Source of the DNA: Pseudomonadota bacterium
GTDB taxonomy: Bacteria > Pseudomonadota > Gammaproteobacteria > Burkholderiales > Burkholderiaceae_C
DNA: 35,109 nucleotides
Assembly: GCA_031119395.1 (NCBI GenBank)
Contig: JAVHYA010000034.1
Span: forward strand, 10,244 to 45,352
Reading direction: 5' to 3'
Both the position numbers and the translations under genes were made by a program. The notes beneath the pieces are model-generated. The model searched no databases and was not told where the DNA came from. It saw nothing but the letters and a program-made list of their open reading frames with translations. Below are positions 1-35,109 of the stretch, one piece after another (within the stretch, counting starts at the first letter, position 1; each line of letters starts with the position of its first letter).

Positions 1-349
1 CGGGATGGCGCTCGGGGTACTTGTACGCGTCCAGCGCTTGCTTGAAGGGCCCGTCGCACTGCGCGACGAGCGCCTGCGTCACGTCGGCATCGCCGTCCAG
101 CCAGGCGCCGGGGTCGTGGCGGTGCAGCGCCCAGCGCATGATGTCCAGGCTCTGTTCGATCACCTCGCCGCCGGGCAACACCAGGACCGGCACGGTGGCC
201 TTGGGCGATGCGATGAGCAGTTCGGGCGGCTTGTCGCGCAGCACCACCTCGCGCAGCTCGCAGCGTTGACCGCTCGCGGCCAGCGCCAGGCGCGCGCGCA
301 TCGCGTACGGGCAGCGCCGGAAGGAATAGAGCACCGGCAGGGCGCTCAC
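1..349 (-). CDS. Glutathione S-transferase-like protein, 3' part cut by window edge
   Basis: The first 116 codons of a thioredoxin-fold glutathione S-transferase-type protein are visible; the rest lies beyond the window. Residues 5-20 read VLYSFRRCPYAMRARL, a beta strand followed by a CPYA active-site-like motif at the start of a helix, as in the GST/glutaredoxin N-terminal domain. Further on, SPKATVPVLVLP carries the cis-proline (TVP) of the fold, and EQSLDIMRW fits the glutathione-binding (E/D)S motif. I choose the GTG at 349 because it overlaps the MATE stop codon by four bases (gtga), indicating translational coupling. The substrate cannot be told. Homologous small GSTs in Burkholderiales are annotated only generically, so a detoxification or thiol-transfer role is inference. 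Confidence 0.8.
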   Translation of the reverse strand, partial: MSALPVLYSFRRCPYAMRARLALAASGQRCELREVVLRDKPPELLIASPKATVPVLVLPGGEVIEQSLDIMRWALHRHDPGAWLDGDADVTQALVAQCDGPFKQALDAYKYPERHP

Positions 350-1815
350 ACCAGCCGCCGGATCGCCTTCTTGCGCCACACGAAGCGGTAGTACGCCGCC
401 TGCAGCAGCAGCATGCTGCCGAAGGACGCGGGGTACGCGATCCACACGCCCGACAGGCCGATGCGGTGGCTCATGAACCAGCCCACCGGCACCGACACGA
501 AGAGCACGCAGAAGATGGAGATGGCGGTGGGCACCAGCACCGTGCCGCTGGCGCGCATGATCCCCGACAGCGCCGAGGCCATGCCGAAGACCACCAGGCT
601 CCACAGCATGATGTGCAGCAGCTGCTGCGCCACTTCGATCACCGCCGGGTCGGTGATGAACCAGCCCATCAGCGGCCGCGAGAACAGGTAGCCCAGCAGC
701 ACCAGCGCACCCGTGAGCACCAGGTTCATCATCAAGGCGGTGCGCGTGATGGCGCCCAGACGGTCGACCCGGCCGGCGCCGATGGCCTGCGCGCCGAGGA
801 TCGAGGCCGTGATCGCGATCGAGATGGCCGGGAACTGCACGTAGGCCACCACCTGGTTCACCGCGCCGTAGGCCGCCGTGGCGTGCGAACCGAAGTCGTT
901 GACCAGCGCCAGCAGCACCAATTCGGCCAGCGCCACCACGATCATCTGCACGCCCGTGGGCACGCCCACCTTCAGGATGGCCTTGAGCAGGTGCGGCCGG
1001 ATGCGCAGGTGCCGCATGAAGTCGGCGTCCGGCGCCAGCGGGCTCCTCTTGCGCCGCAGGTACCAGCCCAGCCACAGCGTGGCGACGACGAAGGCGACCA
1101 CCGTCGCGCACGCGCCGCTGGCCACGCCCATCTGCGGCAGGCCGGCCCAGCCGCGGATGAGCGCGGGCGTGAGGACCAGGCCCACGGCCGTGGAGATGAG
1201 CAGCGTGAAGAGCGGCGTGACCGTGTCGCCCACGCCGCGCAGCATGGCCGTGGAGAGCAGGAACACGAACAGCCCGGGCATCGCGATCAGGATGATGCGG
1301 GCGTAGCGCGTGGCGTCGGGCAGGATGTCGGCCGGCGTGCCCAGCGCATGCAGCATCGGCTGCGTGAAGATGCCGCCGAAGAGCGCGACCAGCAGGCCGA
1401 ACGCCACCACCACCGTGAGCGCGGTGCCGGCCACGGCGCGGGCCTTCTCGCGGTCCTGTGCGCCCCAGGCCTGGCCGATCAGCACCGACGCGCCGCCGCC
1501 CAGGCCGATGGTGAAGGCGATGAAGAAGAACATCACCGGGAAGAAGCCCGACACCGCCGCCAGTGCCTGCACGCCGATCATCTGCCCGATGTAGACGTTG
1601 TTGAGCGTGCCCGACAGCGACTGCAGGATGTTCGACAGCAGCATCGGCGCCAGGAAGAACAGGAAGGTCTGCCACAGCGGCGTGTTGCCGGCGATGGCCA
1701 CCGGCCGACCGCGCGCCGGGGCGGGCGCGGTCGCGGGTGGCGGCACCGGGTCGGCGACGGACGCGGGCGGCGCGACCGTCTCGCCCGCCACACGGGCGGC
1801 TTCGGGCTGGGGCAT
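346..1815 (-). CDS. MATE family multidrug/toxin efflux transporter
   Basis: This is an inner-membrane antiporter of the multidrug and toxic compound extrusion family, 489 residues from the ATG at 1815, with about twelve hydrophobic helices in two homologous halves. Family features include the N-terminal helix-1 stretch (FLFFLAPMLLSNILQSL), the NNVYIGQMIG segment, GGGASVLIGQAWGAQD in the first half, and the matching ITASILGAQAIGAG in the second half. The first ~45 residues are a Pro/Ala-rich cytosolic extension. In-frame GTG codons at 1836 and 1866 are alternative starts; no strong ribosome binding site separates them. The family exports cationic drugs or metabolites using Na+ or H+ gradients; the substrate here is unknown. 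The stop overlaps the downstream GST-like start, so the two are probably co-translated. Confidence 0.9.
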   Translation of the reverse strand: MPQPEAARVAGETVAPPASVADPVPPPATAPAPARGRPVAIAGNTPLWQTFLFFLAPMLLSNILQSLSGTLNNVYIGQMIGVQALAAVSGFFPVMFFFIAFTIGLGGGASVLIGQAWGAQDREKARAVAGTALTVVVAFGLLVALFGGIFTQPMLHALGTPADILPDATRYARIILIAMPGLFVFLLSTAMLRGVGDTVTPLFTLLISTAVGLVLTPALIRGWAGLPQMGVASGACATVVAFVVATLWLGWYLRRKRSPLAPDADFMRHLRIRPHLLKAILKVGVPTGVQMIVVALAELVLLALVNDFGSHATAAYGAVNQVVAYVQFPAISIAITASILGAQAIGAGRVDRLGAITRTALMMNLVLTGALVLLGYLFSRPLMGWFITDPAVIEVAQQLLHIMLWSLVVFGMASALSGIMRASGTVLVPTAISIFCVLFVSVPVGWFMSHRIGLSGVWIAYPASFGSMLLLQAAYYRFVWRKKAIRRLV

Positions 1816-1944
1816 GGGCCGTTGTCCGGCGCTCACGCGGGCACCGCCCGGGCGGTGGCCGCGCACGCGAATCGCAGCGTGGACTGCGCGGCCCCGTGCG
1901 GGCCGTCGTTGGGATGAAGGACGTGCATCGGAAGGAAAGGTTCT

Positions 1945-2523
1945 TCAGGCATCGGTGCCGGACGCCGGCGCATTCCATGCGGGCGCCGCCAGGCCGCGGA
2001 CGAATTCGGCGACGTCCGCCGGCCAGTCGCTCACGTAGCTGTTGAAGCGCGCACGCTCGCCCGCGAAGAGCGAGCGGGCGGCCTCTTCGAAGCCCGGCAA
2101 TTCGCTGCCCAGCACGCTCATCACCCGGTAGGCCGCCTCGCGGGCGGCGCGCACCTGGTCGCGCTCGGCATAGGTACGACGTGCCTCGTCGATCAGGCGA
2201 CGCAGCGCGACCGACGCGCCGCCGGGCTGGCGGCTGAGCCAGTCCCAGTGGCGCGGCAGCAGCGTGACCTCCCGTGCGACCACGCCCAGCTTGGGACGGC
2301 CGACACCTCGCGCCGGGGTGTCCTCGACGGCGGCGGTGGGTGCAGCGTCGGGTCGCAGATCGAGCTCGACGCGCTCACCGGTCTCGGCATCGAACACCAC
2401 GGCGCCCGCGCCGCCCTCGTGCGCGCGCAGCGCGGCGAGCACGTCATCGCGGCGACCGCGCGCGACGCGCCGGTGCGCGAGAAAGGCGATCAGGGTGGGG
2501 GCGGGAGGCTGGTCGGATGTCAT
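1945..2523 (-). CDS. DUF2239 family protein
   Basis: This 192-residue soluble protein of unknown function is recognised as DUF2239 from its central block GRPKLGVVAREVTLLPRHWD followed by WLSRQPGGASVALRRLIDEAR. That block resembles a ribbon-helix-helix-like or helical DNA-binding segment, but this is inference. The N-terminal half (LIAFLAHRRVA...VVFDAETGERVELDL) matches the family layout. The ATG at 2523 is chosen because family members begin just ahead of the FLAHRR-type strand, and because a good promoter (tagaat, 2531-2536 on the opposite strand) lies only seven bases upstream. An upstream extension to 2589 would cross that promoter. No Shine-Dalgarno precedes the ATG, so the mRNA may be leaderless. 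The gene runs in the same direction as the MATE gene 129 bases downstream. Confidence 0.85.
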   Translation of the reverse strand: MTSDQPPAPTLIAFLAHRRVARGRRDDVLAALRAHEGGAGAVVFDAETGERVELDLRPDAAPTAAVEDTPARGVGRPKLGVVAREVTLLPRHWDWLSRQPGGASVALRRLIDEARRTYAERDQVRAAREAAYRVMSVLGSELPGFEEAARSLFAGERARFNSYVSDWPADVAEFVRGLAAPAWNAPASGTDA

Positions 2524-2530
2524 GTTGAAA

Positions 2531-2588
2531 ATTCTACCCGGGCTTAAATGATTTTTGCAATACACCCGGGTGAAAATTGCAATTTTCA
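2531..2588 (-). promoter_or_regulatory. Promoter and palindromic operator region of the DUF2239 gene
   Basis: Read on the minus strand there is a -35 box TTGCAA (2560-2555), an 18-base spacer and a -10 box TAGAAT (2536-2531), seven bases before the ATG. Two acccggg sites flank the -35 box: the 10-base palindrome cacccgggtg at 2563-2572 and acccgggc at 2536-2543, with centres 28 bases apart. A perfect 18-base palindrome, tgaaaattgcaattttca, occupies 2571-2588 and abuts the first site. The arrangement suggests binding by one or more dimeric regulators; which one is unknown. Confidence 0.6.
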
Positions 2589-2590
2589 TG

Positions 2591-2648
2591 CGCCAAATCG
2601 GTGCCCAGCGCCCACGGAGCGGGCGCTGGCAGCTATGAATTCCATAGC
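2591..2648 (-). repeat. Comamonadaceae-type intergenic palindromic repeat, copy 1
   Basis: In minus-strand orientation this reads gctatg-gaatt-catagc, then ctgccagcgcccg, a short loop, gggcgctgg and a ccgatttgg tail. The arms are 2632-2637/2643-2648 and 2605-2613/2621-2629. The same order recurs at 6624, 11951, 24148, 25197 and, degraded, at 23087 and 34803. It lies between the DUF2239 promoter and the pqi leader. Confidence 0.75.
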
Positions 2649-2737
2649 GGCGATTCCGTCCGACAGCGCCGCGGGCGGCTTTGGGCAGAATCGCCCCAAT
2701 GTTCGTCGCTTCCCCCGTTCCGCGCTTTCGGCCGCCT

Positions 2738-2761
2738 GCCGCCCTCCGGGGCGGCGTTTTT
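2738..2761 (+). terminator. Intrinsic-terminator-like hairpin in the pqi leader (possible attenuator)
   Basis: A perfect seven-base stem, gccgccc (2738-2744) and gggcggc (2749-2755), with loop tccg, is followed by gttttt. It ends 20 bases before the first pqiA codon. No plus-strand gene lies upstream for it to terminate: the neighbour is the divergent DUF2239 gene. A -10-like cagaat at 2686-2691 lies ahead of it, so the hairpin would sit inside the pqi mRNA leader. Confidence 0.6.
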
Positions 2762-2781
2762 CATCCCGGCCACTGCGTTCG

Positions 2782-3405
2782 ATGAAACAGCTTACCGGCC
2801 TGGTCGTGTGCGAGGGCTGCGACGCCGTCTATCGCCGGCCGGAACTGCGTTCGCGCGAAGTGGCGCGCTGCCTGCGCTGCGGGACGGAGCTGGCCCGCCA
2901 TCGCGGCGCCCAGGAGAGACGGATGGTGCCGCTGACCGTGGCCTGCCTGATCCTCTTCGCCATCGCCAACCTCTTTCCCATCGTGGAAATCGAACTGCAG
3001 GGCCTGACCAGCCAGACGACGCTGGTGGGCGCCGTGATCGCGCTGAGCGGGGAGGGCATGTCGCTGGTGGCGATGCTGGTGCTGGCGACCACGCTGCTGT
3101 TTCCGCTGACGCAGCTGCTGATCCTGCTGTACCTGCTCGGCCCGCGGCGGCGAGGCGCTCGGCCGCGCGGCTTCCAGGGCCTGGTGCGGCTGCTGCAGTC
3201 GCTGCGTCCCTGGGGCATGGTGGAGGTGTTCCTGCTCGGCGTGCTGGTGGCGGTGATCAAGCTCTCCGGCATGGCCACCGTGGTCGCGGGGCCCGCGCTG
3301 TGGGCCTTCGTGGGCCTCACGGTGCTGCTGACCGTGGTCGTCTCCTTCGACCCCAGGGCGCTGTGGGAACTGAGCTTCGACGACGTGCCGGAGCCCGTCG
3401 CATGA
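2782..3405 (+). CDS. pqiA: Paraquat-inducible protein A, N-terminal half
   Basis: This 207-residue inner-membrane protein corresponds to one half of E. coli PqiA, which carries two such halves in one ~417-residue chain. A cytosolic zinc-ribbon-like module (CEGCDAVYRR...CLRCGTEL, two CxxC pairs) precedes four hydrophobic helices, with the family motif FPIVEIELQG after the first and PWGMVEVFLLGVLVAVIKL before the last two. PqiA-type proteins form the inner-membrane part of an MCE lipid-transport system that works with PqiB and PqiC across the periplasm. The stop overlaps the next start (atga at 3402-3405). The ATG at 2782 is preferred over in-frame codons upstream, which would translate the repeat and hairpin. 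The split into two genes is common in Burkholderiales. Confidence 0.88.
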   Translation: MKQLTGLVVCEGCDAVYRRPELRSREVARCLRCGTELARHRGAQERRMVPLTVACLILFAIANLFPIVEIELQGLTSQTTLVGAVIALSGEGMSLVAMLVLATTLLFPLTQLLILLYLLGPRRRGARPRGFQGLVRLLQSLRPWGMVEVFLLGVLVAVIKLSGMATVVAGPALWAFVGLTVLLTVVVSFDPRALWELSFDDVPEPVA

Positions 3406-4226
3406 GCGAGGGCCGGCCGCCAGCAGGTGATCGCAGCGAAGCCGCCGGCGAGGGTGCGCCGCCGGGCATGTCCGCGCGCAGGGCCCGTGCGCTGCGGGCA
3501 CGCGCCGCCGCGCTGGCCGCGCGCGCCACGCCGCACACCTGCGTGCACGGCGGCGAGGGCGACATCGCCACCGCGCGCCAGCTCGGGCTGTGCGAATGCC
3601 ACCGCTGCGGTGCCGTGTGGCAGGACGCGCAGGACGGCGAGCACTGCGAGCGCTGCGGCGCGCGCCTGCGTCACCGCAAGACCGACAGCATCCGCCGCAC
3701 CTGGGCGCTGCTGATCTCGGCGGCCATCATGTACCTGCCGGCCAACCTGCTGCCGGTGATGATCACCAAGAGCCTGTTCGGCACGCAGCAGGACACCATC
3801 CTCAGCGGCGTCATCTATTTCTGGGTCTCGGGCTCGTACGGGCTGGCGGCGCTGATCTTCACGGCCAGCTTCCTGGTGCCGCTGTTCAAGCTCGCGGCAC
3901 TGTTCGTGCTGGTGGTGCTGGCGCAGCGGCGCAGCACCTGGCGCCAGCGCGAGCGGGCGCGCCTGTACCACGGGCTGGAGTTCATCGGCCGCTGGTCCAT
4001 GCTCGACGTGTTCGTGGTGTCGCTGCTGGCCGGGCTGGTGCAGATCAAGGGCTTCGCGGTCATCACCGCCGGGGTCGGCATCGGCGCCTTCGCAGCCGTC
4101 GTGGTCCTGACGATGCTGGCCTCGCTGAGCTTCGACCCGCGCCTGACCTGGGACACCGAGCCCGCCCCTTCACCCGAACCCGTGGCGCCGACGGCGCCGA
4201 TCGCTGCACGAGAGTCCATCGCATGA
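3402..4226 (+). CDS. pqiA: Paraquat-inducible protein A, C-terminal half
   Basis: This is the second PqiA-type half as a separate 274-residue protein. About 60 hydrophilic, Ala/Arg-rich residues precede a CxxC...CxxC module (CECHRCG...CERCGARLRHR), then four membrane helices with the family segments YLPANLLPVMI and HGLEFIGRWSMLDVFVVSLL. The C-terminus is an acidic, Pro-rich tail (EPAPSPEPVAPTAP). Start and stop both overlap neighbouring genes by four bases (atga), so the three upstream pqi cistrons are translationally coupled. It presumably pairs with the preceding half to rebuild a full PqiA in the inner membrane and couples to the MCE protein encoded next. Confidence 0.88.
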   Translation: MSEGRPPAGDRSEAAGEGAPPGMSARRARALRARAAALAARATPHTCVHGGEGDIATARQLGLCECHRCGAVWQDAQDGEHCERCGARLRHRKTDSIRRTWALLISAAIMYLPANLLPVMITKSLFGTQQDTILSGVIYFWVSGSYGLAALIFTASFLVPLFKLAALFVLVVLAQRRSTWRQRERARLYHGLEFIGRWSMLDVFVVSLLAGLVQIKGFAVITAGVGIGAFAAVVVLTMLASLSFDPRLTWDTEPAPSPEPVAPTAPIAARESIA

Positions 4227-5866
4227 ATGAAGAAGTTCCCCCGCCCGCGGGACCCCAGCCGGCCGCGCCCCGCGTGGAGCGCCGGCGCGACTGGGTGCCC
4301 TCGCTGATCTGGCTGATCCCGATCGTGGCGGCGCTGGTGGGCATCACGCTGGTGGCCAAGATCCTGTGGAACCGCGGGCCGGAAATCGTGCTGAGCTTCA
4401 AGACCGCCGAGGGCCTGGAGGCCGGCAAGACGGCGGTGAAGTACAAGGACGTGCAGATCGGCACCGTGCAGGCGATCCGCCTGTCGCGCGACCGCTCGCA
4501 CGTGCGCGTGCAGGTGCAGCTCAACAAGGAGGCCGCCGACGGCTTCACCGCCAGGGACGCGCGCTACTGGGTCGTCCGCCCGCGCCTGGACACCTCGGGC
4601 ATCTCGGGCCTGACCACGCTGCTGTCGGGCGCCTACATCGGCGCCGACGCCGGCACCGTCGACGAGACCACCGACGAGTTCGAGGGCCTGGAGCTGCCGC
4701 CCATCGTGACGCGCGACCTCAGCGGCCGGCAGTACACGCTGCGGGCGCGGGACATCGGCTCGCTGGACATCGGCTCGCCCGTGTACTTCCGTCGCATCAA
4801 GGTCGGGCAGGTGTCGTCCTTCGACCTCGACGGCGACGGCCGCGGCGTGACGATGCGCATCTTCGTGAATGCGCCCTACGACAAGTTCGTCGGCGCGAAC
4901 ACGCGCTTCTGGCATGCCAGCGGCCTGAACGTGCAGCTGGGGGCCAGCGGGCTCACGGTGCGCACGCAGTCGCTGGCGACCATCCTGCTGGGCGGCGTCG
5001 CCTTCGCGGCGCCCGACGACGTGATGGGCCCGGTGGCGCAGGAGAACACCGCCTATGCGCTGGCCGACGACGAGACCACGGCCATGAAGGAGCCCGACGG
5101 CCCGTCGCAGACCATGCTGATGTACTTCAACCAGTCGCTGCGCGGCCTCGCGCCGGGCGCACCGGTCGACTTCCGCGGCATCGTGCTGGGCGAGGTGAAA
5201 TCCATCGGCGTGCAGTTCGACCGCAGCGAGCGCGAGTTCCTGATGCCGGTGCTCATCACCGTGTATCCCGACCGCCTGCGTCGCGCCGCCGTGGCCAGCG
5301 GGCAGGCACCGGCCGAGTCGAAGTACACGCAGGAAGAGCGCCTTCGCTTCCTCATCGGCAAGGGCCTGCGCGCGCAATTGCGCACGGGCAACCTGCTGAC
5401 CGGCCAGGTCTACGTGGCGCTGGACTTCTTCCCCAAGGAGAAGCCGGTGAAGTTCGACCCGGCCGCCAGCCCCATCCAGCTCCCCACGGTGCAGAACAGC
5501 CTCGACGAGATCCAGTCCCAGGTGCAGGAGATCGCGGCCAAGGTCAACAAGATTCCCTTCGAGGAAATCTCCAACGACCTGCGCAAGACCCTGCGCACGC
5601 TGGACAAGACGCTCACCGCGGCCGAGAGCACCGTCACCCGCATCAACAACGACGTGACGCCCGAGATCGCCGCGGCCATGAAGGACGCGCGCAAGACCAT
5701 CAACACCGCCGATCGCACGCTGGCCGAGGACTCGCCGCTGCAGCAGGACCTGCGCCAGACGCTGCAGGAGCTGACGCGCACCGCCGGGTCGATCCGCGTG
5801 CTGACCGACTACCTCGAGCGCCACCCCGAGTCGCTGCTGCGCGGCAAGCCGGACGACAAACGATGA
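4223..5866 (+). CDS. pqiB: PqiB, three-MCE-domain periplasmic lipid-transport protein
   Basis: This 547-residue protein is close to the length of E. coli PqiB (546). A short cytosolic N-terminus is followed by one membrane anchor (residues ~27-48, LIWLIPIVAALVGITLVAKIL). Three MCE/MlaD repeats follow: around IVLSFKTAEGLEAGKTAVKYKDVQIG, then YTLRARDIGSLDIGSPVYFRRIKVG, then MYFNQSLRGLAPGAPVDFRGIVLG. The last ~110 residues form a long helix with regularly spaced Thr/Leu (heptad-like), the needle coiled coil of PqiB. Structural work on the E. coli protein shows stacked MCE rings forming a tunnel between the two membranes. The ATG at 4223 overlaps the previous stop; the stop overlaps the pqiC ATG. 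Confidence 0.93.
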   Translation: MNEEVPPPAGPQPAAPRVERRRDWVPSLIWLIPIVAALVGITLVAKILWNRGPEIVLSFKTAEGLEAGKTAVKYKDVQIGTVQAIRLSRDRSHVRVQVQLNKEAADGFTARDARYWVVRPRLDTSGISGLTTLLSGAYIGADAGTVDETTDEFEGLELPPIVTRDLSGRQYTLRARDIGSLDIGSPVYFRRIKVGQVSSFDLDGDGRGVTMRIFVNAPYDKFVGANTRFWHASGLNVQLGASGLTVRTQSLATILLGGVAFAAPDDVMGPVAQENTAYALADDETTAMKEPDGPSQTMLMYFNQSLRGLAPGAPVDFRGIVLGEVKSIGVQFDRSEREFLMPVLITVYPDRLRRAAVASGQAPAESKYTQEERLRFLIGKGLRAQLRTGNLLTGQVYVALDFFPKEKPVKFDPAASPIQLPTVQNSLDEIQSQVQEIAAKVNKIPFEEISNDLRKTLRTLDKTLTAAESTVTRINNDVTPEIAAAMKDARKTINTADRTLAEDSPLQQDLRQTLQELTRTAGSIRVLTDYLERHPESLLRGKPDDKR

Positions 5867-6624
5867 ACTCCCCCCCAGTCTTCGCGCACTTCGTGTCGCT
5901 TCGCCAACCCCCTGCAGGGGGCACATCCAACGGCCCGGCGGAGCCGGTTCCGCGGATGTTCCCGCATGGCCTGCTCCGCGGCCTTCGGCATCGCGCCGGA
6001 TCGGCTGTCAACCGGCGAATACATCGCTGCGCACTCGCCGCGGCCCTTGCCGGTCTGGTGCTGTCTGCGTGTTCGAGTCCCGTCACGCGCTACTACACGT
6101 TGGCCGAGCCCGCGGCCACGACGGCGCCGCGCAGCGCCACGCCGCTGTTCATCGAGCTCGCGCCGCTGGCCCTGCCCGAGCGGCTGGCGCGGCCGCAGAT
6201 GGTGGTGCGCAAGGCGGATGCCGCCAGCACCGAGGTCGAGGTGCTGGAGCAGCACCGCTGGTCGTCCTCCTTCGAGAGCGAGCTGCGCGACGCGCTGGCC
6301 AGCGGCGTCGCCGCGCGCCTGGGCGCGGCCGACTCCACCCGCGGTGGCCGGCAGACCGGCCAGCCGGCATGGCGCATCGCGGTGCAGGTGCGCCAGTTCG
6401 ATGCCATCGACGGCACGCGGGTCGATGCGGCCCTGAGCTGGACCCTGCGGCGCACCGACGCCGACCGCAGCGCGGCCTGCCAATGGTCGGCCAGCGAACC
6501 CGCCGGGGCCGGCATCGACGCGCTCGCCCAGGCGGCGCAGCGCCTCACGGCACGCGCTTCCGAGGCCATTGCCCGCCATGTGGCGGCGGCGAACTCCGGC
6601 CCGCTCGGCGATTGCAGGATCTGA
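5863..6624 (+). CDS. pqiC: PqiC, outer-membrane lipoprotein of the Pqi system (ABC_trans_aux family)
   Basis: This DUF330/ABC_trans_aux-type lipoprotein binds the tip of the PqiB needle at the outer membrane. The lipobox LVLSACSS marks the acylated Cys, followed by VTRYYTLAEP, which is typical of the family. The body keeps the IELAPLALPERLARPQMVVR segment. The ATG at 5863 overlaps the pqiB stop (atga), giving 253 residues. That start puts about 50 odd residues (MNSPPVFAHFVSLRQPP...) ahead of the signal peptide, and they are encoded by a repeat-like insert. An ATG at 5956 would shorten the n-region to ~27 residues. Which one is used is unresolved; I list the coupled start. Confidence 0.82.
   Translation: MNSPPVFAHFVSLRQPPAGGTSNGPAEPVPRMFPHGLLRGLRHRAGSAVNRRIHRCALAAALAGLVLSACSSPVTRYYTLAEPAATTAPRSATPLFIELAPLALPERLARPQMVVRKADAASTEVEVLEQHRWSSSFESELRDALASGVAARLGAADSTRGGRQTGQPAWRIAVQVRQFDAIDGTRVDAALSWTLRRTDADRSAACQWSASEPAGAGIDALAQAAQRLTARASEAIARHVAAANSGPLGDCRI
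5867..5960 (+). repeat. Repeat-like insert between the coupled pqiC start and its signal peptide
   Basis: The stretch has a run of seven c (5870-5876), the short palindrome ccccctgcaggggg (5909-5922) and a ggcccggcggagccggttccgcgg block (5932-5955). I recall very similar ccccctgnagggg / ggcccggcnaagccggttccgcgg blocks as dispersed intergenic repeats in Comamonadaceae. Here it lies inside the pqiC reading frame. Assignment to the family is from memory and should be tested by search. Confidence 0.5.
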
Positions 6625-6681
6625 AGCAAAAGCGGCTGCGGCGCCCGTCCGGCGGGCGCCAGCAGCTATCGATTTCGTAGC
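6624..6681 (-). repeat. Intergenic palindromic repeat, copy 2
   Basis: Minus-strand orientation: gctacgaaatcgatagc (6681-6665), ctgct, then ggcgcccg (6660-6653) pairing with cgggcgcc (6647-6640), and a cagccgcttttgcttcag tail. It directly follows the pqiC stop and precedes the convergent membrane-protein gene. The hairpin plus T-rich tail could end minus-strand readthrough. Confidence 0.75.
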
Positions 6682-6687
6682 ATCCGC

Positions 6688-7167
6688 TCAGCCTGCCCGC
6701 CGCCACCAGCGGCGCACGCCGAGGCGCCAGGCCCGCACGCGCCGCCATGGCGCGCTCTCGCGCACACGCGCCAGCACGGCGTCCTTCCACGCCTTCCAGC
6801 GCGGGTACCAGCGGGCGAACCAGGCCAGCCGCATGAGCGTGGGCTGCACCAGCTGGAAGAGCCGGGCGAGCACCGCCGTTCCCAGCAGCTTGGCGCCGCC
6901 GAGCAGAAGCAGTCCCGTGGCGTAGTGGCCGCGCCCGAACAGCGCCAGCGCCAGCAGCTTGACCGGCACCAGCGCCAGCATCGGCACGCCGAAGGCGAGC
7001 AGCGCGGCCCAGGGCGGCAGTCCGCGCACCCAGGCTTCCAGCCGCGCCCACAGCGGCAGGCGCGCGAGCCGCCCGACCAGCCTGGCGAGCGGTTCCCACC
7101 CCCATTCCTCGAACAGGAGCAGGGGCACCAGCAGGGCGGTGCCGATGGCGCGCAGCAGGCGTTTCAT
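6688..7167 (-). CDS. Small membrane protein of unknown function
   Basis: This 159-residue protein begins MKRLLRAIGTALLVPLLLFEEWGWEPL. It has an N-terminal hydrophobic helix, two further hydrophobic stretches (residues ~50-70, LLAFGVPMLALVPVKLLALALF, and ~83-100, LLLLGGAKLLGTAVLARLF), and a very basic, Trp/Arg-rich C-terminal tail (WKAWKDAVLARVRES...RRWWRRAG). I recognise it only as a conserved hypothetical membrane protein of Comamonadaceae. The ATG at 7167 is the only start giving a positively charged N-terminus ahead of the first helix. It is divergent from tex with about 80 bases between the starts. A much longer open frame continues upstream antisense to tex and is not part of this gene. 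Confidence 0.72.
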   Translation of the reverse strand: MKRLLRAIGTALLVPLLLFEEWGWEPLARLVGRLARLPLWARLEAWVRGLPPWAALLAFGVPMLALVPVKLLALALFGRGHYATGLLLLGGAKLLGTAVLARLFQLVQPTLMRLAWFARWYPRWKAWKDAVLARVRESAPWRRVRAWRLGVRRWWRRAG

Positions 7168-7248
7168 GATGCCGAGCCTAACCGCCGGCGGGCAGGGTGC
7201 CCTATGGCAAACTTCCGCGCTTTTCCCCAGGGCAGACCCGAAGAAAGC

Positions 7249-9627
7249 ATGCAGAAGATCATTCGCCAGATTGCCACCGAACTGAAGGTGGGCGAGCACC
7301 AGGTGCAGGCCGCGACGGACCTGCTCGACGGGGGCGCCACGGTGCCCTTCATCGCGCGCTACCGCAAGGAGGCGACCGGTGGGCTGGACGATGCGCAGCT
7401 GCGCGAACTGGAAGTGCGCCTGACCTACCTGCGCGAGCTGGAAGACCGCCGCGGCGCCGTGCTCAAGGCCATCGACGAGCAGGGCAAGCTGACCGACGCG
7501 CTGCGCGTCGCGATCGCCACCGCGCCGACCAAGCAGGAGCTGGAGGACATCTACCTGCCTTTCAAGCAGAAGCGCCGCACCAAGGGCCAGATCGCCAGGG
7601 AGTTCGGCATCGAGCCGCTGGCCGACAGGCTGCTGGCCGACCCCACGCTGGACCCGGCCCTGGAGGCGCAGGCCTTCCTCAAGCCCGCGACGACGCTCGA
7701 CGACGGCAAGCCGGGCCCGGATTTCTCGACCGTGCCGGCCGTGCTCGACGGCGTGCGCGACATCCTCTCCGAGCGTTGGGCCGAAGACCCGGTGCTGGTG
7801 CAGTCGCTGCGCGAGTGGCTGTGGGCCGAGGGCCTGCTCAAGTCCTCGCTGGTGGCCGGCAAGGACGAGAACAACCCCGACGTCGCCAAGTTCCGCGACT
7901 ACTTCGACTACGACGAGCCGATCGGTCGGGTGCCTTCGCACCGTGCGCTGGCCGTGTTCCGCGGACGGCAACTGGAGATCCTCGATGCCAAGCTGGTGCT
8001 GCCGGTGGAAGCCGAACCGGGCAAGCCGACCGTCGCCGAGGGCCGCATCGCGCTGCACCTGGGCTGGAGCCACGCGGGCCGCAAGGCCGACGACCTGATC
8101 CGCAAGTGCATCGCCTGGACCTGGCGCGTGAAGCTCAGCCTCTCGAGCGAGCGCGACCTGTTCACGCGGCTGCGCGAGGAGGCCGAGAAGGTCGCCATCA
8201 AGGTCTTCGCCGACAACCTGCGCGACCTGCTGCTGGCCGCGCCGGCCGGCCCGCGGGTGGTGATGGGCCTGGACCCGGGCATCCGCACCGGCGTGAAGGT
8301 GGCGGTGGTCGATGCGACCGGCAAGCTGGTCGAGACGGCGACGGTGTTCCCGCACGAGCCGCGCAAGGACTGGGAAGGCTCGCTGCACACGCTGGGCAAG
8401 CTGTGCGCCAAGCACGGCGTGAACCTGATCGCCATCGGCAACGGCACCGCCAGCCGCGAGACCGACAAGCTGGCGGCCGACCTCATCAAGCTGCTGGCGA
8501 AGATGGCCGCCCAGGCGGGCGCGCCGGAGATGAAGGTCGAGAAGGTGGTGGTGAGCGAGGCCGGCGCGTCGGTGTATTCGGCCAGCGAGTTCGCCAGCCA
8601 GGAGATGCCCGACGTCGACGTCAGCCTGCGCGGCGCCGCCAGCATCGCGCGCCGCCTGCAGGACCCGCTGGCCGAACTGGTGAAGATCGACCCCAAGAGC
8701 ATCGGCGTGGGCCAGTACCAGCACGACGTCAACCAGAGCGAGCTGGCCCGCACGCTGGGCGCCGTGGTGGAGGACTGCGTGAACTCCGTCGGCGTGGACC
8801 TCAACACCGCCAGCGTGCCGCTGCTGTCGCGCGTCTCGGGCCTCACGCCCAGCGTGGCCAAGGCCGTGGTGCGCTGGCGCGAGGCCAATGGCGCCTTCGC
8901 CACCCGCAAGCAGTTGCTGGAAGTGAGCGGATTCGGCCCCAAGGCCTTCGAGCAGAGCGCGGGCTTTCTTCGCATCCGCGGCGGCGCCGACCCGCTGGAC
9001 ATGACCGGCGTGCACCCCGAGACCTACCCGCTGGTCGAGAAGATCATCCAGACCACCGGCAAGCCGGTGGCCGAGCTCATGGGCCGCGCCGAGATGCTGA
9101 AGACGCTCAAGCCCGAGCTCTTCGCCAACGAGAAGTTCGGCGTCATCACCGTCAAGGACATCCTCGGCGAACTCGAGAAGCCGGGCCGCGATCCGCGCCC
9201 GGACTTCAAGGTCGCGCGCTTCAACGAGGGCGTGGAGGACATCGCCGACCTGCAGGAAGGCATGATCCTCGAGGGCACGGTGAGCAACGTCGCCCAGTTC
9301 GGCGCCTTCGTCGACCTCGGCGTGCACCAGGACGGTCTGGTGCACGTGAGCCAGCTGAGCCACAAGTTCGTCAACGACGCGCGCGAGGTCGTCAAGACCG
9401 GCGACATCGTCAAGGTGAAGGTGATGGAGGTGGACGTGGCGCGCAAGCGCATCGGCCTGTCGATGAAGCTGGACGCCGCACCGGCCCGGCGCGACGGCCC
9501 GCGCGAGAACCGCTTCGAGGGGGCAGGGCGCGGTCAGCAGGGCCACGGCTCGCGCCGCGACAACTCGCCCCAGCCGGCGGGGCAGATGGCGAGCGCCTTC
9601 GCGAAGCTGCAGGGGCTGCGCAAGTAG
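7249..9627 (+). CDS. tex: Tex, RNA-binding transcription accessory protein
   Basis: This is a 792-residue homologue of Tex/YhgF (773 in E. coli), a nucleic-acid-binding protein linked to transcription, with roles in stress tolerance and virulence gene expression. Domains in order: Tex_N helical region including ATVPFIARYRKEATGGLDD (residues ~20-45), a YqgF/RNase H-like fold near residue 340 (VVMGLDPGIRTGVKVAVVD), helix-hairpin-helix motifs from ~515 (VDLNTASVPLLSRVSGL), and an S1 RNA-binding domain at ~670-740 (GTVSNVAQFGAFVDLGVHQD). A low-complexity basic tail rich in Arg/Gly/Gln follows. The start MQKIIRQIATEL matches family N-termini and has gaag upstream. An in-frame ATG at 7204 would add 15 residues. 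Confidence 0.95.
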   Translation: MQKIIRQIATELKVGEHQVQAATDLLDGGATVPFIARYRKEATGGLDDAQLRELEVRLTYLRELEDRRGAVLKAIDEQGKLTDALRVAIATAPTKQELEDIYLPFKQKRRTKGQIAREFGIEPLADRLLADPTLDPALEAQAFLKPATTLDDGKPGPDFSTVPAVLDGVRDILSERWAEDPVLVQSLREWLWAEGLLKSSLVAGKDENNPDVAKFRDYFDYDEPIGRVPSHRALAVFRGRQLEILDAKLVLPVEAEPGKPTVAEGRIALHLGWSHAGRKADDLIRKCIAWTWRVKLSLSSERDLFTRLREEAEKVAIKVFADNLRDLLLAAPAGPRVVMGLDPGIRTGVKVAVVDATGKLVETATVFPHEPRKDWEGSLHTLGKLCAKHGVNLIAIGNGTASRETDKLAADLIKLLAKMAAQAGAPEMKVEKVVVSEAGASVYSASEFASQEMPDVDVSLRGAASIARRLQDPLAELVKIDPKSIGVGQYQHDVNQSELARTLGAVVEDCVNSVGVDLNTASVPLLSRVSGLTPSVAKAVVRWREANGAFATRKQLLEVSGFGPKAFEQSAGFLRIRGGADPLDMTGVHPETYPLVEKIIQTTGKPVAELMGRAEMLKTLKPELFANEKFGVITVKDILGELEKPGRDPRPDFKVARFNEGVEDIADLQEGMILEGTVSNVAQFGAFVDLGVHQDGLVHVSQLSHKFVNDAREVVKTGDIVKVKVMEVDVARKRIGLSMKLDAAPARRDGPRENRFEGAGRGQQGHGSRRDNSPQPAGQMASAFAKLQGLRK

Positions 9628-9752
9628 GGCGACGATCGAACCTTGGCTGCCAGATCGGCAGGGATGTCGGGCGGCAGGCTCGTTCAAGCCGGCAGCGGCC
9701 GCTTCGTGTGCGCCAGCGCAGCGGGCACTGCTCTTGCACAATCCCGACCGCC

Positions 9753-10823
9753 ATGAAAGCCCTGCGCCTCTACGCCGGCCCCGCCGCCCGCGCCCACATC
9801 GCCGACCACGGCCTGTCGCCCGCCGACGTGCGGGTGATCCCCGGTGCGGCGGGCGGGCCCAAGGGGCTGATCCTCGGTCCGCTCGACCGCTTTCTCTTCG
9901 GCGAGTGGCTGCCGCAGTCGAGCCAGCCGGTGGACTTCGTCGGCGCGTCGATCGGGGCCTGGCGGCTCGCCACGGCCTGCCTGGACGACCCGGCCGAGGC
10001 CTTCGCGCGCTTCGAGCGCGACTACGTGCAGCAGCGCTTCGACACGCCCAGGGGCGGCCGACGGATGGGCGCGGCCGAGGTCAGCGCGAATTTCGCGCGC
10101 AGCCTCGAAGGCTTCTTCGGCGGCCGCATCGGCGAGGTGCTGGCGCACCCGCGCTACCGGCTGCACATCGTGACCGCCCGCGGGCGCCACATCCTGGGCC
10201 GCGAGGGCAGGGCGCGCACGGTGGCCGGCTACCTGGGCGCCTTCGCCAGCAACAGCCTGAGCCGCCGCAGCCTGGGCGCCTGGCTGGAGCGCTGCGTGTT
10301 CTCGACGCCGGGTTCGTCGCTGCCCTTCGACACCCTGGATTTCCGCACACGCCGCGTCGAGCTGGGGGAGGGCAACTTCCAGCCGGCGCTGCAGGCCTCG
10401 TGCTCGATTCCCTTCGTGCTGCAGGCCGTGCACGACATCCCCGGCGGTCCGCCCGGCGCCTACTGGGACGGCGGCATCACCGACTACCACCTGCACCTGA
10501 AGTACAGCAACCCCGACGGCATCGTGCTGTACCCGCACTTCCAGCAGGCGGTGGTGCCCGGCTGGCTCGACAAGGGCCTCAAGTGGCGGCACCGCGCCTC
10601 GCCCTTCCTCGACCGCATGGTGGTCGTCGCGCCCGACCCCGGCTGGGTGCGCACGCTGCCGCGCGGCAAGCTGCCCGACCGCACCGACTTCACCGGCTAT
10701 GCCGGCGACAGCGACGCGCGCATCGCCGCCTGGACCACCGCGGTGGGCGAGGCAGGGCGGCTGGCCGACGAGTGGGCCGAATGGCTGCGCCGGCCCGATC
10801 CGGCGGCGGTGCTGCCCCTGTAG
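9753..10823 (+). CDS. Patatin-like phospholipase family protein
   Basis: This 356-residue protein has the patatin fold signatures: an oxyanion-hole loop GAAGGPKG (residues 31-38), the nucleophile elbow GASIG with Ser66, and the catalytic DGG motif with Asp239 (YWDGGITDYH). These form the Ser-Asp dyad of patatin lipases, which hydrolyse acyl esters of phospholipids or neutral lipids. No signal peptide or membrane helix is visible, so it is probably cytosolic or peripheral. A -10-like cacaat at 9738-9743 lies ten bases before the ATG with no clear Shine-Dalgarno, suggesting a very short leader. It stands alone on the plus strand, convergent with the following membrane-protein gene. The substrate is unknown. 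Confidence 0.88.
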   Translation: MKALRLYAGPAARAHIADHGLSPADVRVIPGAAGGPKGLILGPLDRFLFGEWLPQSSQPVDFVGASIGAWRLATACLDDPAEAFARFERDYVQQRFDTPRGGRRMGAAEVSANFARSLEGFFGGRIGEVLAHPRYRLHIVTARGRHILGREGRARTVAGYLGAFASNSLSRRSLGAWLERCVFSTPGSSLPFDTLDFRTRRVELGEGNFQPALQASCSIPFVLQAVHDIPGGPPGAYWDGGITDYHLHLKYSNPDGIVLYPHFQQAVVPGWLDKGLKWRHRASPFLDRMVVVAPDPGWVRTLPRGKLPDRTDFTGYAGDSDARIAAWTTAVGEAGRLADEWAEWLRRPDPAAVLPL

Positions 10824-10836
10824 GGCGGCCGCCGTC

Positions 10837-11589
10837 CTAGGGCTTCAAGGCCAGCGGGACGGGAATGCGCAGGTCGCCGCCGGCATAGGGGTTGGTGTGG
10901 CGCGCCAGTTGCCAGAACACCAGGGTCAGCGCCAGGGCGAAGACGGCGAGGATCAGCCGTCCCGCAGGCGGCCGGTCCATGTGACAGACCGCCAGCGCCA
11001 CGGCGGCGAAGAAGGCCAGCATCAGCACGAGCGTCCACTGGCTGTTGTCGGTCGTGTCGGTCCCGATCAGGAGCCGGCGATCGCGGGCCTCCTGCAGCTC
11101 GCCGGTGGCGCGCATCCACTCGGCGGCCAGGGCCGGCCTCATGCCGCCGTCCGCGACGCCCATCAGACGCATCGCCTTCAACGCGGCCGTCGCGCGCGGA
11201 TCCGCGACCTGGTTGGCGTCCCGGCCCCATTCGGCGTCGGCGACGGCGGCGCGGTAGTCGTCCAGCAGCGCCGCGGCGGTGGGCTGCTGCGGCGCCGCCG
11301 ATTCGGCGAGCACCGAGAGCCGGTTGAACGCGAGGGCCTCCTTGAACGCGGCGTCCACCGCCTGGCGCTGCTGTGCCCACAGGTCCGCGGCCAGAAAGCC
11401 GAGCAGCAGCGCGAACAGCACCGTGACGATCTGGAACGCCGGCCCCACGGGAAGCAGCCGGGCATTCAGCAGATGGCGGCGGTGCAGCAGTTGCAGCACC
11501 CCGGCCGAGGCGGCGAAGAGGGCGAGGCCATAGGCGGCGCAGACGAGCAACTGCGCCCAGGCCGGAAGAAGGAAGACGTGGTCGAGCAT
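10837..11589 (-). CDS. DUF4239-like membrane protein
   Basis: This 250-residue integral membrane protein has two helices near the N-terminus (AQLLVCAAYGLALFAASAGVL and FQIVTVLFALLLGFLAADLW), a soluble helical domain of ~100 residues, and two helices near the C-terminus (LVLMLAFFAAVALAVCHM, LILAVFALALTLVFWQLA). The segment FALLLGFLAADLWAQQRQAVDAAFKEALAFNRL resembles the bestrophin-like DUF4239 family, where a helix is followed by alternating Gln/Ala-rich residues. Assignment is from this pattern only, with moderate confidence. Function is unknown; bestrophin-like proteins have been proposed as anion channels but that is not shown for this family. It is transcribed convergently with the patatin gene, 13 bases apart. 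Confidence 0.75.
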   Translation of the reverse strand: MLDHVFLLPAWAQLLVCAAYGLALFAASAGVLQLLHRRHLLNARLLPVGPAFQIVTVLFALLLGFLAADLWAQQRQAVDAAFKEALAFNRLSVLAESAAPQQPTAAALLDDYRAAVADAEWGRDANQVADPRATAALKAMRLMGVADGGMRPALAAEWMRATGELQEARDRRLLIGTDTTDNSQWTLVLMLAFFAAVALAVCHMDRPPAGRLILAVFALALTLVFWQLARHTNPYAGGDLRIPVPLALKP

Positions 11590-11717
11590 GGCGGTGAGCC
11601 GGTGCGCGACGGTGCACGCGGCGGGCCGGATCGTAGCCCGTCCGGTCTATGCGCTCGTGTGCCGACGCCGTGCCGCGGCGCCATACTGGCGACATTCACA
11701 CCTGGAGGAACCCACGC

Positions 11718-11939
11718 ATGAACGCCACCCGCATCGTCGGCCTTGTGCTCATCGTCGCCGGCATTGCCGCCCTGGGCCTGGGCGGCTTCAGCTTCACCAA
11801 GGAAACGCACCAGGCCAAGATCGGCCCGATCGAGCTCTCCGTGAAGGAGAAGGAAACCGTGAGCTTCCCGACCTGGGCCGGCGTGGCGGCGATCGTGGTG
11901 GGCGGCGCGCTGCTGGTGCTGGGCGGCAAGAAGGGCTGA
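11718..11939 (+). CDS. Small two-helix membrane protein
   Basis: This 73-residue protein starts at the ATG at 11718 behind a strong Shine-Dalgarno (ggagga, 11704-11709). It contains an N-terminal helix (IVGLVLIVAGIAALGLGGFSF), a ~25-residue charged loop (TKETHQAKIGPIELSVKEKETVSF) and a C-terminal helix (AGVAAIVVGGALLVLGGKKG) ending in two lysines. The loop with the IGPIE core recurs in short proteins I have seen across many proteobacteria as conserved hypotheticals; I know no function. A perfect 14-base-stem hairpin followed by tttt lies 26 bases after the stop and probably ends its transcript, so it is likely a single-gene unit. Confidence 0.8.
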   Translation: MNATRIVGLVLIVAGIAALGLGGFSFTKETHQAKIGPIELSVKEKETVSFPTWAGVAAIVVGGALLVLGGKKG

Positions 11940-11950
11940 GCACCCCGGTT

Positions 11951-12004
11951 GCTATCGAAACCATAGCTGCCGGCGCCCGAGGGACGGGCGCCGGCAGCCG
12001 TTTT
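11951..12004 (+). repeat. Intergenic palindromic repeat, copy 3, probably also a terminator
   Basis: It reads gctatcgaaaccatagc (11951-11967), then a perfect 14-base stem gctgccggcgcccg (11966-11979) and cgggcgccggcagc (11985-11998) with loop aggga, followed by cgtttt. It lies between the end of the 73-residue membrane protein and the end of the convergent lyase gene. The stem plus T run would work as an intrinsic terminator for the plus strand. Confidence 0.78.
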
Positions 12005-12026
12005 CGATCGGCGAGACGGGCGGCGC

Positions 12027-12902
12027 TCAGTCCGCCAGTTCGTAGTGCGCCTGGCGCTCCTCGAACGCCTTCCACCCGATGACGTCCTTGAACTGCGGCA
12101 TCGTGACCTGACCCGCGGGCAGACCGTCGACGTCGCCCGTGCGGCGCGCGGCGAGGGTCGCGAGGTTGGCCTGCAGCGCATGCACCGTGCTCATCAGCGT
12201 GACGATCGGGTAGGTGGCGAAGGCGGCCACCGATTCGATCTGCTCGCGGCTGAGCCTGGCCATCCACAGGCCCTGCATCAGTTGCAGCGACAGGCGCCGG
12301 CCCGACACCTCGCGCAGCTTGACCAGGTCGTCGTAGCCCTGGAAGGTGCGCGAGATCGGCTGGATCAGGTCGGCGCCCGCCTCGGCGTAGCGGGCCGCGC
12401 GGTCCAGCGCCTCCGACGGGTCGAGCACGTCCGTGCGCGCCACGATCAGGAAGTCCGGGTCCTGCCGCGCATCGACGGCGGCCTGGATGCGCGCCACCGC
12501 CTCCTTGATCGGCACCACCGGCATCACCGAGGCAGCGGCCGGGCAGCGCTTGGGGCTGATCTGGTCCTCGATCGAGATGGCGGCCACGCCGGTCTTCTCG
12601 AACTCGCGCACGGTGCGGGCCACGTTGATGACGTTGCCGTAGCCGGTGTCGGCGTCCGCGAAGATCGGCTTCTTCACGATGTTGGCGATGCGGTTCACCA
12701 CGGCGACGTTCTCGGTCAGCGTGTAGACCTCCATGTCGGGCTGTCCGAGCAGCGAGGCCGAGATGCCGAAGCCGGTGGTGAAGATGCCGTCGAAATCCGA
12801 CTGGTCGACCAGCAGGGCCGAGAGGGCGTCCTGCACGCCGGCCATCCAGAAAGTGGGGCCGTCGGTGATGCGTTGGCGAAGGGTCTGGCGCAAGGTGGGC
12901 AT
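12027..12902 (-). CDS. Isocitrate lyase/PEP mutase-family carbon-carbon lyase
   Basis: This 291-residue TIM-barrel enzyme belongs to the isocitrate lyase/phosphoenolpyruvate mutase superfamily, which includes methylisocitrate lyase, dimethylmalate lyase and oxaloacetate decarboxylase. The Mg-binding DADTGYGN motif covers residues 83-90, SIEDQ 110-114, and IVARTD follows later. The catalytic loop reads KRCPA (118-122): the Cys120 typical of the lyases is present, but the following Gly-His of KRCGH is Pro-Ala. Members cleave 2-hydroxy dicarboxylates or tricarboxylates to pyruvate or glyoxylate plus an acid. It is the last gene of the operon that begins with the aconitase-like pair, 28 bases after the binding-protein gene. 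Its substrate is probably the product of that pair; this is inference. Confidence 0.88.
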   Translation of the reverse strand: MPTLRQTLRQRITDGPTFWMAGVQDALSALLVDQSDFDGIFTTGFGISASLLGQPDMEVYTLTENVAVVNRIANIVKKPIFADADTGYGNVINVARTVREFEKTGVAAISIEDQISPKRCPAAASVMPVVPIKEAVARIQAAVDARQDPDFLIVARTDVLDPSEALDRAARYAEAGADLIQPISRTFQGYDDLVKLREVSGRRLSLQLMQGLWMARLSREQIESVAAFATYPIVTLMSTVHALQANLATLAARRTGDVDGLPAGQVTMPQFKDVIGWKAFEERQAHYELAD

Positions 12903-12930
12903 GGGGGTGGCTCCTGGTCGGTGGACGTGT

Positions 12931-14136
12931 TCAGCGCTTGACGGGGTCGATGTAACCGCCGAGCGCCACGAATTTCTGGCCCTGAAGTTCCATCAGCGCG
13001 ATGCCGGTCTGGCCGCGGCGCGCGTAGGGCCCGGCATTGACGGGCTGGAAGGTGATCTTGGGGCCGATCTTCTGGTCGAAGTCCTTCATGCCGTCCAGTG
13101 CCGCCGCGACCTTCGCGCGCGATGGCTCGGCGCCGGCGCGCTGCAGCGCCTCGACGGTCACGGCCGCCGCCGAATAGCCCATCAGCGCCATCGACGACGG
13201 TGCCGACTTGGGGTACAGCTTGGTGTAGCGCTGGAAGAAGGACTGGATCGCGGGGTTGTCGCCTTCCACGGCGTCGTAGTACGAGGCCACGTACAGCTTG
13301 GACTGGGTCTTGCCGAGGAGTTCGACGAACTTCGGGTCGTTCAGCCCGCCGGCGCCGAACACGGTGGGCTTCCAGCCCAGCTTCTCGGCACCGCGGAAGA
13401 ACTGCACCGCCTCCTGGCCGAGGGCATAGACGATCACCACGTCGGGCTCGGCCTGCTTGAGCTTGAAGACCTGCGAGGTGAGGTCGGTCGCGAAGCGCTC
13501 GAAGCTCTGCGCCTCGACCAGCTTCATGCCGTGCTTGTCCAGCTGCTTGACGGCCACGTCGTAGGCCGGCTTGCCCCAGCCGTCGTTCTGGTAGAGCATG
13601 GCCACCTTCTTGGCCTTGAGCGTGTTGACGGCGTAGTCGATGTACGAGGCCGTCTCGGTCGATTGCGGCGACGGCAGCACGTACAGCAGCTCGCGCGGTG
13701 GCGTGCTGGTGAGGTCCGAGATGCTCAGCGCGCCGATGGTGGGCACGTTCTTGGTCGAGCTGTACTCGTAGGCGCTGATGTTGGTCGCATGACCGATGTT
13801 GCCGACCATGGCCAGCACGTTGTCGCGTTCGACCAGCAGCTTGGCGTTGGCCACCGACTTCGCGGGCTTGAGCTCGTCGTCGTAGGTGATGAGCTTGAGC
13901 TTGCGGCCGTTCACGCCACCCTTTTCGTTGACCATGTCGAAGTAGGTGCGGATGCCTTCGTCGGCGGCCTTGCCCATGTAGGCCAGCGTGCCCGACATCG
14001 GCTGCGAGGAGCCGAGCACGATTTCCTTCTCGAGCACGCCCTCGGCCTTGTTCTCGAAGGCGGCGGCGGGCAGCGCGGCGGCAGCCAGTGCGAGTGCGGC
14101 ACTGGCCAGGACGGTACGGCGATGGATCAGGCTCAT
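12931..14136 (-). CDS. ABC transporter substrate-binding protein, LivK/HAAT type
   Basis: This is a 401-residue periplasmic type I binding protein. The N-terminus MSLIHRRTVLASAALALAAAALPAAA is a signal peptide with a twin-arginine-like RRTVLA motif ahead of a hydrophobic core and AXA cleavage site. The mature protein has the family landmarks IVLGSSQPMSGTLAYMGKA, INEKGG-like VNEKGGVNGRKLKLITYDDE, and MVGNIGHATN in place of the usual VG-x-x-xS segment. The fold binds branched-chain amino acids, amides, aromatic acids or other small carboxylates. It sits directly after the livF-like gene (45 bases) and before the lyase, so it should define what the Liv-type transporter of this operon imports. 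The ligand cannot be read from sequence. Confidence 0.92.
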   Translation of the reverse strand: MSLIHRRTVLASAALALAAAALPAAAFENKAEGVLEKEIVLGSSQPMSGTLAYMGKAADEGIRTYFDMVNEKGGVNGRKLKLITYDDELKPAKSVANAKLLVERDNVLAMVGNIGHATNISAYEYSSTKNVPTIGALSISDLTSTPPRELLYVLPSPQSTETASYIDYAVNTLKAKKVAMLYQNDGWGKPAYDVAVKQLDKHGMKLVEAQSFERFATDLTSQVFKLKQAEPDVVIVYALGQEAVQFFRGAEKLGWKPTVFGAGGLNDPKFVELLGKTQSKLYVASYYDAVEGDNPAIQSFFQRYTKLYPKSAPSSMALMGYSAAAVTVEALQRAGAEPSRAKVAAALDGMKDFDQKIGPKITFQPVNAGPYARRGQTGIALMELQGQKFVALGGYIDPVKR

Positions 14137-14181
14137 GGGTGTCTCCGTTCGTGGTGGGGTTGGAAAGCGGGGAAGGGCGGC

Positions 14182-14913
14182 TCAGCCGCCCAGGTAGGCA
14201 CGGCGCACGTCCTCGTTGCCGGCCAGTTCGGCGGCCGGGCCCTGCATCACGACGCGGCCGGTCTCGATGACGTAGCCCTCGTCGGAGATGTCCAGCGCGA
14301 TGTCCGCGTCCTGTTCGACGACGAGGAGCGTGAGCCGCTCGCGGTCGCGGATGTCGCGCAGCGTGGAGAAGATCGCGTCCTTGAGGATCGGCGCGACGCC
14401 CATCGACGGTTCGTCGAGCATCAGCAGGCGCGGCTTGGCGAGCAGGCCGCGGGCGATGGCGAGCATCTGCTGCTCGCCGCCCGACAGCGTGCCGGCGCGC
14501 GAGCCGATGCGCTCCTTCAACCGCGGGAAGTAGCCCAGCACGTGGTCCATGTGCTCGCGCACCTCGCTGGCCGGGCGGGTGTAGCCGCCGAGCATCAGGT
14601 TCTCGCGCACCGACAGCTGGGCGAACACCATGCGGCCCTGCGGCACGTGCACGATGCCGCGCCGCACCAGCGCCTCGGCCGGCACGTTGGCGATCGACTG
14701 GCCGTCGAACACGGCGGTGCCCTCGCTCACCGCCAGCAGGCCCGAGAGCGCACGCATCAGCGTGGTCTTGCCCGCGCCGTTGGCGCCCAGCACGCACACG
14801 ATGCTGGCCGCGCGCACCTCCAGGCTCACGCCGTGCAGGGCGCGGATCTTGCCGTAGCCGGCACCCAGCCGGTCGACGCGCAGCAGCGCGGGCGTGTCAG
14901 CGACGTTGGCCAC
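14182..14913 (-). CDS. ABC transporter ATP-binding protein, LivF type
   Basis: A 243-residue ATPase of the branched-chain amino acid (HAAT) transporter family. Walker A is GANGAGKT (~43-50), the Q-loop region VPQGRMVFAQLSVRENL, the signature LSGGEQQMLAIAR, Walker B LLMLDEPSMG, and the switch His is replaced in the usual LivF manner by VVEQDADIAL. The GTG start at 14913 overlaps the end of the livG-like gene by 17 bases, and it is followed by the binding-protein gene, giving a tightly packed minus-strand operon. It should pair with the LivG-like subunit to energise import. Confidence 0.92.
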   Translation of the reverse strand: MANVADTPALLRVDRLGAGYGKIRALHGVSLEVRAASIVCVLGANGAGKTTLMRALSGLLAVSEGTAVFDGQSIANVPAEALVRRGIVHVPQGRMVFAQLSVRENLMLGGYTRPASEVREHMDHVLGYFPRLKERIGSRAGTLSGGEQQMLAIARGLLAKPRLLMLDEPSMGVAPILKDAIFSTLRDIRDRERLTLLVVEQDADIALDISDEGYVIETGRVVMQGPAAELAGNEDVRRAYLGG

Positions 14914-15745
14914 TCTTGCCTCCTCCCAGGTATGCCTCGACGACGGCGGGGTGCGCCTCGATCTCGCGCGGCGTGCCCTGCGCGAGGAAGGCGCCGTTGT
15001 GCATCACGGTGATGGTGTCGGAGATCGACATCACCAGCGGCATGCTGTGCTCGATGAGCAGCAGCGTCGCGCCGGTGCTCGCCTGCAATTGCCGCAGCGT
15101 CTGGCCCAGCGCGTCGATCTCCCGGTTGTTCATGCCAGCGGCCGGCTCGTCCAGCAGCATCAGCACCGGCTCGAGCGCCATGGCGCGGGCCAGTTCGACC
15201 AATTTCTGCGTGCCGTAGGGCAGGTCGCGCACCAGCGTATGGGCGTGGGCACCCAGGCGCAGGCCCTCGAGGATGGCCGCGGTGCGTTCGCGCTCGGCGC
15301 GCTCTTCGCGCCGCTGCCGGGGCAGGCGCAGCAGCGCTTCGGCCAGCGTGGCGCGCATCGCCAGCGAGCGGGCGATGAGCACGTTGTCGAACACCGTGAG
15401 CTCCGAGAACAGCTCCAGGTTCTGGAAGGTGCGCGCGATGCCCAGGCGCGAGATCTGGTGCGCCTTCAGCCGCAGCAGGTCGTGCTCGCCGGCGGCATTT
15501 CGCAGCACCATGCGGCCCTGCTGCGGGGTGTAGAAGCGGCTGATGCAGTTGAGCATCGTCGTCTTCCCGGCGCCATTGGGGCCGATCAGCGCATGCACGG
15601 TGCCGGGCATGACGTCGAAGCCGACGTCCTGCACAGCGACGATGCCGCCGAAGCTCATGCGCACGTTGGCGACCGACAGCAGCGGCGCGGCGGCCGGGGC
15701 CGTGCGTGCCGTGGTGCCGGGGCTGGCCTGTTCGAGCACCCGCAT
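14897..15745 (-). CDS. ABC transporter ATP-binding protein, LivG type
   Basis: A 282-residue ATPase with Walker A GPNGAGKTT (residues ~55-63), a LivG-type segment GIARTFQNLELFSELTVFDN, the signature replaced by DLPYGTQKLVELARA as is usual in LivG, Walker B LMLLDEPAAGMN, and IEHSMPLVMSISD carrying the switch His. The first ~28 residues (VLEQASPGTTARTAPAAAP) are an unstructured extension. The ATG at 15745 shares its first base with the stop codon of the livM-like gene (tgatg). It forms the heterodimeric ATPase with the LivF-like protein. Confidence 0.92.
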   Translation of the reverse strand: MRVLEQASPGTTARTAPAAAPLLSVANVRMSFGGIVAVQDVGFDVMPGTVHALIGPNGAGKTTMLNCISRFYTPQQGRMVLRNAAGEHDLLRLKAHQISRLGIARTFQNLELFSELTVFDNVLIARSLAMRATLAEALLRLPRQRREERAERERTAAILEGLRLGAHAHTLVRDLPYGTQKLVELARAMALEPVLMLLDEPAAGMNNREIDALGQTLRQLQASTGATLLLIEHSMPLVMSISDTITVMHNGAFLAQGTPREIEAHPAVVEAYLGGGKSGQRR

Positions 15746-16713
15746 CACAGGCCCTCCTGGCGCGGCGCGTCGGCACCCGGCACCGCCTTGCGCTTGAGCA
15801 GGCTGGCCAGGCCGTCGGGCAGGAACATCAGCGCCAGGATCATCGCCACGCCGTAGAGCGCGCGCTGGAACTGGTCGAAGCCGATGTAGGTGAGGAACTG
15901 CGGCGCGCCGATCACGAAGATCGCGCCCAGCACCGAGCCCATGATCGAGCCCAGGCCGCCCACGATCACCATGGACACGAAGCTGATCGACACCATGATG
16001 TTGAACAGGGACGGGTCGATGAAGCGCACCAGCGGTGCGTACAGCGCGCCCGACAGGCCGGTGTAGAAGGCGCAGACGCCGAAGGCGACGAGCTTCAGCC
16101 CGGTGGTGTTCAGGCCCAGCGCGCGGGCCGCCGTCTCGCTGCCCTTGACGGCCAGGAAGCCGCGGCCGAAGCGGCTTTGCGACAGGTTGCGCGCCAGCCA
16201 CAGCGCGATGCCCAGCACCGCCGCCACGAAGAGGTGGTAGGCACGCTCGTCCAGCGCGATGCCGAACAGCGCCGGCCCCGGCGCGCCCATGCCGTTCTCG
16301 CCGCCGGACAGCTCGCCGCCCGACTTGGCGATCTCCACCGAGATCATCACGAAGCCCAGCGTCGCGATCGCCAGGAACACCTCTTCCAGCCGCAGCACCG
16401 GCAGCGCCAGCACCACGCCGACCACGGTGGCGATCGAGGCGGCGATGACCATGGCCAGCACCAGCGGCACGCCGAAATGGCTGGTCAGGATGGCGGTGCC
16501 ATAGGCGCCGATGCCGAAGAACACGGCCCCCGCCATCGAGATGAGGTTGGTGTAGCCGGTGAGGATGTTGGTGCCGAAGGAGGCGAGGGTGTAGATCAGC
16601 ACCAGCGTGACGATGTACAGCACGTAGCCGCCCGGCAGCAGCGGGGCCAGCACGAACAGCAGCACGAAGACCAGCGGCGCCAGCCAGGGGCGGGAATCGA
16701 GGATTCGGGTCAT
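15745..16713 (-). CDS. ABC transporter permease, LivM type
   Basis: A 322-residue inner-membrane permease of the HAAT family with about nine to ten hydrophobic helices. Family segments include LIYTLASFGTNILTGYTNLISMAGAVFFGIGAYG near the N-terminus, KGSETAARALGLNTTGLKL in the cytosolic coupling loop, and SFVSMVIVGGLGSIMGSVLGA near the C-terminus. The ATG at 16713 follows the livH-like stop by nine bases. Together with the LivH-like subunit it forms the transmembrane channel. Substrate specificity lies mainly in the binding protein. Confidence 0.92.
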   Translation of the reverse strand: MTRILDSRPWLAPLVFVLLFVLAPLLPGGYVLYIVTLVLIYTLASFGTNILTGYTNLISMAGAVFFGIGAYGTAILTSHFGVPLVLAMVIAASIATVVGVVLALPVLRLEEVFLAIATLGFVMISVEIAKSGGELSGGENGMGAPGPALFGIALDERAYHLFVAAVLGIALWLARNLSQSRFGRGFLAVKGSETAARALGLNTTGLKLVAFGVCAFYTGLSGALYAPLVRFIDPSLFNIMVSISFVSMVIVGGLGSIMGSVLGAIFVIGAPQFLTYIGFDQFQRALYGVAMILALMFLPDGLASLLKRKAVPGADAPRQEGL

Positions 16714-16722
16714 GCGGGGCCT

Positions 16723-17586
16723 TCAGACTTTCTTGACCTGCTTGCGGGCCAGCAGGCCGTGGGGCCGCAGGATCAGGATGGCCAGCATCACGATGAAGGG
16801 CACCGCGTCCTTCCAGGCCGAGGACAGGTAGGCGCCGGTGAGGTTGGAGCTCACGCCGATGATCACGCCGCCCAGCAGCGCACCGGGCATGCTGCCGATG
16901 CCGCCGAGCACCGCCGCCGCGAAGGCGAAGTGCAGGGCGTGCTGCATCATCGAGAAGTGCACGAAGGTCAGCGGCGCGATCAGCAGGCCCGCGGCGGCCG
17001 CGATGACGTGCGACAGCGCCCAGGCCAGCGCGTAGATGCGCTTGATCGGGATGCCCATGAGACGGGCGGCCACGGGGTTCTCCATCGTCGCCTGCATCGC
17101 GATGCCCAGGCGCGTGAAGCGGAAGAAGGCGAACAGCACCGCGGCCAGCGTGGCGCACACGCCGACGATGCCCAGGTCGATGCCCGACACCACGACGCCG
17201 CCGATGTCCAGGGGGGCGCTCGGGAAGATGCTCGGCAACTCCTGCGTGTCCTTGCCCCAGATCCAGATGGCCAGGTCGCCGAAGATCAGGAACAGGCCCA
17301 GCGTGCAGATGGCCGAGGACAGCAGCGCCTTGCCGATGAAGCGCCGGATGATGAAGCGCTCGATCAGCATGCCCAGCACCGCGCCGAACACCAGCACCAG
17401 CGGCACGACGGCCCACATGGGCAGGCCCACGCGCAGCAGGGTGCACGCCATGAAGGCGGAGAGCATGGCCGCCTCGCCGTGCGCGAAGTTGAGGATGCCC
17501 GTTGCCTTGAACACCATGACGATGCCCAGGGCGATGAGCCCGTAGATGGCGCCCAGGGCGACGCCGCTGACGATCATCTGCAGCAT
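16723..17586 (-). CDS. ABC transporter permease, LivH type
   Basis: A 287-residue permease with the typical LivH opening MLQMIVSGVALGAIYGLIALGIVMVFKATGILNFAHGE, the coupling-loop region RLGIAMQATMENPVAARLMGI, and FAFAAAVLGGIGSMPGALLGG. It starts seven bases after the stop of the small hydro-lyase subunit. It is therefore embedded in a catabolic operon and not next to amino-acid genes, which argues that the transporter takes up the substrate of the encoded enzymes. Confidence 0.92.
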   Translation of the reverse strand: MLQMIVSGVALGAIYGLIALGIVMVFKATGILNFAHGEAAMLSAFMACTLLRVGLPMWAVVPLVLVFGAVLGMLIERFIIRRFIGKALLSSAICTLGLFLIFGDLAIWIWGKDTQELPSIFPSAPLDIGGVVVSGIDLGIVGVCATLAAVLFAFFRFTRLGIAMQATMENPVAARLMGIPIKRIYALAWALSHVIAAAAGLLIAPLTFVHFSMMQHALHFAFAAAVLGGIGSMPGALLGGVIIGVSSNLTGAYLSSAWKDAVPFIVMLAILILRPHGLLARKQVKKV

Positions 17587-17593
17587 GCGCGCC

Positions 17594-18124
17594 TCAGCTC
17601 GCCGTCGGCGCCGGTTCGCGACCGAGCCGGGCCTTCAGATAGGGGATGAACCCGCCCGCCTCCAGCGTGCCGCGCTCCACCGACGACAACGGCTCGAAAG
17701 GCAGCGTGGTGCCGCGGGTGAGGTTGGAGACGGTGCTCGCCGCCCAGTCCACGCGCAACTCGTCCCAGCGCTCGGTGGCCTCGCGGATGCCGGGGCAGGT
17801 CACGAGCGGGAAGCCCATGCTGATCTCGCCGCGGAAGAAGCCCGGCGAGAACGATTCGGCGATGACGCCGGCCACGCCCAGGTGCCGCATGGCACGCATG
17901 GCGGGGTAGTGCGGGTGCCCGTAGCCGAAGTTGTGGCCGCCGACCAGCAGGTCGCCCTTCTTCACCGACCGGGCGAAGTCGGGGTCGTAGCTGGACATCG
18001 TGACGGCCGCCAGCTCGTGGATGTCGGTGATCTTGATGTTCTTGATGCCGACGATGAGATCGATGTCGAAGTCGTCCTCGGTGAAGATCCAGGCCGCGCG
18101 GCCATGCAGGTTGGGCAGGCTCAT
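17594..18124 (-). CDS. Aconitase-superfamily small (swivel) subunit, LeuD-like, with altered active site
   Basis: This 176-residue protein has the LeuD/aconitase domain-4 fold: HGRAAWIFTEDDFDIDLIVG at the start, then GDLLVGGHNFGYG (residues ~58-69) and GVAGVIAESFSPGFFRGEISMGFPLV. In LeuD and aconitase the NFGCG loop continues Ser-Ser-Arg-Glu-His, supplying the catalytic Ser and a substrate-binding Arg. Here NFGYG is followed by His70-Pro71-His72-Tyr73-Pro74, so that motif is absent although the surrounding fold is intact. The reading frame is unbroken and coupled (atga) to the large subunit, so decay is unlikely. I infer a hydratase/dehydratase of changed chemistry or substrate; leucine biosynthesis is improbable. 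Confidence 0.85.
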   Translation of the reverse strand: MSLPNLHGRAAWIFTEDDFDIDLIVGIKNIKITDIHELAAVTMSSYDPDFARSVKKGDLLVGGHNFGYGHPHYPAMRAMRHLGVAGVIAESFSPGFFRGEISMGFPLVTCPGIREATERWDELRVDWAASTVSNLTRGTTLPFEPLSSVERGTLEAGGFIPYLKARLGREPAPTAS

Positions 18125-19395
18125 GCGGGGCTCCGTTCGGCCAGGTAGGGACGCGGGTCGGCGATGCGGCCCTCCAGGGCCGATGCGGCGACGACCGCGG
18201 CGTTGCAGATGAAGATCTCGGAATCGGCACTGCCCATGCGGCCGGGGGTGTTCAGCGTGCCGGTGGAGACGGCGCGCTGGCCGTCGGTCATGGTGGCGAT
18301 GCGGCCGTAGCAGTAGTCGCAGCTGGACGAGCTGATGAACGCGCCGGCATCGACCAGCGTGGCGATCAGCCCCTCCTTGGCCGCCTGCGACATGATGGCC
18401 TGCGAGGTCGGCACCACGTGCAGCTGGAAGCCCGGCTTGATGCGCCTGCCCTGCAGCACCTGGGCGGCAGCGCGCAGGTCTTCCAGGCGCCCGCTGGCGC
18501 AGGAGCCCAGGTAGCCCGTGTGCACCTCGAGCCCGGCGTACTCGGTGAGGTCGCGGGTGTTCGACGGGCTCGGCGGTGCGACCACGATGGGGGTCAGTTC
18601 GCTCACGTCGATGCTCACTTCGCGGGCATAGACCGCATCCGCGTCCGGGTAGACCGGGTCGAGCTGGATCTTGGCGATGTCGCGGGTGTAGGCCAGCGTC
18701 TTCTCGTCCGGCGCGATCAGCATGGTCGTGGCACCGAGGAACATGGCCTGGCCGCAGATGGTCTGGCGGCCCTCGATGCTCATGGCGTCGATGACCGGAC
18801 CGCACAGCTCCACCACCTTGAAGCGGCAGGATGCGGGCCCCAGCACCCGCACCATGTGGTGGAACACGTCGCGCGCCATCACGCCCGGCTGCAGCGTCCC
18901 GGTCAACTCGATCCGGACGGTGGCCGGAACCGTGAGGGCCATCTTCTCGGTCACGAAGGTCTCGAGCACCCCCTTGCGCGCGCCGAAGGCGAAGGTGCCG
19001 AAGGCGCCCAGCTGGCTCACGTGGCCGTCGAAGTGGACGGCGAAGGCGCCGGGCGTCGCATAGCCCAGTTCGGCCGACACCTGGTGGCCGATGCCCTCGC
19101 GCTCGTGCACCGGCACGCCCTGTGCGGCGCCCCAGGCGCGCGTGACCTTGTGCAGTTCCTCTTCCTTCGGCGCGGTGGCAGGGACCATGTGGTCGATGAA
19201 GAGCACGAAGCGCTCGGGACTCGTGACCTTGTCGACGCCGAACTCCTCGCGCGCTTCCTTGAAGAACACGTCGGTGTAGCCGGGGAAGTCGTAGGCGATC
19301 ACGAAATCGGGCCGCGCCAGGATCTCGTCGCCGGCGTTCACGGCGGGGAGCCCGGCCGCTCGGGCCAGGATCTTTTCGGTCATCGTGTGGGGCAT
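18121..19395 (-). CDS. Aconitase-superfamily large subunit, LeuC-like, Fe-S hydro-lyase
   Basis: A 424-residue catalytic subunit. The three [4Fe-4S] cysteines are present: Cys299 in GSCASGRLEDL, and Cys359 and Cys362 in SSCDYCYG. Asp68-His69 (FIDHMV) matches the Asp-His pair of the family. The usual Asp-Ser-His-Thr motif is Asp123-Gly124-His125-Val126, so the Ser is missing, and the NRNFEGRQG-type segment reads TLNTPGRMG. The start ATG at 19395 has aaggag nine bases upstream and a promoter behind it; an earlier in-frame ATG at 19422 falls inside that promoter. First gene of the eight-gene operon. The family hydrates or dehydrates 2- or 3-hydroxy acids through an Fe-S Lewis acid; the specific acid is unknown. 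Confidence 0.87.
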   Translation of the reverse strand: MPHTMTEKILARAAGLPAVNAGDEILARPDFVIAYDFPGYTDVFFKEAREEFGVDKVTSPERFVLFIDHMVPATAPKEEELHKVTRAWGAAQGVPVHEREGIGHQVSAELGYATPGAFAVHFDGHVSQLGAFGTFAFGARKGVLETFVTEKMALTVPATVRIELTGTLQPGVMARDVFHHMVRVLGPASCRFKVVELCGPVIDAMSIEGRQTICGQAMFLGATTMLIAPDEKTLAYTRDIAKIQLDPVYPDADAVYAREVSIDVSELTPIVVAPPSPSNTRDLTEYAGLEVHTGYLGSCASGRLEDLRAAAQVLQGRRIKPGFQLHVVPTSQAIMSQAAKEGLIATLVDAGAFISSSSCDYCYGRIATMTDGQRAVSTGTLNTPGRMGSADSEIFICNAAVVAASALEGRIADPRPYLAERSPA

Positions 19396-19534
19396 CGAAG
19401 CTCCTTGTCTCAATATCCACAATGCGGCGGTTGCTCAACCGCGGCCTGCCTGGATTACAAGGTGTGGCGCGATCGCCACCCGAGGTGGTAAACCCTATGT
19501 TGCCCACGATGTGGATGCAAATTACAAAGGGGCC
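19396..19534. promoter_or_regulatory. Divergent control region between the hydro-lyase operon and the IclR gene
   Basis: On the minus strand, TTGAGC (19438-19433) and TATTGA (19415-19410) are separated by 17 bases and precede aaggag and the ATG at 19395: a good housekeeping promoter. A perfect inverted repeat gcggttg-ct-caaccgc (19427-19442) covers the -35 box. A second, gtggcg-cgat-cgccac, lies at 19464-19479. Direct repeats attacaa occur at 19454 and 19522. IclR regulators usually bind such divergent regions, so these are candidate operators; the first would block RNA polymerase. Confidence 0.6.
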
Positions 19535-20407
19535 ATGAATGAACAACGAGAAGAAGTCGCCTCGGGGACAAATGAATCGCCACAAGGTGGAAATCCCAGG
19601 ACCGGCACGCAGAGCATCGAGCGCGTCGTGAACATGCTCCGCGTGGTGGCGTCACGCGGCCGGCACGGCATGCGCATCGGCGAGGTGGCGGCCACCAGCG
19701 GGCTGCCGCAGTCCACCTGTTTCCGCATGCTGCAGCGGCTGGAAATCGAGGGCCTGGTGGATCGCGACGCGCGCACGCGCAAGTACTTCCTCGGCCCGCT
19801 GCTGCACGAGCTGGGGCTGCTCGCACGCCCGCGGTACCGCCTCAGCGAGCTGTGCGACGGTGCGCTGCACCGGCTGGCCGAGATCACCCAGGACACGATT
19901 TACCTCAGCGAGCGCAGCGGCCTCGAGGCCGTGTGCACCAACCGCGCGCTGGGCGACTACCCGATCAAGGCGCTGCCGCTGGACATCGGCATCCGCCGGC
20001 CGCTGGGCGTGGGCGCCGGCGGGCTGGCGATGCTGTGCGCCATGCCGGACGCCGAGGCCGAGGCGGTGATCCAGGCCAACGGACACCGCTACGAGAAGTT
20101 CGCCTCGTTCAGCGCCGACTTCCTGCGCGAGGCCGTGGCCGCGGGTCGGCGCCAGGGCTATTCCTTCCTCGACAGCGTGGTGACGCCGGGGACGGCGGCG
20201 ATGGGGGTGGCCTTCCCCGTGGACAACCCCGTGGCGGCGATCAGCGTGGCGGCGATCTCGGGCCGGCTGGAGGCCGCGCGGCGCGAGGAGATCGCCCGCG
20301 AGATGCACCATCAGGTGCGGCGCATTTCCGCCGCCATCAGCAACGCGGCGCTGGTGCCTGCCGACGCGCGGGCCGAGCCGGCGGGCCTCGACGCGGACGA
20401 GGACTGA
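19535..20407 (+). CDS. IclR family transcriptional regulator
   Basis: A 290-residue regulator. A winged helix-turn-helix occupies residues ~25-85 (SIERVVNMLRVVASRG...MRIGEVAATSGLPQSTCFRMLQRLEIEGLVDR). The C-terminal ~180 residues are the IclR effector-binding GAF-like domain, including PLGVGAGGLAMLCA and a GYSFLDSVVTPGTAAMGVAFPV stretch. The ATG at 19535 follows aaagggg. IclR proteins typically sense a pathway intermediate and control a divergent catabolic operon, which is the arrangement here. A further 27-residue hydrophilic N-terminal extension is Gln/Glu/Ser-rich. The effector is likely the imported acid or a product of it; inference from position only. Confidence 0.93.
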   Translation: MNEQREEVASGTNESPQGGNPRTGTQSIERVVNMLRVVASRGRHGMRIGEVAATSGLPQSTCFRMLQRLEIEGLVDRDARTRKYFLGPLLHELGLLARPRYRLSELCDGALHRLAEITQDTIYLSERSGLEAVCTNRALGDYPIKALPLDIGIRRPLGVGAGGLAMLCAMPDAEAEAVIQANGHRYEKFASFSADFLREAVAAGRRQGYSFLDSVVTPGTAAMGVAFPVDNPVAAISVAAISGRLEAARREEIAREMHHQVRRISAAISNAALVPADARAEPAGLDADED

Positions 20408-20429
20408 GCCGGCGCGCGCGGCGCCGGCT
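20407..20429. terminator. GC hairpin between convergent iclR and alcohol dehydrogenase genes
   Basis: A perfect nine-base stem, agccggcgc (20407-20415) and gcgccggct (20421-20429), with a five-base loop begins in the iclR stop codon and ends six bases before the stop of the convergent gene. There is no T run on either strand, so it may be a Rho-assisted or processing hairpin and not a classic intrinsic terminator. Confidence 0.45.
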
Positions 20430-20434
20430 GCGCC

Positions 20435-21571
20435 TCACATCGAGCTTTCCAGCATCTCGCGGTAGTCGTCGCGGGTCGCCAGCCGCGGATTGGTCTTGTG
20501 GCAGTGGTCGGCCATCGCGCCGTCGATGATCCTGTCGAACATCGCGGGCGTCACGCCGACTTCGGCCAGGCCCTTGGGCAGGCCCAGGCGGGCGTTCATG
20601 TCGCGGATGGCTTCGCCGATGTCGCCCGGCTGGTCCAGGTGCATCGCGCGGGCCATGCGCTGCAGGCGCAGGTCCTTCTGCACCGACTCGGCGCCCGCGT
20701 TGAAGCGCACCACCGCCGGCAGGAAGAGGGCGTTGAGGGTGCCGTGGTGCAGGCGCGGATCGACGCCGCCCAGGCTGTGGCTCAGGCTGTGCACGCAGCC
20801 CAGGCCCTTCTGGAAGGCCATGGCGCCCTGCATGCTGGCGCTCATCAGGTTCAGCCTCGCCTCGCGGTCGCTGCCGTCCTTCGTCGCGCGTTCGATGTGG
20901 CCCCAGGCACGCTCCAGGCCGTCGAGCGCGATGCCGTCGGCCGGCGGGTTGAAGGCGGCTGCCATGAAGGTCTCCATGCAGTGCGCGATGGCGTCCATGC
21001 CGGTGGCGGCCGTGAGCTTGGGGGGCAGGCCCAGCGTGAGTTCCGGGTCGCAGATGGCCGCCTTGGGCATGAGGAACCAGCTGTGGAAGCCCAGCTTGCG
21101 GTGGTCGTCGACGATGACGATGGCGCCGCGGGCCACCTCGCTGCCGGTACCGGCCGTGGTGGGCACGGCGATGAGCGGGGCGACGGCGTCGGTGATCTTC
21201 GGCGAGCCGCCCTCGATGGTGGCGTAGGTCTTGAGCGGCCCGTCGTGCGTGGCCGCGATCGCCACGCCCTTGGCGCAGTCGATGGCCGAGCCGCCGCCGA
21301 CGGCGATCAGCCCGTTGCAGTGACCGCTGCGGTAGAGCGCGACGGCGGCGCGCACGGCCGCCTCGGTGGGATTGGAGGGCGTGTCGTCGAACACGGTGCA
21401 CTCGAGGTCGCCGAGCGCATCGAGCGCCTTCTGCAGGATGCCTGCGGCGCGCACGCCCTTGTCGGTCACGACCAGCGGCCGCGTGATGCCGATGCGCACG
21501 CATTCGTCGGCCAGAAGGCGGACGGCGCCGAAATCGAACTGGATCTGTGTGAGGTATTGGATCAGGGCCAT
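20435..21571 (-). CDS. Iron-containing alcohol dehydrogenase (group III)
   Basis: A 378-residue NAD(P)-dependent dehydrogenase. The nucleotide-binding GGGSAIDCAKG motif and GTGSEVAR loop lie in the N-terminal half. Metal ligands are visible as the Asp and His in GMDAIAHCMETF, a His in HSLSHSLGG and a His in LHHGTLNA. The family interconverts alcohols and aldehydes or semialdehydes (butanol, 1,3-propanediol, 4-hydroxybutyrate). It is convergent with iclR, 27 bases apart, and has its own upstream region, so it is not in the hydro-lyase operon. A link to that pathway, for example reducing or oxidising a semialdehyde product, is possible but rests only on adjacency. Confidence 0.92.
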   Translation of the reverse strand: MALIQYLTQIQFDFGAVRLLADECVRIGITRPLVVTDKGVRAAGILQKALDALGDLECTVFDDTPSNPTEAAVRAAVALYRSGHCNGLIAVGGGSAIDCAKGVAIAATHDGPLKTYATIEGGSPKITDAVAPLIAVPTTAGTGSEVARGAIVIVDDHRKLGFHSWFLMPKAAICDPELTLGLPPKLTAATGMDAIAHCMETFMAAAFNPPADGIALDGLERAWGHIERATKDGSDREARLNLMSASMQGAMAFQKGLGCVHSLSHSLGGVDPRLHHGTLNALFLPAVVRFNAGAESVQKDLRLQRMARAMHLDQPGDIGEAIRDMNARLGLPKGLAEVGVTPAMFDRIIDGAMADHCHKTNPRLATRDDYREMLESSM

Positions 21572-21671
21572 GGGTCTCCTTCGTGTTCAGGGGTGGCAAC
21601 ACCCGTGCCGCACGTTAGCATCGCCCGCAAGGCCTTGCGGCACAACCCGGTCGAGCGAGAGACACAGGAGC

Positions 21672-22124
21672 ATGAACAGACGACAACGCGCCGCCCGCCG
21701 GGCCACCCTCGCGCCGGCGACTGCACTGTGCGCGGGCACGGCAGGGGCCGAGTGCCCGAGCGACGACCAGGTGGCCGCGCTCGACCGGGCGATCCAGGCC
21801 CGCCCCCCCGCACCCACGCCCACCGGCCTGAGCGCCGCCGACGGCGCCGGCCTCACCGCGATCAACGCCGTCGTGTGGCTGGCGCAGGCGCTGGCCAAGG
21901 ACGGCCTGGCCCTGCAGCCCGTGCAGCTCGTCAGCCTGGGCTCCTTCACGCCGCTGGCGCCGCCTTCCGACGGCCTCACCGTGCCGGCCACCTGCCATGG
22001 ACGGCCCGGCGCGCAGCCGGTGATGGTGAGCTTCCACAGGCCGGATCGGCCCACCGGTTGCGCCATCGGGCCACAGACCGACGAGGCGCGGCAGGTCGCC
22101 TGCTACGGGCCGTTCATCCGTTGA
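21672..22124 (+). CDS. Short secreted hydratase-like protein, probably internally deleted
   Basis: A 150-residue protein with an apparent signal peptide (MNRRQRAARRATLAPATALCAGTAGA) followed by ECPSDDQVAALDRAIQARPP. The second half, INAVVWLAQALAKDGLALQPVQLVSLGSFTPL, resembles the C-terminal part of 2-keto-4-pentenoate hydratase/fumarylacetoacetase-like proteins. Secreted members of that group that I remember are about 270 residues with ~110 more between these two parts, including the metal-binding Glu residues. Here GLSAADGAGLTAINAV joins them directly in frame. I therefore suspect an in-frame internal deletion; a true short family is the alternative. Its tga overlaps a ttg start for the next gene. 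The ggag sits only one base from the ATG, which is too close for a normal ribosome site. Confidence 0.6.
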   Translation: MNRRQRAARRATLAPATALCAGTAGAECPSDDQVAALDRAIQARPPAPTPTGLSAADGAGLTAINAVVWLAQALAKDGLALQPVQLVSLGSFTPLAPPSDGLTVPATCHGRPGAQPVMVSFHRPDRPTGCAIGPQTDEARQVACYGPFIR

Positions 22125-23077
22125 CGGCCTCCGCCCCGGCAGCCCACGGCCTCACGCCGCGCATGGCGGGCGTGGTGGAGCGCATGGCGCGCGCCGGCCA
22201 GCCACCGCTCGATGCCATGACGCCCGCGGCGGCGAAGGCGGCCTACGAGAAGGGCGCCGGCGTGCTGGAGGTGCCCAAGCCGGCGCTCGGGCGCGTCGAC
22301 GACTTCGTCGTTCCCGCCCGAGACGGCGCCGCGCTGCCGGCGCGGCTCTACGCACCGTCGCACGCCGAACTGCCGGTGCTGATGTACTTCCACGGCGGCG
22401 GCTTCACGGTCGGCAGCATCGCCACGCACGACACGCTGTGCCGCGTGCTGGCGTCCGAAGCCGGTTGCGCGGTCGTCTCGCTCGACTACCGGCTGGCACC
22501 GGCCCACCGCTTTCCGACCGCCGTGAACGATGCGTGGGATGCCGTGCGGTTCCTGCAGCGCGAGGGTGCGCCGCGCTTGGGCCTGGACACCGGCCGCCTC
22601 GCCCTCGGCGGCGACAGCGCGGGCGGCACCCTGGCGGCCGTGTGCGCCATCCTGGCGCGCGACGCGGGCGTGCCGGTCGCGCTGCAGATGCTGTTCTACC
22701 CCGGCACCGGTGCGCGGCAGGACACCGATTCGTACCGCCGCTTTGCCGACGGCCCGGTGCTCACCGCCTCGCTGGTGCGCTGGTTCTTCTCGCACTACAT
22801 CGACGACGCAGAGCGCGAGGACTGGCGCTTCGCGCCGCTCAACGCCGAGGACGTGGAGGGTGTCGCTCCGGCCTGGATCGGCCTGGCGGAGTGCGACCCG
22901 GCCGTCGACGACGGGGTGGCCTACGCCGACAAGCTGCGCCTGGCCGGCGTGCCGGTCGATCTGGAGATCTACCGCGGCGTGGTGCACGAGTTCCTCAAGA
23001 TGGGCCGCGCCATTCCCGAGGCGCGCACGGCGCAGGCCGACGCGGCACGGGCGCTGCGCGAGGCCTTCGGCCGCTGA
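22121..23077 (+). CDS. Alpha/beta hydrolase, hormone-sensitive lipase (HSL) family
   Basis: A 318-residue carboxylesterase of the HSL/acetyl-esterase type. The oxyanion-hole motif HGGG is at residues 91-94 (MYFHGGGFTVGS), the nucleophile elbow GDSAGG carries Ser166, the acid is in AECDPAVDD, and the catalytic His is in VVHEFLKMG. YRLAPAHRFPTA is also typical. I use the TTG at 22121, which overlaps the previous stop (ttga) and gives a complete N-terminal cap helix (GLTPRMAGVVERMARAG). An ATG at 22163 is the alternative and would drop 14 residues. No signal peptide, so probably cytosolic. It acts on short-chain esters in the family; the substrate is unknown. Confidence 0.88.
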   Translation: MTASAPAAHGLTPRMAGVVERMARAGQPPLDAMTPAAAKAAYEKGAGVLEVPKPALGRVDDFVVPARDGAALPARLYAPSHAELPVLMYFHGGGFTVGSIATHDTLCRVLASEAGCAVVSLDYRLAPAHRFPTAVNDAWDAVRFLQREGAPRLGLDTGRLALGGDSAGGTLAAVCAILARDAGVPVALQMLFYPGTGARQDTDSYRRFADGPVLTASLVRWFFSHYIDDAEREDWRFAPLNAEDVEGVAPAWIGLAECDPAVDDGVAYADKLRLAGVPVDLEIYRGVVHEFLKMGRAIPEARTAQADAARALREAFGR

Positions 23078-23086
23078 ACGGCGGCT

Positions 23087-23165
23087 GGCTGCTCTCGATG
23101 GCATGGCAGCCCGCGCCCGGCCGGCGGGCGTTGCGGGCCGGTCCGATCCGGAAATTCCAGGGAAG
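23087..23165 (+). repeat. Degraded copy of the intergenic palindromic repeat, copy 4
   Basis: ggctgctctcgatggcatgg stands where intact copies have gctat...atagctgc, followed by cgcccg (23114-23119) and cgggcg (23125-23130), then gttgcgggccggtccgatccgg, parallel to the gttgcaggccgatttggcct tail of copy 5. The order is kept but the first arms have decayed. It fills the space between the hydrolase and the thioesterase fusion. Confidence 0.5.
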
Positions 23166-23276
23166 GCCGTGCCGCCGCGCGGGCTGACGCGCACGCGCCA
23201 ACCGCCGTGCTGCACGCGGGCTATCCTCGCCCGGCTTCCCACCGAACCCGAGACAAGACGCCAGAAAGGTCCCGCC

Positions 23277-24137
23277 ATGCAACGCTCCGACTTCCGCTTC
23301 TTCCACCGCCTGCGCGTGCGCTGGGCCGAGGTGGACATGCAGAAGATCGTCTTCAACGCCCACTACCTCATGTACTTCGACACCGCGATCGCCGACTACT
23401 GGCGCGCGCTGGCGCTGCCCTACGAGGAAGCGATGCATGCCCTCGAGGGCGACCTGTACGTGCGCAAGGCCACGGTCGATTTCCAGGCCTCGGCGCGGGT
23501 GGACGACCTGCTCGACGTGGGCATGAAATGCACGCGCATCGGCAACTCGTCGATGGCATTCACCGGCGGGCTGTTCCGTCAGAACGAGTTCCTGGTGGGC
23601 TGCGAGCTGGTCTACGTGTTCGCCGACCCGGCCACCCAGACTTCGCGCCCCGTGCCGCAGGCGCTGCGCGACATCCTGCTCGGCTACGAGGCCGGCGAGA
23701 CCATGACCGAGGTCGTCACCGGCCACTGGGACACCCTGGGCGAAGGCGCCAGCGCGCTGCGTCGGCAGGTCTTCATCGAGGAGCAGCAGATCCCGAAGGA
23801 GCTGGAGTGGGACGAGCACGATGCCGTCGTGACGCACGCCGTCGCGCGCAACCGGCTCGGCCAGGTCGTCGCCACCGGCCGGCTGCTGCCGGGCCAGGAC
23901 GGCGTGGCCCGCATCGGCCGCATGGCCGTGCACCGTGTGCTGCGGGGCGAAGGCCATGGCGAGGCGGTGCTGCGCGCGCTGGAGGAGGTGGCCCGTGCCC
24001 GTGGCGACCGCGCGGTGGGCCTGCATGCCCAGCGCAGCGCCGAGCGCTTCTACGCCCGGCTGGGCTATGTGCCGGTGGGCGAGCCCTTTGAGGAAGCGGG
24101 CATCGCGCACATCGAGATGGAGCGCGCGCTCGGCTGA
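23277..24137 (+). CDS. Acyl-CoA thioesterase (4HBT/YbgC type) fused to a GNAT acetyltransferase
   Basis: A 286-residue two-domain protein. Residues ~1-140 are a hot-dog thioesterase: RLRVRWAEVDMQKIVFNAHYLMYFDTA carries the family Asp and the long-helix start, and the domain ends near RPVPQALRDIL. Residues ~145-286 are an ElaA-like N-acetyltransferase: LRRQVFIEEQQIPKELEWDEHD, then VATGRLLPGQDGVARIGRMAVHRVLRGEGHGEAVLRALEE, which is the acetyl-CoA-binding R-x-x-x-G-x-G/A motif, and FYARLGYVPVGEPFEEAGI. Both domains use CoA thioesters. The ATG at 23277 has aaagg upstream and tatcct (23223-23228) is a plausible -10. Substrates are unknown. I have seen similar fusions in Comamonadaceae, so it is not an assembly artefact. 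Confidence 0.88.
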   Translation: MQRSDFRFFHRLRVRWAEVDMQKIVFNAHYLMYFDTAIADYWRALALPYEEAMHALEGDLYVRKATVDFQASARVDDLLDVGMKCTRIGNSSMAFTGGLFRQNEFLVGCELVYVFADPATQTSRPVPQALRDILLGYEAGETMTEVVTGHWDTLGEGASALRRQVFIEEQQIPKELEWDEHDAVVTHAVARNRLGQVVATGRLLPGQDGVARIGRMAVHRVLRGEGHGEAVLRALEEVARARGDRAVGLHAQRSAERFYARLGYVPVGEPFEEAGIAHIEMERALG

Positions 24138-24147
24138 CGGCGCTCCG

Positions 24148-24204
24148 GTTTTGATAGCTGCCAGCGCCCGCCGGGCGGGCGTTGCAGGCCGATTTGGCCT
24201 GCAA
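24148..24204 (+). repeat. Intergenic palindromic repeat, copy 5
   Basis: ggttttgatagctgccag is followed by cgcccg (24165-24170) and cgggcg (24176-24181), then a second perfect hairpin ttgcaggcc (24182-24190) and ggcctgcaa (24196-24204) with loop gattt. It lies between two convergent genes. This copy shows the tail hairpin of the family most clearly but lacks the left gctat arm. Confidence 0.78.
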
Positions 24205-24218
24205 TCGCGTGTTCGTGT

Positions 24219-25109
24219 TCAGTAGCGGGCCGGTGGATCCGGCACGTAGCCCAGGCTGGAGCCGGGGAAAGGCGAGGGCGTGCCCGAGGGCCAGCGCGGC
24301 GGCGGCGACGGGATGACGCCCGCCGCCACCAGGTTCTCGCGGCTGTCGTAGCGGATGCGGATGAGCTCCTGCGGTGAGCGGCTGGCGCGCTCGAAGCGGG
24401 TGTGGCCCACATGGGAGGTCTCGCGCCGGCCGTGCCCGGTGCCGAGGCTCGGCGCCGGCGCAGCGGGTGCCATCGACTTGGCCGCCGCGTCGGCCGATCC
24501 CATCGGCGCCGACGACTGCGCGGCCGGTGGCGCTGCCTCGGCACGGCGTTCGCGCTCGGCGCCCGGGTTGTTGGCGGGCTCGGACCCACGTGACACCGGC
24601 GGTGCCCACTGCGGCACCGGCGCCGCACGCTCGCGGAACACCGCGACGCCGATCACGCCCACGTCGTCGGGCCGGCCGGTGCGGCTGGCATAGGCGTTCG
24701 CCTGCGCGGTGAACTCGAAGGCCGCGACCTGCGCGTCGCTCTTGCGCCAGCCCGCGATGTCGGCGCGCTCGCCCGCATCGAGCACGTAGCCGTTCTGGTC
24801 GAGCGCGGCGGTCTCGCCGCTCACCACGTTCACGCCATCGACCGACATCACGGCCATCAGGCGCTCGCCCTGCGTGTTGCGCACGCGGATGGCGTAGCGC
24901 GCGCCCGGCGTGCCGGCCACCCAGTACTCGCCGCGGTGGCGGTACACGGGCAGTTCGCGGCCGGTGCTCCGGTCGACGATGCTGACCTGCATCAGCGCGC
25001 CGAGCCGGCTGTCGGGTGGTGGCACGGTGCGCGCACCGGCGGGTGTGGTGGCCAGGGCCGCCAGGCCGAGGCATGCGGCCGCGGCAGCGGCGAGGGTTCT
25101 GCGATTCAT
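24219..25109 (-). CDS. Secreted protein of unknown function
   Basis: A 296-residue exported protein. MNRRTLAAAAAACLGLAALATTPAGARTVPP is a clear Sec signal peptide. The mature N-terminal domain (LMQVSIVDRSTGRELPVYRHRGEYWVAG...QGERLMAVMSVDGVNVVSGETAALDQNGYVLDAG) looks like a compact beta domain and is followed by FEFTAQANAYASRTGRPDDVGVIGVAVFRE. The C-terminal ~120 residues are Pro/Ala/Ser-rich and low complexity, apart from GHGRRETSHVGHTRFERASRSPQELIRIRYDS. I have seen the first part as a conserved hypothetical in Burkholderiales and know no function. The ATG at 25109 is set by the signal peptide; a longer frame to 25259 runs into the repeat. It is convergent with the thioesterase fusion. Confidence 0.78.
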   Translation of the reverse strand: MNRRTLAAAAAACLGLAALATTPAGARTVPPPDSRLGALMQVSIVDRSTGRELPVYRHRGEYWVAGTPGARYAIRVRNTQGERLMAVMSVDGVNVVSGETAALDQNGYVLDAGERADIAGWRKSDAQVAAFEFTAQANAYASRTGRPDDVGVIGVAVFRERAAPVPQWAPPVSRGSEPANNPGAERERRAEAAPPAAQSSAPMGSADAAAKSMAPAAPAPSLGTGHGRRETSHVGHTRFERASRSPQELIRIRYDSRENLVAAGVIPSPPPRWPSGTPSPFPGSSLGYVPDPPARY

Positions 25110-25196
25110 GGTCCTGTCCTCTTGCATCGAGTGGTCGATGCGCGTTCTACGGCGCGGCCGCGAGAACGGGGTCAGGCGCGTCGAAAAAATCTGGAC

Positions 25197-25264
25197 GCTA
25201 TGAAATCGATAGCTGCTCGCGCAGGCCGGACGGGCGCTGCAGCCCTTTTTGGCATGCAAGCAGC
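25197..25264 (+). repeat. Intergenic palindromic repeat, copy 6
   Basis: gctatgaaatcgatagc (25197-25213) then ctgctcgcgcaggccggacgg, gcgctgcagc and a ccctttttggcatgcaag tail. It matches copy 2 read on the opposite strand almost base for base at the start. It lies between ygfZ (ending at 25281) and the upstream region of the unknown secreted protein. Bases 25110-25196 hold that gene's promoter region. Confidence 0.75.
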
Positions 25265-25280
25265 GGCCCGCCCCGTGGAC

Positions 25281-26222
25281 TCAGATGTCGTCGCGCAGCG
25301 GGTAGGGCAGGGGTTGGACCGCCAGTGCCGGCCCGTCGGCCGCGCCGGCGTGCAGGCTGCCGGCGTCGAGTGCGGCGATCTGCATCGACACCATCGCCGC
25401 CCAGCCGCCGCCGGGCGCGGGCGCCGCCTGTGCCACGGTGCCCACGGGCTGCTCGGCATCGCCGGCCGCGAACACGTCCTGCCCCGCGGCCAGCGGCGCA
25501 TCGGCCTGCACCAGGTAGGCCCGGCGCTTGAGCGTGCCGCGGAACTGGCTGCGCGCCACCACCTCCTGGCCGGGGTAGCAGCCCTTCTTGAAGTTCACGC
25601 CGTCGACCGATTCGTAGTTCAGCATCTGCGGCACGAAGGCCTCGACCACGGGCGTGCCGAGGGTGACGACGCCGCTTCGCACCTCGCTCCAGGCCCAGGT
25701 GGCGGCATCCAGCGGCTCGCCCTGCGGTGCCGGCGCGGCCGACGGGCCGATCCACAGCGCGCGCGGCACGCCGTCGGCAGGCAAGAGCGTGACGGCATGG
25801 GCGTCGCCCAGCCCCGTGCAGTGCCAGGGCGGGGCGCCGGCGTCGATGCCGTTGGCAGCCAAGGCCGCCGCACCGGCCAGCCCGCGCACGGCGAGGTCGG
25901 CGCTGGCGTCGCTCAGCTTGACCTTGGCACGCAGCACGTACATCGACAGGCGCTTGAGCGTGGCGGCCAGCAGGTCGCGGCTGCACACGAGCAGGATGAC
26001 CTCGGGCGCGGCCCGCAGCCCGATGAAGCTGGCGATCATGCGGCCCTTGGGCGTGCACAACGCGGCCAGTCGAGCCTCCTGGGCGCCCATCAGCACGAAA
26101 TCCTGGGTCAGTTGGCCGTGCAGGAAGGCCGCGGCATCGGGGCCTTCGGCGCGGATCACGCCAAGGGTGTCGAGCACGGGCGTCACGCCCTGCAACAGGG
26201 GGCTTGGAAGAGGCGCGGTCAT
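25281..26222 (-). CDS. ygfZ: YgfZ-type folate-binding iron-sulfur cluster repair protein
   Basis: A 313-residue member of the GcvT-like YgfZ family, which helps maintain certain [4Fe-4S] enzymes such as MiaB using folate. The signature KKGCYPGQE is present with the conserved Cys215, and the N-terminal domain has FLHGQLTQD and TPKGRMIASF. The ATG at 26222 lies only six bases after a -10-like GATAAT (26234-26229, minus strand), so the transcript may be leaderless; no Shine-Dalgarno is visible. A longer frame reaching 26312 would read through that promoter. It is divergent from mltG, a neighbourhood shared by many betaproteobacteria. Confidence 0.93.
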   Translation of the reverse strand: MTAPLPSPLLQGVTPVLDTLGVIRAEGPDAAAFLHGQLTQDFVLMGAQEARLAALCTPKGRMIASFIGLRAAPEVILLVCSRDLLAATLKRLSMYVLRAKVKLSDASADLAVRGLAGAAALAANGIDAGAPPWHCTGLGDAHAVTLLPADGVPRALWIGPSAAPAPQGEPLDAATWAWSEVRSGVVTLGTPVVEAFVPQMLNYESVDGVNFKKGCYPGQEVVARSQFRGTLKRRAYLVQADAPLAAGQDVFAAGDAEQPVGTVAQAAPAPGGGWAAMVSMQIAALDAGSLHAGAADGPALAVQPLPYPLRDDI

Positions 26223-26320
26223 CGCTGAATTATCATGGGCCGCTCCGGTCCCCAGGCCCCGCAGGGCTTCCCGTCCCGCCGCCGGAAACCCCGCTCCTTG
26301 CCCGCCCGACATCTACCGCC

Positions 26321-27316
26321 GTGCGCCGTTTCTTCCTCACGATCTTCCTGCTCGCCGCGCTGTGCGTGCTCGGCGCCGGCGCCGCGGCCCTCTGGTGGCT
26401 GCATCAGCCGCTGAAGCTGCCGGCGCCCAGCGTCGACCTCTCGGTCGAGCCCGGCACCACGCCCCGCGGGGTGGCGCAGGCGGTGGCCGACACCGGCACG
26501 GCCGTCGACCCGCAACTGCTGTACTGGTGGTTCCGCTTCTCGGGGCAGGACCGGCAGATCCGCGCCGGCAGCTACGAGCTGGACCGGGGCCTGACTCCGC
26601 GCACCCTGCTGGCCGTGCTGGTGCGCGGCGAGGAAGCCACCCGCAGCGTGGTGCTGGTCGAGGGCTGGAACATCCGCCAGGTGCGCGCCGCCCTGGCCAA
26701 GGCCGACATGCTCAAGCCCGACACCGCCGGCCTCAGCGACGAGCAGCTCATGGAGCGCATCGGTCGGCCCGGCGTGCACCCGGAAGGGCGCTTCTTCCCC
26801 GACACCTACACCTATTCGAAGAACTCCAGCGACGTCGCGCTGCTGCAGCGGGCCATGCGCGCCATGGACAAGAAGCTCGAGGCCGCCTGGGCCGCGCGCG
26901 CCAGCGACCTGCCACTGAAGTCGGCCGACGAGGCGCTCATCCTGGCCAGCATCGTCGAGAAGGAAACCGGCAAGGCCAACGACCGGGCCGAGGTCGCGGC
27001 CGTGTTCGTCAACCGCCTGCGCATCGGCATGCCGCTGCAGACCGATCCGACCGTGATCTACGGCCTGGGCGCGACCTTCGACGGCAACCTGCGCAAGCGG
27101 GACCTGCAGGCCGACACGCCCTGGAACACCTACACGCGCGCCGGGCTGCCGCCCACGCCGATCGCCATGCCCGGCAAGGCCGCGCTGCTGGCCGCCGTGC
27201 AGCCGGCGCGCAGCCGTTCGCTCTACTTCGTGGCGCGCGGCGACGGCACCAGCCAGTTCAGCGAATCGCTCGACGCGCACAACCGTGCCGTCAACAAGTA
27301 CCAGCGGGGCCAGTGA
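26321..27316 (+). CDS. mltG: MltG, endolytic peptidoglycan transglycosylase
   Basis: A 331-residue YceG-family protein (E. coli 340). One N-terminal membrane helix ([25 protein letters not shown]) anchors a periplasmic part with a LysM-like region and the catalytic domain. The motif [10 protein letters not shown] contains the catalytic Glu213, followed by [23 protein letters not shown] and [13 protein letters not shown]. MltG cleaves nascent glycan strands and is thought to set their length. The GTG at 26321 gives a normal short charged n-region (MRRFF); upstream in-frame codons would add an unlikely Pro-rich stretch. tmk follows after ten bases, so mltG is the first gene of mltG-tmk-holB-pilZ. 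Confidence 0.94.
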
Positions 27317-27326
27317 GCCACACGCC

Positions 27327-27971
27327 ATGACGCAGCGCCAGGGTCTTTTCATCACGCTCGAGGGCATCGACGGCGCCGGCAAGTCCAGCCACATCGACGC
27401 GCTGGAGGCGCTGTTCCGCGCCACCGGGCGCGAGGTGGTGCGCACGCGCGAGCCCGGCGGCACGCCGCTGGCCGAAACCTTGCGCGGCCTGGTGCTGGGC
27501 GAGGCCATGGATGCGCTGACCGAATCGCTGCTCGTCTTCGCGGCGCGGCGCGACCATGTCGTGAACGTCATCGCCCCGGCGCTGGCACGCGGCGCCGTGG
27601 TGCTGTGCGACCGCTTCACCGACGCCACCTTCGCCTACCAGGGCGCGGGACGCGGCTTCGACCTGGGCGTGCTCGGCACGCTCGAGGCCTGGGTCCAGGG
27701 CGGGCAGGGCGGGGCGCCCGACGTGCTGCAGCCCGCGCTCACCCTGTGGTTCGACCTGGCGCCGGAGACTGCGGCCGAGCGCCTGGCGGGGGCCCGGCTG
27801 CCCGATCGCTTCGAGGCGCAGCCGGTCGACTTCTTCCGCCGCGTGGCCGAGGGCTACGCCCGGCGCGCCGGCGCCGACCCCGCGCGCTTCGAGCGCATCG
27901 ACGCCGACACCACGCGCGAGAACGTGTGGGCCCAGGTCGAGGCGGCCGTGCGGCGCAGGGGCCTGCCATGA
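27327..27971 (+). CDS. tmk: Thymidylate kinase
   Basis: A 214-residue enzyme phosphorylating dTMP to dTDP. P-loop GIDGAGKSS at residues 12-20, the DR(F/Y)-type motif [17 protein letters not shown] with the dTMP-binding residues, [11 protein letters not shown], and a LID region around [12 protein letters not shown]. An insertion [14 protein letters not shown] precedes the LTLWFDL strand. It lies ten bases after mltG and overlaps holB by four bases (atga). Confidence 0.96.
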
Positions 27972-28996
27972 CCGGTCCCGGCGACCAGACAGCGCCGCTG
28001 GCGCCCTGGCTCGCGCGGGCGCGCGATGCGCTGCTGCGCCAGCGCGGCCATGCCTGGCTGCTGCAGGGACCGTCGGGCTTGGGCCAGTACGAGCTGGCGC
28101 TCGCGCTGGCCAGTGCCTGGCTGTGCGAGCAGCCCGGCCCGCAGGGGGCCTGCGGGCACTGCGCCAGCTGCCACGCGATCAAGGTGCGCACCCATGCCGA
28201 CCTGTGCGTGCTGATGCCCGAGGTGGCCATGCACGAACTGGGCTGGCCGCTGGACGAGAAGGCCCAGTCCGAGATCGACGACAAGAAGCGCAAGCCCAGC
28301 CGCGAAATCCGCGTCGAGGCGATGCGCGACGCCGTGGGCTTTGCCCAGCGCACCAGCGCGCGCGGCCGCGGCAAGGTGGTGCTGGTCTACCCGGCGGAGC
28401 GCATGAACGCGATCTCGGCCAACGCGCTGCTCAAGACGCTGGAGGAACCCGCCGGCGACGTGCGCTTCGTCCTTGCCAGCGAGGCCGCCTGGCAACTGCT
28501 GCCCACCATCCGCAGCCGCTGCCTGGGCCATGCACTGCCCTGGCCGCCGATCGAGGAAGCGCAGGACTGGCTCGTGGCGCAGGGCATCGCCGCGCCCGAG
28601 GCCGCCGTGCTGCTGCGCGCGGCGGGCGGACGCCCCGATGCCGCCTTGCGCCTGGCCCGCAACGGCCCGTCGCCCAAGGCCTGGGGCCTGCTGCCCAAGG
28701 CCATGCAGCGCGGCGACGTGAGCGCACTGGCCGACCAGGCGCCGCCGGCCGCCATCGAGGCGCTGCAGAAGCTGTGCCACGACCTGATGGCCGTGCGCAG
28801 TGGCGCCGCGCCGCGCTTCTTCGACGCCCAGGACCTGCCGCCCGCCCCGCCGGCCATGCCGCTGGCGCGCTGGGCACAGTCGCTGATGAAGGCGGCGCGC
28901 ACGGCCGAGCACCCCTTCAACGCCGGCCTCATGCTGGAGGCGCTTGTGAGCGAGGCGCAAAGCACCCTAAACTCGGCCGCTTCCCGCCGCCCATGA
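27968..28996 (+). CDS. holB: DNA polymerase III delta-prime subunit
   Basis: A 342-residue clamp-loader subunit. The N-terminal ATPase-like domain has a degenerate P-loop ([11 protein letters not shown], lacking the GKT Lys, as in other non-hydrolysing delta-prime proteins), and the zinc-binding cysteines are in [11 protein letters not shown] with a further Cys before. The delta-prime motif [10 protein letters not shown] and SRC sensor (TIRSRC) are present. A charged insert ([20 protein letters not shown]) lies between the zinc module and the RVEAMR helix. Coupled to tmk and pilZ by atga overlaps. Confidence 0.95.
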
Positions 28997-29358
28997 ACAC
29001 ACCCGCCGCCCCCGCCACGCCCCGGCCCAGCGTCATCCAGCTGGCGATCAAGGAAAAGGGCGCGCTCTACGCGGCCTACATCCCGCTCTTTGCCGAGGGC
29101 GGCGTGTTCATCCCCACCACGCGCGAATACCGGCTCGGCGACGACGTGTACGTGCTGCTGACCCTGCCCGACGACCCGCAACGCTACCCCGTGGCCGGCA
29201 AGGTCGCCTGGATCACGCCGCAGCGTGCCGCCGGCACGCGCTCCCCGGGCGTCGGCGTGCGTTTTCCGTCCGACGAGAAGTCGCGGCAGCTCAAGGCGCG
29301 CATCGAGGAGGCGCTGGGGGGCACCATGGCGTCCGACCGGCCGACGCAAACGATCTGA
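28993..29358 (+). CDS. pilZ: PilZ domain protein, type IV pilus biogenesis type
   Basis: A 121-residue PilZ-fold protein. IQLAIKEKGALYAAYIPLFAEGGVFIPT and GVGVRFPSDEKSRQLKARIEEAL match the stand-alone PilZ of Pseudomonas and Xanthomonas, which is needed for pilus assembly through PilF/PilB. The canonical RxxxR and D/NxSxxG cyclic-di-GMP residues are not visible, as in those proteins, so c-di-GMP binding is not expected. Gene order holB-pilZ-tatD is the same as in Pseudomonas. The ATG overlaps the holB stop. A -10-like taaact 24 bases upstream may give an extra internal promoter. Confidence 0.9.
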   Translation: MNTPAAPATPRPSVIQLAIKEKGALYAAYIPLFAEGGVFIPTTREYRLGDDVYVLLTLPDDPQRYPVAGKVAWITPQRAAGTRSPGVGVRFPSDEKSRQLKARIEEALGGTMASDRPTQTI

Positions 29359-29398
29359 ATCTTTTTCTTCGGCGCGCGCAGCCGCGCGGCCTGCTTCC

Positions 29399-29430
29399 AC
29401 GGCGGTGTGCTCCACCGCCGTTTGCTTTTT
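29399..29430 (+). terminator. Rho-independent terminator ending the mltG-tmk-holB-pilZ operon
   Basis: A perfect nine-base stem, acggcggtg (29399-29407) and caccgccgt (29413-29421), with loop tgctc is followed by ttgctttttt. It ends four bases before the tatD start codon, an unusually tight fit. Confidence 0.82.
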
Positions 29431-29434
29431 TCCG

Positions 29435-30241
29435 ATGTTCACCGACTCCCATTGCCACCTGACCGATCCGGAGCTGCTCCCACGCATGCCGGACATCCGC
29501 GCCGCCATGGCCGCTGCACGCGTCGACCGGGCACTGTGCATCTGCACCACGCTCGAGGAATTCGACGCCGTGCAGAGCCTCGCGTCCGATTACGACAACT
29601 TTTGGGCCTCAGTAGGCGTCCATCCGGACAACGAGGACGTGCAGGAGCCCACGGTGGACGAGTTGGTGCGGCTCTCGGCGCGACCCAAGGTGGTCGCTAT
29701 CGGCGAAACCGGGCTCGATTACTACCAGATGGACGAGCGCAAGGGCGGCCGGACGGTGGCCGACCTCGACTGGCAGCGCGAGCGCTTCCGCGTCCACATC
29801 CGGGCGGCGCAGCAGGTGCGCAAGCCGCTGGTCATCCACACCCGGGAGGCGTCCGCCGACACGCTGGCCATCCTGCGGGAGGAGGGCGAGGACGGGACGG
29901 GCAGGGCGGCGGGCGGCGTGTTCCACTGCTTCACCGAGACCGCCGAGGTGGCCCGCGCGGCGCTCGACCTGGGCTTCTACATCTCCTTCTCGGGCATCCT
30001 GACCTTCAAGAAGGCCGAAGAGCTGCGCCAGGTCGCCAGCTTGGTGCCGCTGGACCGCATGCTGATCGAGACCGACAGCCCCTACCTGGCCCCGGTGCCC
30101 TACCGGGGCAAGACCAACACCCCGGCCTACGTGCCCTATGTGGCGCAGCAGATCGCGACGCTGCGCAATCTGCCGGTGGAAGCCGTGGCGCAGGCCACGA
30201 GCCGCAATTTCGAAGCGCTCTTCCAGGGCGTGAACGCTTGA
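29435..30241 (+). CDS. tatD: TatD family metal-dependent DNase/hydrolase
   Basis: A 268-residue TIM-barrel hydrolase. Metal-binding MFTDSHCHL is at the N-terminus, with IGETGLDYY, VIHTREA, GVFHCFTE and IETDSPYLAPVPYRGKTNTPAYV following in family order. TatD proteins are 3'-5' exonucleases acting on single-stranded DNA or damaged ends. A 25-residue acidic segment (MDERKGGRTVADLD, and REEGEDGTGRAAGG) varies from E. coli. The MFTDSHCH start is firm by homology. No Shine-Dalgarno exists because the terminator T run abuts the codon; an in-frame GTG at 29405 falls inside the hairpin. Expression may depend on readthrough or a leaderless start. Confidence 0.92.
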   Translation: MFTDSHCHLTDPELLPRMPDIRAAMAAARVDRALCICTTLEEFDAVQSLASDYDNFWASVGVHPDNEDVQEPTVDELVRLSARPKVVAIGETGLDYYQMDERKGGRTVADLDWQRERFRVHIRAAQQVRKPLVIHTREASADTLAILREEGEDGTGRAAGGVFHCFTETAEVARAALDLGFYISFSGILTFKKAEELRQVASLVPLDRMLIETDSPYLAPVPYRGKTNTPAYVPYVAQQIATLRNLPVEAVAQATSRNFEALFQGVNA

Positions 30242-30249
30242 GAAATCAC

Positions 30250-30909
30250 ATGAAAAAACTACTGTATCTCTTTGCCTTGTTTGCGATTTCCTGTGCAACG
30301 ACCGCGGGTTCGTACGACGACTTCTTCCGCGCCGTGATCAGCGACAACCCGGGCACCGTGCGCTCCCTGATCGAGCGGGGTTTCGACCCCAACACGGTGA
30401 ACGAGAAGAAGCAGACCGGACTCATCCTGGCGCTGCGCGAGCCGTCGCCCAAGGTGGCCAAGGTGCTGATCGAATCGCCCAGGACGGACGTCAGCGCCGT
30501 CAACGGCAGCGACGAATCGCCGCTGATGATGGCCGCGCTCAAGGGCCAGCAGGAGTTCGTGACCATGCTCCTGGCGCGCGACGCGGCCGTGAACAAGACG
30601 GGCTGGGCGCCGCTGCACTACGCCGCCACGTCCGGGCAGATCACCATCATGAAGCAGCTGCTCGAGGCCAGCGCCTTCATCGACGCGCAGTCGCCCAACG
30701 GCACCACGCCGCTGATGATGGCGGCCATGTACGGCAGTCCCGAGGCGGTGAAGCTGCTGCTGGACGAAGGCGCCGACATCACGATGAAGAACGAGCAAGG
30801 CATGACCGCGCTGGATTTCGCCAAGCGTGGCAACAGGCCCGATGCCATCCAGATGCTCACGGCGGCGGCGGCGAAAGCGCCGCGCCCGGCGAGCGATGGC
30901 AAGTGGTGA
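30250..30909 (+). CDS. Exported ankyrin-repeat protein
   Basis: A 219-residue protein with a signal peptide (MKKLLYLFALFAISCATTAGS) and about five ankyrin repeats. The clearest are SPLMMAALKGQQEFVTMLLA, APLHYAATSGQITIMKQLLE, TPLMMAAMYGSPEAVKLLLD and TALDFAKRGNRPDAIQMLTA. Ankyrin repeats bind protein partners; a periplasmic ankyrin protein next to catalase (AnkB) is known in Pseudomonas, but the partner here is unknown. The signal peptide may be of the lipoprotein kind (AISCATTAG), Cys15 being preceded by Ala-Ile-Ser; this is uncertain. It begins eight bases after tatD, so both are probably cotranscribed. It is conserved next to tatD in relatives as far as I recall. Confidence 0.88.
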   Translation: MKKLLYLFALFAISCATTAGSYDDFFRAVISDNPGTVRSLIERGFDPNTVNEKKQTGLILALREPSPKVAKVLIESPRTDVSAVNGSDESPLMMAALKGQQEFVTMLLARDAAVNKTGWAPLHYAATSGQITIMKQLLEASAFIDAQSPNGTTPLMMAAMYGSPEAVKLLLDEGADITMKNEQGMTALDFAKRGNRPDAIQMLTAAAAKAPRPASDGKW

Positions 30910-30920
30910 CGCCATGAGAT

Positions 30921-30951
30921 CGGGCGCTCGGCGCCCCTGGCGGCTGCGCCT
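30921..30951 (+). terminator. Hairpin after the ankyrin gene, weak terminator
   Basis: gggcgc-tcg-gcgccc (30922-30936) is followed by ctggcggctgcgccttt. The stem is perfect but only six bases and the T run is short and delayed. It probably ends the tatD-ankyrin transcript. Bases 30952-31057, up to the convergent cyclase gene, hold an AT-richer patch (30955-30985) with no gene I can support. Confidence 0.45.
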
Positions 30952-31057
30952 TTGAGAAATACAATGTGTATTATGTCAAATCACTGAGGCGTGAGCCGGC
31001 GTGTGGATTGAAGCATAGGCGCGGCTCCTCCAGCCGGGCCCCTGCTTCCAGTTCCGA

Positions 31058-32002
31058 TCAGGTCGAAGGACGGCGTGCCGCCAGCAACAGGCTGCCGCCG
31101 ACGGTATTGAACGAGATCGTGGGGGCGCTGAAATCGCTCAGCGGCGCACCCAGGCCGATCTCGCCGCTGCCGTGAAGCACGCATTCCTCGCGGCGCAGCG
31201 CAATCTCGCTGCTCGCACCGATGCGACCGTGGAAGCGCACCCAGGTGCCGTAGGTGCTGATGTCGGTCAGCACGCAGCTGCCGTTGCGCGATTCGAGCCG
31301 CGCGTGCAGGCGTGACACCCGCGGATCGTTGACCACGAACTCCGCCTCGTCGACGCGGCCCAGGTGGATCGGAAGCTGGTCCACGGAGAACATGGAGCGC
31401 ACGTCGAGCCAGGTCAGCTCGATCTGCCCGAACGTCGAATCCGCCCCCTTGGACGGCTGCACCAGCGGCGAAGGCATGGTCAGCAGTTCCGTGACCTCCT
31501 CCTGCCAGTCGATGCGGTAGACGACGGGCATTTCATTGCGCCCGCGGATGTGGATCGGGCCCAGATTGCGATGGCGCACGTCGGCGTTCCCCAGCTGCAC
31601 GACCACCGACTCGGTGGCCCACACCTGGCCCGGGCCTGCCAGGTCGCTCAGGCGCGAGGCGACGTTCACCGCGTCGCCGTAGCTGTCGCCATCGACTTCG
31701 ACCACCTCGCCGCTGGCCACGCCGATCTGCAGCTCCATGCGCAGCGCGGCTGGCCAGTTCTGCAACCGCTTCTGGTGCCCCCGCTGCAATTCGAGGACGG
31801 CCGTGGTCGCTGTCACCCCGTCGGCAAAGATGGCCAGCAGGCCGTCGCCGAGCTTCTTGACCACCCTGCCCTCGTGCACCTCGCAGACATTGCCGATCCA
31901 CTGGGTGAGCCGCGTGACCGTTTCCGTGGCCCGCACGTTGCCCATGACCTCGAACGCCCGCGTGCTTCCGGTCAGGTCCGCAAAGACAACGGTGGTGGCC
32001 AT
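31058..32002 (-). CDS. Class III nucleotide cyclase with C-terminal FHA domain
   Basis: A 314-residue soluble signalling protein. The N-terminal cyclase homology domain (1-150) begins directly with the metal-binding strand VVFADLTGST (Asp9), has KKLGDG with Lys50 and metal Asp53, and DSYGDAVNVASRL with Asp110, Asn113 and Arg117. All residues needed for catalysis are therefore present, and the Lys/Asp pair predicts ATP over GTP. Residues ~210-285 form an FHA domain (IHLGRVDEAEFVVNDPRVSRLHARLESRNGSCVLTD then STYGTWV), which binds phosphothreonine. Forkhead recognition of a Ser/Thr kinase substrate might steer or activate cAMP synthesis; this is inference, since no kinase gene is nearby. It is monocistronic. 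Confidence 0.92.
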   Translation of the reverse strand: MATTVVFADLTGSTRAFEVMGNVRATETVTRLTQWIGNVCEVHEGRVVKKLGDGLLAIFADGVTATTAVLELQRGHQKRLQNWPAALRMELQIGVASGEVVEVDGDSYGDAVNVASRLSDLAGPGQVWATESVVVQLGNADVRHRNLGPIHIRGRNEMPVVYRIDWQEEVTELLTMPSPLVQPSKGADSTFGQIELTWLDVRSMFSVDQLPIHLGRVDEAEFVVNDPRVSRLHARLESRNGSCVLTDISTYGTWVRFHGRIGASSEIALRREECVLHGSGEIGLGAPLSDFSAPTISFNTVGGSLLLAARRPST

Positions 32003-32314
32003 GGTGTGGGTCTGGTGTGTTGTCGTTGATTATGGCGATGCGTCCCGGTGCGCGGAGCGTCACCTCTCCCGGGCGTCCGTGCGAACGATGCCAACCGAAA
32101 ATAGCATTTCGACACCGATCTTGCCGGACACGCATTTCAAGCGAATGGAAGTATCACTTTGCCGTAGAACTTTGGTTCCATTTCTTGCGACTCCACTGCA
32201 TCAAAGCGCGCAATATTGTTGTTTTTAAACATGAATGTGTGTTTCCCGCTTGATCGGCCGGTCGGGCGTGCGTACTGTGATGTCAATTGCCCACTCGCAT
32301 ACGGCTCAGCGTCC
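32003..32314. other. AT-richer divergent intergenic region without a supported gene
   Basis: This 312-base gap between the cyclase gene and the plus-strand 110-residue gene is the most AT-rich stretch of the window, chiefly 32130-32240. It holds the inverted repeat aatggaa/ttccatt (32144-32150, 32176-32182) and, on the minus strand, a 31-codon frame (32232-32137) starting MFKNNNIARF, with codon use unlike the neighbours. I do not call that frame a gene. Promoters for both flanking genes must lie here. Confidence 0.5.
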
Positions 32315-32647
32315 ATGGTGTCCCCCAGCAGCCTGCTTCGTCTTCTGTCCTTTTCGGCGCGCCCGCCGGGGCGGCCGAGCGAGCGCAAGATCCAGCAGGT
32401 GCGCGACGCGATGTTGCAGCTGCTGCAGCGCCACGAGGGCCAGAGCTTCCACCGCGTGGCTCAGCGCATCCAGTACGCCGACGAGATGGAGTGCCTCTGG
32501 TACCTGCGTCAGGACATGCTGGCGGCCCTGAGCGAAGTGCACGGCGAGGCACGGGCGCGCCGCGAAATGAGGCAGATCAACGACCTGTTCAAGGGCCTGC
32601 TGCCCCAGGCGATGGTGGCGCGGCCACATCACCGCTTCGCGAACTGA
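32315..32647 (+). CDS. Conserved hypothetical protein, 110 residues
   Basis: A small soluble, helix-rich, basic protein. After a short hydrophobic start (MVSPSSLLRLLSFSARP), residues 20-110 are charged and predicted mostly helical: RKIQQVRDAMLQLLQRHEG, then YADEMECLWYLRQDMLAALSEVHGEARARREMRQINDLFKGLLP. I recognise no domain. The ATG at 32315 is the best start, since upstream in-frame codons fall in the AT-rich intergenic region, but no clear Shine-Dalgarno precedes it. A strong bidirectional terminator follows 21 bases after the stop. GC content and codon use match real genes of the window, so it is probably expressed. Function unknown. Confidence 0.7.
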   Translation: MVSPSSLLRLLSFSARPPGRPSERKIQQVRDAMLQLLQRHEGQSFHRVAQRIQYADEMECLWYLRQDMLAALSEVHGEARARREMRQINDLFKGLLPQAMVARPHHRFAN

Positions 32648-32668
32648 GCTGTTTTCGCTTCTCCTGGA

Positions 32669-32694
32669 AAAAACGCCGCTGATGCGGCGTTTTT
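32669..32694. terminator. Bidirectional Rho-independent terminator
   Basis: aaaaacgccgc (32669-32679) pairs perfectly with gcggcgttttt (32684-32694) around loop tgat. The A and T runs make it work on both strands. It separates the convergent 110-residue gene and ldcA. Confidence 0.93.
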
Positions 32695-32700
32695 CTTGGC

Positions 32701-33675
32701 TCAATGAACGTGGCCCGGGGCGCCGTGGTCGTGCCCGGCGGGCAAGCGCGCCCCGCCCTGCGCATGGCCCCAGACCAGGAACACGTCGCGCTCGGCCATC
32801 GCCATCTCGACGCGCGCGCCCACGGGAAGAAGCACCTTCGTCGGCACATGCCCGAAGGGCAGGCCCGTCAGCACGGGTACCTTCAACAGGCTGCGCAAGC
32901 GGTCGACCACCGTCTGCAGCTTGAAGCCCCGATCGTGCGCCACGGCGCGGTAGTTGGTGAACTGGCCCAGCACGATGGCTTTCTGCCGCCCCAGGACGCC
33001 GGCATGGCGCAGCTGGTCGAGCATGCGCTCGATGCGGTAGGGATGCTCGCTCACGTCCTCGAGGAAGAGCACGCCCTTGTCGACCGAGGGGAAGTACGGC
33101 GTGCCCAGCAGGCTGGTGAGCACGCACAGGTTGCCGCCCCACAGGGTGGCGCCGTGCAGCGGCCGCAGCGACACGGCCTGCGCATCGCGCGCGGGCAGGC
33201 GCCACCCCGTGCCCTCGCCCTGGCCGTTGAGCAGGTCGTCGAAGCAGGCCTCCATGATCTCGTCCGGCGTGCCCTCGGTGCCGAAGTCCTCGCCCAAGGC
33301 GGGCCCCTGCCAGCTCACGGCGCCGGTCTTGGCCAGCAGCGCCAGCTGGAAGGCGGTGAAATCGCTCAGGCCCACGAAGGCCGTTCCGCGTTCGATGGCC
33401 CTGGCCACGGCCTTGTAGGGCAGCTTGTCGAGGATGCGGGTGAGCCCATAGCCGCCGCGCGAGATGAGTGCCACGTCGGCGCCACTGGCCGCCGCACGGG
33501 AGATGGCCGCCAGCCGCGTCGCGTCGTCGCCGGCGAAGCGCTGCGAACTCGCCAGCGCCGCCTCGTCGACTTCGACCGTCAGGCCGAGGGCCTTGAGCCG
33601 GGCGACGCCGCGGCGGAAGGCCGCCTTGTCGCGCACCGCGCTCGAGGGAGAGTAGATGTAGATGCTTCGGGTCAC
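32701..33675 (-). CDS. ldcA: Murein LD-carboxypeptidase (peptidase family S66)
   Basis: A 324-residue LdcA/MccF-type serine peptidase (E. coli LdcA 304). It removes the terminal D-Ala from L,D-linked tetrapeptides during peptidoglycan recycling in the cytosol. The nucleophile is in ALISRGGYGLTRIL, the catalytic Glu in VLFLEDVSEHPYRIERML and the His in TGLPFGHVPTKVLLPVG. GGNLCVLTSLLGTPYFP also matches. The GTG at 33675 overlaps the preceding TadA-fusion stop (gtga), so the two are coupled. The C-terminus carries a His-rich extra tail (GHDHGAPGHVH) beyond the domain, which could bind metal; this is an observation only. Confidence 0.92.
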   Translation of the reverse strand: MTRSIYIYSPSSAVRDKAAFRRGVARLKALGLTVEVDEAALASSQRFAGDDATRLAAISRAAASGADVALISRGGYGLTRILDKLPYKAVARAIERGTAFVGLSDFTAFQLALLAKTGAVSWQGPALGEDFGTEGTPDEIMEACFDDLLNGQGEGTGWRLPARDAQAVSLRPLHGATLWGGNLCVLTSLLGTPYFPSVDKGVLFLEDVSEHPYRIERMLDQLRHAGVLGRQKAIVLGQFTNYRAVAHDRGFKLQTVVDRLRSLLKVPVLTGLPFGHVPTKVLLPVGARVEMAMAERDVFLVWGHAQGGARLPAGHDHGAPGHVH

Positions 33676-34799
33676 GCGCGGAAGTATCCCATCGGGCCCG
33701 AGCTCGCCGGGGCGAGCCGTCTGGCCAGGCGCGCCGCGGCGTCGGCGCCGAGGTCGTCCTTCGACACACCCCGAGCACCCAGCGCACGCCGCGCCGCTTC
33801 GTGGCCGCGGTCGGGAAAGGGCGCCTGCCATGCGCGCTGCGTGTCGGCCTCGGCGCGACCGAGCTCGATGGGCCACGCCGCCGTCACCACCGGCGTGCCG
33901 TGCTGCCGCAACGCCTCGGCCAGCAGGCCGCTGTCGGGGTGATGCACGACGCGCAGTTCGCGGACCTCCAGACGCTCCAGCCACTCGCGCAACACCTGCG
34001 CGTGCCACGCCGGGGTGTGGACCGCCCCCCGCTTGGGCTTGTCGCTGCGCCCGAACCCGACCAGGTCGGGCACCAGCACGCGCCAGTCCGGCAGCAAGGG
34101 CAGCAGATGCCGGAACAGCAGGCTCCACTGCCCCCAGCCGTGGAGCGCCAGCAGGACGGGCGCGTCAGGCGCATCCGGTCGTGTGTCGACAAAAGCCATG
34201 CGCCAGCCGGCGAGGCTGGGCAGATCGGCGACCGTGGTCATCGGCGGCAAGGCATCGCGCCACGCATCGAAGCGCGCCTCGGGCGTGCGCAAGGCATCGT
34301 CGCGCAGGGGCTGCGCCCCCTCGCGGGCTGCCTGGCGGCGCCCACGGAAGAAGTCCTGCAGCAGCGCTGCGCAGGCCTCGGCGGCCACGCCCGTGCTCAC
34401 GCGCGTGTGGTGGTTCAGCAGCGGCTGGGCGAACAGGTCGACCACCGAGCCGGCGGCCCCGGTGCGTGGGTCCGCGGCGCCGTACACCACCCGCGCCAGC
34501 CGGGCATGCAGCATCGCGCCGCTGCACATCGCACACGGTTCGAGCGTCACGTACAGCGTGCAGCCGTCCAGGCGGTAGTTGCCCAGCGCCGCTGCGGCGG
34601 CGCGCAGCGCGTTGACTTCGGCGTGCGCGCTGGGATCGTGCGTGGCGACCGGGCTGTTGCGGCCGGTGGCGAGCAGCGCGCCGTCCTTGACCACCACGGC
34701 GCCCACCGGCACTTCCCCTGCCGCCGCGGCCTCGCGCGCCTGGGCGAGCGCCAGGCCCATCCAGTGCGCGTCGTCCGCCTCGGGCGGCGCCGGCGCCAT
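33672..34799 (-). CDS. tadA: tRNA adenosine(34) deaminase TadA fused to a degenerate alpha/beta hydrolase
   Basis: Residues 1-155 are TadA, which converts the wobble adenosine of tRNA-Arg(ACG) to inosine: zinc ligands and catalytic Glu are in HAE (His59, Glu61) and PCAMC (Cys89, Cys92), with GNYRLDGCTLYVTLE before them. From residue ~187 a haloalkane-dehalogenase-like hydrolase begins (LLALHGWGQWSLLFRHLLPLLPDWRVLVPDLVGFGRSDKP). The nucleophile segment, xDWGG in dehalogenases, is HHPDSGLL (286-293), and only ~80 residues follow, so the cap and catalytic His seem missing. ATG 34799 is the start by homology; the TTG at 34865 lies in the repeat. Such TadA-hydrolase fusions occur in Comamonadaceae as I recall, with longer hydrolase parts. 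Confidence 0.88.
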   Translation of the reverse strand: MAPAPPEADDAHWMGLALAQAREAAAAGEVPVGAVVVKDGALLATGRNSPVATHDPSAHAEVNALRAAAAALGNYRLDGCTLYVTLEPCAMCSGAMLHARLARVVYGAADPRTGAAGSVVDLFAQPLLNHHTRVSTGVAAEACAALLQDFFRGRRQAAREGAQPLRDDALRTPEARFDAWRDALPPMTTVADLPSLAGWRMAFVDTRPDAPDAPVLLALHGWGQWSLLFRHLLPLLPDWRVLVPDLVGFGRSDKPKRGAVHTPAWHAQVLREWLERLEVRELRVVHHPDSGLLAEALRQHGTPVVTAAWPIELGRAEADTQRAWQAPFPDRGHEAARRALGARGVSKDDLGADAAARLARRLAPASSGPMGYFRA

Positions 34800-34802
34800 G
34801 GT

Positions 34803-34845
34803 TTCGATAGCTGCTTGCGAAGAATGCACGGGCGCCGCAGCTCGA
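34803..34845 (+). repeat. Degraded copy of the intergenic palindromic repeat, copy 7
   Basis: tttcgatagctgcttgcgaa is followed by gaatgcacgggcgccgcagc. The right part of the first palindrome (gatagctgc) and the gggcg arm remain; the left arm is missing. It fills the leader of tadA, only four bases upstream of its ATG on the minus strand, displacing any normal Shine-Dalgarno. Confidence 0.5.
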
Positions 34846-34861
34846 TCAGGCTGGTGATCCG

Positions 34862-35086
34862 TCAATTGTCGTCCGGCATCGGCCGCGGCTGGCTCATGGT
34901 GGCGTCGAGCTGCTGCTTGATCTGTTGCTGGATCTGCTGGCTCTGTGCGCGCACGTTCGGCGCCGCGCCATCGCCCGCGGCTGGGGCGATGGCCGCAGCC
35001 GGCGCGACGGCAGCGAGTTGCCGCTTCATCGTGAAGCCGACGATGGCCAGGGCCAGGACCAGGCCGATGAGACCGAGGGTTCGCAT
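34862..35086 (-). CDS. Small single-helix membrane protein
   Basis: A 74-residue protein: MRTLGLIGLVLALAIVGFTMKRQL is a membrane anchor, followed by an Ala/Pro-rich linker (AAVAPAAAIAPAAGDGAAPN) and a Gln-rich helix (QSQQIQQQIKQQLDATMSQ). I know no function; it resembles uncharacterised proteins encoded upstream of tadA in Comamonadaceae. I take the ATG at 35086; a GTG at 35104 would add six residues. On the minus strand, a frame ending in tga at 35093-35091 (…PRAEA) probably is the tail of an upstream gene outside the window. 62 bases separate this gene from tadA. Confidence 0.75.
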   Translation of the reverse strand: MRTLGLIGLVLALAIVGFTMKRQLAAVAPAAAIAPAAGDGAAPNVRAQSQQIQQQIKQQLDATMSQPRPMPDDN

Positions 35087-35109
35087 GCGATCAGGCCTCG
35101 GCACGCGGG

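Follow-up and report, generated by a model that had tools for sequence, protein, structure and literature searches.

The gene pair and its operon

The window, that is, the whole stretch of 35,109 nucleotides that was analysed, carries an aconitase-family pair of genes on the reverse strand. The large subunit (18121..19395, 424 aa) is the first gene of its operon, has LeuC/HacA-like domains 1-3 by translation, Pfam and structural model, and its ATG is preceded by AGGAG. The small-subunit gene (17594..18124, 176 aa, LeuD-like domain 4 by translation, alignment and model) overlaps the large-subunit stop by ATGA. The large subunit matches Pfam Aconitase at 1.4e-63 and the small subunit scores 22.4 for Aconitase_C, just under the cut-off of 22.8. 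With each subunit modelled alone, the best PDB match is MJ0499 (4kp1, E 2e-42) for the large and 3vba (E 2e-16, model pLDDT 91.6) for the small one, and since the subunit folds match 4kp1, 1aco and 3vba in Foldseek, the domain 1-3 and domain 4 folds of the aconitase superfamily are both present. It may be noted that the large-subunit model is weak (pLDDT <50) at residues 363-392, the region that holds the TLNTPGR stretch. Also on the reverse strand are a LivH-type permease (16723..17586, BPD_transp_2), a LivM-type permease (15745..16713), two ATP-binding proteins with ABC_tran that are called LivG-type (14897..15745) and LivF-type (14182..14913) from gene order, a LivK-type substrate-binding protein (12931..14136) and the partner enzyme, a C-C lyase of the ICL/PEP-mutase superfamily with KRCPAA at the catalytic-Cys motif (12027..12902). 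An IclR-family regulator is encoded divergently on the forward strand (19535..20407). Compared with 5 orthologues, the window genes have dN/dS values of 0.05-0.38, and this purifying selection rules out a pseudogene.

The preliminary description had held that the pair does not serve leucine biosynthesis, which is borne out by the model scores and by a separate LeuCD in the genome. None of the LeuCD equivalogs is reached (leuC 163.4 of 560.25, LEU2 285.6 of 610.65, leud 88 of 245.85), nor are those of homoaconitase (HacA_Meth 258 of 550; HacB2_Meth 93 and HacB_Meth 90.5, both of 230), and the Pfam AcnX score of 18.5 is under the 31.5 cut-off. On broad subfamily models the large subunit comes near the cut-off (PRK00402, 369.2 of 385) and the small subunit passes the joint LeuD/DmdB one narrowly (111.3 of 108.95). 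The separate pair, on contig C125, passes both the leuC (771.3 of 560.25) and leuD (271.9 of 116.25) models, and together with the neighbours of our pair, which are liv, lyase and iclR genes, it rules out a leucine operon. Could the pair still be a divergent LeuCD or homoaconitase that runs the usual isomerase reaction, its substitutions leaving the chemistry unchanged? The folds and best PDB matches, which are those of IPMI and homoaconitase subunits, and the near and narrow results at the broad cut-offs agree with this, but with every equivalog missed by far, the host's own LeuCD elsewhere, an operon that holds a lyase and an importer and no leu genes, and both the base serine and Arg644 gone, we consider it very improbable.

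Retained and replaced active-site positions

In the large subunit the cluster side of the active site is kept (three Cys, Asp68-His69, His104, Asp123, His125 and Arg386). By alignment, Cys299 (18499..18501) is the predicted cluster ligand 1 and Cys359-Asp-Tyr-Cys362 (18310..18321) provides the predicted ligands 2 and 3; all three are invariant in 45 aligned large subunits, as is Asp68-His69 (19189..19194), the retained Asp100-His101 pair of aconitase. Other positions are changed. Asp123-Gly124-His125 (19021..19029), within a DGHV motif at residues 123-126, replaces the Asp-Ser-His of aconitase and LeuC, so that Ser166 at the aconitase position is Gly, and DGH is invariant in the same 45 sequences. 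Gly215-Gln-Ala-Met-Phe219 (18739..18753) aligns with Asn258...Glu262, giving Asn258 to Gly215 and Glu262 to Phe219, both invariant in the 45, and Thr380-Leu-Asn-Thr-Pro-Gly-Arg386 (18238..18258) aligns with Asn446-Arg447...Arg452, where Asn446 is Thr380, Arg447 is lost to Leu381 and Arg452 is kept as Arg386. The numbers of the sites from Asn258 to Arg452 follow pig aconitase numbering.

In the small subunit, the loop His70-Pro-His72-Tyr73-Pro74 (17903..17917) stands at Ser642-Ser-Arg644-Glu-His, the substitutions being Ser642 to His70, Ser643 to Pro71 and Arg644 to His72. Against three small subunits of solved structure (3vba, 1v7l and 2pkp), GHPHYP, residues 69-74, falls opposite SSRE with no gap in the alignment. 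Because of this gapless alignment SSRE does not lie elsewhere in the chain, and a frameshift or misalignment masking it is ruled out. Among 45 aligned small subunits N65 to P74, including the HPHYP motif, are invariant. The motif is neither chance nor decay, and the serine base and Ser-Ser-Arg loop of the aconitase superfamily are absent from the pair by alignment. The residues first read from the letters (Cys299/359/362, Asp68-His69, DGHV and TLNTPGRMG) were confirmed in position by translation, and both HPHYP in place of Ser-Ser-Arg-Glu-His and the lack of a displaced SSRE withstood the alignment.

The archaeal-type IPMI and homoaconitase (4kp1, 4kp2, 3vba, 2pkp) resemble the pair in two-subunit layout, fold, three Cys, Asp-His pair and the last Arg of NRNF..GR, whereas the pair has GHPHY for GSSRE, DGH for DSH, G..F for N..E and TL for NR, and sits in a catabolic operon with a lyase and an importer. 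The AcnA-like proteins of the same genome (L061, L062) keep GSSRD and DSH, unlike the pair. Aconitase X (cis-3-hydroxyproline and phosphomevalonate dehydratases) is likewise a branch of the superfamily whose active site has been remodelled and whose substrates are new; however, AtAcnX is proposed, in PMC8184944, to retain its serine base Ser70, and the cluster Cys of our pair are at the aconitase positions. The same paper gives serine as the base in mAcn and, as proposed, in AtAcnX; according to its Fig. 2 legend, 20 residues of the active site are fully conserved in every aconitase except AcnX, and the text has >15 of those 20 identical (PMC8184944).

Distribution, sister loop types and gene neighbourhoods

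Among the fetched loci, 80 have a large subunit >45% identical (47-100%), and all 80 carry GHPHYP; several of them overlap one another or the window. The hosts are mostly Comamonadaceae, with Azospirillum, Tistrella and a Rhodococcus plasmid besides. A further count of 54/54 scanned loci is partly by construction, as these were found via six peptide patterns, one including HYP; the large-subunit-only searches and the sister-type large-subunit search are free of this bias. At wide scope the family is rare, with only its own genome matching at 1e-90 among 274 genomes of the class, and no description of the HPHYP pair was found in the open-licence literature searched.

The HPHYP proteins form one clade with 100/100 support in three trees, from all of which near copies of HPHYP rows were dropped. 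This clade, with HPHYP and DGH invariant in the 45 sequences and the scores far under equivalog cut-offs, upholds the preliminary view of a distinct subfamily. HPHYP itself is a single tip within a wider clade that lacks Ser-Ser-Arg. In the 50-row tree, built on the large subunit and so blind to the loop, which lies in the small one, HPHYP and the GNPHIQ (NPH), HNH and GPKMN types together make up a clade of 20 rows (100/99), among which there is no Ser-Ser-Arg row. When NPH or HNH is left out, HPHYP still groups with the remaining type in a quick tree. Several of the branches are long, and the trees disagree on how the types are ordered within the clade. The two later trees drop the far outgroups L057, L061 and L062, and L104 (large subunit same as L111); the 50-row tree also drops L007, L027, L079, L081, L083, L084, L085, L086, L087, L112, L114 and L120. 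No tree included L134, near copies such as L095, L097, L099 and L108, or L125, whose large-subunit gene spans two frames. With SGR and TGR loops scored as kept, loss of Ser-Ser-Arg needs 3 changes in the 50-row tree, with L092 and L107 both outside the main clade, and a single event for all losses was dropped. A fixed pairing of Ser166 loss with Ser-Ser-Arg loss was dropped too, with counterexamples both ways: DTH co-occurs with NSSR loops in L091, L095-L097 and L099, and loops of the SAME and GKTIE kinds are seen together with DSH or ESH.

On comparing neighbourhoods, a lyase of the isocitrate-lyase/PEP-mutase superfamily and a divergent IclR are each present in 52/54 scanned loci. The Liv set occurs in 17 and a TctC receptor homologue in 35 of the 54, every one of the 52 lyase loci having either. 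The hydro-lyase/lyase gene set recurs on one Rhodococcus plasmid and on two from Azospirillum. There is no lyase in the HPHYP locus L052, and none is annotated or found within 4 kb in L125, a second Polaromonas HPHYP locus, which has a fumarylacetoacetate-hydrolase family gene; the sister types L119, L120, L131, L132 and L139 have none in the fetched stretches, the last three with short flanks. Lyases in HPHYP loci have Cys-Pro in the motif in 69/70 cases (KRCPAA in 64/70), against Cys-Gly-His in 11/18 of those in other loci, where Cys-Pro is seen in 2/18, both HNH type. On these counts both module enzymes look remodelled together. As most aconitase substrate-binding residues are replaced, one may ask if the pair is a paralogue that has lost catalysis or has a regulatory (IRP-like) role. 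This we hold to be very improbable, for the cluster ligands, Asp-His pair and new loop are all invariant, the genes are under purifying selection, and the association with lyase, IclR and importer is maintained across phyla.

A candidate two-step catabolic module

Aconitase with isocitrate lyase, and AcnD/PrpF with PrpB in the methylcitrate cycle, pair a hydro-lyase with a C-C lyase that follows it, which is the enzyme order of our pair and its lyase. In nicotinate fermentation DmdAB with Dml likewise joins a hydratase to an ICL-superfamily lyase, a likeness in how the two systems work; the motif of our lyase differs from KRCGH. The excerpt of PMC9804861 also concerns the methylcitrate cluster. 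The lyase of the window scores far below the PrpB cut-off (158.7 of 354.4), and its PDB matches include 2,3-dimethylmalate lyase (3fa3), the methylisocitrate lyases matching better.

We favour, with somewhat better than even confidence, a [4Fe-4S] hydro-lyase of a two-step catabolic module with the C-C lyase, in which the serine base has been replaced; the pair probably breaks down an organic acid by unusual chemistry. The Liv-type transporter (TctC-type or MFS in relatives) would import the acid, the heterodimer, with a predicted [4Fe-4S] on Cys299/359/362, would add or remove water to give a substituted 2-hydroxy (malate-type) acid, and the adjoining lyase would cleave this, releasing pyruvate or glyoxylate as the 2-oxo acid together with a smaller carboxylic acid, the module being under putative IclR control. 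That the substrate is another one, as first suggested, gains indirect support from the conserved partner lyase and transporters.

The hydratase and ICL-family lyase would also suit a DmdAB-like dimethylmaleate or alkylmaleate hydratase followed by a Dml-like lyase, HPHYP tuning the substrate only and the base being perhaps water or another residue. The 3fa3 match agrees with that logic, and Ser-Ser-Arg homologues of 30-37% identity (L056, L082, L084, L088, L090, L091) also adjoin lyases. But Ser-Ser-Arg homologues beside lyases fall outside the HPHYP/NPH/HNH/GPKMN clade, KRCGH is the motif in most lyases beside Ser-Ser-Arg pairs, as against KRCPAA in ours, our lyase is closer to methylisocitrate lyases than to Dml, and it is difficult to see how the mechanism could stay unchanged once the serine base is lost. 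This alternative therefore seems unlikely to us, less so than the two above.

In the textbook aconitase mechanism the serine alkoxide is the base. For the hydro-lyase that we favour, the base side and most carboxylate contacts appear to have been rebuilt while the cluster side stays. Another base, His or Tyr, was a fair inference from the letters, and the alignments now suggest that the serine is probably replaced by His70 or His72. His70, at the place of the serine alkoxide, would take the proton and His72 would orient the substrate, with His72 as base the second choice. Tyr73 is less likely, since Ile, Val or Pro takes its place in sister types, whereas His at the Arg644 position is common to the HPHYP, NPH and HNH types. 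The Ser642 position is Asn, not His, in NPH-type loops, so that His70 cannot serve as base throughout the clade. An evenly balanced proposal, wider than the above, is that a deep, phylogenetically broad two-subunit clade without the Ser-Ser-Arg loop runs [4Fe-4S] hydration or dehydration with a histidine-centred loop (mostly [HN]-x-H) on substrates of another carboxylate geometry, and that this reaction opens several catabolic hydratase-lyase pathways not yet described.

A natural clade without the base serine would reveal how the superfamily switches base and substrate, and the operons make such a change testable. Public annotation, in which the small subunit is '3-isopropylmalate dehydratase' and its HNH-type sister a 'hypothetical protein', would be corrected for the small subunits, and the finding is a pointer to carbon-degradation pathways, as yet unassigned, of soil-dwelling and plant-associated bacteria.

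Fold and active site of the gene pair

The large subunit (18121-19395, minus strand, 424 aa) matched Pfam Aconitase at 1.4e-63, and the small subunit (17594-18124, minus strand, 176 aa), whose gene overlaps the large-subunit gene, scored 22.4 bits against Aconitase_C, slightly below the cut-off of 22.8. The public annotation reads 'aconitase family protein' and '3-isopropylmalate dehydratase'. In solved structures, the top sequence matches were the M. jannaschii isopropylmalate/citramalate isomerase and homoaconitase large subunits for the former and archaeal small subunits for the latter. The AlphaFold models have pLDDT values of 80.3 for the large subunit (residues 363-392 below 50; top structural match 4kp1, E 2e-42) and 91.6 for the small one (3vba, E 2e-16). 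Judged by predicted fold and cluster ligands, the pair is a member of the aconitase superfamily.

Large-subunit positions were read from an alignment to pig aconitase, and the Asp-His pair and small-subunit positions from alignments to archaeal proteins; residue numbers and roles of aconitase follow the pig enzyme. Asp100-His101 of aconitase is retained as Asp68-His69, His147 as His104, Asp165 as Asp123, His167 as His125 and Arg452 as Arg386, and the alignment confirms the three cluster cysteines (Cys299, Cys359 and Cys362) which, with Asp68-His69, the preliminary description had reported as kept. Its two substitutions were also borne out. In the large subunit Asp-Gly-His stands for Asp-Ser-His (Ser166 to Gly124), along with Asn258 to Gly215, Glu262 to Phe219, Asn446 to Thr380 and Arg447 to Leu381; in the small subunit His-Pro-His-Tyr-Pro (HPHYP) takes the Ser-Ser-Arg place, with Ser642 replaced by His70, Ser643 by Pro71 and Arg644 by His72. 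The YLVY of 3vba is NIKI in the small subunit. According to passages of PMC8184944, aconitase uses serine 642 as its general base, a homologous Ser70 is proposed as base in AtAcnX, and 20 active-site residues are fully conserved across all aconitases except AcnX (Fig. 2 legend). Our literature search, judged on titles, openings of abstracts and passages, found no description of a serine-less member of the superfamily.

Conservation and distribution of the HPHYP loop

In alignments of 45 proteins, both made without the Rhodococcus, Azospirillum and Variovorax PBL-E5 proteins, the small subunit is invariant from N65 to P74 and N29, I30 and K31 show no variation; in the large subunit D123, G124, H125, G215, F219, C299, C359, C362, T380, L381, N382 and R386 are invariant. 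Outside these alignments the TLNTPGR stretch differs in some proteins (VLNISGR in locus L117, TLNVRGR in L115 and L116). Against five orthologues dN/dS lay between 0.05 and 0.25 in the large subunit and between 0.11 and 0.38 in the small one. It may be noted that GHPHYP was present in all 54 loci of a peptide-pattern scan, a count that is biased because one of the six patterns took in some of the loop residues; this bias is absent when the large subunit serves as the only query. Such a search of 250 genomes of the family reached E 1e-50 or better in 36, of which 14 (own genome counted) hold an orthologue at 79-100% identity, the next homologue being at 40%. One more orthologue, from a different family (genome G691, 82%), was found in 250 genomes of the order, and among 274 genomes of the class there was no match at 1e-90 except the own genome. 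The large subunit is more than 45% identical in 80 of the 141 fetched loci, several of which overlap each other or the window, and GHPHYP is present in all 80. The most distant pair among them is on a Rhodococcus opacus plasmid (large subunit 47% identical); identity is 66-68% for the large subunits of the Azospirillum plasmids and of a second type in Variovorax.

Relation to known families and other loop types

The earlier proposal that the pair does not serve leucine biosynthesis agrees with its scores, which do not reach half of the equivalog cut-offs for LeuC and LeuD, and with a separate pair on host contig C125 that passes the leuC (771.3 against 560.25 bits) and leuD (271.9 against 116.25) models and carries DSH, NRNFEGR and GSSREH. 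Against broader models, the large subunit scored 369.2, near but below the PRK00402 subfamily cut-off of 385, and the small subunit, at 111.3, narrowly passed the LeuD/DmdB subfamily cut-off of 108.95. The pair failed the membership tests for LeuCD, homoaconitase and AcnX. As regards the proposed distinct subfamily, a 53-row tree built from the large subunit, in which the loop is absent, grouped the 20 HPHYP rows in a single clade (100/100), to which L077 is sister (98/94).

A census of the 60 remaining loci, with L053 (small subunit only, GHPHYP) set aside, gave Ser-Ser-Arg in 40, one-step variants in 5 (SGR 3, STR 1, TGR 1), unreadable loops in 2 and different loops in 13. The last are GNPHIQ (NPH type) in five loci (L077, L113 at the same place, L114, L131 and L132), HNH in four (L119, L120, L129 and L130), and GPKMN (L139), GKAHTN (L121), GKTIEG (L092) and GSAME (L107) in one each. 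His72, at the Arg644 position, is the only residue common to the HPHYP, NPH and HNH loops. These types also group in the large-subunit trees: 14 HPHYP, 2 NPH and 2 HNH rows formed one clade in a 51-row tree (99/99), and 13 HPHYP, 3 HNH, 3 NPH and 1 GPKMN rows did so in a 50-row tree (100/99), with no Ser-Ser-Arg row inside. On removing HNH or NPH, HPHYP still grouped with the remaining type (SH-aLRT 97 and 95, quick method). The branching order inside the clade varies, with NPH and HNH together in the 51-row tree (80/37) and HNH and HPHYP in the 50-row tree (84/87); a long-branch warning applies to the clade joins in the 53- and 51-row trees, and in the 50-row tree only to L092 with L141. L092 and L107 lie outside the main clade of the 50-row tree (3 changes in all), so more than one loss or change of Ser-Ser-Arg took place.

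Several loci carry further peculiarities. L139, inside the Ser-Ser-Arg-less clade of the 50-row tree, combines a GPKMNGY small subunit with two large-subunit-like stretches that read Asp-Arg-His. The HNH-type pairs of L119 and L120 (Roseomonas plasmids) have Glu-Gly-Asn in place of Asp-Ser-His, a small subunit annotated as hypothetical protein, and a tripartite-tricarboxylate receptor and flavin reductase as neighbours. In L121 (Paraburkholderia sp. 22B1P plasmid) a small-subunit-like protein with GKAHTN (4995-5537) adjoins a 3-keto-5-aminohexanoate cleavage protein, and no large subunit was found in the fetched stretch.

Gene neighbourhood and proposed chemistry

The window's gene order is iclR (divergent), large subunit, small subunit, livH, livM, livG, livF, livK and lyase. 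Divergent iclR and the lyase are each present in 52 of the 54 scanned loci, the former being absent from L049 and from L053 (contig begins within the small subunit) and the latter from L052 and from L054 (contig ends within the small subunit). The liv set lies between small subunit and lyase in 17 of the 54, with part of it in L052; the 35 other lyase-bearing loci are without it there, and all have a homologue of the TctC receptor of L017 (the L017 and L027 receptor genes pass Pfam TctC). The Rhodococcus locus reads iclR, lyase, large, small and MFS transporter. In Azospirillum lipoferum, A. ramasamyi and Variovorax PBL-E5 (L115, L116, L127) MBL-fold and FAD-binding oxidoreductase genes precede the pair; in A. 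lipoferum and PBL-E5 these are lactonase-like and GlcD-like (2-hydroxyacid dehydrogenase-like), respectively, far under equivalog cut-offs. A second Polaromonas HPHYP locus, L125 (Polaromonas sp. P1-6 plasmid, 29060-37572), has an unannotated large-subunit gene in two frames, beside an FAD-binding oxidoreductase, a fumarylacetoacetate-hydrolase family gene and a tripartite-tricarboxylate receptor.

An iron alcohol dehydrogenase in the window (20435-21571, minus strand) strongly passes the NCBIfam 4-hydroxybutyrate dehydrogenase model (677.7 of 500 bits); since it adjoins the module in the Xenophilus-like loci L001, L002 and L064 only, it is probably not part of it. The window also encodes a protein with adenylate-cyclase-like and FHA-like stretches (31058-32002, minus strand).

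The lyase scored 158.7 of 354.4 bits against the PrpB model and matched methylisocitrate lyase (6.8e-35) and 2,3-dimethylmalate lyase (Dml, 6.3e-30) in the PDB; by these matches it is a member of the isocitrate-lyase (ICL)/PEP-mutase superfamily. It retains the KRC motif; in PrpB and ICL the Cys of this motif is the catalytic residue. Among 70 lyases of HPHYP loci the Cys is present in all, followed by Pro in 69, with KRCPAA in 64. The 18 lyases of other loci have Cys-Gly-His (11), Cys-Gly-Ser (3, two being one place), Cys-Ala (2) and Cys-Pro (2, both of HNH-type loci). A lyase also adjoins the NPH-type L113 and L114 and the HNH-type L129 and L130, and was not found in the fetched stretches of L119, L120, L131, L132 and L139. 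Elsewhere in the host genome, contig C67 (L056) has a second aconitase-family pair (GSSREG loop) adjoining an ICL-family lyase of its own that shares 45% identity with the lyase of the window, another hydratase-lyase module.

Superfamily lyases with the motif Cys, as established for PrpB, ICL and Dml, convert a 2-hydroxy (malate-type) acid to a 2-oxo acid and a carboxylate. In the window's pair the active-site half expected to handle the hydroxyl (Asp-His pair, His125 and the free iron) appears retained, so the Lewis-acid chemistry should be unchanged, and the other half, which would take the proton and hold the carboxylates, appears rebuilt. His70, at the place of the serine alkoxide, could be the base, and the absence of Arg447 and Arg644 points to a substrate whose carboxylates are fewer or placed differently. 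In the subtype with lactonase-like and dehydrogenase-like genes, the MBL-fold and FAD-binding oxidoreductase genes that head the operon hint at a lactone or hydroxy acid as entry compound. The hydro-lyase would convert an unsaturated or isomeric acid to a 2-hydroxy acid; as it regularly co-occurs with the lyase, it most likely makes the very acid that the lyase cleaves. In its proposed way of working the module most resembles 2,3-dimethylmaleate hydratase (DmdAB) with Dml.
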